Assembly (NCBI GenBank): GCA_951828585.1 | Contig: OX639991.1 | Location: 2,326,576 to 2,390,575 of the forward strand | Direction: 5' to 3' | DNA: 64,000 bases | DNA from: Longimicrobiales bacterium | Lineage (GTDB): Bacteria > Gemmatimonadota > Gemmatimonadetes > Longimicrobiales > Gaopeijiaceae | In this document: piece after piece, positions 1 through 64,000 of the stretch | How the letters are laid out: each line of letters opens with the position of its first letter | Position numbering within the stretch: position 1 is the stretch's first letter | The notes under the pieces: model-generated | Seen by the model: the letters and a program-made list of their open reading frames with translations, nothing else | Databases searched by the model: none | What the model was told of the DNA's origin: nothing | Made by a program: the position numbers and the translations under genes

Positions 1-1250
1 GCCTCGCGCAGGGCATGGAAATGATTCGCGGCCGCCATCGGCCGATTGCCTACATAGTGAACGAATGGCCGTTCGAGGGCGCGGAGGGCAGGCGTGTGAT
101 CCAGGCGTCTGGCGAACGCTCGCAACATGGACAGATCCGTCGATCCCTCCAGGTACAGAACCCAGCCGGTCTGTTCCGCCTGGTAGTAGTGTTCGAATCC
201 GAACTCGTTGAGTGACTTCAGCACCTGACTGCCGCGGTTGTCCAACCGGTGCGGCTTTCCAACGAAGGCGATGACCAGGTCCTTGCCGGCCGCCTCGTTG
301 AGAAGGACTTCGGAATGGCTGGCTGCAATGATCTGGCTTCTCGTGGCCTCGGCCGTTTCGGAGAGCAACTGATAGGTCTGCCGCTGGCGGAGGATCTCGA
401 GGTGCGCATCCGGCTCGTCGAGCAACAGCACGGCCCCGGGATTCGCGTACATGTATGCCAGGAGCAGCAAACTCTGTTGTAGACCCCGGCCCGCGCAGGA
501 AAGGTCGAGCTCGACTCCTTCTTCCCGGTAGGTCATCGCGATCTCACCACGCTCTTCGATGTAGCGTGGCGCTCTCAGTTCCGCTCCGAACAACGCGCGA
601 ATCCGGCCGACCAGATCGCTCCAGCGAATCCCGTCTTCGTACACGCTGTAACAGAGGTTGCGCAGGACCTCGGCGGTGCGCCCCTCCCCGACGCGGACGT
701 TGACGGCACCCTGGTCGAGGCGTGTTTCCGTGGCCGCCAATCCGGACATCGGGGGTAGAAACGCAATTCGAACCTGTCCGGCCGCTGTGGGAACGGGCAT
801 TCGCCTGGGATTCCGGTCTTCGGACAGACGAAGGGGCCGACAATAGAAGGATTCCTCGTTGGCGTAGTCGAATTCCAGTCCGCAATCCCACGCACCGTCC
901 TCGGCAATGCCGCTGACCGTAACGTCGATCCGGATGTTGCTGGTCTTCTGTTTGCCGTCGGTCCAATCCACGTTGCGGACCCTGAGTCCCCGCCACAGGA
1001 GGTTCGCGTGTGGCACGGGAATCGCGACCAGGTCCCGGCGGTTGACCGCCACCCCCGGTCGTTTCCCCGGGGTCTTGTGCCCCGACCACTTCTCGTTCCA
1101 GCGTCGCCGGCCGATGTCCCACAACGCCAGCGCCTGCATGGCCGAGGTCTTCCCGGAGTTGTTGGGCCCGATGAAGACGACGGGGCTTCCGAGTTCGATT
1201 TCGACCGACTCGAAGCGCTTGAAGTTGCGGATGGTGAGGTGGGTCAACAC
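1..1250 (-). CDS. AAA ATPase with TOPRIM-like C-terminus (OLD-family-like), 3' end outside window
   Basis: Minus-strand reading frame that runs off the left edge; about 416 residues are visible. It opens after a TGA near 1284, and the likeliest starts are adjacent GTG (1250) and TTG (1247), neither with a good ribosome site. Seen: Walker A GPNNSGKT at residues 28-35, a signature-like SCAGRGLQQ, Walker B VLLLDEPDAHLE near residue 273, an ASHS switch motif, then LYLEGSTDL near residue 370, which resembles the first acidic motif of a TOPRIM domain. Families with this order are SMC/RecF-like ATPases joined to a nuclease, including OLD proteins of phage and bacterial defence. Whether it acts in defence or repair cannot be told here. 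It follows the carrier gene on the same strand by 85 bp, so it may be co-transcribed. Confidence 0.8.
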   Translation of the reverse strand, partial: MLTHLTIRNFKRFESVEIELGSPVVFIGPNNSGKTSAMQALALWDIGRRRWNEKWSGHKTPGKRPGVAVNRRDLVAIPVPHANLLWRGLRVRNVDWTDGKQKTSNIRIDVTVSGIAEDGAWDCGLEFDYANEESFYCRPLRLSEDRNPRRMPVPTAAGQVRIAFLPPMSGLAATETRLDQGAVNVRVGEGRTAEVLRNLCYSVYEDGIRWSDLVGRIRALFGAELRAPRYIEERGEIAMTYREEGVELDLSCAGRGLQQSLLLLAYMYANPGAVLLLDEPDAHLEILRQRQTYQLLSETAEATRSQIIAASHSEVLLNEAAGKDLVIAFVGKPHRLDNRGSQVLKSLNEFGFEHYYQAEQTGWVLYLEGSTDLSMLRAFARRLDHTPALRALERPFVHYVGNRPMAAANHFHALRE

Positions 1251-1335
1251 GAGGGGGTCACGGGGCTCGAGTGCTGGTCAGACCGCCATCACGGAATGTA
1301 AATGGACCCCGCCGCGAGCGCTCCAGATCAGCCCC

Positions 1336-2676
1336 TCACCCCAACCCCACCCAGACCCCCACCGCGATCGCCACCAGCCCCAGCGCCACAAGCCCCAGAT
1401 ACACCTTCCCCGCCCACCGCAGCCAGTCCTCATACCGCACACCCGCCGACGCCAGCACCGCCATCAGCGCGCCATTCGTCGGCGTCAGCAAGTCACACAA
1501 ACCCGCCCCATACTGATACGCCAGCACCGTCACCTGGCGCGAAAGGCCCAGCAGGTCCGAGAGCGGGACCAATAGCGGCATCGTCAGCACGGCCTGCCCG
1601 CTCACACTCGGCACAGGCACGTGGACCGCCGTGTGCGCGCCCACCATCCCGAACGCCGACGCCAGCACCGGCAGCCCCTCGAGCGGGGTGAACATCCCGT
1701 GCACGATCGTGTCCACGATCCGTCCGTCCTGCAAAACCACGTAGATTGCGCGCGCAAACCCGATCAACAGTCCCGCGTACGCCATCTCCCGAAACCCGCG
1801 CACGTACGCGTTGGCCGTCCCCCCCACCCCCATCCCCGCCAGCAGCCCCACGATCACCCCCATGATGAAAAACGCCGCCGACAGCTCGTTGAATCCCCAC
1901 CCCCACCCCATCATCCCCACCACGACCACCGCGAAAGTCGCGGCCACCAGCGCGAAGATCCCCCAGTCCGACGCCCTCATGCCCTCCGCCTCCTCCTCGC
2001 TCACCGCCTCCGCCGGGCCCCGCGTCCGCCGCGCGTAGCGCATCGTCATCCCGATCCAGAAGGCCAGCGCGAGCACCAGGAAGATGCTGCGGAACACCGC
2101 CCCCGACCCCAGCGGCAGCTCGGCCAGCTTCTGCGCGATCGCCACCTGGAACGGGTTGATGGGACTGAACGCGGACCCCACGAACGCGGCCCCCGCGCTC
2201 ATCGCCACCGCCACCATCGGGGTAAATCCCAGTCTCCGCGCCAGGATCAGCAGCACGGGAATCAGCGGGATGATCTCCTCCTGCATGTTCTCGATCACGC
2301 CGCCGGTCGCGAAGAGGAAGGACACGAGCGGGATCACCAGCAGGTCCCGTCCCCCGAGCGAACTGATCAGCGAGGTCACGCCCCTCCGCAGCGCCCCGGT
2401 CCGGTCCACCACGGTGAATGCGCCACCGATCAGGAAGACCAGGAAGATGACCTCGGCCGCGTCCGCCATCCCGCGCGGCAGCGCGACCACCGCTTCGAAC
2501 GGCCCCACCGGGTTCGGCTCGACTTCGTGATAAGTGCCTGCCACCACCACACTTCGCCCCGTCACCTCGTCGTCGCGCCGGTCATACTCGCCCGCCGGCA
2601 GCACATGGCTCGCCACGGCGGCGAGGATCACGCACCCGGTCAGCAGCACCAGCGGGTGCGGGACCTTGAACTTCAC
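1336..2676 (-). CDS. DcuC/YfcC-family membrane carrier
   Basis: 446 residues, almost entirely hydrophobic segments separated by short loops, consistent with 10-12 membrane helices in the inner membrane. The pattern GGVIENMQEEIIPLIP, the small-residue stretch around AFVGSAFSPINPFQ and the later SGQAVLTMPLL match the DcuC superfamily as seen in YfcC-like proteins, which carry dicarboxylates, amino acids or short peptides. The substrate is not readable from sequence. The GTG start overlaps the stop of the upstream amidohydrolase gene (GTGA, 2673-2676), so the two are probably translationally coupled and the carrier may import the product of that hydrolase. The charged 45-residue loop after the first helix is typical of YfcC-type members. 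Confidence 0.8.
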   Translation of the reverse strand: MKFKVPHPLVLLTGCVILAAVASHVLPAGEYDRRDDEVTGRSVVVAGTYHEVEPNPVGPFEAVVALPRGMADAAEVIFLVFLIGGAFTVVDRTGALRRGVTSLISSLGGRDLLVIPLVSFLFATGGVIENMQEEIIPLIPVLLILARRLGFTPMVAVAMSAGAAFVGSAFSPINPFQVAIAQKLAELPLGSGAVFRSIFLVLALAFWIGMTMRYARRTRGPAEAVSEEEAEGMRASDWGIFALVAATFAVVVVGMMGWGWGFNELSAAFFIMGVIVGLLAGMGVGGTANAYVRGFREMAYAGLLIGFARAIYVVLQDGRIVDTIVHGMFTPLEGLPVLASAFGMVGAHTAVHVPVPSVSGQAVLTMPLLVPLSDLLGLSRQVTVLAYQYGAGLCDLLTPTNGALMAVLASAGVRYEDWLRWAGKVYLGLVALGLVAIAVGVWVGLG

Positions 2677-4103
2677 GAAATGCCGACCCGCCCCCGCACG
2701 TCCTCCAGCATCTTCACCGAGTCGTAGCCGACGCCGTCCTTGAAGACGACCGTCACGTTGCGGATCACCGACGGATCCGCCGTAAGGTCGCCGCTCATGA
2801 CGACCAGGTCCGCAATCTTGCCCGCCTCGACCGTCCCCAGATCGTCGAAGAGGTCCAGAACCCGCGCCCCGTTCGCGCTGATCACCTGCACGACCTCGTG
2901 CGGCGACAGTCCAGCCTCGGAGAGCAGCTCGTAGTTGCGCTGGTCCCCGTAACCGGGCAACGCGCCGCCGTTGCCGGTGGGATCCACCCCGGCCGCCAGC
3001 ACTCCACCCGCCCGATAGAACGCCTTCTCGTACGCCATCGCGGTCAGGAAATCCTCCTCGGGCCGCCCGATCTCGTCAATCTGGGCCTTGTTGGCCAGGT
3101 AGTCCTCGCGCACGGCCGGGGCCATGGCGTCCAGCGAGCGCGCGTCGCGGGTGGGCCGCCCCTGGATGAAGAGCTCGTAGACGGCCAGCGTCGAGGTCAT
3201 CGCGACATCCGCGTCCATCATTGTCTTGAAGGTCGCCTGCGCCTCGGGTCCGTTCGGGTCGATGCTGACGGCGTCGTTCCACAGCGTCTGCGGGCACTCG
3301 TCACGGTCGCGGCCCGCCGAATAGTCGCTGTTGGTGGCCAGGCCGTGCTCGATGTTGTCGATCCCGAGTCCCACCGCCTCGGTGAAGCTGATCGAACAGA
3401 GGTGCCCGGTCACCTTGATCCCCTGCTTGTGCGCCTCGTCGATCACCGCGCTTAGCTCCTCGGTGCGGATGTTCGTGTAGGCCTTCAGCCAGGTGGCGCC
3501 CTCGGCGGCCCAGTAGCGCACGAAGCGGCGCGCCTGCTCGGGCGACTCGATCATCGTCATCTGCGAGATTCCGCCCCCGGCGGTGATGTACGGCGCGGTG
3601 ATGTGGATGCGCGGCCCCGGCGCCCGCCCCGCGTCGATCTCGTCGCGCAGGTTGATTTCCGCGTACGGCTGCCGGCTCCCCGTCGTGCGCACGGTGGTGA
3701 CCCCGCTCCCCAGGTAGAGCCGCGGCGCGCTGTAGGTGAGCTGCGCCGACCGCCCCCCCGCGGCCGTGTAGAAGAGGTGATTGTGAAGCCCCACCATTCC
3801 CGGAATGACCGTGTGGCCGGTCAGGTCCATCACCTCGGCGCCGTCGGGGATGTTCACCGTGCCGTCGGCGCCCACCGCGGCGATGCGGTTGCCGCTGATC
3901 ACCACCGTCTGGCCGCGCCGCGCGGGCTGGCCGGTGCCGTCGATCAGGGTGACGCCGGTGAGCGCGATGGTCTCGGCCGTGACGGTCGCGTAGCCGGCCG
4001 CGGCGGAGTTTTCCACGGGCCGCTGGGCCGACAGGGTCGTGGCGAAGGCGGACGCAACCAAACACGCGCCGCCGGTGTATCCAACAATAGTCCTCAAGCT
4101 CAT
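2673..4103 (-). CDS. Exported metal-dependent amidohydrolase (imidazolonepropionase/prolidase type)
   Basis: 476 residues starting at ATG 4103, chosen because AGAGGAGAG lies just upstream and a signal peptide follows directly (hydrophobic to residue ~24, ending at SAQ). Amidohydrolase-superfamily marks in order: VTLIDGTG and the composite beta-sandwich start, the metal-binding HNH in GMVGLHNHLFY, GHLCSI, the IEHGLATN strand and the late Asp in AAGVDPTG. The C-terminal ADLVVMSGD closes the beta-sandwich. Secreted members of this group cleave cyclic amides or X-Pro type dipeptides; the exact substrate is unknown. Coupled by overlap to the downstream carrier. A longer upstream frame exists but is not needed and lies over a divergent gene. 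Confidence 0.85.
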   Translation of the reverse strand: MSLRTIVGYTGGACLVASAFATTLSAQRPVENSAAAGYATVTAETIALTGVTLIDGTGQPARRGQTVVISGNRIAAVGADGTVNIPDGAEVMDLTGHTVIPGMVGLHNHLFYTAAGGRSAQLTYSAPRLYLGSGVTTVRTTGSRQPYAEINLRDEIDAGRAPGPRIHITAPYITAGGGISQMTMIESPEQARRFVRYWAAEGATWLKAYTNIRTEELSAVIDEAHKQGIKVTGHLCSISFTEAVGLGIDNIEHGLATNSDYSAGRDRDECPQTLWNDAVSIDPNGPEAQATFKTMMDADVAMTSTLAVYELFIQGRPTRDARSLDAMAPAVREDYLANKAQIDEIGRPEEDFLTAMAYEKAFYRAGGVLAAGVDPTGNGGALPGYGDQRNYELLSEAGLSPHEVVQVISANGARVLDLFDDLGTVEAGKIADLVVMSGDLTADPSVIRNVTVVFKDGVGYDSVKMLEDVRGRVGIS

Positions 4104-4274
4104 ACCGCTCTCCTCTGCTCGTTGCAGTTGTGCGCATACTGCGTGGCATTCTGGTCCGGCCGGCGGGTTTGCGCCAGTGGATGGAGCGCGCGATGGTGAG
4201 GTCCTCCCGATCCCCCGCAGCGGAGGTGTGGCGCCGTGAACAAGCCCGCAGGTCCCAACTCCCGATCGCACCGA

Positions 4275-5660
4275 ATGCGCCTGCTCGCCCTGCTGGCGGC
4301 CCTCGCCGCCTCGAGCCTCCCTAGCCAGGCCCTCGCCCAGGACCCCGAAAACGAGGGTCCCTTCCGTATCGGCAACGTGAGATGGGGCGACGCCCCGGAC
4401 GGCATCGACTTCATCACGGCCGACGACACCATTCCCCCGCCCGCCGTCATGTGGGACGGATCGCACGCCTTCGTCCCCAACCGCGACTCGGGCACCATCA
4501 CGGTTTTCGATCTCCTGAACGACGAGACCGACGCCACGGTCGAGGTGTGCCCGGAACCCCTCGACGGCGCAATCACCCCCGATCAGGCCACGTACATCGT
4601 GGCGTGCGGCGGCTCCGATGAACTGGTGCTGATCAACACGGCGTCGTTCGTTGTCACCGGGCGGGTTTCCGAGGGGCTGGGGGCGCGGCCCGCCTCGATC
4701 GTGGTTCCCGCGCCGGGGCGTTACGCACTCGTCTACAACGCGGATGGCGGAACGGTGTCGGTAGTGGACCTCGCGGCGCTGGCCGTCGTGCAGACCATCG
4801 ACGTAGGCGTCCAGCCGCTCGTCCTCCGGCTGGGTCGGTCTCCGCACCGTCCGGATGGCCAGCGCGTCCACGTGTCGAACCAGGTCGCGGGCAGTTTCGT
4901 CGAGCTGGTTCCGGTAGTGGAGCCCGTGGAGCGGCGCCCGGCCGGGGAAATTCCGCCCCTCAACGAAGTCGTCGTCCTGGGCATGATCCACGGCCGGCAC
5001 GAGACGAGCGAGTTGTTCTCCCTGGAGGTCGTGCGCGATCTGGTCCGCGCGATCGACCCCGACTACTGGCTCACCGAGATTCCGCCCAACCGCTGGGACC
5101 GGGCGTGGGCCGAATACCAGGCCGCCGGCACCGTCGAGGAGCCGCGCGTGCGCCGCTTTCCCGAGTACATGGAGGGACTCTTCCCGCTGTCGCGCGAGCT
5201 GGATTTCGAGGTCATCCCGACGGCGGGTTGGACGCAGCCGATGTCGGACTTCCGGGCCGCGTACCTGGATGCGTATTCAGCGGACCCGGAGCGGGCCGCG
5301 AGGTGGGCCGAATATCAGGCCGCCGCCCGGGCATCCGCGGAAGCGCTGGCCGCCGGAGGAGCCGCCGACGATCCCCGCTGGATCCACACCGACGCCTACG
5401 ACGAAGCCTACGACATCCGCATGCGCACCTACGCCCGCCTCTTCGACATGTCTCTCGGGCCCGGCGGATGGGTGGCGATCAATGCGTCGCACTGGGCGAA
5501 CATCGAACGCGCGCTCGACCGCCACCGCGGCGAGGGCGCGCGCTTTCTGCTGACCTACGGCGCCGGACACAAGGGGCCGTTCCTGCGCGAGTTGCGGAAG
5601 CGCGACGATATCGCGTTGCTGGATGTGGGAGAGTTTCTGGATGGGTTGGAGGGGAAGTAG
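4275..5660 (+). CDS. Exported YncE-like propeller fused to a TraB/DUF5694-like domain
   Basis: 461 residues. ATG 4275 is chosen over ATG 4236 because a clean signal peptide begins there and is cleaved near ALAQ. Residues ~30-230 contain YVTN/YncE-style blades (AFVPNRDSGTITVFD, YALVYNADGGTVSVVDL, RVHVSNQVAGSFVEL), too few for a closed seven-blade ring. From about residue 245 the sequence changes to LGMIHGRHE, LTEIPPNRWDRAW and, near the end, TYGAGHKGPFLREL, a pattern resembling the TraB/ChaN/DUF5694 group of possible metal-dependent hydrolases. The reading frame is continuous with no sign of a frameshift. It is divergent from the amidohydrolase; the 171-bp gap holds both promoters. Confidence 0.7.
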   Translation: MRLLALLAALAASSLPSQALAQDPENEGPFRIGNVRWGDAPDGIDFITADDTIPPPAVMWDGSHAFVPNRDSGTITVFDLLNDETDATVEVCPEPLDGAITPDQATYIVACGGSDELVLINTASFVVTGRVSEGLGARPASIVVPAPGRYALVYNADGGTVSVVDLAALAVVQTIDVGVQPLVLRLGRSPHRPDGQRVHVSNQVAGSFVELVPVVEPVERRPAGEIPPLNEVVVLGMIHGRHETSELFSLEVVRDLVRAIDPDYWLTEIPPNRWDRAWAEYQAAGTVEEPRVRRFPEYMEGLFPLSRELDFEVIPTAGWTQPMSDFRAAYLDAYSADPERAARWAEYQAAARASAEALAAGGAADDPRWIHTDAYDEAYDIRMRTYARLFDMSLGPGGWVAINASHWANIERALDRHRGEGARFLLTYGAGHKGPFLRELRKRDDIALLDVGEFLDGLEGK

Positions 5661-5665
5661 CACGC

Positions 5666-5685
5666 GGGCGGGGTGAAGCCCGCCC
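5666..5685. other. GC stem-loop after the propeller fusion gene
   Basis: GGGCGGG pairs perfectly with CCCGCCC around a GTGAAG loop, starting 5 bp after the stop codon. There is no T-run after it, so it is not a classical intrinsic terminator. It may stabilise the 3' end of the mRNA. It sits immediately before a copy of the dispersed repeat. Confidence 0.5.
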
Positions 5686-5687
5686 CT

Positions 5688-5859
5688 GCAGCCCGCGGAC
5701 AAAATCCCCCCGGCATTCGAGCGGCGATGCATCCGCGCTGGACCGCTTCGCTCTGCGTTGCTCCTCGGGCGAATAGCGCTGCTATTCCCCTTTCGTCGCG
5801 CCTTGCCAGCCCGGCGCCTCACCGCTCTCGGTGCTCGGGCGGATTCATCCACGGACCGC
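5688..5859 (+). repeat. Dispersed MITE-like element, copy 1 (lacks the AT-rich core)
   Basis: About 172 bp. The left end reads GCAGCCCGCGGACAAAATCC and the right end is close to its reverse complement (TCCACGGACCGCC). The centre holds the hairpin GAATAGC-GCT-GCTATTC. It matches the copies at 51584, 54044 (inverted) and 58624. Unlike the two other full copies it has no 67-bp AT-rich core: the two flanking GCTTCGCT repeats are collapsed to one. CTAG termini are not preserved here. Confidence 0.85.
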
Positions 5860-5902
5860 CAGCAGCCCTTGCCGCAGCACGCTTGCACCGCTATCCTGCA
5901 CA

Positions 5903-5930
5903 TGCACCATAATTATGCACAGGAGAAATC
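5903..5930 (+). promoter_or_regulatory. Palindromic operator and ribosome site of an antitoxin/PIN operon
   Basis: CATAATTATG (5908-5917) is a perfect palindrome in an otherwise GC-rich tract, flanked by TGCAC on the left and GCAC on the right. It is followed by AGGAGA 6 bp before the ATG at 5931. Position and symmetry suggest an operator for autoregulation by the antitoxin. Confidence 0.55.
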
Positions 5931-6200
5931 ATGGCACGCATCCACTTCATCGTGAAGGAGACCGCGAAGATGCGCTACCAGGACCAGGCGCGCAGGGAGG
6001 GGAAGTCGCTCGGCGAGTGGTTCCGGGAGGCCGCCGACGAGAAGCTGGCCTCGGCGCGGCCCGGGAGGTTCACGGTCGAGGAGCTTCGTGAATTTGCCGC
6101 CCAGTGCGACGCAATGCATCCCCCGGGCGCACGGGAACCCGATTGGGAGGAGATCAAGAAGATCCTTGTGGAAACCCGGTATCCGGATCTGGGGGTATAG
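5931..6200 (+). CDS. Antitoxin of a PIN-domain toxin-antitoxin pair
   Basis: 89 residues, strongly preceded by AGGAGA. It begins ARIHFIVKETAKMRYQDQA and has a short strand followed by helices (KSLGEWFREAADEKL), which fits a ribbon-helix-helix DNA-binding N-terminus, then a charged C-terminal half (EELREFAAQCDAMHP, EPDWEEIKKIL) of the kind that wraps around a PIN toxin. It lies 41 bp upstream of a PIN gene, so it is called by context as the antitoxin and probable repressor of the pair. The family itself was not recognised with certainty. Confidence 0.65.
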   Translation: MARIHFIVKETAKMRYQDQARREGKSLGEWFREAADEKLASARPGRFTVEELREFAAQCDAMHPPGAREPDWEEIKKILVETRYPDLGV

Positions 6201-6241
6201 CCCGTGGACCAGGACCAATCCGATCTCGTTCGGCGGTGTCG

Positions 6242-6634
6242 ATGAATTTCGTCGACGCGAACGTGTTCATGTACTTCGTCGGAAGGGCGCATCCCCTTCG
6301 GGACGAAGCCCGGGCGTTCTTCCACCGGTCCCGTGAGCGGGACATTCCGTTGGTGACCTCGGCCGAAGTTCTTCAAGAGATTCTGCACCGGTACCTCCGC
6401 CGGAAAAGGCGCCACATGGCCGACGCGGCGTTTCGACTCGTGGAAGCCACCATGTCCGATGTCTGGCCCATCGATCGCACCGACGTTGAGCGGGCGCGCA
6501 GTCTGGCCCACCGCTATCCCGGGCTCGAAGCGCGCGACCTCGTGCACCTTGCGTGCTGCATTCGGCGGAAGCCCCGTGAACTGGTCACCTTCGACCGGGC
6601 GCTAGCCGCGGCGTGGGAGGCCCGGCGGAGTTGA
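6242..6634 (+). CDS. vapC: VapC-like PIN-domain ribonuclease toxin
   Basis: 130 residues. The PIN fold is marked by the N-terminal MNFVDANVFMYF (first catalytic Asp), Glu in TSAEVLQEIL, and the late acidic cluster GLEARDLVHLA followed by VTFDRAL. VapC enzymes are magnesium-dependent endoribonucleases that cleave tRNA or rRNA and are held inactive by the cognate antitoxin, here the gene just upstream. The gene is convergent with the multicopper oxidase gene, with only 9 bp between stop codons. Length is normal for the family and all expected acidic residues are present, so it looks functional. Confidence 0.85.
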   Translation: MNFVDANVFMYFVGRAHPLRDEARAFFHRSRERDIPLVTSAEVLQEILHRYLRRKRRHMADAAFRLVEATMSDVWPIDRTDVERARSLAHRYPGLEARDLVHLACCIRRKPRELVTFDRALAAAWEARRS

Positions 6635-6643
6635 CCGTCGTCG

Positions 6644-8875
6644 CTACCCGCTCCCCGACCCTCCCACCTCGAACAGCATCCGCATCCCCGACTCCAGGTG
6701 CTCGGAGATGTGGCAGTGCGCCATCCAGCGGCCCGGGTTGGTGATCTCGAGCAGGATGTCGGTTGTGGTCCCCGCAGGCAGCAGCACGGTGTCCTTCCAG
6801 GCGAGGTTCTCGTTCGGCACGCGGTTGCGCTCCAGCACCAGGAAGCGCTGGCCGTGGATGTGGAAGGGGTGCTGCATGGCGTGAAAGGACCGCCGTTCGT
6901 TGTGCAGGCGGATCTTGACCACGTCGCCCACCTCGAAGTTCCAGGCGATGTCCATGTTCTCGTGGCCCGTTGCGGGTTCGCGAATGATCCAGCGCACCTC
7001 CTGCGACGTCGAGTTCCAGTTCATCATCGGCATCGTACCGCTCCACTCGACGGGGTGGAAGTAGGCGGAATCGAAGCGCATCAGGCGGTCGACGATGAAG
7101 GGGATGCCGGAGGCTTCGAGGGTGAAGGTGAGCTCGTGGTCGACGGGGTCGTCGAAGTGTTCGCGGTAGAGAGCGATCTCGCGGGCGGCGTGGAGGTTGG
7201 TGCGCAGGGTGTCGAAGGCGAGGGCGGCTGGGGTGGGCCGGCTACCCGGCGTCCCCGCCACATGCACAACCCCGAGCGTGTCCGTTTCGGCAAAGAACGC
7301 GCCCCCCAGATGGTCGATCCCCTGCACGCGGTTCACCAGCGCCACATCGCCCGGCTCGTCGAAGCGCACATGCACGATGTAGCGCTCGGCGGGACTGAGC
7401 ACGATGCTCTCGATCCATTCCTCGCGCTCGAAGGCCCCCACATCGGTGCCGATGACCTTCATGCGGGCAGCCCCTCCCACGAACGACAGGTTGAAGGTCC
7501 GCGTGTTCGACACATTCGTGATGTACAGCCGCACCACCTCGCCCGCCGTGACGTCCAGCTCGTACTCCGGCTCGCCGTTAACCAGCATGAGGTCGCCGAA
7601 GCGCCCCATGAAGGCGTGCGTGGACCGCTCCTCGCCGAAGGGCATGGGGTCGTCGCCGGCCATGAGGAAGTCGTCGACCATGAGGAACTCCTCGCGGTCG
7701 GCGGGGCCGTAGTAGTCGGGGTGACGCGACTCGACGAGCATGTTGCCGTACAGCCCGAGGTCCTTGAGGACATCTTCGCGATGGTGCGGGTGGTACCAGT
7801 ACACGCCGGGGTCCTTGAAGTGCACCTCGTAGCGGAAGGTCTCACCGGGCTCGACCGGGTCCTGAGTGATGCCGGGCACGCCGTCCGAGGCGTTGTCGAG
7901 GCGGAGGCCGTGCCAGTGAATGGTGGTGGGCCAGGCGATCGAGTTGGTGAAATGGACGGTGACGGTGGCCGCCTCGGGGACGTGCAGGAGTGGTCCCGGG
8001 TACTGCCCGTTGAACCCGTACATGACGTGGTCGCGGCTGTGTATTCGTCGCCGCACGAGGCCGGCCTCGAGGGTGATTTCGTCGCCGTCGGCGAGTTGGA
8101 GGACGTCGCGGGGGCGGGCGAGGGGGAGGGTCGCGGGATCGATGCCGGCGCCGGGGAGGAAGGGGGTGGCGGCGGGGGGGGCGAGGGCCATGAGGGCGGG
8201 GAACATGGTGAGGCCGGGCATCATGGGGGGGTGGGGCCAGGTGCCGTTGCCTGCAGCGGCGTCCATGGCGCCGTGCTGGTGCGTGGGCTGAGCCGTCCCG
8301 GTGGCCCCGAGAATGAATTCCTGCATGTCGGGGGGCGACATCCTTGAACTGGGTGAACTCGCGCGCAGCAGCAGCCGACCTTCCCACTCCGGCGCGTCGG
8401 GCCGCGCCTCGGCCGTGACCAGGATCATGAACTTGTTGAGGTCGATCTCGCCGATGCTGCGCGTGCCGTTGGCGACCGGGCCCAGGTTGATGACCGTGTC
8501 GAAGAGGGGGGTGGCCAGCCAGGCGACGATGTGGTCGTAGTCACCGAGGGTGGCCGGGTCGGGGAGCCCGTCGAGCGTGAGGATTCCCTCGTAGAGGTGG
8601 TTTCCGGCGGAGTTCACGGCCACGCCGAAGGGGGAGTGTGGTGGGCGCAGTTCGAGGTGGCCGGAGAGGCCGTCCAGGCCGGGGCGGGGGGCGAGGAAGA
8701 GGCAGTAGAGGTCGCGGCTGGGCGCGAGGGTGGCGCCGGGGGGTGGGGGGGTGTCGTCGCAGGGTGAGGGGGCGGGGGGGATTGCGAGGCCGTCACGTCC
8801 CGTCGGTCCGGTCGCGGGGGTGGTGGCCACCGCGGCTGCCAGCGCCCCGCTCAGGATTGTCTTCAGTGTCAGCAA
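6644..8875 (-). CDS. Multicopper oxidase, exported
   Basis: 743 residues from TTG 8875, chosen because GGAGGAAG sits just upstream and a signal-like stretch (LKTILSGALAAAVA) follows. All four copper-ligand motifs are present: TIHWHGLRLDN, YWYHPHHRED, HPFHIHGQRF and HCHISEHLESGM with the axial Met. Three cupredoxin-like domains occupy the last two thirds. The first ~210 residues are a separate domain of unassigned type, beginning with Cys/Pro-rich sequence and containing LSGHLELRPPHSP. Such enzymes oxidise metals or phenolics using oxygen in the periplasm. It follows the LRR lipoprotein gene by 13 bp on the same strand and is likely co-transcribed. Confidence 0.9.
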   Translation of the reverse strand: MLTLKTILSGALAAAVATTPATGPTGRDGLAIPPAPSPCDDTPPPPGATLAPSRDLYCLFLAPRPGLDGLSGHLELRPPHSPFGVAVNSAGNHLYEGILTLDGLPDPATLGDYDHIVAWLATPLFDTVINLGPVANGTRSIGEIDLNKFMILVTAEARPDAPEWEGRLLLRASSPSSRMSPPDMQEFILGATGTAQPTHQHGAMDAAAGNGTWPHPPMMPGLTMFPALMALAPPAATPFLPGAGIDPATLPLARPRDVLQLADGDEITLEAGLVRRRIHSRDHVMYGFNGQYPGPLLHVPEAATVTVHFTNSIAWPTTIHWHGLRLDNASDGVPGITQDPVEPGETFRYEVHFKDPGVYWYHPHHREDVLKDLGLYGNMLVESRHPDYYGPADREEFLMVDDFLMAGDDPMPFGEERSTHAFMGRFGDLMLVNGEPEYELDVTAGEVVRLYITNVSNTRTFNLSFVGGAARMKVIGTDVGAFEREEWIESIVLSPAERYIVHVRFDEPGDVALVNRVQGIDHLGGAFFAETDTLGVVHVAGTPGSRPTPAALAFDTLRTNLHAAREIALYREHFDDPVDHELTFTLEASGIPFIVDRLMRFDSAYFHPVEWSGTMPMMNWNSTSQEVRWIIREPATGHENMDIAWNFEVGDVVKIRLHNERRSFHAMQHPFHIHGQRFLVLERNRVPNENLAWKDTVLLPAGTTTDILLEITNPGRWMAHCHISEHLESGMRMLFEVGGSGSG

Positions 8876-8888
8876 TCTTCCTCCGTTC

Positions 8889-11693
8889 TTAGCGCCGCCA
8901 GCTTTCCGCAGCCGGAACCCCCCTGCTGAACAGCACCTCGACACCCGGCTCCGGCGACACGGCGGCGGCTGCGTCCTCTTCGGTCAAAATCGTCCCGGGA
9001 AGCTCCCGCAGGAACCCGCGAACCTGCCCGGTGTGGGGATCCCTGAGCACGGCCATGGACAGATCACTCCCCGTGTCCAGGGCGAATGATCCACCGGGCC
9101 CCGAGAGCGTGATGACGGAGAGAGTCCCCTCCCACCCCTCCTCCACCGGCAGCACAAAGGCGAAGCCGGAACTCCCGTCACCGTCCGCAACCACCGGCAT
9201 CTCGAAGCCGAACGAAAACAGCTCCACGCCATCGTCCGTTCTCCCCGCCAGCCGAAACCCGCCGCTCGACCGCGGCAGCGCGGGCGGCGCGTCAACCACG
9301 AAGGCCGGTTCCAGAAAGGGCACACCGTCCGCATCGACCCCGCCCCAGAGGAGCAGTGCCCGGGTCGACGGGACAACCATCGGCAGTCCCACACTGTCCG
9401 CCTCGTTCAGGCGAAAGCGCAGCGCGTTGGCGAAGTGGTAGTCGCTGATCCACACGAAATCGCAGTCCGACATGATGTCCAGGCGCGTGGGGGGCAGCAA
9501 CCTGCCGCTGCCGCGCGGATCGTACGCCCAGACCCCGATAGCTCCGAGGGCATTGGGGAACGAGCGGTCCAGGCGGAGCACGTCCCCGCAGGGAGCGTCG
9601 CCCAGGAAGAAGTTGTGCCCGAGCAGGTGCGGGATCAGGGTCGGGTAGGGTTGGGAGAAGCTCGACCGGCCCGGGAGGTGAGCCAGGCCGCTGGGTCCGG
9701 AAACGGGCGGGGCCATCATTCCCATGTAGTGGCCCGTGCCTCCTTCCGTGGCGCGAATTGCCGTGGTCTCCCGGAGCAGCACGGAAGAGTGTCTGCTGTC
9801 GCTCCTTACGAAGAGGTGTGACTTCACATCCAGGTCGGCCACCGGCAGCAGCGTACGCGTCAGACTGAGCAACCCGTGGTTCTCCGGGTTACTCGCCATA
9901 TCCCGGACGATGTCCCTGATGGAAAAGTCGGGGTCTTCGTTCCAGACGAACGGAACAAGCGTCAGATCGAGGACGGGCATTGCGCGAACATCCACGGGCA
10001 GGCGCCCCGATTCGGGGATCCGGGTCGCGACCCCGAGTTCCGGGTCCAGTGTACCATCCGGATCGATCTCGATCACCATCTCGAGGCCGGGCTGGACCAC
10101 GTGACCCGGAATCGACGCGTTGGCGGTCGCCGACAGCAGGCTATCGACCAACTGGGTGGGGATCCGCGTGGGTTTGCCCGGAATCTCCTCCACATGCGTT
10201 TCCATACCGTCGAGGTAGAAGCGGGCCCGGACCGTCGGAATGGTCGCGGTGGTGCGGCGCCCGGCGACCACGAACACACGCAGCAGCGCCTCTTCGTCCG
10301 CGACGAGGGGTACCGGGAACTCGCGCGACTGCACCGCCTGGATCAGCATTACATTGGGTGGCTCACCGCAGAACGCAATCCGGCGCTTGTGGACCCTTTC
10401 CAGCCAGACCTGCAGAGCGGTGTCCGCGGGAACGCACAGGCCGGTGTTTCCGGCCAGGAGCGCTTCGAGCCGGAGAAGTCCCGTGAGTTCTGTCGGCAGC
10501 GGGCCGGCCATCGAGGGGTTGTTGTTGAGACCAAGCGTGCGCAGGGTGGCCATGTTGCCGAATTCGGCGGGGATCGGGCCGGTCAGATCGTTGAAATCCA
10601 GGTGCAGGTGCTCGATCTTCGGCAGGTCGGCCAGCCCCGGCGGAATCGGGCCGGTCAGCGCGTTGCGGTCGAGCGCCAGATAGGTCGCGCTGGCTAGGTT
10701 CCCCAGCTCGGGCGGAATGCCGGTCAGCTGGTTGTCATGAAGGAACAGTGTCTGGAGGTTGACCAGGTTCCCCAGCTCGGGCGGAATACCGGTCAGCTGG
10801 TTGTCATGAAAATGCAGTTCCCGAAGGTTGACCAGGTTGCCGAGCTCGGGCGGGATCCTGCCGCGCAGCGTGTTCCCATGCAGATCCAGTCGCTCCAGAC
10901 CGACCATCTCGCCGAGCTCCGGGGGAACGGGACCGTCCAGGCGGTTGTCGCCGAGCGACAGCGCTTTCAGCGCGGTGAGCTGGCCGAGTTCCCTGGGGAT
11001 GCGATCGCTCAGAGTGTTGTCATCGAGCGACAGCACCGTCAACTCGGAGAGGTTGCGCAGGTGCGGCGGGATCCCGCCACTCAGCATGTTGCCGCTGAGC
11101 ACCAGGACCGTCAGCTTCGAGCGGTCCCAGAGACGACCGAGTCGGGACGGAATCGGGCCGTGCAGGAGGTTGTCGCGCAGGTCCAGCTCCCTCAGCTGGG
11201 CGAGGTCACCCAATTCGCTTGGAATCGCGCCTGTGAGACTGTTGTTGCCGAGGTCAAGCCGCGTCAGTTCCGTAAGATTGCCGAGTTCGGGCGGGATGTC
11301 TCCCTGCAGCTCATTTCCCGTGAGGACCAGCGACTGCAGGCGTTCGAGGTTGCCGAGTTCCGGCGGGATCTGTCCCGCGAGACCATGACGCTTCCACTGG
11401 AAATCCTCCTCGCCCCATGTCCCGCTGAGATCGAGACTCACAACCCGGCCGGAGGCGTCGGTCTCGACCCCGTACCACTCCCCCAGAGGCGCGTCCGTAT
11501 TCCAGCCGTCGTTGTTGATCCAGTTCGCCCCGTCGGTGGCCTGGTAGAGCTTGAGCAGAGGCTCACTGTCGAGCGGTGCAGGCGGATCCGGATCCGGAGG
11601 TTCCACAGGTTCCGTACCCTTCTCGCCGCACGCGGACGCGCACAGGATCGCCGACAGCGTTCCGATCCCGAAGATGGGGCGGTAGTGGCTCAT
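8889..11693 (-). CDS. Leucine-rich-repeat lipoprotein with degenerate metalloprotease-like domain
   Basis: 934 residues. A lipoprotein signal ends at CASAC. Residues ~45-110 form the LRR cap (LYQATDGANWINNDGW), followed by about 13 plant-type repeats of the form L-TG-IPPELGNL to residue ~420. Two adjacent repeats near 10700-10810 are nearly identical at DNA level and one residue shorter than the rest, a recent duplication. The rest is a surface domain with HLLGHNFFLGDAPCG near residue 690. Related domains carry a zinc site of HExxH type; here the catalytic Glu is Leu, so proteolysis is unlikely. It has a broken paralogue just upstream (11852-13927). Likely role: surface adhesion or recognition. 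Confidence 0.8.
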   Translation of the reverse strand: MSHYRPIFGIGTLSAILCASACGEKGTEPVEPPDPDPPAPLDSEPLLKLYQATDGANWINNDGWNTDAPLGEWYGVETDASGRVVSLDLSGTWGEEDFQWKRHGLAGQIPPELGNLERLQSLVLTGNELQGDIPPELGNLTELTRLDLGNNSLTGAIPSELGDLAQLRELDLRDNLLHGPIPSRLGRLWDRSKLTVLVLSGNMLSGGIPPHLRNLSELTVLSLDDNTLSDRIPRELGQLTALKALSLGDNRLDGPVPPELGEMVGLERLDLHGNTLRGRIPPELGNLVNLRELHFHDNQLTGIPPELGNLVNLQTLFLHDNQLTGIPPELGNLASATYLALDRNALTGPIPPGLADLPKIEHLHLDFNDLTGPIPAEFGNMATLRTLGLNNNPSMAGPLPTELTGLLRLEALLAGNTGLCVPADTALQVWLERVHKRRIAFCGEPPNVMLIQAVQSREFPVPLVADEEALLRVFVVAGRRTTATIPTVRARFYLDGMETHVEEIPGKPTRIPTQLVDSLLSATANASIPGHVVQPGLEMVIEIDPDGTLDPELGVATRIPESGRLPVDVRAMPVLDLTLVPFVWNEDPDFSIRDIVRDMASNPENHGLLSLTRTLLPVADLDVKSHLFVRSDSRHSSVLLRETTAIRATEGGTGHYMGMMAPPVSGPSGLAHLPGRSSFSQPYPTLIPHLLGHNFFLGDAPCGDVLRLDRSFPNALGAIGVWAYDPRGSGRLLPPTRLDIMSDCDFVWISDYHFANALRFRLNEADSVGLPMVVPSTRALLLWGGVDADGVPFLEPAFVVDAPPALPRSSGGFRLAGRTDDGVELFSFGFEMPVVADGDGSSGFAFVLPVEEGWEGTLSVITLSGPGGSFALDTGSDLSMAVLRDPHTGQVRGFLRELPGTILTEEDAAAAVSPEPGVEVLFSRGVPAAESWRR

Positions 11694-11851
11694 TCCTCTT
11701 TTCCCCCCGTCGCCGCATTGTAATCCCTGCCCTGAACAGGCAAGGTGGACGGGAGGGAGGGCAGGGTCAAGGAATGAGTCGGCCCGATTCCCCTAACGGG
11801 TGTGAACGCACCACGGGCCGGAATGTCGGGCCCCTCTTGCGCGGGCTGCGG

Positions 11852-13927
11852 TCAGCGCCGCCAGGCTTCGGCGCCCGGAACGCCCCTGCCGAACAAGACC
11901 TCGAAGCCCGGCTCTGGCGACAGCGCGTCGGCCGCGTCGGCCCGCGTCAGAACCGTTCCGTGAAGCTCCCGCAGGAACCCGCGAATCTGCCCGGTGCGTG
12001 GATTTCTGAGCACGGCCATGGACAGATCGCTCTCAGTGTCCAGGGCGAATGATCCCCCCGGACCCGACAGCGTGATTACGGAAAGACTCCCCGCCCACCC
12101 CTCCTCCACCGGCAGCACGAAGGCAAACCCGGAACTCCCGTCGCCATCGGCCACCTCGGGCATGTCGAAGCTGAAGGAGAACAGCTCCACCCCATCATCC
12201 GTCCGCCCGGCGAGCCGGAATCCACCACTCGACCGCGGCATCGCCGGCGGCGCGTCAACCACGAAGGCCGGTTCCAGAAAGGGCGCGCCGTCCGCATCGA
12301 CCCCGCCCCACAGGAGAAGCCCCCGAGTCGACGGGACAACCATCGGCAGTCCCACGCAGAAGCGTTCGTGTTTCCCAGAGCAGTTCGTGGTTCTCGGGGT
12401 CCGCGGCCATGGATCTGGCCGTGCCCACGATTTCAAGGTCGGGATCCTCTTCCCACACGAACGGCACCAGCGTCAGGTCGAACAGGGGCATGGCCCCCAC
12501 CTCGATCGCCAGGCGTCCCGTTTCGGGGATCCGCGCAGTGACCCCGAGTTCCGGGTCCAGGGTTCCGTCCGGGTCGACCTCGATCACCATTTCGAGGCCC
12601 GGCCGCACCACGTCACCGGGAATCACGGCGTTGGACGAGTTCAGGAGAGAACTCTCGTCCACCTCGGCGGGGATCGTCCGGGAGTTGCCCGCGATGTCTT
12701 GCACATGGGTCTCCACGCCGTAGTGGAAAAACCGAGCCCGACTCGGCGGGGTTCCCGCGGCGACGGGGGCCGGGGCCGTCACGAACACGCGCAGTAGCGC
12801 ATCTTCACCCGCGACCAGCGGGACGGGGAAGGCACGCGACTGCACAGTCTGGATCAGGTACGCCTGGTGATTTCCACCCGAGCAGGACGCCACGCGGCGC
12901 TTGCGAATCCCTTCAAGCCAGGCCGCAAGCTCGGGGTCCTCGGGTATGCACAGCCCGGTCCCGCCGGCAAGGAGAACATCGAGCTGTCGAAGGGCGGTGA
13001 GTTCCGTCGGCAGGGGGCCTTCCAGGGCCGCGTTGTTGGTGAGGCCGAGTTGCCGCAGTCCGACCATCGTCCCGAACTCGGGTGGGACCGGTCCCTCCAG
13101 GTCGTTGTCGTAGAGGAACAGTCGCTCCATCGCCGCAAGGCCGCCAAACTCGGGCGGAATCGGGCCGGTCAGGGCGTTCTGGTACAGCCCCAGATAGGTG
13201 GCGTTGCGAAGGTTGCCGAGTTCGGGCGGGATCGCTCCGGTCAACTCGTTTTCGCTCAGCCACAGGATGGTCATGTCGGCGAGGCTGCCCAGCTCCGCCG
13301 GGATCGGGCCGGTTAGCGCGTTGCGCGCGAGGTAGAGCCGTTGGAGGTTCGCGAGGTTGCCGAGTTCGACCGGAATCGTGCCCTCCAGGTCGTTTCCCTG
13401 AAGGAAGAGTCCGGTGAGGTTGGTGAAATTGCCCAGTTCAGGCGGGATCGTCCCTGTCAGGCGATTGTAGGACAGGGAGAGCCAGTCCAGGGCCGGCAAG
13501 TCGGCGAGCTGGGGCGGGATGGCGCCGGTAAGATCGTTGCTGCTGAGCGACAGGTACTCCAGGTTCGCGAGTTGGGTGAGTTCGAGGGGGATCTCGCCGG
13601 TCAAACCGTTGCTGAAGAGCACAAGTTCCTGCAGGCTCGAAAGGGTGCCGAGTTCGGACGGGATCTCACCCCACAGATCGTTTTGCGCAAGGTTCAGCCT
13701 CGCCAGGTTGGGGAGGTTGGTCAGTGCGAGCGGGACCGGGCCGGTGAGCTCATTGTCTGACAGGTCGAGGTCCGTCAGTTGGTGGCGTCGTAGAGCTTCA
13801 TGAGGACGGCGCGGTCCGGACCGCCGTCGAGAGTATCGGGATCGGTGCCCAGGTCGTCGCAGGCCTGGGCTCCCAGTGTGGCGACGAACGCGCACAGTGC
13901 GATTCGGATGATGCGATATCCTCTCAT
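11852..13927 (-). pseudogene. Broken paralogue of the LRR lipoprotein
   Basis: Starts at ATG 13927 with GGAGGGGA upstream and a lipoprotein-like signal ending GAQAC. The frame reads into the LRR cap (LMKLYDATN) and stops at once near 13777. The repeat region continues in a different frame from LTDLDLSDNELTG to TRTLL. A second join near 12357 shifts frame again, into VGLPMVVPSTRGLLLWGG. Compared with the intact paralogue (8889-11693), both joins mark out-of-frame deletions: most of the cap is missing at the first, and about 150 residues, including the degenerate metalloprotease motif, at the second. The last ~165 residues are very similar to the paralogue. No full product can be made. Confidence 0.85.
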
Positions 13928-14026
13928 TTCCGGTCCCCTCCAGACGTTGAGAGATGATGCAGTGCTGACACTTGTGAGTATCAGTACGCCGGGCTGGCCC
14001 ACGGGTTCCAGCAGAGGCGCCGGTAC

Positions 14027-15082
14027 CTACAGCCCCGCCTGCTCCTTCACGTACCGCGCGGCCTCCAGGTGCGTCGCGAACCACACGCCATCGTGTCCCT
14101 TGATGTACCGGATCAGCTCTTCCAGCACGACGATCCGCGAGCGGTGTCCGATCACGTGCGGGTGCATGGTCAGGAGGAACATCGTGCCTTCGGCGTAGGC
14201 GCCGTCGAAGTCGTCCTTCCAGACCTGAAGCACGTCGCGGGGGTGCGAATAGCTGCTGCCGCGCGGGTTGAAGACCGGCGCATCGTCCAGAATCCACTCG
14301 ACGGGGAGTTCGACCATCCCCGTGGGCTCGCCGTGGGCGTTGATCTCGTAGGGGCGGTCGTCGGCCATGAGCGACGAGTCGTACAGGAATCCCATCTCGC
14401 GCAGGATGTCGAGGGTGTTCGGGCTAAAGTTCCACGAGGGGGCGCGGTAGCCGAGGGGACGCATGCCCGTGACATCGGTCATGTAGTCGACGGCGCGCTC
14501 CAGGAGGGCGCGTTCGGTTTCGGCGTCAAGGCTGGAATTGAGTTCGTGGATCCAGCCGTGGATGGCGAACTCGTGGTGTCCCGCGGCCTGGATGACGTCG
14601 ACCTGGAAGGGGTTGAGGACGAGGCTGACGGCGGGGATGAAGAAGGATGCGGGGATGCCTTCGCGGTCGAGCAGGTCGACGACGCGGGGCAGGGCGACGC
14701 GGGCTCCGAACTGGCCCTGCGAGAGGGAACCGACGGTGGCGTCGCCGTAGCGCAGGCCGAGAACCGTCTCGTTGTCGACATCGAAGGAGAGGAGGACGGC
14801 GACGCGGGCGCCGCCGGGCCAGGTCTCGGGCTGTAGGGTGCGGCCGGCGCGGACGGCGTTGACGGTTTCCAGGACGCGTTCGTCGGACCACTGCCAGCCG
14901 GGTTCGTTTTCGGGGGACTCGGCGGGGGGTGGCTGGCAGGCCCAGAGGGATGTGGCTGGGAGCAGGAGGGTGAAACGGAGGATCCTTGCCGACCGCTCGG
15001 CCCGTTTCGCTGCCCCGAGGCGTGCGGCCGGGAGCACTGGGGCGAGAAATCGTGTGTAAAGAGTGTGTAACGGCGACGCCAT
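14027..15082 (-). CDS. Exported polysaccharide deacetylase (NodB domain)
   Basis: 351 residues from ATG 15082; the N-terminus is basic then hydrophobic and ends in LLLPATSLWAC, so it may be a lipoprotein. NodB homology runs from about residue 75: SFDVDNET provides the catalytic Asp pair, HEFAIHGWIHE the two metal-binding His, then GYRAPSWNFSPNTL and a C-terminal TMHPHVIGH. This group deacetylates N-acetyl sugars or hydrolyses related amides such as allantoin-like or peptidoglycan substrates; the target here is unknown. It follows the propeller gene with a 4-bp gap, so the two are one transcription unit. Confidence 0.85.
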   Translation of the reverse strand: MASPLHTLYTRFLAPVLPAARLGAAKRAERSARILRFTLLLPATSLWACQPPPAESPENEPGWQWSDERVLETVNAVRAGRTLQPETWPGGARVAVLLSFDVDNETVLGLRYGDATVGSLSQGQFGARVALPRVVDLLDREGIPASFFIPAVSLVLNPFQVDVIQAAGHHEFAIHGWIHELNSSLDAETERALLERAVDYMTDVTGMRPLGYRAPSWNFSPNTLDILREMGFLYDSSLMADDRPYEINAHGEPTGMVELPVEWILDDAPVFNPRGSSYSHPRDVLQVWKDDFDGAYAEGTMFLLTMHPHVIGHRSRIVVLEELIRYIKGHDGVWFATHLEAARYVKEQAGL

Positions 15083-15086
15083 TCTC

Positions 15087-16238
15087 CTATCCCTCCATCT
15101 TCCAGAGCGCGATTCCGCCGGCCTGCTTGCCGATCCGTGCCGACGCGACGCGAGTGCCCGACTTGATTTCAATGACCTCCACCGTGCCGGGATCGCCCCC
15201 GATCCCTTCGACCGTGACGATCGCGTAGCGGCCGTCGGGCGTGGCCACGACGCCGTGGGTCACGCGCATCTCCGAGTCGATCATGTGAAGCAATTCGCCC
15301 GAGTCGACATCCCAGATGCCGAGCTGCGCGCTCCCCTTCAAGGTCGCGAGGAGCCGGGTCCCGTCGGGGGTGAGGTCGAGATTGTAGGGCGCGCCCGGGG
15401 CCTCGATGCGGCGGGTGACGCGCCACTTCTCCAGGTCGACCTCGAGGATCGCGTCGCCCTTGTTGCAGGGGACGAAGACGCGCTTGCCGTCCGGGTGGGG
15501 GGTCGTCCAGGTGGGCGAGCAATGCCCGTCGGGCGGCGCCATGGCCATATGCCCGTCCATGGGGGCGTGGGCCGGTTCGTTGGCGACCAGGTCGAGGCGC
15601 CGGGTCACGGCGAGGGTGGCGCCGTCGATCTCGACGAGCTGGTTGTCCATCATGCACGCCGAGTAGTGCCTGGTGCCGTCGGCGTTGAAGCGGGAGCCGT
15701 GCGGCATGGTGCAGGTGACCACGTCCGCGAGCGGGAACATGGTCTCCAGGTCGACGATGGTGACGGTCGAAGGGATGTGGTCGCCGTGGAAGTTGGCGTT
15801 GACGGTGAGGGCTACGGTGCCGTGCGGGGGGACGGCGATGGTGGCCGGGAAGAGGCCGAGGTCGGCGACGCCGGCCACCGTGTCGGCGCCGGTGACGTAC
15901 TTGACGAGGCGGCCGTTGGGAAAACCGTGTCCCAGAGTGAGGTACCAGTACTCGCCGCCGGGGTCCATGGCGAGGCCGTGCGGGGCCTCGATCTCGGCCA
16001 GGAGCCATCCGGTGGTGATGGTCTTTTCGACGGTCAGGTCGCCGCCGGCGTCGTAGCGGAGCAGGGCGACTTCGTCTTCGGACTCGGCGGCCACGTAGAT
16101 CCAGTAGGACTGGGCGGCGGCGCCGCCGGGAACCATGGTGGTGCCCAGGCAGGCGAGGACCGCAAATCGCACGAACGCACGGGCGAAGCCATGGCCGCGC
16201 GGGACGCGGCCGACTGCGGGAGCGAGCGTCGGCGCCAT
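15087..16238 (-). CDS. Exported YncE-like beta-propeller protein
   Basis: 383 residues from ATG 16238 with GAGGGGGCGG just before it. A signal peptide ends at GGAAAQ. The body is a chain of propeller blades, with motifs such as HGLAMDPGGEYWYLTLG, GKRVFVPCNKGDAILEVDL and GTRLLATLKGSAQLGIWDV, each ending in a VxDxxxG-like turn. It lacks catalytic signatures and probably binds ligand or partner proteins in the periplasm. It is 8 bp after the Ig/LVIVD gene and 4 bp before the deacetylase gene, so the three are a tight operon. Confidence 0.75.
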   Translation of the reverse strand: MAPTLAPAVGRVPRGHGFARAFVRFAVLACLGTTMVPGGAAAQSYWIYVAAESEDEVALLRYDAGGDLTVEKTITTGWLLAEIEAPHGLAMDPGGEYWYLTLGHGFPNGRLVKYVTGADTVAGVADLGLFPATIAVPPHGTVALTVNANFHGDHIPSTVTIVDLETMFPLADVVTCTMPHGSRFNADGTRHYSACMMDNQLVEIDGATLAVTRRLDLVANEPAHAPMDGHMAMAPPDGHCSPTWTTPHPDGKRVFVPCNKGDAILEVDLEKWRVTRRIEAPGAPYNLDLTPDGTRLLATLKGSAQLGIWDVDSGELLHMIDSEMRVTHGVVATPDGRYAIVTVEGIGGDPGTVEVIEIKSGTRVASARIGKQAGGIALWKMEG

Positions 16239-16246
16239 CCGCCCCC

Positions 16247-18253
16247 TCACGGAATCAGCACGCGCCGCGGCTGCAGTTTCACCGCCCACATCCCCGAGAA
16301 ATACTCGGCGAAGAACAGGTTCCCCTTGTGCATCTGCGGTCCCCATGTGAACGGCGCATTCGCCACCACTCCGTCTGGATCGAACGCCTTGTACACCGCG
16401 ATCTCGCGCCCCTGGTGGTACAGGTTCCCCTTCAGTTCGCCCGAGATGTCCACAACGCGCAGCCCACCCTGGTAGAACGCCGCGTAGAGCCGGTCGTCCT
16501 CGATCCACATGTTGTGCGAACCGGCCTCGGGGATCTCGTAGCGGGCAACCTCTTCGGGGTTCTCGGGGTCGGTGAAGTCCACGATGTGGATGTAGCCCGA
16601 CATGAAGTCCGGCGTCCGGGCGCGGTCCTGCCCGTCGAATCCCGGAGCCCCCCGCTCGTCCCCCATGAAGATGTAGAACTTGCCGGTCGGGCTCTTGTAC
16701 GGGAAAGCCGCGTGCGTCGCGCCGCCGATGTCCCGGAAGCGGGAGATCAGGACCGGGTTGGCCGGGCTGCCGCCCTTGTCGCCGCCGCCCACATCGATCA
16801 CCGCCACCCCGTCCCCCCAATTCGAGGTGTACGCGATCCCGTCCACGATCCAGATGTCGTGGATGGCGTGGCCGGGCGTGTCGAGCTCGAAGCGCCCCAC
16901 ACGGTGCGGGTTCGCCGGGTCCTCGATGTTGATCACGTCAAAGCGGATCCCGTTGTTCACGGCGTAGACATGGTCGTCGTAGATGAAGAGATTGTGCACG
17001 CCGCCGGTCAGTTCGTCATCGAAGGTCGAGATGATTTCGATGTTGCGGGGATCCGTGCAGTCCACGATCACGATCCCGTTGCGTCGGTCCGACGCGCCCT
17101 CGCGCGAGATCACGCAGATCTCGCCGTCTTCGGAGACCTTGACGTCGTTGGTGGTGCGCGCGTCCACGACCAGCGAATCGGTCAGGACCGGGTTCGCGGG
17201 GTCGGTCACGTCCCACCAATAGGCGCTGCCATGGGCGGCGTGTGTGCCGGTGATCGCGTAGTCGCGGCCGTCGACGCCCTCCCACACCCAGAGGTCCGAG
17301 GTGGAGACGTTGCGCACCGGGGCGTGGCTGACGAGCGACACCTCCTCCACGACGAGGCGCTCCAGGATCTCGACCGTCGTGTGCGCGGTGGTCCCCGGGA
17401 CGTTGGCCGTGACCGTGTAGACGCCCGGCTTATAGGCGACGAAACGTCCCTGCTCGTCGATCTCGGCGGGGGGGAAGTCGGCGGTGGCGATCGCGTCGGG
17501 GTCGGCGATCAGCCCGAAGGTGACGGGGATGTCGCCGACCGTCGCTCCACTTGCGTTCGAAGGCGTGGCCGTGACGCGGATCACGTCTCCCGTCCGGCCA
17601 CGGGCCTGGCTGGCCTCCACGGCCATCGTTGTGACCGGGTTGTCCGCCACTTCATAGCGAATCTGGCCGACAACGCCCTCCGCCGACGCGGAAAGCGTCA
17701 CTGCGCCAGGGGCGTGGGCCTGGAAGACGCCGTAGCGGTCGACGGTGGCGACGGACTCATCCGAGGTGCTCCAGGTGACGACGAGGTCGCGGACATCGTC
17801 GGCCTGGTCGAGCACGGCGGCCTTGTGGCGGACGGTGACGCCGACGTAGAAGCGGCCGCCCTCCTCGGAGATCTCCACCCGGTCGAGCGGTGGATACGGC
17901 ACATCGACGGTTACGGTGCCACCGGAGGCGCCCGGTGCCATCGCTCGTACCATGACTTCGAAGTTCCCACCCTTGAAGGCCTCGATTGCGCCGGTGGAGC
18001 GATCCACCGCCAGCCTGCCGCGTCCACCCCGCGAGAAGAAGAGGAAAGGTACGTCGAGGACGTTGCCGTCGGCGTCGTAGGCGGTAGCGGCGATCTGCGC
18101 CTTCTCACCCACCTGGAGGGTGAGTGTGGTGGGGGTGATCTCCACCCGCGCGACTTCAACCTCGGCGACCTCCTGGGCCGTGACCTGCGTGGTCGTAGGG
18201 ACCGCCAGCGCCCCGAGCAGCGCGGCCAGCCGGATCGTTCTTGTCGTTGTCAT
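16247..18253 (-). CDS. Exported Ig-like (BIG2) and LVIVD-repeat protein
   Basis: 668 residues from ATG 18253, with AGGAAGGGG upstream. A signal peptide ends at VTAQ. Residues ~25-330 hold about three BIG2-type Ig-like domains (VEITPTTLTLQVGEKAQI, VTWSTSDESVATVDRYGVF, VTANVPGTTAHTTVEI). Residues ~345-660 are LVIVD repeats forming a propeller (NGIVIVDCTDPRNIEIISTF, DVINIEDPANPHRVG, GYIHIVDFTDPENPEEVARY, GGLRVVDISGELKG). LVIVD proteins are surface or periplasmic with no known catalysis. First gene of a minus-strand run of exported proteins; divergent from the epimerase-like gene. Confidence 0.85.
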   Translation of the reverse strand: MTTTRTIRLAALLGALAVPTTTQVTAQEVAEVEVARVEITPTTLTLQVGEKAQIAATAYDADGNVLDVPFLFFSRGGRGRLAVDRSTGAIEAFKGGNFEVMVRAMAPGASGGTVTVDVPYPPLDRVEISEEGGRFYVGVTVRHKAAVLDQADDVRDLVVTWSTSDESVATVDRYGVFQAHAPGAVTLSASAEGVVGQIRYEVADNPVTTMAVEASQARGRTGDVIRVTATPSNASGATVGDIPVTFGLIADPDAIATADFPPAEIDEQGRFVAYKPGVYTVTANVPGTTAHTTVEILERLVVEEVSLVSHAPVRNVSTSDLWVWEGVDGRDYAITGTHAAHGSAYWWDVTDPANPVLTDSLVVDARTTNDVKVSEDGEICVISREGASDRRNGIVIVDCTDPRNIEIISTFDDELTGGVHNLFIYDDHVYAVNNGIRFDVINIEDPANPHRVGRFELDTPGHAIHDIWIVDGIAYTSNWGDGVAVIDVGGGDKGGSPANPVLISRFRDIGGATHAAFPYKSPTGKFYIFMGDERGAPGFDGQDRARTPDFMSGYIHIVDFTDPENPEEVARYEIPEAGSHNMWIEDDRLYAAFYQGGLRVVDISGELKGNLYHQGREIAVYKAFDPDGVVANAPFTWGPQMHKGNLFFAEYFSGMWAVKLQPRRVLIP

Positions 18254-18398
18254 TCTGTGGCATCCCCTTCCTGCGTTGTCACTTCGTGGCCGTGGCCGAG
18301 CCGCCGCGGCGAGGATAAGATTGAGCGCGACAGGGCGGGGGCGCAACGGAGCGCAAGTGATGCACGGACTCCACCGATACGGACAGAAAGCGACAATC

Positions 18399-19526
18399 AT
18401 GTGGCACCAGACCAGACGCGACTTCGTGAAGACCACCGCCAGGGCCGGCGGCGCCATCGGCGTCCTGGGCGCCTTCGGGCCCCTGGCCTGCGCCCCACCC
18501 ACCCCCCTCCGCATCCTCATTCTGGGCGGCACGAGCTTCATCGGCCCCCACCAGGTCAAATTCGCACTCGACCGCGGCCACGAGGTCTCGATCTTCACCC
18601 GCGGCCAGACCGAACCCCCCTTTTTCCACGACTACTTCGAGCGCGTCGAGCACCTGATCGGCGACCGCGACAGCGACCTGAGCGCGCTCGAGGGCCGCGA
18701 GTGGGACGCGGTGATCGACAACTCGGCCTCAATCCCGCGCTGGGTCTCGATGACCACCGAGCTGCTGCGGGACCACGTCGACCGCTACCTGTTTGTGTCC
18801 TCGATCTCGGCCTACGCCGACTTCGCCACGGTCGGGATCGACGAGACCTACCCCGTGGGACAGCTCTCGGCCCCGGATGTCGAGAGCATGCGCGAGTACG
18901 GCCCGATGAAGGCGCGGTGCGAGGCGATCAACACGGAGGTCTTCGGCGAGAACGCGATCAACGTGCGGCCGGGGCTGATCATCGGGCCGGGCGACGTCAC
19001 GGACCGCTGGACCTACTGGCCGGCGCGGGTTGCGCGCGGCGGCGAGGTGATGGCCCCCAATTCGCCCACCGACCCGGTGCAGAATATCGACGCGCGCGAC
19101 CTGTCCGACTGGATCGTGCGGCTCGTCGAGACCCCGGGCCACGGCGGCACATACAACGCGACGAGTGAAGTGCAGCAGTTCGGCACCATGCTGGAGCAGA
19201 TCCGCGACGGGCTCGGTTCGGACGCAACCTTCACCTGGGTGTCCGCCGAGTTCATGGCCGAGCATGAGATTCGGCCCTGGGGTCACATGACCAACTGGTT
19301 TCCCCCGGAAGGCGAAACGATCGGCATGAGCCAGGTCTCGGTGGCCGCCGCGGTCGCGGCCGGGCTCAACTTCCGGCCGATCGGCGACACGGCGCGCGAC
19401 ACGGTGGAATGGTGGAACTCGCTGCCGGAGGAGCGGCGGGCGCAGCCGGGAGCGGGGCTGCCGGCCGAGAAGGAGGCGGAGGTGCTGGCGGCGTGGGCGG
19501 CGAGGGGGCAGGCGACCGCCCCTTGA
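18399..19526 (+). CDS. Tat-exported NAD-dependent epimerase/dehydratase-like protein
   Basis: 375 residues from ATG 18399. The N-terminus TRRDFVKTTARAGGAIG is a twin-arginine signal, and it ends in PLACAPP, so the protein may be lipid-anchored. A Rossmann start ILILGGTSFIGPHQVKFALD follows, then FVSSISAYAD and a YGPMKARCE catalytic Tyr-Lys pair of the extended short-chain dehydrogenase type. Tat export of a nucleotide-cofactor enzyme is expected because the protein folds and binds NAD(P) before transport. The substrate is unknown. An in-frame ATG at 18360 would add 13 residues ahead of the twin-arginine motif and is less likely. Confidence 0.85.
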   Translation: MWHQTRRDFVKTTARAGGAIGVLGAFGPLACAPPTPLRILILGGTSFIGPHQVKFALDRGHEVSIFTRGQTEPPFFHDYFERVEHLIGDRDSDLSALEGREWDAVIDNSASIPRWVSMTTELLRDHVDRYLFVSSISAYADFATVGIDETYPVGQLSAPDVESMREYGPMKARCEAINTEVFGENAINVRPGLIIGPGDVTDRWTYWPARVARGGEVMAPNSPTDPVQNIDARDLSDWIVRLVETPGHGGTYNATSEVQQFGTMLEQIRDGLGSDATFTWVSAEFMAEHEIRPWGHMTNWFPPEGETIGMSQVSVAAAVAAGLNFRPIGDTARDTVEWWNSLPEERRAQPGAGLPAEKEAEVLAAWAARGQATAP

Positions 19527-19540
19527 CCCGGCCATCAATC

Positions 19541-19558
19541 TAGCTAGATTTCTAGCTA
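19541..19558 (+). promoter_or_regulatory. Inverted-repeat operator upstream of Phd/VapC
   Basis: TAGCTAGA (19541-19548) and TCTAGCTA (19551-19558) form a perfect 8-bp inverted repeat with a 2-bp spacer in an AT-rich island 34 bp before the antitoxin start. This is the usual place and form of a Phd-type autorepression site. Confidence 0.65.
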
Positions 19559-19592
19559 AGTAACATCAGAGACCCCCACACCACCTCCCATC

Positions 19593-19826
19593 ATGCCCAC
19601 AGTCAACGTACACGAGGCGAAGACACAGCTGTCGCGACTGCTGGCCCAGGTCGAGGCGGGCGAAGAAGTCGTCATTGCCCGCAGGGGCCGGCCGGTCGCG
19701 CGCCTGGTCCTTCACAAGCCGCGGGGCAGGCGCCGGCCCGACCTCCTGAAGGGGAAGATCGTCATCCCGGACAGCTTCTTCGATCCGCTGTCGGAAGAGG
19801 AACTCAAGTCATGGGATGGTGAGTAG
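19593..19826 (+). CDS. Phd/YefM-family antitoxin
   Basis: 77 residues. MPTVNVHEAKTQLSRLLAQVEAGEEVVIARRGRPVARL is the classical Phd/YefM fold: a dimerising DNA-binding N-terminus that represses its own operon, followed by a disordered tail (PDSFFDPLSEEELKSWDGE) that neutralises the toxin. The stop codon is 2 bp before the GTG of the PIN toxin gene, so the pair is translated together. An inverted-repeat operator lies upstream. Confidence 0.9.
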   Translation: MPTVNVHEAKTQLSRLLAQVEAGEEVVIARRGRPVARLVLHKPRGRRRPDLLKGKIVIPDSFFDPLSEEELKSWDGE

Positions 19827-19828
19827 CC

Positions 19829-20215
19829 GTGCGGCTGCTCCTCGATACCCACGCGTTCATTTGGTGGATCGCCGATAGCGGAAGGCTCTCCCAAAGAGCC
19901 CGCGGTCTGATCGCCGACGAGTCCCACGACATCATCGTCAGCGCGGCCTCGGCATGGGAGATCGCGACGAAATACTGGCTCGGGAAGTCGGCACTGCCCG
20001 AGGCCGCGGCCTTCGACGTCGCCGGAGCCATTTCGAACCAGGGCTTCCTGGAGTTGCCGGTCAGCGTCAGGGACGCGGAGCACGCCGGGAGCCTGCCGGG
20101 TCCCCATCGCGACCCCTTCGACCGGATGCTGATTGCCCAGGCTCTCTCTCGTGGACTGGTGCTCGTTTCCCGGGACCAGGTGTTCGACGGCTACGGGGTG
20201 AATCGCGTCTGGTGA
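19829..20215 (+). CDS. vapC: VapC-like PIN-domain toxin
   Basis: 128 residues from GTG 19829. LLLDTHAFIWWIADSGRLS gives the first Asp, SAASAWEIATKYWLGK the Glu, and HRDPFDRMLIAQAL plus LVSRDQVFDGYGV the C-terminal acidic residues. This is the PIN subgroup usually paired with Phd antitoxins (PIN_9-like, fitness-island type), a ribonuclease inhibited by the upstream gene. Full length with the acidic residues intact. Confidence 0.9.
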   Translation: MRLLLDTHAFIWWIADSGRLSQRARGLIADESHDIIVSAASAWEIATKYWLGKSALPEAAAFDVAGAISNQGFLELPVSVRDAEHAGSLPGPHRDPFDRMLIAQALSRGLVLVSRDQVFDGYGVNRVW

Positions 20216-20328
20216 GGGGGCCAGCCGGTCGAAGCGCCGGCAGGCGCGGCACCCACACCGCGACCGGTGGGGCCTCGGGCTCGCAAGACCCGAAGCCACG
20301 CCGGTCGCGGCGCTCCATCGAAGGACGG

Positions 20329-20778
20329 TTACAGGCCGGGGACGGGCTTCTCCGTGCCGTGGGGCAAAACTCGCCTGAGGCAGTTCCATACTTTGCCCGC
20401 CACTCCCGTGACAACGATGTGGTCGAGATTGATTGCCGAAATCTCGAGCTCAAAGTCGGCCACCAGTGCCTGGCCCGCCGCAACGGTGATCTGTCTTTCC
20501 TGTGTCGCGTAGCCGAGGATCACCACCTTCACGGCGTACACTCCGTCCGGGAGGTCCGGCAGGAGGAAACGGCCGGCCTGGTTGGTGAGGTCACCAAGGT
20601 TGTCGGTACCATCCAACGTCACCACTGCGTCGCGGAGTGGATGCCCCGTCGTCCCGTCGGTCACGACACCCTCGATGGAGGATGTCGGCATCTGCGGGGT
20701 GACGGAGTCCGAGGCGGAACACGCAAACAGGGTGGTGATACCGATCGCTGAGAACAGGGTGGAAGAAAACGGTCTCAT
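20329..20778 (-). CDS. Small lipoprotein with CarboxypepD_reg-like domain and SusC-style end
   Basis: 149 residues. A lipoprotein signal ends at TTLFAC. Residues ~35-110 form a carboxypeptidase-regulatory-like fold (SIEGVVTDGTTGHPLRDA, GRFLLPDLPDGVYAVKV, ILGYATQERQITV), followed by INLDHIVVTGVAGKV, which matches the segment that leads into the plug of SusC/RagA TonB-dependent receptors. The protein then ends after 21 residues of unrelated tail, so no receptor follows. The first half is a paralogue of the N-terminus of the upstream vWA protein, and the start codon overlaps that gene's stop (ATGA). It may be a remnant left by duplication, or a small standalone periplasmic domain. Confidence 0.6.
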   Translation of the reverse strand: MRPFSSTLFSAIGITTLFACSASDSVTPQMPTSSIEGVVTDGTTGHPLRDAVVTLDGTDNLGDLTNQAGRFLLPDLPDGVYAVKVVILGYATQERQITVAAGQALVADFELEISAINLDHIVVTGVAGKVWNCLRRVLPHGTEKPVPGL

Positions 20779-22661
20779 TTCATTCCTCCATCCGTCTCCA
20801 CCTTCAGCAGCCCCAGATCACGCGTCGCCTCCACCAGCCGGATGAACTCGCCGCGATAACCACGCGGGTCATCCCCCTTGCCTCTCTCGGCCAGCTTCAC
20901 CACATCGTCGAGCGTAAAGGTGCCGGCGTACGGCGACTCTCTCAGCAGCATGCCGAAGCCCGCCACCGCGGTCGCGAAGCGGAAGTCGGTGGAAGGCATC
21001 CCGCTCCGGTCGGCGACGGCCTGTCCGAGGACCATGCTTTTCTCCCCGTCGGGGTCCTTGTAGCGGACCTTGACGTACAGCATCTCGTCCTCGAACTCGC
21101 TGGGCGGCGGGTCGTTCGCACGCGGCTGGTAGCGGAGTTCGTCGACCACGCGAGGCACGCCGGCGTCCGCGGGCACCACCTCGTAGAGCGCGGTCACGGT
21201 GTGTCCGGCCCCGAGTTCCCCCGCGTCCTTGGTGTCGTCGTTGAAGTCCTCGTCGGCGAGCAGCCGGTTCTCGTACCCGATCAGGCGATAGCCCTCCACC
21301 CGCGCCGGGTTGAACTCGATCTGGAGCTTCACGTCCTTGGCCAGGGTGAGGAGCGTTCCGCCCATCTCCTCGACCAGCACCTTGCGGGCCTCGAGCAGGC
21401 CGTCGACGTAGTGGAAGTTGCCGTTCCCGTGGTCGGCGATCTGCTCCATCTTGGAGTCCTTCAGGTTGCCCGTGCCGAAGCCGAGTACGGTCAGGAAGAC
21501 GCCGCTTTCGCGCTCCTTCTCGATCAGGCGCACCATCTCGCCGTCGCTGGACGGGCCGACGTTGAAGTCGCCGTCGGTGGCGAGGATGATGCGGTTGTTG
21601 CCGCCATCGATGTAGTGCTCGCGGGCCGTCTCATAGGCGAGCTGGAGACCTTCGCCCCCGGCGGTGCTGCCACCGGCCCGCAGTTGCTCGAGAGCGCCCA
21701 GGATCCGGTCCTGCTGGTTGCCGGGGGTGGAAGGCAGTACCAGTCCCGCCGCACCCGCGTATACCACGATCGCGACCCTGTCCTGGGGCCTCAGCTGGTC
21801 GACCAGCAGCGCGAACGCGCTCTTGAGGAGCGGCAGCTTGTCGGGCGAGTCCATCGACCCGGACACGTCCAGGAGGAAGACCAGATTGCTGGGCGGCAGG
21901 TGCCGGATGTCGACGGAAGGCGCGTGCAGACCGATCCTGACCAGCCGGTGCTCGCGCTTCCAGGGGGCCTGGGTCACCTCGGTGGTCACGGCGAACGGGT
22001 GCTCTCCGGCGATGTCGCCCCAGTCGTAGGGGAAGTAGTTGACCATCTCCTCGATGCGGACCGCGTCGATGGGCGGGCGCGTGCCGTCCTGGATGAAACG
22101 GCGGACGTTGGTGTAGGAGGCGCGGTCGACGTCGATCGAGAAGGTGGAGAGCGGGGACGCGCTGACGAGCTTGAAGTCGTTCTCGTCGATGTGGGCGTAG
22201 GATTCGGTGTTGAAGCCGACCCGGCCACCGCTGAAGCCGCAGCAGGTCGTGCCCATGTAGCTCCAGCCACGCCGGCGCTGGACCTCGCCCGCCACCCCGG
22301 TGGCCACGAGCTCATCGAGGTTGATCTCGGAGATCTGCAGCGCGAAGTCGGCCACCGTCGTCTGTCCCGCCGTGACGGTGACCTCCCTCTCCTGCGTCAC
22401 GTAGCCGATGATGACCACCTTGACGGTGTGGTCACCGGCCGGGACGTTCGTCAGAGAGTAGCGGCCCGTCGTCAGGTTGGTCAGTGCGCTGAGCGCGGTT
22501 CCCTCCACCGTGACCGAGACCTGGTGCAGCGGCTGGCCCGTGGTCGCGTCGGTGATCGTGCCCTCGATCGCCCCTGTCGGCGTCTGGGCGGTTACTGCGC
22601 CGGGGCCCGCCAGCGCGAGCAGCGTCAACATCCCGGCAGTTCGAACAAAGTAGGTTCCCAT
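20775..22661 (-). CDS. vWA/DUF3520 (YfbK-type) protein with SusC-like N-terminus
   Basis: 628 residues, start ATG 22661 preceded by AGGAGGGG; signal peptide to about residue 25 (GAVTAQ). Residues 27-110 are a CarboxypepD_reg-like domain ending in INLDELVATGVAGEVQRR, as in SusC-type receptors. A vWA N-terminal domain follows (FNTESYAHIDENDFKLVSA, FSIDVDRASYTNVRRFIQDG), then the vWA domain with MIDAS motif DVSGSMDSPD and ATDGDFNVG, then a DUF3520 C-terminus (YEVVPADAGVP, VKVRYKDPDGEKS). YfbK-like proteins bind metal and act at the cell envelope; function is otherwise unclear. It is closely related to the next gene upstream. Confidence 0.8.
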   Translation of the reverse strand: MGTYFVRTAGMLTLLALAGPGAVTAQTPTGAIEGTITDATTGQPLHQVSVTVEGTALSALTNLTTGRYSLTNVPAGDHTVKVVIIGYVTQEREVTVTAGQTTVADFALQISEINLDELVATGVAGEVQRRRGWSYMGTTCCGFSGGRVGFNTESYAHIDENDFKLVSASPLSTFSIDVDRASYTNVRRFIQDGTRPPIDAVRIEEMVNYFPYDWGDIAGEHPFAVTTEVTQAPWKREHRLVRIGLHAPSVDIRHLPPSNLVFLLDVSGSMDSPDKLPLLKSAFALLVDQLRPQDRVAIVVYAGAAGLVLPSTPGNQQDRILGALEQLRAGGSTAGGEGLQLAYETAREHYIDGGNNRIILATDGDFNVGPSSDGEMVRLIEKERESGVFLTVLGFGTGNLKDSKMEQIADHGNGNFHYVDGLLEARKVLVEEMGGTLLTLAKDVKLQIEFNPARVEGYRLIGYENRLLADEDFNDDTKDAGELGAGHTVTALYEVVPADAGVPRVVDELRYQPRANDPPPSEFEDEMLYVKVRYKDPDGEKSMVLGQAVADRSGMPSTDFRFATAVAGFGMLLRESPYAGTFTLDDVVKLAERGKGDDPRGYRGEFIRLVEATRDLGLLKVETDGGMK

Positions 22662-22824
22662 AGTCCCCTCCTGGGTTCTGGGATGGATGGCGGCAACGCC
22701 CGAATGGCGGCCGCCCAGGCTTCAAGCCATACCGATTGATACCAGCCGGGGCGGGGAAGGTTGCGGATTCGGGAGATTCAGTGGTCGCGAGCCGCCTCCG
22801 GGCCGCGAAAACGCCCCCGCCCCC

Positions 22825-24759
22825 TCACTTCGACCCGCGCCCCTCCCCTCGCAGCAACCCCAGATCACGCGTCGCCTCCACCAGCCGGATGAACTCCCCG
22901 CGATACCCGCGCCGATCGTCCCCCTGCCCCTTCTCGGCGAGCCCCACCACATCGCCCAGCGTCAAGTCCCCCGCGTGCTTCGAGTCGCGCAGCAGCATCC
23001 CGAACCCCGCCACCGCCGTCGCGAAACGGAAGTCCACCGACGGCGACCCCGACCGATCCGCGACCGCCTGCTCCAGCAGCTTGCTCTTCGTCCCGTCGGG
23101 GTCCTTGTAGCGGATCTTCACGTACATCATCTCGTCCGCGAACGCACTCGCCGGCAGGTCGTCCGGCCGCGGCTGGTAGCGCAGATCGTCCACCTCCTCG
23201 CGCGGCACCGGAATCCCAACGGGCACCACCTCATACAGCGCCGTCACCGTGTGTCCGGCCCCCAGCTCCCCCGCGTCCTTGGTGTCGTCGTTGAAATCCT
23301 CGTCGGCCAGCAGCCGATTCTCGTACCCGATCAGGCGGTACCCCGCCACGCTCGCCGGATTGAACTCGATCTGGAGCTTCACATCCTTGGCCAGCGTGAA
23401 GAGCGTCCCGCCCATCTCCTCGACCAGCACCTTGCGCGCCTCCAGCAGCCCGTCCACGTAATGGAAGTTGCCGTTCCCGTGGTCGGCGATCTGCTCCATC
23501 TTGGAGTCCTTCAGGTTCCCCGTCCCGAAGCCCATCACGGTCAGGAAGGTGCCGCCGTCGCGCTCCTGTTCGATCAGGCGCACCATCTCGGCGTCGCTCG
23601 AGGCGCCCACGTTGAAGTCGCCGTCGGTGGCGAGGATGACCCGGTTGTTCCCGCCGTCCATGAAGTGCTCGAAGGCCGTGGCGTACGCGAGTTCGAGCCC
23701 CGCGCCCCCCGCCGTGCTGCCCCCGGCCTGGAGCTCGTCGAGCGCCGCCAGGATCTTCTCGCGCTTGTTGCCCGGCGTCGACGGCAGCACAAGCCCCGCC
23801 GCGCCCGCATAGACCACGATCGCCACCCGGTCCCGCGGCCGCAGCTGGTCCACCAGGAGCGCAAAGGCCTTCTTCAGCAAGGGCAGCTTGTTGTCCGGCC
23901 GCATCGACCCCGACACGTCGAGCAGGAACACGAGGTTGCTGGGCGGCAGGTCTTCGGTGTCGATCGAGCGGGCGTGCAGGCCGATGCGCACCAGGCGGTG
24001 CTCCCGCTTCCAGGGCGCGTCCCAAACCTCGGTGGTCACCGAAAACGGGTGATCGCGCCCCACCGAGCCCCATTCGTAGGGGAAGTAGTTGATCATCTCC
24101 TCAATGCGCACCGCGTCGACGGGCGGCCGCTCGCCGTCCTGGATGAAGCGGCGGATGTTCGAGTAGGATGCCCGGTCCACGTCGATGGAGAAGGTGGACA
24201 GCGGGGATGCGCTGACGAGGCGGAAGTCGTTTTCGGCGATGTGGGCGTAGGACTCGGTGTTGAAGTCGGGTGCCTGGTAGTGGACCTGGGCAAGTCGCTC
24301 GGCTGCCACCGCGACCTGGCCGCGTGCCATCCTTGCCCTCTCCGCCTCCACGACCGGTTGCCCCACGATGGCCGCCCGTGCAATCGAATCCGCGATCATC
24401 TGCCGTCGCCGGATTTCCTCAAGCCGGAAGTCCACCGTCGTCGCCCGCCCCCTCCCCACCGTCACCTCCCGCCGCTCCGGCTCATACCCGAGGAACTCCG
24501 CTACCACGACCACGCTCCCCACCGTAATCCCCGTCAGCGTAAACCGTCCATCCTCATCGGCACGCGCCCGCAAGCGGGTCCCCTCCACCGAGATCCGCGC
24601 AATCGGGATCGCCTCGCCGGTGAAGGCATCCGTGACCTGTCCCCGAATCGTCCCCGTCTGGGCCTCGGCGGGTGACGCACCGACAAGTGTCGGCGCGAGG
24701 AGCGCAAAGAGCGCAAAGAGCGAGAAGACTGTGGCGCGGGCTGCGTTGACGTATCGCAT
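22825..24759 (-). CDS. vWA/DUF3520 (YfbK-type) protein
   Basis: 644 residues from ATG 24759 with AGGGGAAAA upstream. Signal peptide to about residue 34 (SPAEAQ). Domains in order: CarboxypepD_reg-like (~37-115), a helical linker rich in Ala/Arg, the vWA N-terminal domain (FNTESYAHIAENDFRLVSA), vWA with the MIDAS residues DVSGSMRPD and ATDGDFNVG, and DUF3520 at the end. It is strongly similar to 20775-22661 from the vWA_N domain onward, so the two are tandem paralogues, but here the N-terminus lacks the SusC-like LDELVATG segment. Inferred periplasmic, role unknown. Confidence 0.82.
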   Translation of the reverse strand: MRYVNAARATVFSLFALFALLAPTLVGASPAEAQTGTIRGQVTDAFTGEAIPIARISVEGTRLRARADEDGRFTLTGITVGSVVVVAEFLGYEPERREVTVGRGRATTVDFRLEEIRRRQMIADSIARAAIVGQPVVEAERARMARGQVAVAAERLAQVHYQAPDFNTESYAHIAENDFRLVSASPLSTFSIDVDRASYSNIRRFIQDGERPPVDAVRIEEMINYFPYEWGSVGRDHPFSVTTEVWDAPWKREHRLVRIGLHARSIDTEDLPPSNLVFLLDVSGSMRPDNKLPLLKKAFALLVDQLRPRDRVAIVVYAGAAGLVLPSTPGNKREKILAALDELQAGGSTAGGAGLELAYATAFEHFMDGGNNRVILATDGDFNVGASSDAEMVRLIEQERDGGTFLTVMGFGTGNLKDSKMEQIADHGNGNFHYVDGLLEARKVLVEEMGGTLFTLAKDVKLQIEFNPASVAGYRLIGYENRLLADEDFNDDTKDAGELGAGHTVTALYEVVPVGIPVPREEVDDLRYQPRPDDLPASAFADEMMYVKIRYKDPDGTKSKLLEQAVADRSGSPSVDFRFATAVAGFGMLLRDSKHAGDLTLGDVVGLAEKGQGDDRRGYRGEFIRLVEATRDLGLLRGEGRGSK

Positions 24760-24825
24760 CTGGTTTTTCCCCTGTCCTGGCGCGGCGAACCGGCGGGCGT
24801 TCACCTCACGTCCGCGTGACTGCAT

Positions 24826-26055
24826 TCATTTGACCTGATTAGACACCGCGCGTCCAGAGAGGGTTTTCTCCGCGGCCCGCCTCCCCGTCTCGAAGAACCC
24901 GTAGTGCTCCAGCATGAACGCGCGGATCACCCTGGCCGCCCTGGCCGCGTACTCCGCCCGGTTTTCCTCGCTGTCCCGCACGCCCCGGTAGTGATGCTCG
25001 ATCTGGATCCCGTCGATGACCTCGGCGTCGTCGAGGGAGCCGTGGCGGCGGGTGTTGTATCCGCCCCGGAAATAGGGGTCGTCGCCGGGGCCGGGCGCGG
25101 CCGGACTCGGGACCGAGGGAATGTCCTCGGCCTGGAACAGTCCTCCGAGCGAAGTGGGGCCCCGCAGGAGCTCGGAGAAGGGAATGGGGGACGTGCGCCC
25201 GAGTTCGCGGATGCTCGTGCTCGCCACCGTCTCGAGCGAGTTGAGGTTGATGTCCGGGCGGTTGAGTTCGTCCGAGGTGAGCAGGTACCCTAGCTCGAGG
25301 CGTTCGATGTCGTGGCCGTGGCCGTGGATGTCGAAGTACAGCCCCTTCTCGAAGTCGCCCGAGACGATCGACCGGGCAACCGCGACCCACTCCTGAAACT
25401 CCTCCCACGCCAGCTCGGCGTAGGGACTGTCCTGCGCGGCCTCCTCGATTTCGCGATTGGCGTCGAGCTTGCTGCGGTGCAGGTGCGAGAGAATGACGTG
25501 GGGCGCCTGGCCGGTCAGGTCGATCAGAGCCTGGCGCATGGCGAGCGTCAGTTCCAGCGAGTTGAGGTCGTTGCGAAGGACGCCGTAGCCCCGGTCCGGG
25601 ATCTCCTCCGGCGCAAGGAGGCCGCCGTGGGCGGAAGACAGGATGACGGGCAGCTCGCCCGGGATGTACTCCACGTAGTCCCGCCGCCCGTAGTAGTGCT
25701 GCCCGGGTTCGTAGTTGGTGATGACCCGCGGCACGTACACTTCCAGCTGCGCGGTCCCGCTCACCCCCCCGATCGTCGCGGTGACGGTGGTGACGCCGTT
25801 GGCGCGGCCGGTGGCGAATCCGTGGTCGGAGATCTCGGCAACTCCGGACGTGCCCACGGACCAGTCGGCCGAGGCCGTGATCGTCTTGCCGGCGGCGTCG
25901 TGCGCGAAGGCCGAGAACTGGGCCCCGCCCCCCGCTCCCACGATCAGCGCCTGGTCCGGCACCACGATGACTTCGGCGACCTGGGGCTCGATGCCGCTTT
26001 CGCCCCCGCACGCGACCAGCAGGAGGGCGGTGACCGACAGGCCTCTCGCCCTCAT
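24826..26055 (-). CDS. Lipoprotein with Ig-like domain and N-formylglutamate amidohydrolase-like domain
   Basis: 409 residues. A lipobox LLLVAC precedes a BIG2-like Ig domain (residues ~27-105, VIVVPDQALIVGAGGGAQF). From residue ~125 the sequence resembles the N-formylglutamate amidohydrolase family: LPVILSSAHGG, HLHRSKLDANREIEEA and YFDIHGHGHD supply candidate zinc and catalytic residues. Lipid anchoring and an Ig domain suggest action on an extracellular amide, perhaps a cell-wall or peptide substrate, rather than histidine catabolism. First gene of a minus-strand run that continues into the vWA genes 66 bp downstream. Confidence 0.75.
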   Translation of the reverse strand: MRARGLSVTALLLVACGGESGIEPQVAEVIVVPDQALIVGAGGGAQFSAFAHDAAGKTITASADWSVGTSGVAEISDHGFATGRANGVTTVTATIGGVSGTAQLEVYVPRVITNYEPGQHYYGRRDYVEYIPGELPVILSSAHGGLLAPEEIPDRGYGVLRNDLNSLELTLAMRQALIDLTGQAPHVILSHLHRSKLDANREIEEAAQDSPYAELAWEEFQEWVAVARSIVSGDFEKGLYFDIHGHGHDIERLELGYLLTSDELNRPDINLNSLETVASTSIRELGRTSPIPFSELLRGPTSLGGLFQAEDIPSVPSPAAPGPGDDPYFRGGYNTRRHGSLDDAEVIDGIQIEHHYRGVRDSEENRAEYAARAARVIRAFMLEHYGFFETGRRAAEKTLSGRAVSNQVK

Positions 26056-26116
26056 TTGCCGTGATCCGAATCGGAGAGTATGATTTTCCGCATCAGAAAT
26101 TCATATGGAGATTGTC

Positions 26117-26332
26117 ATGCGCATTTCGCAGCGGGGCCAGATCACGATCCCCAAGCGCCTCCGGGACCGCTTCGGGATGAACCATAACGTCGAAGTCGAG
26201 ATCGTTCCAACGGAAACGGGGCTGCTGATCCGCAAGCGTTCGGCGGCCGGGCACCCGGTGGACGGCGTCTACGGCCTTCTGGACCGCGACGACAACACCG
26301 ACCGCTACATCAAGCGGATCCGCGGCCGATGA
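26117..26332 (+). CDS. AbrB/MazE-type antitoxin
   Basis: 71 residues. ATG 26117 is preferred over ATG 26105 because GGAG lies 6 bp before it, inside the first five codons of the longer reading. MRISQRGQITIPKRLRDRFGM is the swapped-hairpin AbrB/SpoVT DNA-binding motif; a short acidic and basic tail (GVYGLLDRDDNTDRYIKRI) binds the toxin. Its stop codon overlaps the toxin start (ATGA, 26329-26332), so the two are translated together. It likely represses its own promoter. Confidence 0.88.
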   Translation: MRISQRGQITIPKRLRDRFGMNHNVEVEIVPTETGLLIRKRSAAGHPVDGVYGLLDRDDNTDRYIKRIRGR

Positions 26333-26739
26333 TCACCGCCGTGGACACCAGTGTCCTCCTGGACGTGTTCCTCCCGGACGAACGCCACGGCCCCAGGTCC
26401 GCCGAGTGGCTCCGCGGGGCCTACGACTCGGGTGCCATCGTGATTTGCGACATTGTCTACGCGGAACTCGCGCCCGCCTTCCCCAACGGGAACGCACTGG
26501 ACGATGCGCTGCGCCGCATCAACGCCACCCGCTCGCCGATCGACGCCGCGATCGCCCACGACGCGGGACGGCGGTGGCGGCGCTACACGCGATCGGGCGG
26601 ACGGCGAACGCGCATCCTCACCGACTTCCTGATCGGGGCGCACGCGGTGGCGGGCGCGGAGGCGTTCCTTACGCGGGACCGGCGCTTCTACAGGGCCTGG
26701 TTTCCGGAGTTGGAGGGGCGGATTCCGGGGGGACGGTGA
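26329..26739 (+). CDS. vapC: VapC-like PIN-domain toxin
   Basis: 136 residues. MITAVDTSVLLDVFLPDERHG carries the first Asp, CDIVYAELAPAF the Glu, and RILTDFLIGAHA plus LTRDRRFYRAWFPEL the late acidic residues of the PIN fold. It overlaps the AbrB-type antitoxin gene by 4 bp. Complete and apparently functional ribonuclease toxin. Confidence 0.9.
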   Translation: MITAVDTSVLLDVFLPDERHGPRSAEWLRGAYDSGAIVICDIVYAELAPAFPNGNALDDALRRINATRSPIDAAIAHDAGRRWRRYTRSGGRRTRILTDFLIGAHAVAGAEAFLTRDRRFYRAWFPELEGRIPGGR

Positions 26740-26898
26740 GCATATGCGCGGGCGCGAGGGTCGGTACGTCCCGGGTGAGGTGGTCGAGCTCTTCGGGTGT
26801 GAGCGTGGGCCGGGGGCCGAGCGGCCTGGAGGACCGAAGCCAGGAACGCCGCCGGAAGGCCCGCTTCCGCGGCCGCACAGGCTTTTTTCACCAACCCC

Positions 26899-27432
26899 TC
26901 AGTTCCCCTGCCCGGGCTCCTCGGCCTCCGCCTCGGGCTCGCGTCCCGGCGGGTAGAAGCAGTCCTCGCGGCGGCTGGTGTCGATCAGCTGCGTGATCTG
27001 CCAGCCGGTATCGCTCTTGTACATCTGGAAGGACTCCTCGCCGCAGTGCGAGAAGTTGTCGCCGAGGTAGAAGGCGTACTTGGTCCACATGTGGGCGAGG
27101 CGGCCGTCGATCTGCACCGTCCAGTCCCAGATGGGCTCGTCGTAGACCGCGTCGCGCGGGCGCCCGATCATCTCGATGAAGCCGTCGGCGGGGGAAAAGC
27201 TGATGCCGTCGTCGTCGGCGCGGCCGAGGCGGGCGTCGGGGTGGAAGACGGCCCGGGCCATCTCGCTGTCGCCGGCGCGCATGGCGTCGAAGAGCTGGTG
27301 GACGGCGGCCACGACGGCGGCTTCTTCGGGGTCGGGCTGGGGAGCCTCGGGCTCGGGGGCCTGGGGTTGGCAGGCGGCGAAGAGGACCAGGGTGGCGGTG
27401 GTGGCCAGGGTCGGGAACAGGGGAGTCTTCAT
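26899..27432 (-). CDS. NTF2-like lipoprotein
   Basis: 177 residues. A signal ends at LFAAC, giving a lipid anchor, followed by a Pro/Glu-rich spacer. Residues ~38-160 have the cone-shaped NTF2/SnoaL-like pattern: VVAAVHQLFDAMRAGDSEMA at the first helix, then strands around DWTVQIDGRLAHMWTKYAFYLG and a final WQITQLIDTSR strand. Members of this group (lumazine-binding-like) are found in the periplasm and many have no known activity. The tail is acidic and low-complexity. The 159 bp between this gene and the PIN toxin gene hold nothing recognised. Confidence 0.7.
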   Translation of the reverse strand: MKTPLFPTLATTATLVLFAACQPQAPEPEAPQPDPEEAAVVAAVHQLFDAMRAGDSEMARAVFHPDARLGRADDDGISFSPADGFIEMIGRPRDAVYDEPIWDWTVQIDGRLAHMWTKYAFYLGDNFSHCGEESFQMYKSDTGWQITQLIDTSRREDCFYPPGREPEAEAEEPGQGN

Positions 27433-27548
27433 GGTGTTCCTTGCGGGGTGTGGAGGGGACTTCGGGATGCCTTTACGCTACCGGACCCCGTTGCCGCGCG
27501 CCATGCTGAGCGGCGGAGAGCCGACCCCCCTTTGGCAGGAGTCATTCG

Positions 27549-27675
27549 ATGCGCATCTTGTCCCCGGCCGCCGCCGCCGCACTGGCCTTGCTGACCGTCA
27601 CCCTTCCGCTGGGTGCGCAGGCACCCGAGGCCACTGCCCTCGCCATCGTCGGCGCCACCATCATCGACGGCAACA
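27549..27675 (+). pseudogene. 5' fragment of an exported amidohydrolase
   Basis: ATG 27549 begins a good signal peptide (LTVTLPLGAQA) followed by ALAIVGATIIDGN, the exact opening of secreted amidohydrolases. The similarity stops at about 27675, where the next ~190 bp read as a gene remnant on the other strand. No metal-binding HxH or later part of the enzyme is found. It is a truncated gene. Confidence 0.7.
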
Positions 27676-27870
27676 CTCCGCCAGACGCACGCTGGCCCGC
27701 TCCAGCGTACGCCGCTGTACCCCCGCCTCATGAGCGATGGTTTCCCACCCGGTCTGGGCACGCCGCCGGATTCCCCAGTAGAGCAGCGCCCAGCCCAGCA
27801 GCTGTTCTCCCCGTCGTCTCCAGGTCGGCGTCGGCGAGCAGACGCTCCCGCAACGTCTCCGCAAACTCGA
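27676..27870 (-). pseudogene. Remnant of an unidentified gene, possibly with a helix-turn-helix segment
   Basis: On the minus strand EFAETLRERLLADADLETT is readable in one frame, then, after a shift near GACGACGGGGAG, the sequence LLGWALLYWGIRRRAQTGW continues in another, followed by ETIAHEAGVQRRTLERASV, which looks like a helix-turn-helix. It has coding-like composition but no complete frame. It abuts the broken amidohydrolase fragment, so it may mark an insertion that interrupted that gene. The family was not recognised. Confidence 0.4.
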
Positions 27871-27874
27871 TGAC

Positions 27875-29203
27875 TCAGTTCTTCGGTCTCAGCGGCTTCA
27901 ACGGCGGGTCCCACTCTGTCACGCCGGGCAGGGGGCGCCCCCATGTGTTCCCGTATGAGTCCCCCTTGTCCAGCAGGAATCGCAGGATGAGCCGGTGGAG
28001 CATGTTCATCTTGGGGATCAGGCCGTGGAAGCCGGCAAGCCCGCTCAGCGCGCGGTCCCGCAACTCCCAGTAGCCGAAGTCGCCAGGGGCGACGCAGACC
28101 AGGCGGGACTCTTCGAGGAACGGGGGGAGGGCGCCCGCGAGAGGGACGGTGCCGTCGCCGGTTTGGCGGCGGGTGGCGGGATCGGCGTCGTCGGAGTCCC
28201 ACTCGTTGCGCCGTTCGTCGGACCTCAGGTCGAAGCGCGGGGCGCCGTCGGGGTCGCGCTCGACGCGGAGGCCGACGCGCGTCTTGCAGTCGGTGCCGGC
28301 GATGGCCAGCCAGTCGTCCTTGGCGATGTGGTGGCCGTTTGAGCTATTTCCGGGGTCGCCCAGTTGCAGCAAGGAGATGCGGGTACGGTGCGCCTGCGCC
28401 TGGTCGAGCATGGCGCGGAAGAGGTCGCTGCCGGGGATGTCCCAATCGCTGACCTGGGCCTCGATGGAGTTGACCACGTTGGGCTGCCAGGCGGCGGGGT
28501 GGAAGAGGTCGGTGGTCAAACCGTCGCTGTCGGCGTCGAGGCCCGCGAATGTGGGGAGCAGGTGGTAGAGCGCCGGGGTGAGGCGGGCCATACGGCGTTC
28601 GCGGGCCTTTCCGGAGTCGTCGCCGAAGTCGGAGGTGCCGGTGGCGACCTTGAGGACCGCTTCGTAGGAGCCCTGGAAGGGAGTCGCGAGAGTGACGACC
28701 TTGTGGACGCGGCGGCCCGTGTGGCGCTCGACGTATCCGGCGATGATCAGGCCGCCCATGGAGTGGCCGATCAGGGTGACGGTGGGGTGGTGGCGGAAGG
28801 TGGGGTCGTCGCGGTAGTGGTGGAGGAGGAGGGTGCGGTCGATGACTTCGTCGACGAAGGCGGCCAGGCGTTCCTCGGTGTGGTCGAGGGGCATGCGCCA
28901 GTCGTAGCCGAAGGGGAAGACGGGGACGGGCGCGCCGTTCTCTTCGGAGAGGCCGTCGCGGAGTTCCTCGACGAGGTCTTCGTAGATGAGGGGCAAGGGG
29001 CCGCGGGGGGCGACGCGGGCGGGCTCCTGGAGTTCGTAGGGAGGGTGTTTGGCGTGGAGGGTGAGGGGAAGCAGGGTGATGCGCTCGTAGCGGCGCTTGA
29101 GCGCGGTGGTCCACACGGCTTCGGGGGGCAGTTCATATTCGTCGTGCAGGACCGATGCGGTGATACCGGGGATGAGAATGACCGGTGGGATGGTGTTGGG
29201 CAC
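27875..29203 (-). CDS. LCAT-like alpha/beta hydrolase (acyltransferase or lipase)
   Basis: 442 residues from GTG 29203, chosen because GGGAGGAG lies 9 bp upstream and homology begins at once (PPVILIPGITASVL). The nucleophile elbow is TLIGHSMGGLIIAGY; a candidate catalytic Asp/His pair lies in the C-terminal half (DGTVPLAGALPPF; GFHGLIPKM). The order, oxyanion-type PGITAS and the lid region fit the lecithin:cholesterol acyltransferase/phospholipase group. No signal peptide is seen, so it may be cytoplasmic or exported by another route. Confidence 0.78.
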   Translation of the reverse strand: MPNTIPPVILIPGITASVLHDEYELPPEAVWTTALKRRYERITLLPLTLHAKHPPYELQEPARVAPRGPLPLIYEDLVEELRDGLSEENGAPVPVFPFGYDWRMPLDHTEERLAAFVDEVIDRTLLLHHYRDDPTFRHHPTVTLIGHSMGGLIIAGYVERHTGRRVHKVVTLATPFQGSYEAVLKVATGTSDFGDDSGKARERRMARLTPALYHLLPTFAGLDADSDGLTTDLFHPAAWQPNVVNSIEAQVSDWDIPGSDLFRAMLDQAQAHRTRISLLQLGDPGNSSNGHHIAKDDWLAIAGTDCKTRVGLRVERDPDGAPRFDLRSDERRNEWDSDDADPATRRQTGDGTVPLAGALPPFLEESRLVCVAPGDFGYWELRDRALSGLAGFHGLIPKMNMLHRLILRFLLDKGDSYGNTWGRPLPGVTEWDPPLKPLRPKN

Positions 29204-29710
29204 TTGTGGAGACTCCTCCCGTCCGCTGCGTCCACCCTGGTGCGCGCCGGGCTGGTGGGGGGGCGGGGCCGGGCGCGGATTGGTCGGGTTGATAGTGGGT
29301 ATGAGGTGGCGGTCGTGCAAGACTCAACCCGGCGCGCGAGTGGTTGTCCCCCAACTTGGCGGGCGCATGCGGGGGGTGTGGGGGGCATCGGGGACGGCTC
29401 GCCCGGAGGCCGCCCGGTGCAGCTCGCCGAATGGAGGCGGCGGATCAAGCGGTTTCTGGAAGGCCGGCGGCTCCGAGGGTGACTACCGCTGCGGGGCCGA
29501 GGCCGGGCACCTGGTTGTCGTTCGCACACTGCTCATTACTGGCGCGCGCGCAGGAGGCTTGGTAGTCCGGCCAAGCGGCAAGGCCGATGTCAGTCTACAT
29601 CGGGAGGCGGTCGACGCCATCCGCGACAATACCTGCCTGTCATCCCCGGCAGGATCCTGTCAACCCAACATTACCAAATGTAAAGCGCGGTTTACATTTC
29701 CCTCCTCCCC
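29204..29710. other. Gene-free stretch between two minus-strand genes
   Basis: About 507 bp with no convincing coding frame on either strand. It holds the leader and ribosome site of the LCAT-like gene at the left and an AT-rich palindrome at 29676-29699 at the right. No RNA gene or repeat copy was recognised. Confidence 0.6.
29676..29699. promoter_or_regulatory. Perfect AT-rich inverted repeat
   Basis: AAATGTAAA (29676-29684) and TTTACATTT (29691-29699) pair perfectly across a GCGCGG spacer. There is no T-run and the stem is AT-rich, so it does not look like a terminator; a protein-binding site is more likely. The same 8-mer half-site AATGTAAA occurs at 1295-1302 and TTTACATT at 44760-44767. 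Confidence 0.5.
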
Positions 29711-32560
29711 TCACCGCTCCCCCATCCACACATCCTCCAACACCCTAACCGTCGTCGCGAACTCCCGCCCGTCCACCGACAGCGACACCCGGTACAGACC
29801 CACCTCCGCCATAGGCCCACCACGACCACCCCCCCCACCCCCGAACCCACCCCCCGACCCCTCCCGCGGATTCCCACGCAGATTCCACCGCACCCGATTA
29901 ATCCCGCTATTCCCCACCGCCTCCAAATCCCGGAACAGCTCACCTGTCTCCGCGCGGCTCACCGTAATGCTCACGTCCCCAGACGCCTCCGCCAACCAGT
30001 ACTGAATCGCCACTCCCGGCTCCGCATTGTCCCCCCGCAACACCTTGCTCCCCGTCACCGACCGCGACCGCCTCGGATCCTGCCTCCACCTCACCGCATC
30101 CCGCGGCTCGAACAGATGCGCCGGCGCCTCCGCCACCTCATCCGTAAACTGCTGCAGCGCCGTGATGTCGTCCGCGATCATCACGCTGCGGCCATGCGTC
30201 GCCAGCACCAGGTCCCCGTCACGCGGATGCACAACCACATCGTCCACGCGCACAACCGGCAACCCGTTCATGAACGGCCTCCACGTCCCCCCCTCGTCCA
30301 GCGACACGAAGAACCCGAACTCCGTCCCCGCGTACAACAACCGCGAGTTGACCGGATCCTGCCGCACCGTGTTCACATTCCCGTACTCCGGCAGATTCGA
30401 CGAAATACTCTCCCAGCTCACCCCATAGTCGCGCGTCACGAACACGTGCGGCCGCAGGTCGTCGCTCCTGTGCCCGTCGAGTGACACGTACGCCGTCGCC
30501 GCGTCGAAATGCGACGCCTCGACCCGCGACACATAGTACCCCATCGTCCCGCCCGGAATGTGCCGGCCCACCTCGACCCAGCTCGAGCCGCCGTTGCGGC
30601 TGAACTGCACGTTCCCGTCGTCCGTCCCCACCCACAGCAGCCCCGGCACGACCGGCGACTCCGCCACCGACACGATCGTGCTGTAGCGGCTGACCCCGTC
30701 ATTGCGCGACAGGATGCACTCCTCGCCGCGGTCCAACCGATTGCAGCGCGGCAGTGAGTTCGCCTGTCCCATCAACTCGACCTCATCCCGGTCGATGTTC
30801 TTCGTCAGGTCCGGGCTCATCGTCCACGTCTCGCCCCGGTTCATCGACCTGAACAGCCGGTTCCCGCCCGCGTACACCACGTCCGGGTTGTGCGGCGACA
30901 GGATGAACGGCGTGTTCCAGTTCCAGCGGATCTCGGTGCTCGCCTCGGGCGCCGGCACGATGTTCGTGTTCGGGTTGTTCCGCGACGGCGCGCGCGGCCG
31001 GATGCTGCCGGCCTGGCCGGTCTCCAGACTCGTGCGCCGGATGTTCCCGTTCTGCGACTCGAGGTACACGACGGTGTAGTCGGTCGGATCCACGGCGGTG
31101 TAGAAGCCGTCGCCGCCGCCCACCCGGTACCAGTCCTCGCTCAGGATGTCGCCGTTGCGGACCTGGCTGGGGCCGCACCAGGTGCCGTTGTCCTGCAGGC
31201 CGGTGCAGACGTAGTACGGGCGCCGCATGTCCACCGACGCATGGTAGGGCTGACCGACGGCCCAGCGCCGGAATGACTCCCAGGTCTCGCCCCGGTCGTA
31301 GCTGACGTCGATCGATCCGTCGTTGCCGATGATCAGGTGATCGCTGTCGCCGGGGTTGATCCAGAAGGCGTGCTGGTCGACGTGTCCGTATCCGTTCAGC
31401 CTCTCGAAGTTCTCGCCGCCGTCGATCGACCGGTGCACCCGCTGGTCGACCACGTACACGACATCCGCGTCGTTCGGATCGACCCGGATCTGGCTGAAGT
31501 ACATGGGGCGCCCGTTCTCGTTGCTCCGGAATTCCCAGCTCGCGCCCTTGTCGTTCGAGCGCCACACCCCGTTGTACTGGGGATCGGGGGGAAGGGGCTC
31601 GCGTTCGCGGGACAGGCGCTGCAGCTCCTCCCGTTCGTCGTCGCCCAGCGGCTCCTCGCGGTCGGCCGCGACCTCGATCTGCGCGTACACGACGTTCGGG
31701 TCGGCCGGGGTCATGGCCAGCGCCACGCGTCCCATGGTGCCATTGGGCAGCCCGCTGCCGCTCAGCCGGGTCCAGGTGTCGCCGCCGTCGTCGGAGCGCC
31801 AGATCCCGCTGCCGGGCCCGCCGCCCACGAAGCAGCAGGCGGTGCGGCGCCGCTGGTAGGTGGCCGCGAAGAGCGTGTTCGGGTTCGAGGGGTCGATGAC
31901 GAGGTCGGTCGCGCCGGTGTTCTCGTCCACGTGGAGCACATGGTCCCAGGTGCGGCCGCCGTCGCTGGTCTTGTAGACGCCGCGCTCGGGGTTGGGACCG
32001 AAGAGGTGACCGGTGGCCGCGACCCAGGCCACGTCGGCGTTAGTGGGGTGAGCGACCACGCGCGCGATCGTCTGCGTCTCGCGCAGGCCGACATGCGTGT
32101 AGGTCTCGCCGCCGTCGGTCGACATGTACATCCCGTCGCCGAACGAGGAGCTCTGCCGGTTGTTCGCCTCGCCCGTGCCGACCCACACGATGTCCGGGTT
32201 CACGGGCGAGATGGCCAGCGCGCCGATCGAATGGGTGCCGTAGCTGTCGAAGACGGAGCGGAAGGTGGTCCCGTTGTTGGTCGTCTTCCAGAGGCCGCCG
32301 GTCGAGAAGCCGACGAGGTAGGTGTGGATGTCGCCGGGGTGGACGGCGAGGTCGTCGACGCGCCCGCCCTGGCCGAACGGGCCTACGGAGCGCCAGCTGA
32401 ACGCGCGCACGAGCGGGTCGTCGGACTGGTTGACCAGGGGGGTGTCGTCTTCGTCCTGGGCTTGGATGGGGGTGGGAGGGAGGGTGGCCGTGGCGAGGAT
32501 GGCGAGGGCCAGGGTGGCCGGGGCGGGGTGGGTGGGGAAGAGATTGCGGTTCCCGAACAT
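29711..32560 (-). CDS. Sortilin/VPS10-type BNR-repeat propeller protein, exported
   Basis: 949 residues from ATG 32560 with GGGAGGA upstream; signal peptide ends near IQAQ. Repeated Asp-box motifs (SxDGGxTW) recur: YMSTDGGETY, YKTSDGGRTW, WRSDDGGDTW, WRSNDKGASW, VSYDRGETW, VTRDYGVSW, VSLDEGGTW. Together they build one or two large propellers of the VPS10/sialidase-like type over residues ~70-770. A Gly-rich spacer and a small C-terminal beta domain follow. No sialidase catalytic Arg triad is evident. Proteins of this design are abundant and secreted; the ligand is unknown. Divergent from the Xre/RES module. Confidence 0.82.
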   Translation of the reverse strand: MFGNRNLFPTHPAPATLALAILATATLPPTPIQAQDEDDTPLVNQSDDPLVRAFSWRSVGPFGQGGRVDDLAVHPGDIHTYLVGFSTGGLWKTTNNGTTFRSVFDSYGTHSIGALAISPVNPDIVWVGTGEANNRQSSSFGDGMYMSTDGGETYTHVGLRETQTIARVVAHPTNADVAWVAATGHLFGPNPERGVYKTSDGGRTWDHVLHVDENTGATDLVIDPSNPNTLFAATYQRRRTACCFVGGGPGSGIWRSDDGGDTWTRLSGSGLPNGTMGRVALAMTPADPNVVYAQIEVAADREEPLGDDEREELQRLSREREPLPPDPQYNGVWRSNDKGASWEFRSNENGRPMYFSQIRVDPNDADVVYVVDQRVHRSIDGGENFERLNGYGHVDQHAFWINPGDSDHLIIGNDGSIDVSYDRGETWESFRRWAVGQPYHASVDMRRPYYVCTGLQDNGTWCGPSQVRNGDILSEDWYRVGGGDGFYTAVDPTDYTVVYLESQNGNIRRTSLETGQAGSIRPRAPSRNNPNTNIVPAPEASTEIRWNWNTPFILSPHNPDVVYAGGNRLFRSMNRGETWTMSPDLTKNIDRDEVELMGQANSLPRCNRLDRGEECILSRNDGVSRYSTIVSVAESPVVPGLLWVGTDDGNVQFSRNGGSSWVEVGRHIPGGTMGYYVSRVEASHFDAATAYVSLDGHRSDDLRPHVFVTRDYGVSWESISSNLPEYGNVNTVRQDPVNSRLLYAGTEFGFFVSLDEGGTWRPFMNGLPVVRVDDVVVHPRDGDLVLATHGRSVMIADDITALQQFTDEVAEAPAHLFEPRDAVRWRQDPRRSRSVTGSKVLRGDNAEPGVAIQYWLAEASGDVSITVSRAETGELFRDLEAVGNSGINRVRWNLRGNPREGSGGGFGGGGGGRGGPMAEVGLYRVSLSVDGREFATTVRVLEDVWMGER

Positions 32561-32637
32561 CGAGTCCTCCCGGATTGGGGCATGACAAAACGTGGATGAG
32601 AGAGGGATAGTGTAAAGTCCCCGTGGGTTCCGGGCCA

Positions 32638-32659
32638 TCCCTTGAGGATCCCTTGAGGA
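32638..32659. repeat. Two tandem copies of an 11-bp direct repeat
   Basis: TCCCTTGAGGA occurs twice in immediate succession (32638-32648 and 32649-32659) between two divergent start codons. This may be a binding site for a regulator acting on one or both genes. Confidence 0.5.
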
Positions 32660-32674
32660 AGCGTCCTTGCGGGA

Positions 32675-32688
32675 CTATCACTTGATAG
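32675..32688 (+). promoter_or_regulatory. Inverted-repeat operator of the Xre/RES module
   Basis: CTATCA and TGATAG form a perfect inverted repeat with a 2-bp spacer, 16 bp before the antitoxin ATG. The antitoxin has a DNA-binding domain, so autorepression is expected here. The 9-mer TATCACTTG within it is also found at the operator of the RHH-MNT gene. Confidence 0.6.
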
Positions 32689-32704
32689 GTATTCTACTAG
32701 TCAT

Positions 32705-33199
32705 ATGAAACCACGCGGAAAAGACCCTCTCGTGAACGCCCTCGAAGCCTACGCCGACCCCCCCTGCCTGCCCGCCACCGAGCCACTGAAACTCGCCCGG
32801 ATTCTGGATCTGGACGAAGCGGAGCATCTGAACGAGGTCGCCTTCGCGCGCCGGGTGGCCGCGGGACTGCCCGTGAGCACCGTGACGGCTCTCGGCAGAC
32901 TGGTCGGGCGCCGCCGCATCGAGGGAAGAGTCGTCTCGGAGGCCACGCTCCATCGTCACCGTAGGAGCGGCACCGTGCTCTCGCGGAGTCACAGCGAGAG
33001 GGTCTACGGACTGGCCCGGGTGCTCGACGCCATCGCGACGGCCTTTCACGGCGACGCGGCGCGGATCGATGACTTTCTCAACCGTCCCCATCCCCTGCTC
33101 GACGGTGAATCGCCGCTCGAGATGGCGACTTCCTCTGCGGCCGGGGCGGACGCCGTACTGAAGCTCGTGTGGCGGGCGCAGGCCGGCGTCGCCGTTTGA
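32705..33199 (+). CDS. Xre/MbcA/ParS-type antitoxin
   Basis: 164 residues. The N-terminal half (PVSTVTALGRLVGRRRIEG, VSEATLHRHRRSG) is the Xre-like helix-turn-helix of this family. The C-terminal half (RVYGLARVLDAIATAFHGD, FLNRPHPLLDGESPLEMA) is the MbcA/ParS toxin-binding domain (DUF2384), which plugs the active site of a RES toxin. It is followed by the RES gene with a 4-bp overlap. There is no clear ribosome site before ATG 32705; translation may be leaderless from a promoter at the operator. Confidence 0.88.
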   Translation: MKPRGKDPLVNALEAYADPPCLPATEPLKLARILDLDEAEHLNEVAFARRVAAGLPVSTVTALGRLVGRRRIEGRVVSEATLHRHRRSGTVLSRSHSERVYGLARVLDAIATAFHGDAARIDDFLNRPHPLLDGESPLEMATSSAAGADAVLKLVWRAQAGVAV

Positions 33200-34035
33200 G
33201 CGGTTGTCTTCGCCTCGCGGAGGCTCGAACGGCATATCGAATCGGAGACTCCAGGGGCCGATGGCCCGTGTACAGCCCAAACGGGGCCCGGCGGGTCTCA
33301 GGACGGTGGCACGATGTCGGGGACCGGGTCATCTACGCATCGCAACGCTACTCGACCGCGATGCTGGAGGCGCTGGTCTGGTGGAATGGACCTCCGCCGG
33401 ACAACCAGCATTTCGTCGAGATCGAGATTCCCGCGGGAACGAGCTACGAAGTGGTCGATACCGATGCCCTGCCGGACTGGCACCTGCAGGGCAGCCCGCT
33501 CGCCCGGCGGTGCGGCCATCGGTGGTACGCCGAGGGTCGCAGCCCCGTTCTGGTCGTACCCTCCGTCATCGCTCGCATGGAGCGGAACATCATCATCAAT
33601 GCGGATCACCCGGAGTGTCCCCCGATCCCATCACATGCGGATACACCACCGCGACCACCCGGCGAGCCTGGTCCCGCGCCGTCTCCGCGTCCCCGCGCGA
33701 ATAGAAGTCGCCCGGCAGCAGATCCTCGGCCCCGTAGAACGCCAGCTCTCGATCCCGGCGCATCTGCCGCGACACGTGCGCCAGCCATTCCGCCTCGCAC
33801 GCCAGCGCCCCCGGCAACCGGTCCTTCTCGGCCAGCAGCACCGCCGACACATCGTGAAGGCGGGGCGGGTCAATCTCGCATGCCCGGAGCAGACCCTTCA
33901 GCGTCAGCTCCACGACCTCCTGCGACTCACGCACCACGTCCGCCCAGCTCTCCGCGTCGAACAGGACATCGAGGGCGACCAACCGAATCCTTGCACGACG
34001 CAGGTAGTCCCCCGCGAGCCCACCGCCCCTCATGA
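33196..34035 (+). CDS. RES-domain toxin whose end runs through the opposing HEPN gene
   Basis: The start is taken as TTG 33196, overlapping the antitoxin stop (TTGA). RES features are clear for the first ~135 residues: TAYRIGDSRGRWPVYSPNG, GRWHDVGDRVIYASQRYS, TAMLEALVWW (Arg, Glu, Ser of the RES name) and NIIINADHPE. RES enzymes degrade NAD+. Normal members stop about 15-20 residues after this point. Here the frame instead continues for ~140 low-complexity, Pro/Arg-rich residues antisense to the convergent HEPN gene and stops only at 34035. The natural 3' end appears to have been lost at the join between two modules. Toxin activity is uncertain. Confidence 0.7.
   Translation: MSGCLRLAEARTAYRIGDSRGRWPVYSPNGARRVSGRWHDVGDRVIYASQRYSTAMLEALVWWNGPPPDNQHFVEIEIPAGTSYEVVDTDALPDWHLQGSPLARRCGHRWYAEGRSPVLVVPSVIARMERNIIINADHPECPPIPSHADTPPRPPGEPGPAPSPRPRANRSRPAADPRPRRTPALDPGASAATRAPAIPPRTPAPPATGPSRPAAPPTHREGGAGQSRMPGADPSASAPRPPATHAPRPPSSPRRTGHRGRPTESLHDAGSPPRAHRPS
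33596..34033 (-). CDS. HEPN-domain protein of an MNT/HEPN pair
   Basis: 145 residues from ATG 34033, which overlaps the stop of the nucleotidyltransferase gene (ATGA). Helical throughout: LRRARIRLVALDVLFDAESW, VVRESQEVVELTLKGLLRAC, ALACEAEWLAHVSRQMRRDR, ELAFYGAEDLLPGDFY. This matches the HEPN fold. The RNase motif Rx4-6H of HepT-like toxins is not evident at the usual place (RDRELAFY, with no His), so it may not be an RNase. Genes in this arrangement usually form toxin-antitoxin pairs in which the MNT protein modifies or binds the HEPN partner. The 3' end overlaps the RES reading frame on the other strand. Confidence 0.75.
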   Translation of the reverse strand: MRGGGLAGDYLRRARIRLVALDVLFDAESWADVVRESQEVVELTLKGLLRACEIDPPRLHDVSAVLLAEKDRLPGALACEAEWLAHVSRQMRRDRELAFYGAEDLLPGDFYSRGDAETARDQARRVVAVVYPHVMGSGDTPGDPH

Positions 34036-34611
34036 AGCGCCCCGGATCCAGTATGCCCGTCCCCCTGCGACGCGCTGCTCGATCTCGCCTGCGGAGATGC
34101 GGCGGCGGAGAGCTACCAGATGCCGTGACACGACCCACTCCGGGTCGAAGACGACGAGGCCGTCCAGTGCCACCTCCGCCCAGAATCCCGAGACCGGTTC
34201 AGAGTCGGGCCGCAGGTGGACGAAGTGGGGAGAGACCGGGTGGCCGTGCCAGCTCAACCCGGGCTCCGCGTCCCATTTCCGGTAGAGGTCTCGCGAGATC
34301 CTAACCCGATCGCCGGCGACGAGAAGAATGTCCAGGTCCGAGGAGGATGACTCGTCGCCCCGCGTCCAGGAGCCGAAGGCGACCACGCCCAGGAGGGAGT
34401 CCCCGAGAATGGCGCGTGCGCGGTGGACGATGGCGGCGGCCTCCGGGTCGAGGACCGGGGCAGGCGACGCGAGTTTGCTGGCGCAGTAGCGGTTCAGGGA
34501 CGCGCCGGCGGCCTGGGCGGCCTCTCGCAGCGAGGCGTGCAACGCGGGATCGAGGCGGAGGACGAAGCGCCCGGATGCGGGTCGTCGGCGGTGAGTAGTA
34601 TCATTCTTCAT
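34030..34611 (-). CDS. RHH-fused MNT nucleotidyltransferase (antitoxin candidate)
   Basis: 193 residues from ATG 34611. Residues ~12-50 (SGRFVLRLDPALHASLREAA, QAAGASLNRYCASKLASP) are a HicB/Arc-like ribbon-helix-helix DNA-binding segment. After a short linker comes a minimal nucleotidyltransferase domain with GSWTRGDESSSSDLDILLV (GSx10-12DxD), complete for metal and nucleotide binding. MNT proteins paired with HEPN partners can AMP-modify them. The built-in RHH domain suggests the same protein represses its own operon; an 11-bp inverted repeat spans its start codon. A TTG two codons upstream is a possible alternative start. Confidence 0.8.
   Translation of the reverse strand: MKNDTTHRRRPASGRFVLRLDPALHASLREAAQAAGASLNRYCASKLASPAPVLDPEAAAIVHRARAILGDSLLGVVAFGSWTRGDESSSSDLDILLVAGDRVRISRDLYRKWDAEPGLSWHGHPVSPHFVHLRPDSEPVSGFWAEVALDGLVVFDPEWVVSRHLVALRRRISAGEIEQRVAGGRAYWIRGAS
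34523..34543. repeat. 21-bp direct repeat, left copy
   Basis: The 21-bp segment starting TCTCGCAGCGAGGCGTGCAA lies inside the RHH part of the MNT gene and recurs exactly at 35851-35871, on the other side of the Rpn-family gene. GGGAT follows two bases later in both places. Confidence 0.7.
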
Positions 34612-34629
34612 GAGCAAGTGATACTACTC
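34593..34629 (-). promoter_or_regulatory. Inverted-repeat operator spanning the MNT start codon
   Basis: GAGTAGTATCA (34593-34603) and TGATACTACTC (34619-34629) are perfect 11-bp inverted arms separated by 15 bp, and the ATG of the RHH-MNT gene lies in the spacer. An RHH dimer pair bound here would block both transcription and ribosome access. Confidence 0.75.
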
Positions 34630-34852
34630 GTTCGGGAAGGGGTCAACCCCCGGATCATGGCCAACCATTGGCCGCCGCGGCGACTCTGGCGCGCAGCGGC
34701 GCCCCAAGAAAGACGAAAGTCCCATTCCACCATGTCAGCGCCCCGAATCCGGGCGAATGTTCCACAAGGGACGGCAGTCACCCGAAGCCCGACGCGTAAA
34801 TCAGGGATCCTTGGCCGTCCTCTGGCACCCCCACCGACGCCGGAGACCACAG

Positions 34853-35842
34853 TTGTCCCGAAGACACGACCAGTCCTTCAAGCTTCTCTTCTCCCTGACG
34901 CACGCGGTCGAACAAATGATCCGCCGCTTCATCAACAGCGACCTGGCCGACGACCTCGACTTCGAGAGGATGGAGAATCTGGCCACCGAGCGAACCACGC
35001 CCGGACTGATCCGGTCCAACGCGGACCTTCTGTGGAAGATCCATTTCCGGGGAAGCGCCCGGTACCTCATCCTGCTCATCGAATTCCAGTCGGAGACCTA
35101 CAGGTACATGCCCGTGCGGATTCTGTACTACGTGGCCATCGCGTACCACAGCCTGGTCGCGGCGAAGGCCCGCCGGCGGAAAACGGCTCCCGGTGGGCTG
35201 CTGCCGCCCAGCCTGGCGGTGACGATCTACAACGGCCGCGAACGCTGGACAGCCCCCGACGAGGTGCTCGATCTGATCGAGCCGACACGAGGCTGGCTGG
35301 CCAGTCGGCAGCCGAGTCTGCGCCACGAGATCCTTGACCTGCGTGCGCTGGCTGCCCAAGGTCCTACAGAGGGAAGCGTCGTATCGTGGTTGGCGAGCAT
35401 GGAGCTGGACTCGTCCGCGGCGAACATCACGCGGGTGGTCCGGGAGGTGCTCGCGGAGTACCCGGGGGCGGAACACGCGAGGCTTCGGGAGGCGTTCCGG
35501 GAATGGATTCTCGGAGCGGCGGAAACGTGGGGAATCGAGGAAGAGGTATTGGAGCGGGTCAAGTCACTCAAGGAGGCGGGAATGATCTACGCGGGCGTGG
35601 AGGAGCTGAAGGAGCGGGCGCACCGGGAAGGGCTGGGGCAGGGGCGTGCGGAAGGGCGTACCGAGGGACGTGCCACGATGGCGTACCGTCTTGCGAGGCT
35701 GAAATTCGGGGTCGAGACGGCCGAGCGGCTTGCGGGGCTGCTGGAGGAGGTCTCCGACCCGGAGCGGATTGCCCGAATCGGCGACCGGATCATCGAATGT
35801 GAGACGGGTGAGGAGCTGCTGGTGCGCGCGCGGGAGGCTTGA
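34853..35842 (+). CDS. Rpn-family recombination-promoting nuclease / PD-(D/E)XK transposase-like
   Basis: 329 residues from TTG 34853, preferred because GGAG lies 7 bp upstream and homology starts at once (RRHDQSFKLLFS). An earlier in-frame ATG at 34757 would add 32 residues of unlikely sequence. YLILLIEFQSETYRYMPVRI is the Rpn core with the E-x-Q catalytic variant of the PD-(D/E)XK fold; VTIYNGRERWTAP follows. The C-terminal third is charged and helical, with the GLGQGRAEGRTEGRA repeat typical of this family. Rpn enzymes nick DNA and promote RecA-independent recombination. The gene is bracketed by 21-bp direct repeats. Confidence 0.82.
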   Translation: MSRRHDQSFKLLFSLTHAVEQMIRRFINSDLADDLDFERMENLATERTTPGLIRSNADLLWKIHFRGSARYLILLIEFQSETYRYMPVRILYYVAIAYHSLVAAKARRRKTAPGGLLPPSLAVTIYNGRERWTAPDEVLDLIEPTRGWLASRQPSLRHEILDLRALAAQGPTEGSVVSWLASMELDSSAANITRVVREVLAEYPGAEHARLREAFREWILGAAETWGIEEEVLERVKSLKEAGMIYAGVEELKERAHREGLGQGRAEGRTEGRATMAYRLARLKFGVETAERLAGLLEEVSDPERIARIGDRIIECETGEELLVRAREA

Positions 35843-35850
35843 AGCGCCCT

Positions 35851-35871
35851 TCTCGCAGCGAGGCGTGCAAC
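35851..35871. repeat. 21-bp direct repeat, right copy
   Basis: Exact copy of 34523-34543, located 8 bp after the Rpn gene stop codon and just before the end of the M28 peptidase gene on the other strand. Confidence 0.7.
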
Positions 35872-35889
35872 TAGGGATTCAACCCCAGG

Positions 35890-38043
35890 TCACCCCTCCC
35901 CCTCCCCCATCATCCCCGCCACCCCCCGCATCCGCCCCGCCAACTCCCGCACCGCCCCGATGTACACCCTTTCCCACCCCGGCAGATCAGCCCGGTCATC
36001 CGTCTCGATCTCGTACCGAAGCCCCGGCAGCATCCACGACGCATACCCGCTGAAAGGATCCGGCGACACGTAGATCGAGCGGCTCCACGGCCTCCCCTGC
36101 AACCCCCGGTCGTTCAGCCACGCCTTCTCCAGCCCGATCAGCTCCCGGTTCACCGCCTCCGCCCGCCCCGCGTCCACCTCCCCCGACCCCACCCACCTCT
36201 CCCGCGCCTCCACCAACTCCGCCGCCGCCTCGTCCAGCTCACGCGAAGACTCCACCAGCCCCGAAAAATCCACCCTCAGCCCCCGCGACTCGGCCACCTC
36301 GTACAGCGTCTCCACATGCGTCCGCGTATCGGTCGCGTACCGGGCCACGTCGTACGGCAGCACATCCGCGTTGGCGAACCGCAGCGCCAGCACCCCGTCC
36401 GTCCGCGCCACCATCGGCCCGTACACGAACGCGGTGTCCCCGAAGCGCTCGAACCACGCGAAGTTGTCGTAGTTCGAGTGGTAGACCCCGCTCGGGTTAC
36501 CCGACGACAATCCGGCCGACGGCACGCCCGCATGCGTGTAGAACCCGACGTGGTCCGACCCGCCCCCCAGATTCCCCAGCCCCGGCTCCTCCGCGTCCTC
36601 GCCCGCCCGCGCCAGCCACCAGTCATACAGCGGCTCGCCGGTCCCCGGGTACGTCACCGCCTTCGTCGCCTCGATGATCTGCCCCTTGAGCGATGGCGAC
36701 GACGATCCCCCGAAATTCACGCCCGAGACCGCGCCGTCAGCGTTGATGTACGCAATCGCATTTGCCTCCAGCTCCTCCCGCAGATGCTCCACCCACTCGA
36801 CCGATCCGATGATCCCGTACTCCTCCGCGTCCCAGTGCGCGATCATGATCGAGCGACGCGGACGGCACTCCCCGTCGGCGGCCAGTTCCCCAAGCGCCTC
36901 GGCCAGGGTCAGCAGCATCGCCGTCCCCCCGTTCGGGTCGATCGCGCCGAACCCCCACGGATCGTAGTGCGCGCCCAGGATGAACCACTCGTCCGGGAAC
37001 TCGCTGCCGCGCACGGTGCCGACCACGTTCGTCGCACGCGTGAGACGCTTCGGCTGGTTGACCCTCACCCGCACCGTCAGGTCCGCCCCCCCGGTCAGCC
37101 GGTAGTCCAGGTCCATCGGCGGTGCCCAGTCCTCCGGCGCCGCGGGCCCGGTCATCCTCGACAGAATCTCCGATGCGGCCTCGAAGCCGATCGGCAGCAC
37201 GGGGATCGTGTGCAGAGGGACTTCGGACGGGTCGAGACGCTCGACCTGCACGTCGCCGTCGATCGGCAGGGCGGGGACGAAGGGCGTGAGCGGGTCGCCG
37301 GTCCAGGGCAGGGTGAGCACCGAGCCGCGCTGGATCGTCAGCCCGCTCATCATCGGTCCCTCGGGGTAGGCGGGAAGGTCCGGAGTCCCCGGATCGTTGA
37401 ACATGATCACCCCGGCCGCGCCCCGTTCCTCCGCGAACTTGACCTTGTAGCCGCGGAAATTCCCCCCGTACCGCGCGATCACGACCTTGCCCGCCACCGA
37501 AATCCCCATCGAGTCGAGCGCCAGGTAGTCCTCGCGGCGTCCCTGGTTGGCGTAGACCACCTCGCCGGTGACATCCCCGCTGCCCGAAAAGGCGTTCCAC
37601 CCGTTGAGCAGATCCGGATGCCCCGAGAAGCGGTCCTCGGCGAGCACGGGCTCCCGGTTCGAGAGCTGCATGGCGACCGGCGTGACGATGTGGACCTCGA
37701 CATCGTCGGTGAGCTCGGGGAGGTAGACGTCGTAGGGGTAGTTGGCGACTTCGAGGCCCGCGCTCTCCATGGCCTGCGCGAGGTACTCACCGACGCGCGC
37801 CTGTGCGGCGGAACCGGCGGGGTGGGGATTGGCGGTGATGGTGCGGAGGTGTTCGCGGAAGGCGTCGCTGCGCGGCAGTTCCAGGAAGCGCTGCTCGCAG
37901 GCCAGGTGCCAGGATGCCCGCTGGGCGGTGAAGCCGGTGAGGGTGGGGGTCTGGGGGGTGGGGGTGAGTGTCGGTCCGGCCCCCGCGAGGAGGGTGGCGG
38001 CGATGGTGAGATACTTCAGCGTTCGGGAGGCTGTGGATCGCAT
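35890..38043 (-). CDS. Exported M28B metallopeptidase (glutamate carboxypeptidase II-like)
   Basis: 717 residues from ATG 38043, chosen to place the signal peptide (LKYLTIAATLLAGAG) at the N-terminus; ATG 38103 is also in frame. Order: an N-terminal region, a PA-type insert (GDVTGEVVYANQGRRED, GKVVIARYGGNFRGYKVKFA, GVIMFNDPG), then the M28 catalytic domain with all five metal ligands: GAHYDPW, DPNGG, DAEEYG, YINADG and YHSNYDNF. A helical transferrin-receptor-like dimerisation domain ends the protein. Such enzymes trim acidic dipeptides or C-terminal residues outside the cytoplasm. Full length, apparently active. Confidence 0.88.
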   Translation of the reverse strand: MRSTASRTLKYLTIAATLLAGAGPTLTPTPQTPTLTGFTAQRASWHLACEQRFLELPRSDAFREHLRTITANPHPAGSAAQARVGEYLAQAMESAGLEVANYPYDVYLPELTDDVEVHIVTPVAMQLSNREPVLAEDRFSGHPDLLNGWNAFSGSGDVTGEVVYANQGRREDYLALDSMGISVAGKVVIARYGGNFRGYKVKFAEERGAAGVIMFNDPGTPDLPAYPEGPMMSGLTIQRGSVLTLPWTGDPLTPFVPALPIDGDVQVERLDPSEVPLHTIPVLPIGFEAASEILSRMTGPAAPEDWAPPMDLDYRLTGGADLTVRVRVNQPKRLTRATNVVGTVRGSEFPDEWFILGAHYDPWGFGAIDPNGGTAMLLTLAEALGELAADGECRPRRSIMIAHWDAEEYGIIGSVEWVEHLREELEANAIAYINADGAVSGVNFGGSSSPSLKGQIIEATKAVTYPGTGEPLYDWWLARAGEDAEEPGLGNLGGGSDHVGFYTHAGVPSAGLSSGNPSGVYHSNYDNFAWFERFGDTAFVYGPMVARTDGVLALRFANADVLPYDVARYATDTRTHVETLYEVAESRGLRVDFSGLVESSRELDEAAAELVEARERWVGSGEVDAGRAEAVNRELIGLEKAWLNDRGLQGRPWSRSIYVSPDPFSGYASWMLPGLRYEIETDDRADLPGWERVYIGAVRELAGRMRGVAGMMGEGEG

Positions 38044-38294
38044 GGAGTGGAGGTTGGGATCTGGAGTCAGTGGGGCTCTTTGGCGGGACTTGTGGGTACT
38101 CATATCGCGGATTCCGGAGTCTACGGCAAGCGGACGCCCCGGACTCCGTCATCGTTTTCAGCTCGGGATCTCGCTAGATTGTCCGCAGTGGCCGACCGGT
38201 CATCTGCCTCCCGCTTCTGTTGGAGCGGGTTCCAGACGAATGCGTGGCGGGCAAGGGTTCACATGAGAAATGGCGGCGCCCGGATGTTGTCAAC

Positions 38295-39803
38295 ATGAAA
38301 AACATAGCCTTCCCCCACCTCCGGCTCCCCATCGCCGCCCTCCTCCTCGCCCTCGCCGCGTGCGACTTCGGCAGCGAGCCCGACCCCGACCCTCCCCGCC
38401 CCGCCGCCATCACCATCTCACCCGAATCGGCAACGCTGTCTGCCCTGGGCGAGACGGCCACCTTTACCGCCAGGATTACCGACCAGCACGGCGCGGACTT
38501 CTCCGGCACTGCCACCTGGTCGACCACCGATGCCACCGTCTTTGCGGTCTCCTCGCAGGGCGTGGTGACCGCGAACGGCAACGGCTCCGGCACGCTCACG
38601 GCCACCTTCCAGAGCCTCAGCGCGACGGCCTCGGTGGTCGTCGAGCAGGTGCCGGCCGCGATTGGCGTCTCGCCCGAGTCGGCAACGCTGTCCTCACTGG
38701 GCGAGTCGGCGACCTTCACCGCGACGATCACCGACGCCAACGGTGCGGAGGTGTCCAGCGCCGCCACCTGGTCAAGCAGCGATCCCGCCGTTTTCACGGC
38801 CGGCGCCGACGGCGTGGCCACGGCGGTCGGCAACGGGTCCGGCACCCTCACCGCGTCGCTCGACGCCCTTGCCGCGACCGCCTCGGTGCTCGTCGAGCAG
38901 ACACCGGCCGCGCTGACTACCATCTCGGGCGACGCTCAGGAGGGCCTGACCGGCGACCCGCTCGCGGAACCCCTGGTCGTGCGGGTTGACGACGCCGGTG
39001 GTTCGCCCGTCGAAGGGGTTGCGGTCACCTTCACCCCTGCAGAGGCACACGGCTCCGCCGATCCGGCCACCGCCGAGACCGACACGGAAGGACTGGCGCA
39101 AACCACCTGGACACTCGGCGCCGACGCCGGATCCCATACGCTCACCACGTCGCTGGACGACGGCACGTCCACCCAGTTCACCGCTTCGGCCCAGCCGCGC
39201 GATCCCGCCGGCAGCGCCGTCTACGAGGTCGTCTTCGAGGCCATGTGGAGCGATTCGACACACCCCAACAGCGGCTTCCCCGGCGTGCCGCACTTCTCGC
39301 CGCTGATCGGTGCCGTGCACAGCGACCAGGTCACCTTCTGGGAGCTGGGCGACACCGCGAGCCCGGGCATGGAAGACATGGCCGAAAAGGGTGGGATGAT
39401 GGTTCTCGCCGCGGAGATCACTGCGGAGATCCCCGACAACGCGCTGGCGGTCGTCACGGCGGACGGACTTCGAAGCCCCGGAAGCCGAACGATCGAGCGC
39501 GTCGTGGTCCATCCGGACTACCCGCTCGTAACCCTGGTCACGATGCTCGGCCCCAGCCCGGACTGGTTCGCGGGCATTGCGAGCCAGTCGCTGCTGGACG
39601 ACGCCGGCGAATGGATCGCCGAGCTTCGGATCGTTCTCTATCCGCTCGATGCGGGGACCGACAGCGGGACCGAGTACACGTCCGCCAACGAAGACACCTC
39701 GCCGAAACAGCCGATCCGGAGCGCCAAGGGCGAGTACCCGTTCTCGGAAGAGCCGGTCGGAACATTTGTCTTTACGCGCATCGACGGATCGGGCGGATCG
39801 TAG
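38295..39803 (+). CDS. Lipoprotein with Ig-like domains and a Spondin_N domain
   Basis: 502 residues from ATG 38295. Lipobox LLLALAAC. Two BIG2 Ig-like domains (ITISPESATLSALGETATF; IGVSPESATLSSLGESATF), then a third, different Ig-like domain (residues ~215-305, VRVDDAGGSPVEGVAVTFTP), then a Spondin_N domain from ~310: [70 protein letters not shown]. Spondin_N is best known from extracellular-matrix proteins and occurs in bacterial surface proteins as an adhesion domain. It is the first of two tandem paralogues. Confidence 0.85.
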   Translation: MKNIAFPHLRLPIAALLLALAACDFGSEPDPDPPRPAAITISPESATLSALGETATFTARITDQHGADFSGTATWSTTDATVFAVSSQGVVTANGNGSGTLTATFQSLSATASVVVEQVPAAIGVSPESATLSSLGESATFTATITDANGAEVSSAATWSSSDPAVFTAGADGVATAVGNGSGTLTASLDALAATASVLVEQTPAALTTISGDAQEGLTGDPLAEPLVVRVDDAGGSPVEGVAVTFTPAEAHGSADPATAETDTEGLAQTTWTLGADAGSHTLTTSLDDGTSTQFTASAQPRDPAGSAVYEVVFEAMWSDSTHPNSGFPGVPHFSPLIGAVHSDQVTFWELGDTASPGMEDMAEKGGMMVLAAEITAEIPDNALAVVTADGLRSPGSRTIERVVVHPDYPLVTLVTMLGPSPDWFAGIASQSLLDDAGEWIAELRIVLYPLDAGTDSGTEYTSANEDTSPKQPIRSAKGEYPFSEEPVGTFVFTRIDGSGGS

Positions 39804-39847
39804 CCGCCCGGCCCATCGATCGCGTGCTCGCAGCCGGAGTGATTCCC

Positions 39848-41161
39848 ATGCCGATGCAGGTCCCCGTTTCACCTAATTCAGGTCACTTACCCGCCTACGC
39901 GCACCGGCGAGGTGCGTGGAGCCCAGCTCCCTTCATCGGAGCGCTCGTCCTCCTCGCCCTGGCAGCCTGTGGAGAACCCGGCAGCGCGCCCGACCCGGAC
40001 GCGCGTCCCGCTTCCATCACGATCATCCCGCAGTCGGCCACGCTGACCTACGTCGGCGCCACCGCGGCGTTCCAGGCCAGGATCGCCGACCAGAACGGCG
40101 ACGACTACCCCGGGACCGTAACCTGGTCGACCAGCGATGCCGGCATCTTCACCGTGGCCGCGGACGGCGAGGTGACCGCGGTGGGCAGTGGGGCGGGGAC
40201 CCTCACCGCTTCCATCCAGGACGTGAGCGCAACCGCTTCCGTGCTCGTCGACCAGCTGCCTTTCGCGCTTGTGGCCGCTTCGGGTGACGGTCAGGAGGGG
40301 ACCGCCGGGGCGGCTCTCGGGGACCCGCTCGTCGCACGCGTCGAGGACGCGGGAGGGGCGCCGATTCAGGGGGTGTCGGTGACCTTCACGGCGGCGGACG
40401 GTGACGGGTCGGCGGATCCGGCGACGGTCGAGACCGACGCCGGCGGGTTGGCCCAGTCGTCGTGGACCCTGGGAGCGGGGTCCGGAGTCCAACTGCTCGC
40501 CGCGTCGCTGGAGGACGGCATCTCGGTGGAGTTTGCCGCGGCGGTGGGTCCGCTCGATCCACCGTCCGCAACCGCGGTCTACCGAATCGCCTTCAGTGCT
40601 ACCTGGAGCTCCTCCACGCACCCGACCACTTTCCCCGGCGGCGCGCATTGGTCGCCGCTGATCGGGGCCGTGCACAGCAGCCGGGCGAGTTTTTGGGAGA
40701 TGGGCGAGACTTCGAGCCCGGGCATGGAGAGCATGGCCGAAACCGGAGGCACAGGCACCCTGACCGGCGAGATCAACGACCAGATCCCGAACAACGCGCT
40801 CTCCGTCGTCAGCGGCAGCGGCAGCAGTAGCCCCGGGAGCGTGACGATCCGGAACGTCGAAGTCCGATTGAACCATCCGCTGGTCACCCTGGTCAGCATG
40901 ATTGCGCCCAGCCCGGACTGGTTCGCGGGGGTGACGAGGCTGTCGCTGCTGAACGGGGTGGGGCAGTGGGCCGACAGGCGGCAAGTCGTGCTGTTCCCGC
41001 TCGACGCGGGGACCGACAACGGGGCCTCCTACACCGCCTCCAACTCCAACACCTCGCCCAAGCAGCCGATCTACAGCCTGCGAGGCCTGAATCCGTTCTC
41101 GAGAGCCCCGGTGGGCACGCTCACCTTCACGCGCACGGACGTGGCGGGCGGCGGCGGGTAG
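39848..41161 (+). CDS. Lipoprotein with Ig-like and Spondin_N domains (paralogue)
   Basis: 437 residues from ATG 39848 with GGAG 8 bp upstream. A long basic N-terminal segment precedes the hydrophobic stretch and lipobox VLLALAAC. It has one BIG2 domain ([19 protein letters not shown]), the same Ig-like linker domain ([20 protein letters not shown]) and a Spondin_N domain ([68 protein letters not shown]). Compared with the preceding gene it lacks one BIG2 repeat. Likely an anchored surface adhesin. The gene ends 8 bp before typA. Confidence 0.85.
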
Positions 41162-41169
41162 CCGCGCAG

Positions 41170-43059
<1,890 letters not shown>

Positions 43060-43183
43060 AGCGTTTCACAATCGCGTCGGTCGGGGCGCTTCCGAACGGT
43101 CTGGGCCGCGACAGGCTTCAAGCCCCGTCCGATCGCCGCTAACCGTCTCGCCCGCATCCGGGTGATCCGGTAACTTCACCACC

Positions 43184-44752
43184 ATGACACCCGGCACCCA
43201 CCCGACCCGACGCCCCACCACCCCCGCCGCCGAGGAGATCCTGGGCGGCTACTTTCCCGTCCTCGACCACGGCTTCGTCGCGCTCGTCGACTACATGGGC
43301 ACCGACGACTCGGTGGAGCGCGCCGCCCGCGTCAGCTACGGCTACGGCACCCGCAAGGTCTCGGCCACCCGGGGCCTGATCCGCTATCTGCGCCGCCACC
43401 TCCACACCACGCCGTCGGAGATGGTCGAGTTCAAGTTCCACTGCGCGATGCCGATGTTCGTCGCGCGGCAGTGGATACGACACCGGACGGCCTGCCTGGC
43501 CCAAGGCACCGAGGTGTACTTCGACCTGCCCGGCGCGGAGGCGAGAGGGGAACGCAAGCTCTACAAGCTCCCCATCGAGGAGATCTGGCAACGCTTCCAG
43601 CCAACCCTGAACATGCGCCCGGACAAACAGCGGAACCCGTTTTTTCGCCGTGACCGCGTGAAGCGGATGAAGCTCCGGCAGATCGACGAAGATACGCTCG
43701 CGCTCCAGCACACCCGGATCGTGGACGTGTACCGAAATGGCGCGAAACCGGTCTTCAGAATGGTCCTGGAAGACGGCAAGTCGATCGAGGCCACGTCGAA
43801 TCACCGGTTCCTGTTCGCGGGGGGTTGGGACACGCTCCGCGGAGCAACCGGGCTGCGGGAGAAGGGTAGGCGGGCGGTCTGGAGACAGGGGGACTACTTC
43901 GTGCATGTGAACGGAGCGGCGGAGAAGCGCGACTGGACCTGGTTCCACAAAGCCAAACTCGTGCGAATCTCCCGCTTCGAGTACGTCGGCGAACGCGAGA
44001 CCTACGACCTCGAAGTCGAAGGCCCGCACCACAACTTCGTCGCCAACGGCATCGTCACCCACAACTCCGTCAACGAGTACAGTGGCCGCTACAGCCTCAT
44101 GCCGCTCCTCTTCTACAGCCCCGAGCAGGACCAGTTCTCGCTGCAGAGCGCGACCAGCAACCAGGGCCGCGCCCCGGGTTCCGTCACCCCCGAGTTCTAC
44201 CGCGATGCCATGCGCCGGTGGGAGAAGGTGCGTTCGCAGGCGGCCGGCGACTACGGCTGGCTCGTCGGCGAAAACGTGGCCCGCGAACTCGCCCGCATCG
44301 ACCTGCCGCTCTCGACGTACACGCAGTGGTACTGGAAGATCGACCTCCACAACCTGCTCCACTTCCTCACGCTCCGCGTCGACGACCATGCCCAGTGGGA
44401 GATCCAGGAGTACGGCCGCGTGATCGCTGGAATGGTCAAGCGCGTCGCGCCGCTCAGCTACGAGGCCTGGGTCGACTACCAGGTGATGGGCGACAAGTTG
44501 TCTCACGGCGAGATCCAGGCGCTGTCGCGGCTGGTGGCGGTGGATGGGGAGGGGTTGGCTGGGCGATCTGGGGCCGACCTGTCGAACGCCGACCTGGCCG
44601 AGCTGGGGCTTTCGGGGCGTGAGATCCGGGAGTTGAAGGAGAAGCTCGCGCCGCGCGACGTGCCGGACTACGAGTTGGATCTGGCGGTCATGCGGGACCC
44701 GGAAGAAGTGGCGGCGGAGATGGACAAGGCGGTGCCGGAGGTGGACCGGTAA
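43184..44752 (+). CDS. thyX: Flavin-dependent thymidylate synthase with an in-frame intein
   Basis: The precursor is 522 residues; after removal of the 191-residue intein, ThyX is 331 residues. ThyX makes dTMP from dUMP with FAD, NADPH and methylene-tetrahydrofolate. The N-extein ends QWIRHRTA and the C-extein resumes SVNEYSGRYS, so the ThyX motif RHRxxS is split exactly and the enzyme cannot work without splicing. Downstream conserved segments include SNQGR and the tetramer helices (DLHNLLHFLTLRVDDHAQWE). A ~70-residue charged C-terminal extension is present. ATG 43184 has no strong ribosome site. No thyA was seen in the window. Confidence 0.95.
   Translation: MTPGTHPTRRPTTPAAEEILGGYFPVLDHGFVALVDYMGTDDSVERAARVSYGYGTRKVSATRGLIRYLRRHLHTTPSEMVEFKFHCAMPMFVARQWIRHRTACLAQGTEVYFDLPGAEARGERKLYKLPIEEIWQRFQPTLNMRPDKQRNPFFRRDRVKRMKLRQIDEDTLALQHTRIVDVYRNGAKPVFRMVLEDGKSIEATSNHRFLFAGGWDTLRGATGLREKGRRAVWRQGDYFVHVNGAAEKRDWTWFHKAKLVRISRFEYVGERETYDLEVEGPHHNFVANGIVTHNSVNEYSGRYSLMPLLFYSPEQDQFSLQSATSNQGRAPGSVTPEFYRDAMRRWEKVRSQAAGDYGWLVGENVARELARIDLPLSTYTQWYWKIDLHNLLHFLTLRVDDHAQWEIQEYGRVIAGMVKRVAPLSYEAWVDYQVMGDKLSHGEIQALSRLVAVDGEGLAGRSGADLSNADLAELGLSGREIRELKEKLAPRDVPDYELDLAVMRDPEEVAAEMDKAVPEVDR
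43493..44065 (+). other. Mini-intein in ThyX (no homing endonuclease)
   Basis: 191 residues from CLAQGTEV (block A, Cys1) to NGIVTHN (block G, His-Asn), followed by Ser as the +1 residue. Block B is IEATSNHRF (TxxH). Block F is YDLEVEGPHHNFVANG. The ~75 residues between A and B are longer than usual and basic, but no LAGLIDADG motif is found, so it can splice but not home. It sits in the ThyX motif, directly after RHRTA. Confidence 0.92.
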
Positions 44753-45051
44753 ACGACAGTTTACATTATGGAAAGCTGGGGTGACAATTTGGATGCGTGA
44801 GGCGTCCCATCGGCGTTCAACCGTCAAGGAGCAAGCGTGAGGCAGATAGATCGCCTTCAGGGTATTTCAGACGCTGTCGAACCCTGGGACATGCCGAGAG
44901 TACGGCGTTTCCGCGAACGTGAACAGGCGGACGACGGGACTGACGAGGTGGAGCGTTGAGGTGCACAGGTGACGGATCGATGGTTGAGAAGGGCGTTGAA
45001 GACCGCGCGGCTGTCGCTAACGCATCGGGCAGCGAAGTGGAGTGCTTCCGG
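44753..45051. other. Intergenic stretch with a relict of the dispersed-element core
   Basis: About 300 bp without a recognised gene. At 44760-44776, 8 bp after the thyX stop, TTTACATTATGGAAAGC matches the AT-rich core of dispersed-element copy 3 in reverse orientation almost base for base. The GC-rich arms of the element are absent. The right end holds the ribosome site of the D-aminoacylase pseudogene. Confidence 0.5.
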
Positions 45052-46612
45052 GTGAGGAAAGACCGCCGCCCTCGCGCTGCCCTCCTCCTGGCCGCGTGGC
45101 TTTCCTTCCTCCCCGGGTGCGGCGACACGGCCGCTCCCCCCACCGCCCAATCCTTCCTCATCCAGGCCGCCACGATTGTGGACGGCACGGGAAGCCCCGG
45201 CTACATCGGTTCCCTGCGTGTGGCCGACGGCGTGATCACGGAGGTCGCCGCCGACGACGGGGGCAACGCCCTCTCGCCCACCGAGCGTGAACCCATCCAC
45301 GACGCCACGGGCCTGATCCTCGCCCCCGGCTTCATCGACACGCACAGCCACCACGACGGCGGACTACTGGAAGAGCCCACCGCCCTCGCCGCGGTCAGCC
45401 AGGGCATCACCACAATCGTCGCCGGGCAAGACGGCGGATCCCGCTTCCCGATCGCCGACTTCTTCGCGGCGCTGGATATCACCCCAGCCGCCGTCAACGT
45501 GGCGTCGTACGCCGGACACGGCACCCTCCGCCGCCAGGTCATGGGCGACGACTTCCGCCGGGCGGCCGCGGAGGCCGAGGTTGCCGAGATGCAGACACTC
45601 CTCGATGGTGAGCTGGCCAGCGGCGCGCTGGGCCTCTCGACCGGGTTGGAATACGACCCGGGCATCTACTCGACGACGGACGAGGTGGTCGCGCTGGCAA
45701 CGACCGCGGCGGCGCACGGCGGCCGCTACATCTCCCATATGCGGAGCGAGGACCGCGCCCTCCTCCCGGCGATCGAAGAGACAATCGAGATCGCGCGCCG
45801 CGCCCGCCTTCCCGTGCAAATCTCCCACTTCAAGCTCGCCGCACGAGGGCTTTGGGGGTGGGCGGCGGAGATTCTGGCGCGACTCGACCAGGCCCGCGCC
45901 GAGGGCCTCGACATCAGCGCCGATGTCTACCCGTACGAATACTGGCAGTCCACCATGACGGTCCTCTTCCCGGAGCGCGACTTCACCGACCCCGAGGCCG
46001 CCCGCTACGCGCTGGAGGAGCTGGTCGCGCCCGACGGGATGATCATCGCCCGCTTCGGCGCCGACACGACCCTCGAAGGCAAGACCCTGGCGCAGATCGC
46101 GACCGAACGCGGGACAGACCCCGTCACCACCTACATCGACCTGATCGCGGAGTCGCGGGCCGCCCGCGCCGACGGCCGGGACGGCGGCGAGAGCATCGTT
46201 GCGACCAGCATGGACTTCGACGACATCGCGAGGCTGCTGTCCTGGCCGCACACCAACGTCTCCTCCGACGGGGGACTGCGGGGCGCCCATCCGCGCGGTT
46301 TCGGCGCCTACCCGCGCGTCCTGGGGCGTTACGTCCGCGAGGAGGGACGGCTGGGACTGGAAAGAGGCGATCCACAAGATGACCGGGCTCGCCGCTCGTC
46401 ACATGGGACTTGCCGATCGCGGCGTGCTCGAAGCCGGTGCGGCTGCCGACATGGTCCTCTTCGACCCCGCCACGGTCCTCGACCGGTCCACCACCACCCA
46501 ACCCCACCTCACCGCCACCGGGATCGAACGGGTGTGGGTGGCGGGCACCGTCGTCTACGAGAACGGCGCGGTGACGGGGGCGTTGCCGGGGGCGGTGCTG
46601 CGGCGTCAGTAG
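45052..46612 (+). pseudogene. N-acyl-D-amino-acid deacylase (D-aminoacylase), frameshifted
   Basis: Start taken at GTG 45052 with GGAG upstream; lipoprotein signal ends LPGC. D-aminoacylase marks: LILAPGFIDTHSHHDGG (metal-binding HxH), TIVAGQDGGS, GALGLSTGLEYDPG, YISHMRSED, PVQISHFKLAARG and SSDGGLRGAHPRG. At 46361-46363 an AAA run shifts the frame: EEGRLGLE is followed by EAIHKMTGLAARHMGLADRG only in another frame, ending at TAG 46612. A single extra A explains it. So the last ~80 residues, including the end of the composite beta domain, are lost unless the extra base is a sequencing error or the frame is recoded. Confidence 0.8.
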
Positions 46613-46707
46613 CGCCAATTAGCGGGGCCAGCTCCGGACGCGCTTGTGACGCGGCCGGTAACGCCAGCTCACGCCCCCGGGACGCCACCAGTGCCACTTG
46701 GCAGCAG

Positions 46708-47363
46708 CTACCGCCGGAATCCCAACTCCCAGACCAGTGGCAGCTGCGCCAGATGCGCGTCAATGGCCCTTGCCACACCCTCTGGAACCCCCAGGTCCTC
46801 CTTCGCTTCGCCCCAGACCTCCATGAACCGTTCGACCGTGCGCCGGGCCGCCGTCACAACCGGCACCTGGGCAACCCGCGCCGACGCGGCCAGGTGCCGC
46901 AGCACCCCCTCCGACAGCTCCGCGAAACCACGGACTCCACTCATCCACTCGAGCGCCATCCGGTCGTCGTCGAGGAGCGCGATCGTCGACACGAGGTCGT
47001 GGGCCGGTGCCAGGGCGGGGGTGCGTCCGTCAGGGTAGATCAGCGCCCAGTTCGTGAGGTGCGCGTCACCTCGATCCCCACGCGGCCCGCCAGTGTCATC
47101 ATGGCGTGTTCCTGCTCGGGCAGCCCCGAAAAAGCCGCCGAGGGCAACTTGACGATCCAGGATCCACCGATGCCCTACGCCGGGATCGTCAGCCTCCCCG
47201 CGACCGCCATGGTTGCGGACAGTTTGAGTTGGACGCCGGGCGCCGGATCGTCGGCATGGCGGGGGTCGAAGGCGAAGACGATCCTGACATGGCCGAGCCT
47301 GGTCAGGGTCCCGACAGACTCGCCACGGAGGCGAACGGCGTCGAGGACCTCGTAGTCAGCCAT
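46708..47363 (-). pseudogene. hipA-family kinase, inactivated
   Basis: ATG 47363 begins MADYEVLDAVRLRGESVGTL. The HipA-like frame (GVQLKLSATMAVAGRL) meets an in-frame TAG (stop at 47175) just before GIGGSWIVKLPS. It goes on with LPEQEHAMMTLAGRVGIE and then jumps, out of frame, to GDAHLTNWALIYPDG and LAPAHDLVSTIALLDDDRMA. Relative to normal HipA (~400+ residues), the central part of the kinase, including the phosphorylation loop, is deleted. With one nonsense codon and one frame-breaking deletion it is dead. No clear hipB remains upstream. Confidence 0.75.
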
Positions 47364-47570
47364 CGGCCCGTGCCCCGAAGGTCGAACCGTGGCCGGCTCC
47401 GGTGAGGCCGAGTGCCTGGACCGCCGGGATATGACATGGTCCCTTCCACGGAACGCTGCAAGCTTGGCTGCGGTATCAATGGCCGTTGGGCTGGCGGGCC
47501 GGGTTTGACGAAATGAGCCGACGGGTCGACAAGTGGGCCGCAGCGAGTGGGCGGGCGTGCGCCCCAAGGC

Positions 47571-48971
47571 CTACCGCTCCACACGCACCGTCTTCACATT
47601 CACGAACTCGCGCACCCCGAAGTCCGCCAGCTCCCTCCCGAACCCGCTCTCCTTCACCCCCCCGAACGGCAGGCGCGGGTCCGACTTCACGAAGTCGTTC
47701 ACGAAGCACGACCCGGCCTCGATCCCCTCACGCGCGATCCGCTCCCCGCGCTCCAGGTCCTCCGTGAACACGGCCGCGCCCAAGCCGTATGCGGTGTCGT
47801 TCGCGATCCGCACGGCCTCCTCCTCCGACCCGGCCCGGATGATGCACGCCACCGGTCCGAACATCTCCTCGTCGTAGGCGGGCATCCCCGGCCCCACCCC
47901 CGCCAGCACCGTGCACGGGTAGTACCATCCCGGCACCCTCGGGACCTCGCCGCCCAGCCTGCACACCGCTCCCGCCGCGATGCTCCGCTCGACCTGCCCG
48001 GCCAGATGATCGCGCAGATCCTCCCGCGCGAGCGGCCCGACATCGGTCGTCGCGGCCATCGGCTCGCCCACCCGCACGCCCGCCATGCGCGATACCACCG
48101 CCTCGGTGAACTCGTCGGCCACCGCCTCGTGCACGATGAAGCGCTTGGCCGCGATGCAGCTCTGCCCGCTGTTGATGAGCCGGCCGGTCACGCACGCCTC
48201 GACGGCGCGGGGAAGGTCGGCGTCCTCGAGCACGATGTAGGGGTCGCTGCCGCCCAGCTCCAGGACGCACGTCTTGATCTGCGCGCCCGCGAGCGCGGCG
48301 ACGTGGCGGCCCGCGCGGGTGCTTCCGGTCAGGGTGACGCCCTGGACGCGCGCGTCGAGGATGAGGTCGCCGGTGACGTCGACATCGATGAAGAGGTTGG
48401 TGAAGAGTCCCTTGGGCAGCCCCGAGGCCGGGCCGAAGAGGCGGGCCAGCTCGAGGGCGCAGCCGGGTACGCTGGGCGCGTGCTTGAGCAGCACCCCATT
48501 GCCCGCGATGAGCGCGGGGACGGCGGCCCGCACGACCTGCCAGAGCGGGAAGTTCCAGGGCATGATCGCCAGAACCAGTCCCAGCGGCTGGAAGGTGACA
48601 AAGCTCCGATGCGCCTCGGTTTTCACGAACCGATCCTTCAGGAACCCCGCACCGGCCCGGCTGTAGTACTCGCATCCACCCGCGCACTTCTCCACCTCGG
48701 CCAGGGACTCGGCCATGGGCTTTCCCATCTCCATCGTGACGATCTCGGCGAGGTTGCGGTGGTGGGCGCGGAACTGGCGCGCGACGCCCCCGACGAGCCG
48801 GGCCCGGTGCTGCGCCCCAACGCGTTGCCACTCGCGCTGGGCCTCCCGGGCCGAGGCCAGCGCGCTCTCCACCTGGCCGGGGCTCATGAAGGGGTACATG
48901 GCCAACACCTCGCCGTCGGAGGGGTTTACGGTCGTGAATCCGGGGTTGATTGGGGTCGATGCCACGGGCAT
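47571..48971 (-). CDS. Aldehyde dehydrogenase (succinate-semialdehyde dehydrogenase type)
   Basis: 466 residues. PWNFPLWQVVRAAVPALIAG is the cofactor-binding start, GVTLTGSTRAGRHVA the NAD fold, LELGGSDPYIVL holds the general-base Glu, and GQSCIAAKRFIVH the nucleophilic Cys. PFGGVKESGFGRELADFGV ends the catalytic domain. The family oxidises small aldehydes to acids with NAD(P); this spacing is close to Sad/YneI-type succinate-semialdehyde dehydrogenases. Divergent from the radical SAM gene. No strong ribosome site lies before ATG 48971. Confidence 0.88.
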   Translation of the reverse strand: MPVASTPINPGFTTVNPSDGEVLAMYPFMSPGQVESALASAREAQREWQRVGAQHRARLVGGVARQFRAHHRNLAEIVTMEMGKPMAESLAEVEKCAGGCEYYSRAGAGFLKDRFVKTEAHRSFVTFQPLGLVLAIMPWNFPLWQVVRAAVPALIAGNGVLLKHAPSVPGCALELARLFGPASGLPKGLFTNLFIDVDVTGDLILDARVQGVTLTGSTRAGRHVAALAGAQIKTCVLELGGSDPYIVLEDADLPRAVEACVTGRLINSGQSCIAAKRFIVHEAVADEFTEAVVSRMAGVRVGEPMAATTDVGPLAREDLRDHLAGQVERSIAAGAVCRLGGEVPRVPGWYYPCTVLAGVGPGMPAYDEEMFGPVACIIRAGSEEEAVRIANDTAYGLGAAVFTEDLERGERIAREGIEAGSCFVNDFVKSDPRLPFGGVKESGFGRELADFGVREFVNVKTVRVER

Positions 48972-49153
48972 TGGCGGTATTGATGGACGGAAGGATGTGA
49001 CCGGAGCACCTTACCGGATCGGTGTCGCCGCGGCCAGACTTCGCCCGGAGATTGCCCCGGCATGCCCACGCTTTGCGCTGTCCGCCCGGCACTCTCGCCG
49101 GGCACACCACGCTCCGGCTTGCCGAATCCCCACACTGCAAGCACCTTTCCCCG

Positions 49154-50200
49154 ATGATTGCACCAGCCCCCGCGGTCCCCCTGACCTCCCTCGACCAGCT
49201 CTGGTTTCAGGTCGGCGGGACGGTTTGCAACCTTCGCTGCACGCACTGTTTCATCTCGTGCTCCCCCGACAACCATTCCTTCTGGTTCATGACCAGGGAA
49301 CAGGTGCGCAACGCGCTGGAGGAGTCCGCCGGGATGGGCGTGAAGGAGTACTACTTCACCGGCGGCGAACCGTTCATGAACCACGAGATGGTGGGGATTC
49401 TGGGCGACACGCTGCGGTACGGCCCGGCAACGGTGCTCACCAACGCCACGCTGCTGCCTCCTCGCCGCGTCGAGGAACTCAGGAGCATCTCGGAAGGCCG
49501 CTGCCATCCGCTGGAACTGCGCGTCAGCGTGGACGGTCCGACGGCCGCGACCAATGACGCGATCCGCGGCGAGGGCAGCTTCGAGCGCGCCATGGAAGGG
49601 GTGGGCGCCCTCGTGGACGCGGGTTTCCGTCCCATCATCACCACCATGCAGAGCTGGCCCTGCGAAGAGATGGCGTGCATGCTCCAGCGCTTCCGCGACG
49701 GGCTGGATGCGGTGGGGTATTCGGAGCCGAGGCTCAAGGTGCTGCCGCCGCTCCTGATCGGCGAGGAGGCCGAGCGCAACCGGGGCTACCGGCCCGACGA
49801 GCGCGTCACCCACGAGATGATGCACGGCTACGACCTCGACCAGCTGCTGTGCACGCGCGCGCGGCTGGTCACCGCGACCGGCGTCTACGCGTGCCCGATC
49901 CTGCTCGACTACCCGAGCGCCCGTCTGGCCGACACGCTGACCGAAGCGGTCGGCGTGGACGCGAGCCTCTGCGAGTCGGCGTGCTACACCTGCTACGTGA
50001 ACGGCGCGATCTGCTCGAACGCGACGACCGGCACGGGAGAGCCGGATGCGTGCGACGCCGGGGAACCCTTGTGCGACTCGGTTCCGGCCACCTGCGATGC
50101 CGAGCCGACGGCCTGCGACGTGGCCCCCGCCACCTGCGCGGACGCCTCCGCAACGAGCACCCCGGAACCGGTCGGCTGTCAGAGCCCCTCGGGGTCGTAG
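49154..50200 (+). CDS. Radical SAM protein with a heptad-cysteine C-terminal tail
   Basis: 348 residues from ATG 49154. The [4Fe-4S] motif is CNLRCTHC (CxxxCxxC), with GGTVCNLRC and the SAM-binding YYFTGGEPF next. TVLTNATLL and LRVSVDGPTAATNDAIRGEG are typical. YACPILLDYPSARL plus CESACYTCYVNGAIC form a C-terminal cysteine cluster like the auxiliary-cluster region of related proteins, where such proteins normally end. Here 58 more residues follow, with Cys at 300, 307, 314, 321, 328 and 342: every seventh residue, with Ser at the missing 335. The substrate is unknown. Tail-to-tail with the PPTase gene, overlapping by 22 bp. Confidence 0.82.
   Translation: MIAPAPAVPLTSLDQLWFQVGGTVCNLRCTHCFISCSPDNHSFWFMTREQVRNALEESAGMGVKEYYFTGGEPFMNHEMVGILGDTLRYGPATVLTNATLLPPRRVEELRSISEGRCHPLELRVSVDGPTAATNDAIRGEGSFERAMEGVGALVDAGFRPIITTMQSWPCEEMACMLQRFRDGLDAVGYSEPRLKVLPPLLIGEEAERNRGYRPDERVTHEMMHGYDLDQLLCTRARLVTATGVYACPILLDYPSARLADTLTEAVGVDASLCESACYTCYVNGAICSNATTGTGEPDACDAGEPLCDSVPATCDAEPTACDVAPATCADASATSTPEPVGCQSPSGS
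50051..50179 (+). repeat. 21-bp tandem repeat encoding the heptad-cysteine tail
   Basis: Six 21-bp units (50051-50176) start TGC GAC, TGC GAC, TGC GAT, TGC GAC, TGC GCG and AGC ACC, followed by TGT at 50177. Apart from the leading codon(s) and a Pro/Ala/Thr bias the units differ, so the register is kept while the DNA has drifted. The sixth unit has AGC (Ser), one base from TGC. Confidence 0.75.
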
Positions 50201-50898
50201 GCCAACCGCTCGACCGCGATCCGGGGGCGGTCCACCGCCAGCGCTGCTTCGGCACCTGAAGCGCACCGCACACCTCCGATGTGCCAGCGCGCCGGTTCCT
50301 CCGGCAGGCCCTCCACCCGCAGCAATCCCTGCTCGGCCCCGGGCGTCGGGTCCACCGAAAACGTCGTGAGCGGATGGGTGAGTCCCACCCCGACCGCCTT
50401 CAGGAACGCCTCCTTGCGGGTCCAGAGCCGGAAGAAGAGCTCCCGCCGTTCGTCGTCCGGGGCCACGTGGAGGCGCGCGGCCTCGTCGCCGCCGAAATTC
50501 TTGTCGGCGATGCCGAGCATGTACTTCACCTCCCTGATCTCCTCGATGTCAACGCCGAGCCGTCCCTCGGCCGCCACCCCGATCATGATCCGCTCCTCCG
50601 AATGGGACTGGTTGAAGGAAGGGCCACCGGGGAGGAAGGGCTTGCCGTGCTTCCCGAATTGGAAGTCGATGTCCTCCGGGCGGGTGTCGGTGAGTTGTGC
50701 GAGCACCCGGCGCAGGTGGGCCTGCGCGACCGTGTAGCGGCGCCGGTGGCGGTCGTAGATGAAGCGGTCGGCCCGCGTGCGCTCGTCGTCTGACAGCAGC
50801 GACCGGGCGGCGGCCGTGACGCGGCCGGGGACATCCAGCCGGCCCTCCCAGATGTAGACGACGCCGGGCTGCGGGTCGGCGTGTCGCGTGGTCGTCAT
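50179..50898 (-). CDS. 4'-phosphopantetheinyl transferase (Sfp type)
   Basis: 239 residues. FNQSHSEERIMIGVAAEGR, LGVDIEEIREVKYM and FFRLWTRKEAFLKAVGVGL are the three diagnostic motifs (SHS, GVDIE with metal-binding acids, WxxKEA) of Sfp-type enzymes, which load the phosphopantetheine arm of CoA onto carrier proteins of polyketide, peptide or fatty-acid synthases. No such synthase is in the window. The two-lobed length is normal for the type. Its 3' end overlaps the radical SAM gene by 22 bp, tail to tail. Confidence 0.92.
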   Translation of the reverse strand: MTTTRHADPQPGVVYIWEGRLDVPGRVTAAARSLLSDDERTRADRFIYDRHRRRYTVAQAHLRRVLAQLTDTRPEDIDFQFGKHGKPFLPGGPSFNQSHSEERIMIGVAAEGRLGVDIEEIREVKYMLGIADKNFGGDEAARLHVAPDDERRELFFRLWTRKEAFLKAVGVGLTHPLTTFSVDPTPGAEQGLLRVEGLPEEPARWHIGGVRCASGAEAALAVDRPRIAVERLAYDPEGL

Positions 50899-51049
50899 CT
50901 GTTGCCCCAGTGACGGATTCGATACCGTGGGGGAGGCTGCGGCGTAGCTGCAGTTGGCAGCGAAACCCCCGTCTCAACTCAAACTGAGTCTGGAGGCTGC
51001 GCTTCCTGTCCGACAGGTCCAACAGCCCGTGGGCAAGTCTCCGCCAGCA

Positions 51050-51583
51050 CTACTGCGGCACCCTCGGCACGGTGGTCGCGCACAAGGCCGAGGACATGCT
51101 GGCCCAGTTCGAGGCGGCGCGGGATGCGCGCGGCAAGGCGGCTCGGCGCCCCGTGGGCATCATGGTGGACTCGGCCCCGGACCTGCCGGATGCGGTGGCG
51201 CGAGCCCACGGTATCCACATAGTCCCGCTCCTGCTCATCGACGGCGATCGCACGATCGCCTGATCGCGCCGGGGCGGGTGAGCCAGTTCGCGGGCTGGCT
51301 GGGAGGCTTCCTGGACCTCAAGCCGGTCTTGGGGCTGGCCGACGACGGCACGGTGAAGGCGTGTGGCAAAGCCCGTGGAGCCGTCCGTGCGAAGAAGATG
51401 ATTCTGGACACGGTGGCGGCCGCGATTCCGACTGGCGCGAATAAGGTGCGTTTCGGGGTGATCACGCGGCCGCGCCCGAGATGGCGGATCTGTTGCGGAG
51501 CGAACTCTCGGCGCGCTACGAGGGCGCCGAGATCCTGGTCGCGCCGATCACGCCGGTCATCGCCATACATTCGGCGGTTCCGA
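51050..51583 (+). pseudogene. DegV-family (fatty-acid-binding) gene remnant
   Basis: Three DegV-like pieces lie in three frames: CGTLGTVVAHKAEDMLAQFE to RPVGIMVDSAPDLPDAVARA and HIVPLLLIDGD (stop at 51263), then GRVSQFAGWLGGFLDLKPVL and GKARGAVRAKKMILDTVAAA, then MADLLRSELSARYEGAEILV with ITPVIAIHS. Two frame breaks and a large deletion between the first two pieces have destroyed it. The last piece ends just where dispersed-element copy 2 begins, short of the usual HxGPGxxG end. Intact relatives bind fatty acids for FakA kinase. Confidence 0.7.
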
Positions 51584-51702
51584 GGCTTCGCTCTGCGTTG
51601 CTCCTCGGGCGAATAGCGGTGCTATTCACCTCTCGTCGCGCCTTGCCAGCCCGGCGCCTCGCCGCTCTCGGTGCTCGGGCGGCTTTATCCACGGACTGCT
51701 AG
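51584..51702 (+). repeat. Dispersed MITE-like element, copy 2 (right half only)
   Basis: 119 bp matching the right part of the element from GGCTTCGCTCTGCG to CCACGGACTGCTAG. The hairpin GAATAGC-GGT-GCTATTC is intact. The left half and AT core are absent. The terminal CTAG (51699-51702) supplies the TAG stop of the opposite-strand gene 51699-52136. Confidence 0.85.
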
Positions 51703-52136
51703 GCCCGGCGCCCCTGCACGAGCCAGTTGCAGGTGGCCATCTGGGCCGCGGACGGCTCCGGAGGCAGCCCTACCAGCAAGGCCCGCCGGTTCCGCGCATC
51801 CGGGAGGTGCAGGATCATGTCCTCCACGTTTCCGGGGGGCTCGAAGGGGTGCGAGCGGCCGGCGGGATCCACCGCCACCGGGCGGCCCGCGGCGGTCAAT
51901 TGCGCAAGCCTCAACCCGAACGACTGCCAGGCCCGAAGCGGATCGGCGTCCTGTTCCGCAATGGACGTGACCAGCGTACTCTGGTAATATGCGACGGCGT
52001 CGGCGTATCCTTGAGGGTTGGACTGCTTCAGCTCCCGCAGCTGCGAGCGGTAGTAGTCGCGGGGATCGCGGGCACCGGTGGCGGCGAGAGCCGCTTCGAA
52101 GCGGACGTCGGCCTTGTTCTGGAGGTCGTCGGTCAT
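51699..52136 (-). CDS. Hypothetical protein, predicted soluble
   Basis: 145 residues, not assigned to a family. Helical and charged first half (ARDPRDYYRSQLRELKQSNP, GYADAVAYYQSTLVTSIAEQ), then LRAWQSFGLRLAQLTAAGRP and a Pro/Gly-rich turn region. No signal peptide, membrane segment or catalytic motif is seen. Composition and codon use are like neighbouring genes. The stop codon is part of the CTAG end of the dispersed element, so the original C-terminus may have been altered. Divergent from the phosphoribosyltransferase gene, 34 bp apart. Confidence 0.65.
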   Translation of the reverse strand: MTDDLQNKADVRFEAALAATGARDPRDYYRSQLRELKQSNPQGYADAVAYYQSTLVTSIAEQDADPLRAWQSFGLRLAQLTAAGRPVAVDPAGRSHPFEPPGNVEDMILHLPDARNRRALLVGLPPEPSAAQMATCNWLVQGRRA

Positions 52137-52170
52137 GTTGGAATTCTACAGCGCGGAGAGGAGCAGACAA

Positions 52171-52707
52171 ATGTTGAGCCGTTCCTTCGACCAGCGCGAC
52201 ATCAGTCCGTCAGAGGACTACCTGGAGCTCTCGTGGGAGATGTTCGGAGAGCTCTGCCGGGCGCTCGCCCTCAAGGTGGCGGCCTCGTACGACCCCGACA
52301 TCATCATCGGGGTGGCCCGTGCGGGGGTGATTCCCGGCGCGGTGATCGCCTCGATCCTGCGACGCGACTTCTTCTCGCTCAAGATCACGCGGCGCGAAGG
52401 CGGCCAGGTGGTCCGCCAGCGTCCCTCGATCCTTTCCGGCGCGCCACGCCAGGCCCGTGGCAAGCGGGTCCTGATCGTCGACGAGATTACCACCTCCGGC
52501 GAGACGCTGCGCCTCGCGCTGGCCGCCGTGCGCGATGTGGGTCCGTCCGAGGTCCGTACCGCCACCAGCTTCGCCCGCACGCGCGGCTACACCCCCGACT
52601 TCTACGCCCTGGCCACCGACGCGACGCTCATCTACCCCTGGGACCGCAAGATCTTCGAGGGTGGCGGCCTGGTGGTGAACCCGCGCTACCGCGACAGCGA
52701 CGCCTGA
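52171..52707 (+). CDS. Purine-type phosphoribosyltransferase
   Basis: 178 residues from ATG 52171 with GAGGAG 8 bp upstream. PDIIIGVARAGVIPGAVIAS gives the N-terminal PRTase fold and GKRVLIVDEITTSGETLRLA the PRPP-binding loop. The size and the YPWDRKIFE end resemble xanthine/hypoxanthine-guanine phosphoribosyltransferases, which salvage purine bases using PRPP. Base specificity cannot be read with confidence. Convergent with rho. Confidence 0.85.
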   Translation: MLSRSFDQRDISPSEDYLELSWEMFGELCRALALKVAASYDPDIIIGVARAGVIPGAVIASILRRDFFSLKITRREGGQVVRQRPSILSGAPRQARGKRVLIVDEITTSGETLRLALAAVRDVGPSEVRTATSFARTRGYTPDFYALATDATLIYPWDRKIFEGGGLVVNPRYRDSDA

Positions 52708-52782
52708 CCCAGTCCTTCCCGCCTGCCGGCCCCGTACCTCCGCCCCGCTCTCCGTGATTGAGCGGATCTGCCCCGGGGTCTG

Positions 52783-54036
52783 CTACACCCCCTCCGCCAT
52801 CGCCTTCAGGAACTCCGCGTTGGTGCGGTGGCGGCTCATGCGCTCCATGAGGAACTCGATCGCTTCGGGCGCGGGCATCTGTGCCAGGAAGCTCCGGAGC
52901 AGATAGACGCGGTTCAGCTCCGTTTCGGTCAAGAGCAGCTCCTCCCTCCTCGTCCCCGAGCGGTTGAGGTCGATGGCCGGGAAGATTCGCAGGTCGGCGA
53001 TCTCGCGGTCCAGCACGAGCTCCATGTTACCCGTGCCCTTGAACTCCTCGAAGATCACTTCGTCCATGCGGCTGCCGGTCTCGACCAGAGCGGTCGCGAT
53101 GATCGTCAGCGAGCCGCCCCACTGGATGTTGCGGGCCGACCCGAAGAAGCGCTTCGGCCTGGCCAGCGCATTCGCGTCCACGCCCCCGGACAGGATCCGG
53201 CCCGAGTGCGGAGCCAGAATGTTGTACGCCCGGGCAAGGCGTGTGATCGAGTCGAGGAGGATGACCACGTCGCGCCCCTGCTCCACCAGCCGCTTCGCCC
53301 TGGCCATCACCATCTCAGCCACGTGACGGTGGAGGCTGGCCGGCTCATCGAAGGTGGACGCAACGACCTCCCCACGCGTGGTCTCGATCATCTCCGTCAC
53401 CTCTTCCGGGCGCTCGTCGATGAGGAGCACGAACAGGTCGGCGTCGGGGTGATTGGTCGAGATCGCGTTGGCCATGTGGCGCAGGATGGTGGTCTTGCCG
53501 GCCTTGGGTGGCGACACGATCAACCCTCGCTGCCCCATCCCCACCGGCGCGATCAGGTCCATCATGCGCATTGCCAGATCGCCCCCTGGGACCTCTAGCG
53601 TCAGCCGCTCATCGGGGTAGCGCGGCCGCAGCGCACCGAAGCTGGCTCGCTGGCGCGCGGCCTCCGGACGGTCTCCGTTGACGTGGTCCACGCTTACCAG
53701 CGCCAGATGCCGCTCGCCGCTGGCCGGAGGTCGCACCGGTCCGGCCAGCACATCCCCCGTTCGCAGGCCGTAGGAATCAATCTGCGCGCGGCTCACATAG
53801 GGGTCGTCGGGTCCTGCACCGTAGTGCCATCCTGGCGACCTGAGGAAGCCGTGGCCCTCGGGCATGACGTCGAGCACCCCCTCGACACGCAGCGTCTCGT
53901 TCCGCCCCAGGAGCCCCTGATAGATCGTGAAGATGAGGTCCTGCTTGCGGAGCCCGGCGTAGTGCGGGATGTTCAGCGCTTCCGCGTAGCTGTGCAGTTC
54001 GGCTACCGTGCTGTTCTTGAGTTCGGCGATTTCCAT
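52783..54036 (-). CDS. rho: Transcription termination factor Rho
   Basis: 417 residues from ATG 54036. The N-terminal Rho_N helix bundle ([20 protein letters not shown]) and the cold-shock-like RNA-binding domain ([20 protein letters not shown]) precede the ATPase core: Walker [22 protein letters not shown], and [11 protein letters not shown] with the Q-loop region [20 protein letters not shown]. Rho is a hexameric RNA helicase that ends transcripts. No ribosome site is visible before the start; instead a dispersed element ends 7 bp upstream, so the native leader was probably replaced. Confidence 0.97.
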
Positions 54037-54043
54037 CGGGGAG

Positions 54044-54294
54044 CTAGCAGTCCGTGGACCAAGCCACCCGAGCACCGAGAGCGGCGAGGCGCTGGGCTGG
54101 CAAGGCGCGACGAGAGGGGAATAGCGGCGCTATTCGCCCGAGGAGCAACGCAGAGCGAAGCCCGGCGAAGATCCAATGTACATTGCGCATTACATAATGG
54201 AAAGTAGTCATTACATTGTGAAGAGTTGAAGCGAAGCGGTCCAGCCCGGATGCATCGCTGCTCGAATGCCGAGTGGTTTTGTCCGCGGGCTGCC
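54044..54294 (-). repeat. Dispersed MITE-like element, copy 3 (inverted, with AT core)
   Basis: 251 bp. The CTAGCAGTCCGTGGA end is at 54044, close to the rho start; the other end reads TTGTCCGCGGGCTGCC. The hairpin GAATAGC-GGC-GCTATTC is present. A 67-bp AT-rich core (54163-54229) lies between the direct repeats AGCGAAGCC and AGCGAAGCG. The core is about 60% identical to the equally long core of copy 4, whereas the arms are far more alike. Confidence 0.88.
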
Positions 54295-54386
54295 CGGAGA
54301 GGTGCCGGACGGGCGGCTCGGACGAGCGCGGCCCGGCTGGCAGTCCGCGGGGCATACCCCCTCGGGCACCGAGAGGTTTCCACGAG

Positions 54387-55565
54387 TTGCCAGGAGTCCG
54401 AAGCATTACGAACACTTCCACGGAGGTCAAGGTTCCCGGTGCCGATCCCGCATGGGACGAACTTCTGGCGAACCACGCGACGGCCAACGCCGGCGGATGC
54501 CGTGTGGTCCGGGGGTGGGTCAGGTCCGGGGTCTCCGAAGAAGACGGGCAAAAGATCGCGGATTGGGCCGACCAGGTCCACACCCGGGACACGGCCGAGG
54601 GGACCGAACTGGTTGCGGTGCGGCGGGACGGACCGCCTCTCCGTGACAACCTCATGCTCCACCTCTTGCTGTTCGTGGCCGCACTGGGGAGCGCGGTGGT
54701 GGCGGGGGGATTCCTCTCCGGCACCGATGTCCTCGATACCCGTTTCACCCGGATCGGCGGGGTCTGGTTGCCGGTTCCGACCGGGTTCGATGTCGGCGAG
54801 ATGGTGGCCGGACTTGCATTCGGTCTCACCTTCATCGGCATCCTGTTCGGACACGAGATGGGACACTACCTGACCGCGCGCCGGCACGGCGTCCCCGTTT
54901 CCCTGCCCTGGTTCATTCCGTTTCCGCCCTACTTCTCCCTGGTGGGCACGCTGGGAGCCTTCATCCGCCTGAAGGGTCCCATGATGCGGCGGTCGGTGCT
55001 CTTCGACATTGGGGTCGCGGGGCCGCTGGCAAGCTTTGCGCTGTCGCTGCCTGTGCTCTTTCTGGGACTCGGCATGTCGGAGGTCATGTGGACGACCGAC
55101 GGAGGACTCTACCCCTTCGTCATACACTTCGCGGGCGAGCCGATCCGGATCGGGAGCAACATTCTGCTGCATTTCGCCGCCGCGAGCGCTGTCCCCGGCT
55201 TCGAGCAGGGCTCGGCCGTTCTCCTGCATCCCCTGGCCTTCGCGGGATGGCTGGGCATCTTCGTCACCGCGCTCAACCTGCTGCCGCTTGGACAGCTGGA
55301 TGGGGGACACATCCTCTACGCGGTCGCCGGAGCCAGGCAGCGCGCCTTCACCATCGCCTTTATCGCGGTGCTCGTTCCGCTTGGCGTGATGTGGTGGGGC
55401 TGGTGGCTGTGGGGGGGGATCGCGTTGGCGGTGAGCCGGGGGAGACTTGCGCATCCCCCTGTGCTCGTGGAGGATATCCCGGTGGGGAAGGGGCGGAGGA
55501 TACTGGGATGGGTGGCCCTCGCGCTATTCGTGCTCAGCTTCTCACCTGCACCGTTGGAGCTGTAA
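54387..55565 (+). CDS. Site-2 protease-like M50 membrane metalloprotease
   Basis: 392 residues if TTG 54387 is the start (GAGAGG upstream); GTG 54273, inside the dispersed element, is the alternative. There is no in-frame ATG near the beginning of homology, so the original start may have been lost when the element inserted. ILFGHEMGHYLTARR carries the zinc HExxH, and NLLPLGQLDGGHILYA the third ligand. About eight membrane helices surround them. Such proteases cut membrane-bound regulators within the bilayer. The N-terminal ~75 residues are soluble. Confidence 0.82.
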   Translation: MPGVRSITNTSTEVKVPGADPAWDELLANHATANAGGCRVVRGWVRSGVSEEDGQKIADWADQVHTRDTAEGTELVAVRRDGPPLRDNLMLHLLLFVAALGSAVVAGGFLSGTDVLDTRFTRIGGVWLPVPTGFDVGEMVAGLAFGLTFIGILFGHEMGHYLTARRHGVPVSLPWFIPFPPYFSLVGTLGAFIRLKGPMMRRSVLFDIGVAGPLASFALSLPVLFLGLGMSEVMWTTDGGLYPFVIHFAGEPIRIGSNILLHFAAASAVPGFEQGSAVLLHPLAFAGWLGIFVTALNLLPLGQLDGGHILYAVAGARQRAFTIAFIAVLVPLGVMWWGWWLWGGIALAVSRGRLAHPPVLVEDIPVGKGRRILGWVALALFVLSFSPAPLEL

Positions 55566-55598
55566 CAGCCCAAATGGACAGAATCAAGGACTGCTAGC

Positions 55599-55949
55599 AT
55601 GGCCAGGCACAACCGGCTGGGCCAGGGCGTGGACCAATACGGGTTCAAATACCGCATCAGCTATCCGCCGGACTGGCTGGACCGGATCCGCGTCACGCGT
55701 CGGCTCCCGTCGGGAAGGCAGTCCACCCGGACGCTCTTCAGAAACCCGGCGAGAAGGCCCCTGGGGGCGGTGAGTGGGCTCATCAGGACCACGATCGAGA
55801 GTGCGGAGCAGGGTCTCGAAGTCGCGGTATCATTGCGCGCGGCCTCCGGACACGTGGATGAGATCGAACTCCGCTGGCGGGACGCCGCCGGTCCTCCTCA
55901 CGAGACCGGCCAGATCAGCTTCAGGCTCACGGGTCTTCCTCCCGCCTGA
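55599..55949 (+). CDS. Small conserved-looking hypothetical protein
   Basis: 116 residues, ATG 55599. It begins MARHNRLGQGVDQYGFKYRI and has YPPDWLDRIRVTRRLPSGR and a C-terminal beta-like stretch (GHVDEIELRWRDAAGPPHE). Basic, without signal or membrane segments. The composition is coding-like and the gene sits in line between the M50 protease and the MlaE-like gene. Function unknown. Confidence 0.6.
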   Translation: MARHNRLGQGVDQYGFKYRISYPPDWLDRIRVTRRLPSGRQSTRTLFRNPARRPLGAVSGLIRTTIESAEQGLEVAVSLRAASGHVDEIELRWRDAAGPPHETGQISFRLTGLPPA

Positions 55950-56086
55950 CGACCCGCTCGCCGGCACGCTCGCCGGCACGCTGCCAGGGCGGTCCGGTGG
56001 CCCGCCGCCGCCGGCCCGGCGCCCCGCCGCTCCGGGTGCTCGCGGCGATCTCCCACAAGCAAACAGCGATTCGATTATTATTTGCA

Positions 56087-56884
56087 ATGGTGCTCTTTCC
56101 TGTCACCGGCCACCTCTCAAGGCCCTTCGCCGCGTCGGGCAGGAGCACCCTCGCGGCACTGGGTTCCGTAGGTCGGGCGTGGGCGCTCTTCGCGGGATCG
56201 TTGCGGGCGATCGGCGAGCTTCGCGTATGGGGCCCGATGCTGCTGCCCCAGATGGCCCGGGTCGGGGTCGCTTCGGTGCCCATCGCCCTCTTTATCGCGA
56301 CCTTCACCGGCATCGTGATGTCGCTGCAGGCGTCCTACACGCTGACCGGCGCGATTCCGCACTACTTCGTCGGCACCCTCGTCGGCAAGACCATGATCAT
56401 GGAACTGGGTCCCGCTCTGACGGGACTGACGCTGGCGGGACGCGTCGGCGCCAACATCTCGGCCGAACTGGGGACCATGCGGGTCACCGAACAGGTGGAC
56501 GCGCTGGAGACGCTGGCGTACAACCCGCTTGCGTATCTGGTCGTCCCCCGGGTGCTGGCCGGGCTCGTCATGTTCCCCTTTGTCGTCCTGCTGGCCATCG
56601 CCATGGGGATCGCGTCCGGGTGGCTTACCGCGCTCGAGCTGCTGGACATGTCATCGGCCGAGTTCATCAAGGGGCTCCGGCTCTTCTTCGCGCCGTGGGA
56701 TGTGTGGTTCGCGGTCATCAAGTCCGTTTCCTTCGGCGCCGTGGTGACCGGGGTCGGCTGCTTCTGCGGACTCCAGACCGAGCAGGGGGCCGAGGGGGTG
56801 GGGAAGAGCGCGACCCGCACCGTGGTCATCTCGAGCATGCTCATCCTCTGCCTGGACGCCTTCTGGGCGGCGACGCTGCTGTGA
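56087..56884 (+). CDS. mlaE: MlaE-type ABC permease of a lipid transport system
   Basis: 265 residues from ATG 56087, chosen for normal MlaE length; an AT-rich tract before it may hold a promoter. About five to six membrane helices. Family marks: TFTGIVMSLQASYTL, FVGTLVGKTMIMELGPALTG, LAGRVGANISAELGTMRVTE QVDALE and NPLAYLVVPRVLAG. Works with an ATPase (next gene, TGA/GTG overlap) and an MCE-domain binding protein to move phospholipid or other lipid between membranes. First gene of the mlaE-F-D unit. Confidence 0.93.
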   Translation: MVLFPVTGHLSRPFAASGRSTLAALGSVGRAWALFAGSLRAIGELRVWGPMLLPQMARVGVASVPIALFIATFTGIVMSLQASYTLTGAIPHYFVGTLVGKTMIMELGPALTGLTLAGRVGANISAELGTMRVTEQVDALETLAYNPLAYLVVPRVLAGLVMFPFVVLLAIAMGIASGWLTALELLDMSSAEFIKGLRLFFAPWDVWFAVIKSVSFGAVVTGVGCFCGLQTEQGAEGVGKSATRTVVISSMLILCLDAFWAATLL

Positions 56885-57651
56885 GCATCCAGCTTGACGA
56901 GTTGCGGAAGTCGTTCGACGGGAAGGAGGTGCTCCGCGGGTTCACGCTGACCGTCGAGGACGGAGAAACCTCGGCCATCGTCGGCCCTTCGGGTTGCGGC
57001 AAGTCGGTGCTGCTGAAGCACTTGGTGGGCCTGTTGCGACCGGACGGTGGAACGGTTTTCGTGGACGGCCAGTCGGTACCCGAGCTGCGCAAGAAGGAGC
57101 TGGTGAGGCTGCGGCGCCGGATCGGATACGTCTTCCAGTTCGCGGCGCTCTTCGACTCCATGACCATCTCGGCCAACATCGCCATGGGGCTCAGGCGGCT
57201 CCCTGGATGGGACCGGAAACGCATCGCATCGCGCGTGGAAGAATGCCTGGCGCTGGTCGACCTGAACGGCCTGGGCGAGCGCTATCCGGCCCAGTTGAGC
57301 GGAGGCCAGCGGAAGCGGGCCGGACTGGCGAGGGCAATCGCGGCTTCCCCCAAGTACCTGCTCTACGACGAACCCACCACCGGGCTGGACCCGGTGACGA
57401 CATCGGTGATCGACCGGCTCATATTGAGAATGCGGGACGAGTTGGGAGTCACGGCTCTGGTGGTCACCCACGACATGACCAGCGCCTTCCGGGTTGCCGA
57501 CAGGATCACCCTTCTCCACGAGGGCAGGGCCCGGTTCACGGGCGCCCCGGCCGAGGTACGAACCGCGGACGACGACGTGCTCAGGGGATTCGTGGACGGG
57601 GATCCCGCACTTTACTATGGAGTCCAGGGAGGACAGGACGATGGAGCGTAG
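56881..57651 (+). CDS. mlaF: MlaF-type ABC ATPase
   Basis: 256 residues from GTG 56881, overlapping the permease stop. Walker A GPSGCGKS, Q-loop RIGYVFQFAALFDSMTI, signature LSGGQRKRAGLARAI, Walker B YLLYDEPTTGLDPVT and switch VVTHDM are all intact. It energises the MlaE-type permease. The end overlaps the start of the MCE-domain gene by 11 bp, so the three proteins are made together. Confidence 0.95.
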   Translation: MSIQLDELRKSFDGKEVLRGFTLTVEDGETSAIVGPSGCGKSVLLKHLVGLLRPDGGTVFVDGQSVPELRKKELVRLRRRIGYVFQFAALFDSMTISANIAMGLRRLPGWDRKRIASRVEECLALVDLNGLGERYPAQLSGGQRKRAGLARAIAASPKYLLYDEPTTGLDPVTTSVIDRLILRMRDELGVTALVVTHDMTSAFRVADRITLLHEGRARFTGAPAEVRTADDDVLRGFVDGDPALYYGVQGGQDDGA

Positions 57652-58627
57652 ACGAGAGATTTGGGTGGGAGCGGTGGTGATGTTCGGGATCGCGGTCGGG
57701 GTGGTCGGGACCATGTGGCTCAAGGGAGGATGGGGGAGCGACCAAGTGGCGCTGCGCACGGCGTCAACCAGCGTGGGCCAGCTCGTGGCCGGGGCGTCGG
57801 TGAAGTTTCGCGGCGTCGCGGTGGGGCGCGTCGAATCGGTGACCGTGGTGCCGACCGGCGAGGCCGTCATGGTCGAAATGACGGTGCGGCCCGACCTGGC
57901 CATCCCGGCCGACGCGGCCGTGGTGGTCGCGCCCGAGTCGTTTTTCGGGGACTGGCAGGCGGAGATCACGACCCGGGAGGAGTACAGCTCGCTGACCTTC
58001 TACGAGCACGCCGAAGACGGTGTCCTCGCCGGAGCCGCGCTGCCCGACTTCTCCCGACTCACGGCCACCGCCGACGAGATCGCCCGTAGGCTGAAGGTGA
58101 TGTCTGACAGGTTCGAGATAGCCTTCACGGAGGAGACCGCGATGAATCTTAGGCACCTGATCGACAACCTCGGGGTGATCAGCGACGATCTCACGACCAT
58201 GATCTCACAACAGGCGGCCCGCTTCGACGAGCTGGCGGTGGGCGTGACCGAGTCCGCCCGGGAATTCACCGCCGCGGCCAGGGTGGCGCGGACGACGATG
58301 GAGAAGATGGACGGGATCCTCACGGATGCGAACGTGGGGACCATGCTGGGCGACGCGGGCGAGAGCATGGCCAACCTCAAGACCCTGACGGGAGACATGA
58401 GGGCCGCCATGACGGAGCTGCGGACCGCCGCGCAGCAGGGCTCGGCCACGATGACCCGGCTCGAAACGCTGCTGGCAAGTGCGGAATCGGGAGAGGGCCT
58501 GCTGGGACGCCTGCTGGGCGATCCGGAGCTGGCGGATGGAGCCACCGCGGCGGTGGCGAACCTGAACCAGCTGCTGGCCGACATCAAGGAGAATCCGACG
58601 CGCTACCTGAGCTTCTCGATCTTCTAG
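57641..58627 (+). CDS. mlaD: MCE-domain (MlaD-like) lipid-binding protein
   Basis: 328 residues from ATG 57641 with GGGAGG upstream. A single N-terminal membrane helix (IWVGAVVMFGIAVGVVGTMW) precedes the MCE domain (VALRTASTSVGQLVAGASVK, FRGVAVGRVESVTVV). The C-terminal two thirds is a long helical region (ADEIARRLKVMSDRFEIAFT and onward), longer than in E. coli MlaD and like Mce/PqiB-style tunnels. It is periplasmic and anchored in the inner membrane. The TAG stop is part of the CTAG that starts dispersed-element copy 4, so the natural C-terminus may have been changed by insertion. Confidence 0.9.
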   Translation: MERRREIWVGAVVMFGIAVGVVGTMWLKGGWGSDQVALRTASTSVGQLVAGASVKFRGVAVGRVESVTVVPTGEAVMVEMTVRPDLAIPADAAVVVAPESFFGDWQAEITTREEYSSLTFYEHAEDGVLAGAALPDFSRLTATADEIARRLKVMSDRFEIAFTEETAMNLRHLIDNLGVISDDLTTMISQQAARFDELAVGVTESAREFTAAARVARTTMEKMDGILTDANVGTMLGDAGESMANLKTLTGDMRAAMTELRTAAQQGSATMTRLETLLASAESGEGLLGRLLGDPELADGATAAVANLNQLLADIKENPTRYLSFSIF

Positions 58628-58877
58628 GCAGCCCGTGGACAAAATCCTCCCGGCATTCGAGCGGCGATGCATCCGTGCTGGCCGCTTCGCTGCACCTACT
58701 CATACTGTAAAGATAACATTACATTATGTCATGTATGCTATACATTATGTCACTCCAAGGCTTCGCTCTGCGTTGCTCCTCGGGCGAATAACGCTGCTAT
58801 TCCCCTCTCGTCGCGCCTTGCCAGCCCGGCGTTTCACCGCTCTCGGTGCTCGGGCGGCTTTATCCACGGACTGCTAG
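58624..58877 (+). repeat. Dispersed MITE-like element, copy 4 (complete, CTAG at both ends)
   Basis: 254 bp bounded by CTAG on both sides (58624-58627 and 58874-58877). Imperfect terminal inverted repeats: CTAGGCAGCCCGTGGACAAA against the complement CTAGCAGTCCGTGGATAAAG. It holds the GAATAAC-GCT-GCTATTC hairpin (one arm base changed) and a 67-bp AT core (58692-58758) between CGCTTCGCT and GGCTTCGCT. The core contains ACATTATGTCA twice. It lies exactly between the mlaD stop and the NUDIX start. Confidence 0.92.
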
Positions 58878-59324
58878 ATGATGAACACCCGGCAATCACC
58901 ACGGATCGAGCGCAGCGCCGGCGGCGTGGTTGTCCGCCCACTGGCCGGCAGCTGGCACGCGCTCCTGATCAAGGACCCCTACGGGAAGTGGTCCCTGCCC
59001 AAGGGGCACATCGAGGGTGGCGAGAGCCTGCGGGAGGCGGCCGTGCGCGAAGTGGAGGAGGAGACCGGGATCAGACCGGAAGCGGTCGGCCCCAAGATCG
59101 ACACCGTGGACTGGGTGTTCCAACAGGGTGACGAGACTGTCCACAAGTACTGTACCTTCTTCCTCATGCGCAGTCGCAACGGCGAAGCGGTGCCCCAGTC
59201 GGAAGAGGGGATCACCGCGTGCATGTGGCTGCCGGTGCGCGACGCCGCGTCCCGGATCAGGTACCCCGACACGCGCGAGGTCGTGCTGCGCGCCGACGAC
59301 AAGATCGCCGAGGCTGGCTGGTGA
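58878..59324 (+). CDS. NUDIX hydrolase
   Basis: 148 residues. GHIEGGESLREAAVREVEEE plus TGI is a complete NUDIX box (Gx5Ex7REUxEExGU), preceded by GGVVVRPLAGSWHALLIKDP. NUDIX enzymes hydrolyse nucleoside diphosphates linked to another group; the substrate here may be a diadenosine or oxidised nucleotide type but cannot be fixed. The ATG follows the element's CTAG directly with no visible ribosome site. Overlaps the permease gene (GTGA). Confidence 0.9.
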   Translation: MMNTRQSPRIERSAGGVVVRPLAGSWHALLIKDPYGKWSLPKGHIEGGESLREAAVREVEEETGIRPEAVGPKIDTVDWVFQQGDETVHKYCTFFLMRSRNGEAVPQSEEGITACMWLPVRDAASRIRYPDTREVVLRADDKIAEAGW

Positions 59325-60559
59325 GCGCCGGGACCGGAGACCGGAACGAAGGCTCCTGGCGCCTTGCCCAGGGGGCGGTGCTGGTGCTGGTTGCCGGCTT
59401 CTTCCTCTACACCCTGCGAGACCTCCTCAATCCCTTCCTCCTCTACTGGGTGGTCATCGCGCTGCTGGTGCCCTTCCGCGGTGTGCGAGGGCACGCGCTG
59501 GTGGTCATGGTCGCGACGCTGCTCGCGGGCGTGTGGGTATTGGACACCGCGGGCTCCCTGCTGGCCCCGTTCTTCCTGGCCTTCGTGCTGGCGTACATCC
59601 TCGACCCCGTCGCGGACCGGGTCTCGGCCCATCGGCGCATCAACCGCACGGCGGCGATCTTCCTGATCCTCGTGCCGGCGCTGGCGGCGGGGGCGGTGGC
59701 GCTGGGGTTCGGCCTGCCGGAAGTCGTGCGGCAGGCGGGTGACCTGATTGCGTATCTGACGGACTGGGTCAGGGAACTGGATTCCGCCGACCTCGGATTC
59801 GACATCCCCTTCGTGGACGAGGCGGCACTGGTGGCCAATCTACAGAATCCGGAGGAGGTCGGCGCATTTCTGGAGGAACGGAAGGCCACGATCGCGCGTA
59901 AGGCCTGGGAGACCTTCCTGGGGCTGGGCCGCGGCGTCGGCGCCCTGTTCACAGTGCTCAGCTACCTCGTTCTTACGCCGGTGCTGATGTTCTACCTGCT
60001 GCGCGACTACGACCGGATCATCGCCCGGGCCGACGATCTCCTGCCGGGGAGGGTTCGGGACGGGGCGCGCGATTTCTTCCGCGAATACGACGACCTCCTC
60101 TCCCGCTACCTGCGCGGACAGGTGGCGACCGCGCTCCTGACCGGTGCGATCACCTGGATCGGCCTCCTCATCGTCGGCTTCCCCTACGCGTTCGTGCTTG
60201 GGGTGACCGTCGCGGTGCTCGGGGTTGTCCCCTACCTGGGGGTGGTCGTTTCGCTGATTCCCGCGGTGATCCTCGCGCTGATCAGCGAGGACATCGGGGT
60301 GTCGCTGCTCAAGGTGGGGATCGTCTATGGCGTGGCGCAGGGGCTGGAGAGCGCCGTGCTCAGCCCGCGCATCGTGGGCGAATCGGTGGGGCTGCATCCG
60401 GTCTGGATCCTGCTGGCGCTCTCGCTGGGCGGCTTCTTCTTCGGCTTCGTGGGGCTGCTGATCGGCGTGCCGCTGGCGGTGGCCGTCAAGCTGCTGCTGG
60501 TGCGAACCCTGGAACGGTACCGGGAATCGACGTTATACAAAGATGGGGCGGCTACGTAG
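59321..60559 (+). CDS. AI-2E-family (PerM-like) membrane permease
   Basis: 412 residues from GTG 59321, overlapping the NUDIX stop. Eight or so membrane helices with the family pattern LAPFFLAFVLAYILDPVADR, LTPVLMFYLLRDYDRI, YLRGQVATALLTGAITWIGL and SPRIVGESVGLHPVWILLAL. The family includes TqsA-like exporters and sodium/proton antiporters; the substrate is unknown. Likely co-expressed with the NUDIX gene. Confidence 0.9.
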   Translation: MSAGTGDRNEGSWRLAQGAVLVLVAGFFLYTLRDLLNPFLLYWVVIALLVPFRGVRGHALVVMVATLLAGVWVLDTAGSLLAPFFLAFVLAYILDPVADRVSAHRRINRTAAIFLILVPALAAGAVALGFGLPEVVRQAGDLIAYLTDWVRELDSADLGFDIPFVDEAALVANLQNPEEVGAFLEERKATIARKAWETFLGLGRGVGALFTVLSYLVLTPVLMFYLLRDYDRIIARADDLLPGRVRDGARDFFREYDDLLSRYLRGQVATALLTGAITWIGLLIVGFPYAFVLGVTVAVLGVVPYLGVVVSLIPAVILALISEDIGVSLLKVGIVYGVAQGLESAVLSPRIVGESVGLHPVWILLALSLGGFFFGFVGLLIGVPLAVAVKLLLVRTLERYRESTLYKDGAAT

Positions 60560-60623
60560 AGGCGGGCCGAGCGACCCCGCGACGGCCGCATCGTACCCAA
60601 TCACGACAACCTGACGAACCCAC

Positions 60624-61589
60624 ATGTCCGACAACCATATCGAGAACCTTGTCATCGTCGGTTCCGGCCCCGCGGGCTGGACCGCGGCCATCTACGGGGC
60701 GCGGGCCAACCTGAACCCCCTCGTCTACGAGGGCGCGGGCAGCCGCACCATGATTCCCGGCGGGCAGCTCATGTTCACTACCGACGTGGAGAACTACCCG
60801 GGCTTCGCCGACGGCATCGGCGGCATCGAGATGATGATGGAGTTCAAGAATCAGGCGCTGCGTTTCGATACGCGCGTCGTGACCGAGGACATCGTTCAGG
60901 TGAACTTCGCACAGCGTCCGTTTGAACTGAAGTCGTCAATGGGAACGGTGGTGGTCGCGCGGACGGTGGTGGTCGCGACCGGCGCCAATGCGCGCTGGCT
61001 GGGGGTGCCGGGGGAGGAGCGGCTGGCGCAGAGTGGGGGCGGGGTGTCGGCTTGCGCCGTGTGCGACGGGGCGTTGCCGTTCTTTCGCGGCCAGGTGCTC
61101 GCGGTGGTGGGCGGCGGTGACAGCGCGATGGAAGAGGCGCTCTACCTGACCAAGTTCGCCAGCGAGGTGCTGCTGATTCACCGGCGCGACAAGCTCAGGG
61201 CGTCGCAGATTATGCAGGAGCGGGCGCTGGCCAGCGAGAAGATGACGTTTCTGTGGAACACCGTAGTGGAAGAGGTGCTGGGGGACGATGTGATTACCGG
61301 GTTGCGGTTGCGTGATACGGTGACGGGAGAGGGAAGGGAGGTGGCGGTGGGGGGGATGTTCGTCGCGATCGGGCACGATCCGAACACGGCGTTCCTGCGC
61401 GGGCAGATCGACCTGAAAGAGAACGGGTACGTGCGGCTGCCGAAGCCGTGGCGCACGGAGACGAACGTGCCGGGCGTGTTCGCGGCGGGGGATGTGATGG
61501 ACGACTACTACCGGCAGGCGGTGTCGGCGGCGGGGACGGGGTGCATGGCGGCGCTGGAGGCGGAGAGGTTCCTGGCGCACGGGGGTTAG
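60624..61589 (+). CDS. trxB: Thioredoxin reductase
   Basis: 321 residues. GSGPAGWTAAIYGARANL binds FAD, SACAVCDGALPFF carries the redox CxxC, VVGGGDSAMEEALYL binds NADPH, and PGVFAAGDVMDDYYRQAVSA is the C-terminal FAD segment. Reduces thioredoxin with NADPH in the cytoplasm. Standard length, with all motifs. Preceded by 64 bp after the permease gene. Confidence 0.96.
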   Translation: MSDNHIENLVIVGSGPAGWTAAIYGARANLNPLVYEGAGSRTMIPGGQLMFTTDVENYPGFADGIGGIEMMMEFKNQALRFDTRVVTEDIVQVNFAQRPFELKSSMGTVVVARTVVVATGANARWLGVPGEERLAQSGGGVSACAVCDGALPFFRGQVLAVVGGGDSAMEEALYLTKFASEVLLIHRRDKLRASQIMQERALASEKMTFLWNTVVEEVLGDDVITGLRLRDTVTGEGREVAVGGMFVAIGHDPNTAFLRGQIDLKENGYVRLPKPWRTETNVPGVFAAGDVMDDYYRQAVSAAGTGCMAALEAERFLAHGG

Positions 61590-61658
61590 GGGGAAGCGTT
61601 GTCGGCCACTTTTGGGGGATTGTGGCGGACAAATGGGCCAGAGACGGCTCCGGGGGGC

Positions 61659-64000
61659 TCAGGCGGCTGGTTTCGAGACGTCGATCACCAACACCGAGAT
61701 CTTGCGTCGTTCGTGGTCGTTGAGGGTACTTAGCAGGGCTTGCCGGATGTCGTAAGGGGATTTCGGCTTTCGTCCCGACGCCGGGACTGGCCTGCAGCCA
61801 TCCGCCTCTCCGAACCAGAATACCAGGTAGATTCCGTATCCGTCGGTCCCTGGGTCCCGGGTGTACTTGGCGATGAGTTGGGTCTTGATGGAGCTCCACC
61901 AGTCATCATGGCAGCTCCGCTTGATCTCGATCGGGATGTTGAGGCCTGGGACTGAGAGACGAATGTCGGCGCGCTTGTCGTCGGCGTACTGGGCCTCTGA
62001 CTGCACCTCTACGCCGAGGACTGCGACCCTCGATTCCAGCATTCCAACAAGAGTGTCGCGACAACGGTTCTCCGGCCTTGGGTGCGTGACCCGACCGTGC
62101 GAATCAACATTCCAGAAATCGCGCCAGCCGGAGTTCGCGCCATCGCGGATATCGCGAGCGATCGTGGCAAGGATGTCGGTGGTAAGTGCGGCAAGATCCG
62201 CCGCATTGCTAGGCCGGCCGCTGTCCAGGACCTCGGCCACCTGTTCGAGGCTCGGATGCTCGAAGGTCGCGTCTCGATGAACGCCCTTTTGCCGATCCAG
62301 ACGATCGAGAAGGCGGGATCGCCAACCCACCAGTCGCTCGTCGGAGGCGAGGGACTCAAGCGCCATCGTGGTGGCCGCCGACGTATCTTCCGCGAGTCGA
62401 TCGATGAAGCCGGGCAGAATCCGGGTCGCTTGAATGGGTGGGGTAACCCAGTGGGCTTCGCCCGGATCTGGCGGTTCAACCGAGTAGGGACCGATCAGGC
62501 GAATCAGCCTCTCAAGTACAGTCGTACCCCACATGTCCCTGATGGCCTGGGGAACAGCGTGAGTGTCCACGGTCATTTCTGCTAGTCGCCGGATTCGGGA
62601 AGCCTTCCCGCAAACATACGATTCCAACCGGTTGCCGTACGATTCCGGCTGCATGAAGAGGCCCGCGGCGAGCCAGTAGACCCTTTGTCTCGGGAACATG
62701 CTCCTAAACGCCAGCTTTCTCTCGATCAGTTCCAGGAATAGCGTTCTGTCCCCATGCAGACAGGCAGCCTGGAGAAGGGATCTCAGGATAGTGAGCTGTT
62801 CCTCCTTCCTGCAGCGAACGGGAAATGCCTTCAGCAGCCGTATTGCCACTGCCCGAGCCAGCGGGGCGAAACTCAGATTGTGGGCGAGTTCGTAGGTATC
62901 CGGGAACGGTGTGTCACCGTTGAGCAGCCTGAGACGGAGGCAGCGAGCCCATACCTCGGAGATCGTATCGGGATTCCGCGTCAGGATGAACTGGAGCCAG
63001 CGGGGAGGCTCCGTCTTTCGCTCAATGTGAGGCAGTCGCGGAACCGCGTAGTGAATGGCCAACGCGAGTCGTTGTTGAGCCACATTGAACCGGAAGGGGT
63101 GTCCATTGGTGGTGTGGAAGCGTTCCTCCAGACCGACCGTGAACGGATACGCCAAGAGGTGAAGGTGGTCTCGGGCAGCCAACTTCAGAATATCGTCAGC
63201 TGCGGGGAGATCTTCCCGTCGTACCGCTCCACGGAGACCCACCAGAGCGGCCTCGTGAAGATCATCGGACCCGAGCAAGGCTCGCAGTCGTTCTTCCGGC
63301 GTCTCCCCGGGGACATCCGAAAAGTCTCCCAGGTAGGCTCGCGCGAGGTGATGAAGCAAGTCACGCCGACACTGGTTGCCGTGTAGTGCCGCCATGTTGG
63401 CTCTGACCGATCCTCGCAGCTCGTTGACGCGGTCGTCGTTGCGTCGGGGATAGGTGCTTGCGGTTCTCGGTCGTTTGTCCTGGAGTCGGCCCTGCTCTTC
63501 CAGGACCCCCAACCTTCCTTCGAATACCTGCACGAGCCGAGCGTCACTGCTCAGCTTCCCGGCGACTTCCTCTCTCCGGCCTGCCCCAGATCCTACCGCG
63601 TTGTGGACAGATTCGGCTGCCTCCCAGACGAACCACAGGGCAATCCGGTCGTTAATGACATCTAACGCCCGACCGGCACACCAGACTCCGTAGTCCTCAG
63701 GCAGCGTGGCGCCGAAGAGGCGCTGTTTCGCATGGGCCATGCAAGCAAAGCCATCAGGATCCTCGCGGCATCCGGCTATCCCGTTCTCAACGATCGCCTT
63801 CTGTATGTTGGGTCGGCTGGAGAGCCAATTCCGGAAGAATTGCGCGTCGCCGATCACGCCTCCAGAGCTGAAATCCAATTCCCGTCCGAGCCAACTGGCG
63901 AAGTCGAGCCAGTAGAAGAGCTGGCTCCGGGAAACACTCTCGGGTGAATCCTCCAGAAGGTGCCGCAACAGCACAATGGGAGGTCGGGCCACCAGATCGA
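61659..64000 (-). CDS. Large helical protein with PD-(D/E)XK-like nuclease end, 5' end outside window
   Basis: The frame is open through the right edge, so the true start is unseen; about 780 residues are visible. Most is helical, HEAT-like or regulatory in style (for example YAVPRLPHIERKTEPPRWLQ, LAFRSMFPRQRVYWLAAGLF). At the C-terminus KRADIRLSVPGLNIPIEIKR matches a D-x(n)-ExK nuclease core, followed by TQLIAKYTRDPGTDGYGIYL and VFWFGE. GC content and codon bias are lower than in core genes, with more rare codons, a sign of transfer. Such a layout resembles large NTPase-nuclease defence proteins, but no NTP-binding motif is visible in this part. Convergent with trxB. Confidence 0.7.
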   Translation of the reverse strand, partial: DLVARPPIVLLRHLLEDSPESVSRSQLFYWLDFASWLGRELDFSSGGVIGDAQFFRNWLSSRPNIQKAIVENGIAGCREDPDGFACMAHAKQRLFGATLPEDYGVWCAGRALDVINDRIALWFVWEAAESVHNAVGSGAGRREEVAGKLSSDARLVQVFEGRLGVLEEQGRLQDKRPRTASTYPRRNDDRVNELRGSVRANMAALHGNQCRRDLLHHLARAYLGDFSDVPGETPEERLRALLGSDDLHEAALVGLRGAVRREDLPAADDILKLAARDHLHLLAYPFTVGLEERFHTTNGHPFRFNVAQQRLALAIHYAVPRLPHIERKTEPPRWLQFILTRNPDTISEVWARCLRLRLLNGDTPFPDTYELAHNLSFAPLARAVAIRLLKAFPVRCRKEEQLTILRSLLQAACLHGDRTLFLELIERKLAFRSMFPRQRVYWLAAGLFMQPESYGNRLESYVCGKASRIRRLAEMTVDTHAVPQAIRDMWGTTVLERLIRLIGPYSVEPPDPGEAHWVTPPIQATRILPGFIDRLAEDTSAATTMALESLASDERLVGWRSRLLDRLDRQKGVHRDATFEHPSLEQVAEVLDSGRPSNAADLAALTTDILATIARDIRDGANSGWRDFWNVDSHGRVTHPRPENRCRDTLVGMLESRVAVLGVEVQSEAQYADDKRADIRLSVPGLNIPIEIKRSCHDDWWSSIKTQLIAKYTRDPGTDGYGIYLVFWFGEADGCRPVPASGRKPKSPYDIRQALLSTLNDHERRKISVLVIDVSKPAA

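Follow-up and report, generated by a model that had tools for sequence, protein, structure and literature searches.

We observed that a radical SAM enzyme encoded in the window, the stretch of 64,000 nucleotides analysed here, ends in a cysteine-rich tail that belongs to a single clade of marine Gemmatimonadota, and that the conserved feature of this tail is cysteine itself and not its heptad spacing. The tail has a single origin, and it is almost certainly genuine and under selection. Disordered tails are usually dismissed as noise. In this one, cysteines persist although sequence, length and spacing change, a clear example, in an enzyme tail, of selection that acts on composition and not on sequence. 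The features that bear on this finding are the following:

47571-48971, minus strand: aldehyde dehydrogenase, divergent upstream neighbour that is kept in the clade (Pfam PF00171, 7e-135)
49154-50200, plus strand: radical SAM enzyme, 348 aa with a clade-specific C-terminal tail (Pfam PF04055, 6e-18)
49226-49261, plus strand: radical-SAM cluster motif C25-X3-C29-X2-C32 plus C36, four cysteines invariant in 73 homologues
49661-49678, plus strand: C170 and C175, clade-specific helix cysteines; in the structure model the helix follows strand 161-165
49850-50014, plus strand: C-terminal auxiliary-cluster region, truncated and SPASM/Twitch-like, five invariant cysteines
50021-50197, plus strand: cysteine-rich tail predicted to be disordered, residues 290-348, Cys 300/307/314/321/328/342
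50179-50898, minus strand: 4'-phosphopantetheinyl transferase, antisense, overlapping the tail by 22 nt (Pfam PF01648, 3e-17)

The window protein scores above the curated cut-off of PF04055 (Radical_SAM), which places it in the radical SAM superfamily. Nine cysteines are invariant in the 73 homologues (25, 29, 32, 36, 233, 247, 277, 280 and 287), and those of the auxiliary region follow the pattern C233-X9-G-X3-C247, then C277-X2-C280-X6-C287. The published seven-cysteine SPASM pattern is CX9-15GX4C-gap-CX2CX5CX3C-gap-C (PMC6231123). Compared with it, the spacing is X3 and not X4 after the glycine and X6 replaces X5, and the protein is not a full SPASM member, as the family has five cysteines against seven and lacks the last two. 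Confidence in the structure model is high for the core (242 residues at a pLDDT of at least 90), and a fold search with the model returned SkfB as the best match (6efn; E 8.5e-13, TM 0.56/0.51, 18% identity); BlsE, anSME, SuiB and ChlB were also among the nearest solved folds. SkfB, a sactipeptide maturase with a Twitch domain, shares the truncated auxiliary-cluster region; the window protein differs from it in having CX2CX6C and not CX33CXC, and in lacking an RRE or a precursor peptide. Twitch enzymes carry a single auxiliary cluster, and the window protein, with SkfB ranking first in the fold search, is a candidate for this type. A PDB sequence search gave distant radical-SAM matches only. 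The best NCBIfam model for the core, that of the Rv1681-family radical SAM protein (NF049973, 9e-30), scores 103.7 bits where 380 are required and spans residues 24-182 only, so the protein is no member of that family. The peptide maturase models lie far below their curated cut-offs (StsB, 65.8 bits versus 625; WgkB, 54.5 versus 650), as does the arsenosugar radical SAM model ArsS (TIGR04167, 49 bits versus 300), to whose family the protein does not belong.

A scan of GTDB genomes recovered 284 relatives of the enzyme, and the best 80 of the 284 were taken for comparison. Tail cysteines are present in 24/24 clade members (L031-L052, L076 and the window, from the best 80 of 284 relatives plus the window) and in 0/57 relatives outside the clade (from the same best 80). 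The clade corresponds to one genus, with the enzyme in 22 of its 23 genomes; some relatives are titled Longimicrobiales. Most relatives are metagenome-assembled genomes, and we read the clade members as mostly sponge-derived or similar, the sponge origin of many being taken from isolate names. In a tree built from the tail-less core (23 tailed rows, L076 left out), the tailed rows form one group with 100/99 support, corresponding to one change. The original prediction named a tail unique to this genome, with its cysteines unselected, as evidence that would count against it; instead, there are 24 tailed members that retain cysteine, and the same 24 assemblies rule out an assembly artefact. The wider enzyme family, which occurs in Gemmatimonadota, Planctomycetota, KSB1, Calditrichota and others, is uncharacterised. 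In one genus member (G009:C3:16409-17626; L026, L076), the radical SAM match comes in two pieces (query 4-64 and 57-328), perhaps owing to a frame shift or insertion.

The six tail cysteines sit where the original prediction had placed them, with codons that start at 50051, 50072, 50093, 50114, 50135 and 50177, six in 43 residues, and codon 335 is indeed AGC. The tail also runs past the CYTCYVNGAIC motif as described: relatives outside the clade stop 5-23 residues after it, mostly 8-12. The proposal that the cysteines are encoded by drifted 21-bp repeats is not supported. TRF detected no array, and unit identity beyond the TGC codons was 47% versus 42% in codon-shuffled sequence (p = 0.057), not clearly higher, and we rejected a tandem repeat at the DNA level. 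Nor is there any sign that residue 335 ever was a cysteine, lost by a single base, because the closest relative, L031, has alanine there and both L031 and L033 share the 14-residue gap of the window tail; a recent loss was therefore rejected. The seven-residue register is real in the subgroup to which the window protein belongs and in a few more, but sister groups use 8, 10 or 14. Across the clade, the number of tail cysteines ranges from 1 to 8, at spacings of 1, 7, 8, 9, 10, 13 and 14. The two members that branch off first terminate in CCG or CCEG and are no longer than outside relatives; in four others, the protein stops near one CGG-like motif or CCGG. The first tail cysteine lies 9-19 residues beyond C287 in every clade member, at no fixed position. 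The window tail is predicted to be disordered (pLDDT below 50 over 292-301 and 312-346), as is that of the basal member L048.

We next quantified the retention of cysteine. The 24 clade tails (830 codons) contain 74 in-frame cysteines versus about 17 expected from base composition, while the other two forward frames of the same tails give 4 and 32. The tail evolves more freely than the core, with a dN/dS mostly of 0.2-0.7 versus about 0.1 and frequent indels. Among close pairs aligned at the nucleotide level, which gives cysteine no reward, 56 cysteine codons were kept and 4 replaced, versus 332 and 210 for other codons (p = 1e-7, from overlapping pairs); with disjoint pairs, the counts were 24/2 versus 147/78 (p = 0.0036). 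Of 116 directional counts of in-frame TGY, 112 (97%) showed retention, compared with 20-64% for other codon classes with at least 15 counts. Out-of-frame TGY was retained in 12/63, a weaker control as it includes third codon positions. Since cysteine codons outlast their neighbours while spacing and length drift, it is cysteine that is selected, and neither register nor length.

Cysteines were also gained within the core. C170 is found in 83% and C175 in 78% of the clade, and both are absent outside it; a cysteine anywhere in residues 170-178 occurs in 23/23 clade rows versus 1/50 outside, with the basal members L048 and L052 using other positions of the same helix. Because this helix directly follows strand 161-165, it would, by the usual barrel layout, begin at the active-site face. 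Part of the gain may reflect a general rise in cysteine in the clade: the aldehyde dehydrogenase contains 2.0% cysteine in the clade versus 1.5% outside, where only 5 sequences were available.

The gene order at the locus differs between the clade and its relatives. Outside the clade, in 48 of the 53 loci with enough sequence, the radical SAM gene is followed on its own strand by a metallophosphoesterase gene (PF12850), and the radical SAM stop and the phosphoesterase start often overlap or touch. In the window, the phosphopantetheinyl transferase occupies this slot. The phosphoesterase orthologue is absent in 22/22 genus genomes that carry the enzyme, with no match or 30-33% paralogues, and is present at 55-84% identity in seven genomes from outside the genus that encode the enzyme (G023, G027, G028, G032, G033, G034 and G047). 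L062, a weakly supported sister of the clade (92/71) without tail cysteine, has the order radical SAM, phosphoesterase, antisense phosphopantetheinyl transferase, whereas in the clade the radical SAM gene lies directly against the transferase. The present order would be explained if the ancestor of the clade had lost the phosphoesterase gene by deletion. The tail cysteines, the helix cysteines and the loss of the partner fall on the same branch, so their co-occurrence counts as a single event rather than as repeated evidence. We also considered whether the tail could be left over from the lost phosphoesterase gene and set this aside as unneeded, because the tails of basal members do not exceed the length seen outside the clade.

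In more distant relatives (Planctomycetota, KSB1 and others), a flavin oxidoreductase lies upstream of the radical SAM gene, and in L088 (6663-8867) the two are fused in one reading frame, which supports a working pair. An ArsM-like methyltransferase stands beside the radical SAM and phosphoesterase genes in L085, L086, L088, L097, L100 and L102 (KSB1 and Calditrichota), possibly an unstudied pathway; the copy in L097 matches NF040538 at 377 bits, short of the 500 required. The uncharacterised family recurs in an operon of flavin oxidoreductase, radical SAM enzyme, sometimes ArsM-like methyltransferase, and metallophosphoesterase. Neither the flavin oxidoreductase nor the methyltransferase had a match in the window genome, although the positive controls of the ArsM search were found, and no metal-resistance gene was recognised beside the enzyme gene in the window. 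We propose no arsenic role for the window enzyme, as its genome has no match to the methyltransferase. Literature searches returned nothing relevant on a radical-SAM/metallophosphoesterase operon or on a cysteine-rich radical-SAM tail.

We considered four explanations of the tail, which we rank in the order ligand-transfer arm, auxiliary-cluster ligand, near-neutral extension and fused substrate. The reading that we tentatively prefer, short of being confident in it, is that the tail acts as a thiol arm, tethered to the enzyme and disordered, with a putative role in ligand transfer. By analogy with the tails of HgcB and MerA, its thiols would pick up a thiophilic ligand (sulfane sulfur, or an ion of a soft metal or metalloid) and hand it on to cysteines of the core that lie near the active site. 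In HgcB orthologues, the C-terminal tail is disordered and variable in length and cysteine number, and full methylation activity requires at least one C-terminal cysteine; in MerA, a C-terminal cysteine pair hands Hg(II) to active-site cysteines (PMC7305189). The clade tails share this combination of a disordered C-terminus and a variable cysteine count. HgcB, the ferredoxin of HgcAB mercury methylation, likewise carries its tail behind an iron-sulfur core (PMC7305189), but it is not a radical SAM protein, any metal substrate of the window protein is putative, and the window clade has up to 8 tail cysteines. The basal clade members end in vicinal cysteines (CCG, CCEG) like the MerA pair; MerA has an unrelated fold and chemistry, and transfer in the window protein is putative, drawn from the analogy.

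The earlier suggestion of a metal- or thiol-binding tail agrees with the disorder, the variable length, the cysteines kept without spacing and the helix cysteines gained in the clade. If any thiol within reach serves, the number and spacing of cysteines would be free to drift while cysteine is retained. Candidate receivers near the active site are the clade helix cysteines at 170-178, placed there from secondary structure only. A more elaborate and doubtful extension is that, after the loss of its partner, the enzyme evolved its own multi-thiol delivery arm together with receiving cysteines in the barrel-mouth helix; both the ligand and a causal link to the lost phosphoesterase are putative. 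If the arm does transfer a ligand, it would represent a new route for supplying a radical-SAM active site.

The main rival, possible but in our view rather unlikely, is that the tail supplies or caps ligands of the auxiliary iron-sulfur cluster. With five core cysteines versus seven in SPASM domains, and the last two of that pattern missing from CX9GX3C-gap-CX2CX6C, iron sites may be open, and a tail thiol could ligate such an iron, stabilising it or shielding it against oxygen. There is precedent in CteB, where a cysteine of its peptide binds the open Aux I iron, and in SuiB, where a linker provides a cysteine ligand (PMC6231123), and the close placement of the first tail cysteine after C287 in all clade members fits this role. 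However, the 57 relatives without tail cysteine keep the same core, so the cluster can do without the tail. Moreover, a single cysteine would be enough, with no need for 4-8, and the position of the first one varies.

It is unlikely that the tail is a near-neutral extension, in which deletion of the coupled downstream gene left the 3' end unconstrained, so that the frame ran on and accrued a disordered tail of low complexity. The touching or overlapping genes outside the clade, the raised tail dN/dS and the many indels are what this scenario predicts, but the cysteine codons are conserved far better than the codons around them, every clade member retains at least one tail cysteine, and the earliest-branching members acquired CC without exceeding outside relatives in length.

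The thioether reading of the original prediction, a fused RiPP-like substrate whose cysteines the enzyme would cross-link through its own radical chemistry, is poorly supported and improbable: the six cysteines within about 45 residues resemble SCIFF and other ranthipeptide precursors, three peptide maturases (SkfB, SuiB and ChlB) are among the nearest folds, and StsB and WgkB models are among the core-domain matches, but this likeness is general to the superfamily, the precursors are short separate peptides, and the tail has a variable cysteine count, no conserved acceptor residue or register and only one or two cysteines in its basal forms (CCG, CCEG or CGG), on a core kept whole in relatives without it. 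The 24 residues before the CX3CX2C motif are too short for an N-terminal RRE, and no SCIFF-maturase model was among the NCBIfam matches listed for the window protein. Searches of the 23 genus genomes found no free-standing look-alike peptide, and other tail copies in the genus were weak low-complexity matches only. The enzyme matches no curated sactipeptide or ranthipeptide maturase model above its cut-off.

Three further genes in the window depart from the length seen in relatives. An amidohydrolase frame (PF07969; 44956-47355, plus strand) measures 799 aa versus 521 aa in L031 and L043, likely through a frame shift. A short remnant of a DAK2/DegV (FakA-like) gene lies at 51072-51263 (plus strand), the full-length gene encoding 616-657 aa in L031 and L043. 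At 43184-44752 (plus strand), ThyX (PF02511) is split by an intein splicing domain (PF14890, 5e-11), giving a frame of 522 aa versus about 330-345 aa in relatives such as L063 and L084.

Follow-up and report, generated by a model that had tools for sequence, protein, structure and literature searches.

A MITE-like repeat in a Longimicrobiales genome whose optional core carries a putative protein-binding doublet

INTRODUCTION

REP and BIME elements are short palindromic sequences that occupy intergenic positions, behind genes and between convergent genes. The 39-bp doublet described here is likewise short, palindromic and intergenic, and is found behind genes and between convergent genes; however, it is AT-rich in a GC-rich genome, its spacers are unconserved, and it shows hardly any hairpin covariation. 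It was encountered in the core of a MITE-like element, for which the Correia elements (NEMIS) of Neisseria provide a precedent: as outlined in excerpts of a review of bacterial MITEs (PMC2229807), these exist in 107-bp and 155-bp forms that are set apart by a 50-bp block with an IHF site. Our element shares with them its small size, its terminal inverted repeats and the existence of a long and a short form, whereas its internal block measures 76 bp (one direct repeat counted) and holds a putative protein site in the form of a palindrome doublet. It also comes from another phylum, its sequence is different as far as seen, and the doublet is dispersed independently of the element as well.

The letters of the doublet recall the TyrR box of enterobacteria, which, in the portions of the source used here (PMC4374768), is given as TGTAAA-N6-TTTACA, with a G and a C 14 bp apart that are invariant in working boxes. 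The same half-sites, N6 spacer, G/C distance and pairing of two adjacent boxes recur in the doublet. In contrast to TyrR boxes, the sites reported here are not promoter-linked and number dozens rather than forming a small regulon; since their positions are wrong for promoter control, we do not claim TyrR itself as the binding protein. For sites that lie behind genes, the stoperators of mycobacteriophages offer a working model: in the sections of the source considered (PMC9283540), these are numerous and dispersed, and repressor bound to them halts transcription elongation, although they are asymmetric phage sites, whereas ours are symmetric chromosomal doublets known from sequence.

RESULTS

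Four repeat copies in the window

The window is the whole stretch of DNA analysed, 64,000 nucleotides long (G000:C1:2326576-2390575), and G000 is its own genome, a single contig of 4.47 Mb. Four related repeat copies lie within it (chance expectations 0.07 and 0.00), and all six matches to AGCGAAGC in the window fall inside these copies. Their features, and the genes next to copy 3, are as follows:

5688-5859, minus strand: copy 1, core-minus element of 172 bp with a single AGCGAAGC (5745-5752)
51565-51699, minus strand: copy 2, left arm and the first 20 bp of the core, then broken off (core end by eye), with one AGCGAAGC (51585-51592)
52783-54036, minus strand: rho, left neighbour of copy 3 (Pfam)
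54047-54293, plus strand: copy 3, core-plus MITE-like element of 247 bp, from its ends and length; TAGCAGTCCGTGGA at 54045-54058
54047-54161, plus strand: left arm of copy 3, from terminal repeat GCAGTCCGTGGA up to the first AGCGAAGC
54154-54161, plus strand: first direct repeat AGCGAAGC of copy 3
54162-54229, plus strand: AT-rich core of copy 3, 68 bp
54177-54215, plus strand: conserved 39-bp doublet within the core of copy 3 (box 1, 54177-54194; box 2, 54198-54215)
54230-54237, plus strand: second direct repeat AGCGAAGC of copy 3
54230-54293, plus strand: right arm of copy 3, with terminal repeat TCCGCGGGCTGC at its end
54504-55565, plus strand: M50 peptidase gene, right neighbour of copy 3 (Pfam)
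58628-58874, minus strand: copy 4, core-plus element of 247 bp (core, 58692-58759; doublet, 58706-58744), with two AGCGAAGC (58684-58691 and 58760-58767)

The initial annotation had described cores of equal length between direct repeats in copies 3 and 4, which is correct, although each core measures 68 bp and not 67; the two agree at 41 of 68 aligned columns, close to the 'about 40 of 67' then given. Likewise, copy 1 does have a single AGCGAAGC and lacks the core exactly, and the duplicated ACATTATGTCA reported for copy 4 is present (by eye). Copy 2, by eye, is not a coreless form: its break point lies inside the core.

The element and its mobility

Allowing up to three mismatches, G000 contains 78 matches to the left-arm anchor and 92 to the right-arm anchor, the reversed patterns giving none. 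In the stretches fetched from this genome, 104 anchor-bearing places were recognised, 71 of them with both anchors (among these, a few are without the outer left arm). The 59 copies with both ends recognised are 170-172 or 246-249 bp long, with one exception of 238 bp, and end in imperfect inverted repeats, GCAGTCCGTGGA and TCCACGGGCTGC; the element is thus short, bounded by terminal inverted repeats and present in many copies, as expected for a MITE. Some copies form tandem arrays, in which core-plus and core-minus forms occur. Counted over the 59 copies, those in tandem arrays included, CTA stands before 17 and TAG after 6 (two copies have both), and TA is present on both sides of 5; a CTAG target, as read by eye, is not borne out by these counts.

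A search of 59 genomes found the left arm in 34, among them every one of the 23 in the genus. At 21 orthologous rho loci, one of them truncated by its contig, arm anchors with no more than four mismatches are seen only in G000 (in two further genomes of the genus, the only match was to a second rho gene), and the element thereby shows the presence/absence polymorphism among relatives that is typical of MITEs. In a close relative, G019, both element ends are kept at the rho locus with 6 bp between them (by eye). Because it is absent or reduced at orthologous rho loci, the element is mobile or removable. An IS630 partner sharing the element's ends was not found in the genome: within 1.5 kb of the seven DDE_3 matches, there are only scattered, mismatched terminal-repeat matches and no border pair.

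A search of a species collection with an exact pattern of the element's central block gave at least 112 stretches, from 10 phyla (Pseudomonadota, 38; Gemmatimonadota, 31; Acidobacteriota, 28; others, 15). Among the matches listed, the block GGCAAGGCGCGACGA-N-GAGGAGCAACGC is common to palindrome-like elements with differing outer ends. With anchors near the window's form, the gap exceeds 60 in 23 of the at least 112 loci, all of them Gemmatimonadota records. G000 is itself related to Gemmatimonadota records, sharing 73-86% DNA identity with them over up to 2.6 kb. Four Acidobacteria records (L132, L163, L190 and L196) carry a GC-rich insert of 42-48 bp, with the pattern CCGGGGTCCCC...GGGGT, between the central block and the right anchor, which is where the Gemmatimonadota carry the AT-rich core.

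Two further kinds of variant were seen in G000. Very short elements of ~57-86 bp, in which the same terminal repeats enclose little other sequence (e.g. the repeat pairs 388694/388764, 2695618/2695662 and 3190717/3190761), are further internal deletion forms. In six core-plus copies (L072, L088, L090, L096, L099 and L102), the left end is replaced by one shared sequence, the junction falling between ...CCATC and GTGGA. The replacement in L088 carries an IS110-family transposase (PF02371/PF01548), the other five having been compared by sequence alone; the replacing sequence looks like an IS110 element that targets the terminal repeat of the MITE.

In the open-licence literature, no match was found for GGCAAGGCGCGACGA, AGCAGTCCGTGG, CGACGAGAGGGGAATAGC or two spellings of the TyrR box, and GAGGAGCAACGC and GCAGTTGGACG occur only in works that are unrelated by title; in the main text of PMC10469786, the words 'repeat', 'MITE' and 'transposase' are absent.

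An optional core

Classing the genomic copies by their core, as had been proposed, divides the 71 with both anchors into 37 with a core (inter-anchor gap, 83-86) and 34 without (gap, 8-9), with nothing intermediate; as in Correia-type repeats, the long and the short form differ by one internal block. Cores of random length and sequence, which the initial annotation had named as evidence that would count against it, were not encountered: there are two gap classes, and the cores can be aligned. Moreover, the coreless copies retain a single AGCGAAGC-type repeat, which supports the suggested loss through recombination between the short repeats. On an arm tree built from 60 distinct copies (30 per form, with the core left out and L055, L069, L103 and L114 dropped), the core-plus/core-minus trait changes at least 12 times, compared with about 20 for shuffled labels, and three of these changes are forced by well-supported branches. 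Since coreless copies keep one repeat, repeated loss of the core between the AGCGAAGC repeats is the simplest reading, core gain or exchange being a possible alternative.

A doublet of dyads inside the core

Ten columns are invariant among the 34 distinct cores and eight more are conserved at 90% or above; these are located in the half-sites, the conserved columns outside them being a single T of the second spacer and the A that precedes the first. The conserved letters make up four TGTAA-type half-sites, arranged as two 18-bp dyads that lie three bases apart (TGTAWA-N6-WTKACA, N3, TGTAAW-N6-WTTACA), with equivalent letters recurring every 21 bp, or two helical turns. Mean pairwise identity (32 copies; L055, L103, L114 and duplicates dropped) is 0.915 over 80 bp of the left arm and 0.978 over the 24 bp of the right anchor, both values being partly selected through the anchors; in the core, it is 0.872 at the 20 half-site positions, 0.583 at the 19 spacer positions and 0.51-0.53 in the outer flanks. 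The core had initially been entitled 'fast-evolving': this holds for the spacers and flanks, but not for the half-sites and, judged from these alignments, the most useful part of the core is what stays unchanged, the opposite of what that title conveyed. A neutral, AT-rich filler that drifts freely would be in keeping with the low overall identity of the cores (median 0.65), but it can hardly be reconciled with their near-fixed length, the invariant half-site columns, the 21-bp repeat and the independent copies elsewhere, and we give it next to no credence.

Inverted half-sites could also pair within a single strand. Folded as one hairpin, 66.9% of the cells of the 39-mer alignment pair, compared with 66.4% for shuffles, and its covariation score is reached by 25 of 500 shuffles; as two hairpins, the values are 67.5% and 66.9%, with covariation reached by 60 of 500 shuffles and the pair types by 24 of 500. 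Compensated changes (e.g. TGGAA/TTCCA) exist and are few, and Rfam gave no match for the whole window at the gathering threshold, or for 53980-54340 at E up to 1. With pairing so near to that of shuffles and no Rfam match, a stem-loop or RNA element is disfavoured. Covariation being barely above shuffles, we therefore read the doublet as a double-stranded protein site: it is probably not a hairpin, but a dyad read by a protein, and a weak structural contribution is possible.

One core, that of L079 (G000:C1:3017600-3023300), is split by about 3.4 kb of DNA that contains a fragment of a tyrosine recombinase (PF00589), and GTTAAC is present at each junction. Such an arrangement might be expected if the core were an attachment site for such a recombinase. 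However, the end of the insert is a repeated element with 26 genome matches, and the copy at L242 has a DDE transposase (PF13701/PF01609); the letters past the insert ends are often TTAA- or TTGA-like (by eye), and the recombinase fragment itself looks like a passenger. The insert is better explained by an IS, and we rejected the attachment site as very improbable. No tRNA was found beside the seven loci with odd or split cores.

Doublets away from the element

A model built from the 34 core sequences gave at least 151 matches in G000 up to an E value of 5, some of which are a single place matched on both strands; since scoring covered 150 of the 486 candidates, the count is a lower bound. Removal, by coordinates, of the neighbours of one- and two-anchored copies leaves at least 71 places, weak matches included (E up to 0.12), of which 70 were fetched and one more lies at 29.7 kb of the window. 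The window contains two isolated doublets:

29658-29696, minus strand: isolated doublet, no arms detected, 14 bp past the stop codon that ends the gene at 29711-32560 (minus strand); E value 3.8e-7
43184-44752, plus strand: thyX gene (Pfam)
44748-44786, plus strand: weaker isolated doublet, no arms detected, overlapping the thyX stop; weight-matrix score 27.7

At the weaker doublet, the core model gave no match. The ThyX gene, whose stop codon it overlaps, carries an intein splicing domain (PF14890).

Palindromy in the 70 isolated sites scores 11.8 of 19 and the 21-bp repeat 10.8 of 18, compared with 10.9 and 10.0 for the element cores and 5.5 and 5.0 for shuffles; the likeness of these sites to the core is partly selected, because they were found with a core-derived model. 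At least 10 of the 12 letters of TGTAAA-N6-TTTACA are present in one box or more of 66 of the 70 isolated sites and 30 of the 34 element cores (both boxes of copy 3 have 10), a level that shuffles reach at one position in 0.03% of cases. The G and C that are 14 bp apart are found in box 1 of 67 and box 2 of 68 of the 70 isolated sites; beside the doublet, there is no third box beyond control level.

Might the isolated sites be decayed MITEs, with the arms gone and the core last to fade? Arm remnants at 13 of the 70 G000 sites point in this direction. So does the comparison of core scores: 17 of 92 sites (70 from G000, 20 from G019 and two from the window) exceed the 99% remnant level, and remnant-bearing sites have a mean core score of 53.6, compared with 45.6 for those without, although four of the 17, counted in this mean, are whole G019 elements. 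However, 57 of the 70 have no remnant above the 99% level (set from 568 controls), many of them with near-complete half-sites; the element comes and goes at rho loci, and some isolated sites recur at orthologous positions. We regard wholesale decay as improbable.

Related genomes also contain the motif. In 374 kb of G019 (20 stretches), a weight matrix gave 21 hits, 20 without overlap, of which four are whole elements and 16 are arm-free; block shuffles of the same stretches gave none. For G001, a distant relative (rho, 73%) and thus a sample of limited use, 400 kb yielded three hits, compared with none in shuffles. The at least 112 loci of the species collection contain eight extra doublets that are arm-free by a loose test, all in Gemmatimonadota records. 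On the chromosome, no regional clustering of sites was detected, their spread being even (p 0.53).

Position relative to genes

To define gene ends, a home-made gene finder was trained on the window. Of 75 remnant-free sites (G000, G019 and window), 69 could be placed, five being at edges and one inside a gene. At 44 of these 69, the distance from the preceding stop codon is no more than 40 bp, compared with a mean of 10.0 and a maximum of 21 in 2000 random trials. The placed sites divide into 41 in tandem, 17 in convergent and 11 in divergent gaps, where gap length predicts 35.8, 8.5 and 24.7 (p 2e-4); against an expectation by gap count (45.4, 9.4 and 14.3; p 0.026), the convergent excess is weaker. 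Sites in tandem gaps are a median of 19 bp from the upstream stop and 72 bp from the downstream start (p 7e-6). In 87 site-free gaps, by contrast, the most AT-rich 39-mer falls near the middle (0.54), and the element's own copies are at 0.38 of tandem gaps and less stop-proximal (separate gene-finder run). Structures resembling intrinsic terminators occur at 5 of 56 gene ends with a site and at 13 of 201 without; being equally rare in the two groups, they give no hint that a site takes the place of such a structure.

These positions bear on the suggestion, made in the initial annotation, that the core holds a promoter or a binding site. As a promoter or operator for neighbouring genes, of the kind proposed for Correia-element promoters, the core would have in its favour the TTGACA/TTTACA half-sites, the location of copy 3 between the divergent rho and M50 peptidase genes, and the finding of at least 9 of 12 -35/-10 letters in 50% of element cores and 67% of isolated sites, compared with 19% and 21% in the respective shuffles. 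However, this extra likeness is explainable by the half-sites alone; arm-free sites are mostly behind stop codons, not in promoter regions as TyrR boxes are, and fall below expectation in divergent gaps; and the neighbouring genes are mixed, save for one paralogous family (13 neighbours) on either side of sites. The promoter half of the suggestion is thus weak, and we hold it to have only a small chance of being right; the binding-site half fares better.

In search of a shared neighbour that might be the regulator, the neighbouring genes were clustered by BLAST, which yielded IS110 transposases, the family with 13 neighbours, a second family with 6, and small groups; ten of the proteins were inspected by eye. 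The 13-member family comes from 12 loci (including L312, L314, L331, L343 and L346), two of them from G019 and another relative; it is beta-propeller-like by eye, and the one member tested had no Pfam match. One member of the 6-member family was tested and gave a weak match to a six-bladed beta-propeller (0.0003).

Conservation and spread of the sites

Six isolated loci of G000 are covered by the G019 stretches, and four of them are resolvable (L286 and L328 are not). At three of these four (L284, L285 and L326, the last with a weak arm remnant), G019 keeps the site behind orthologous genes; at L334, it has lost about 32 bp of the site. Between the two genomes, the half-sites at L284, L285 and L326 agree at 18, 20 and 18 of 20 positions, respectively, and the spacers at 13, 10 and 16 of 19. 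Pairs with G007 and G015 agree too, those loci having been chosen because they carry the motif. At L297, L299 and L302, where G000 has a site, G001 is without one.

A model of 58 isolated sites, searched under stricter filters, gave at least 39 matches in 22 of the 23 genomes of the genus and at least 94 in 16 of these 22, in counts that include element-borne cores and possibly both strands. By genome, the number of matches runs from none (G009, the one member of the genus in which this model did not find the motif) through 39 (G001) to at least 108. Outside the genus, there is one match in 1 of 12 other family members and none in 24 members of the order.

Such figures raise the question of whether the 39-bp doublet might be a tiny selfish palindromic repeat, similar to REP or uptake sequences, that multiplied within this genus and of which one copy landed in a MITE and rides along. 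Its position behind genes would then be where insertions are tolerated, an outcome also to be expected from the purging of harmful insertions, and the range of match numbers within one genus, from 0 to at least 108, suits a spreading repeat better than a fixed system. A REP-like pattern, with sites nearly always intergenic, behind genes and over-represented between convergent genes, and the slight excess of covariation point the same way. Against this, the spacers and outer flanks vary from site to site while the half-sites stay, which is the mark of a binding site and not of a recently copied repeat, and the site is retained at three of the four orthologous loci that could be resolved in G019. 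We consider a selfish repeat unlikely, although it is an alternative to be reckoned with.

DISCUSSION

Our preferred explanation, to which we would assign a probability of roughly 0.6, is that the MITE-like element carries the core as an optional module, whose working part is a 39-bp composite, putatively protein-binding doublet. In its favour are the conservation of the half-sites within the element and the at least 71 sites elsewhere, mostly without detectable arm traces. The small excess of covariation slightly lowers our confidence in this explanation; nevertheless, as far as sequence comparison can take it, the reading of the doublet as a binding site is well supported.

As to how such a module might work, we infer that a dimeric host protein of the helix-turn-helix type, with a TyrR-like letter preference, would bind both dyads on one face of the helix. 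With less confidence, we suggest that the protein bound at isolated sites could mark or insulate gene ends, for instance by stopping RNA polymerase arriving from either side. The element may have captured the doublet, or may keep it, and the doublet may make insertions tolerable or recruit the bound protein for transposition; copies would then lose the module by recombination between the AGCGAAGC repeats. A role at gene ends is a hypothesis for the doublet. Its furthest extension would be a genus-wide, protein-bound system, in which a dimeric protein on dozens to hundreds of TyrR-box-like doublets per genome, located behind genes, stops or insulates transcription from both sides, intrinsic terminators are seemingly rare, and the MITE spreads the site; this we put forward as a speculative proposal that is more probably wrong than right by a good distance.

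Whether the protein-binding motifs of bacterial MITEs are captured from the chromosome or born in the repeat is posed as an open question in the portion of the review cited above (PMC2229807). Here, an element-borne module and arm-free sites can be compared within one genus, across more than 20 genomes, and the capture question is therefore testable. If the sites do act at gene ends, they would amount to a protein-dependent element spanning the chromosome, in a phylum of which few members have been cultured.
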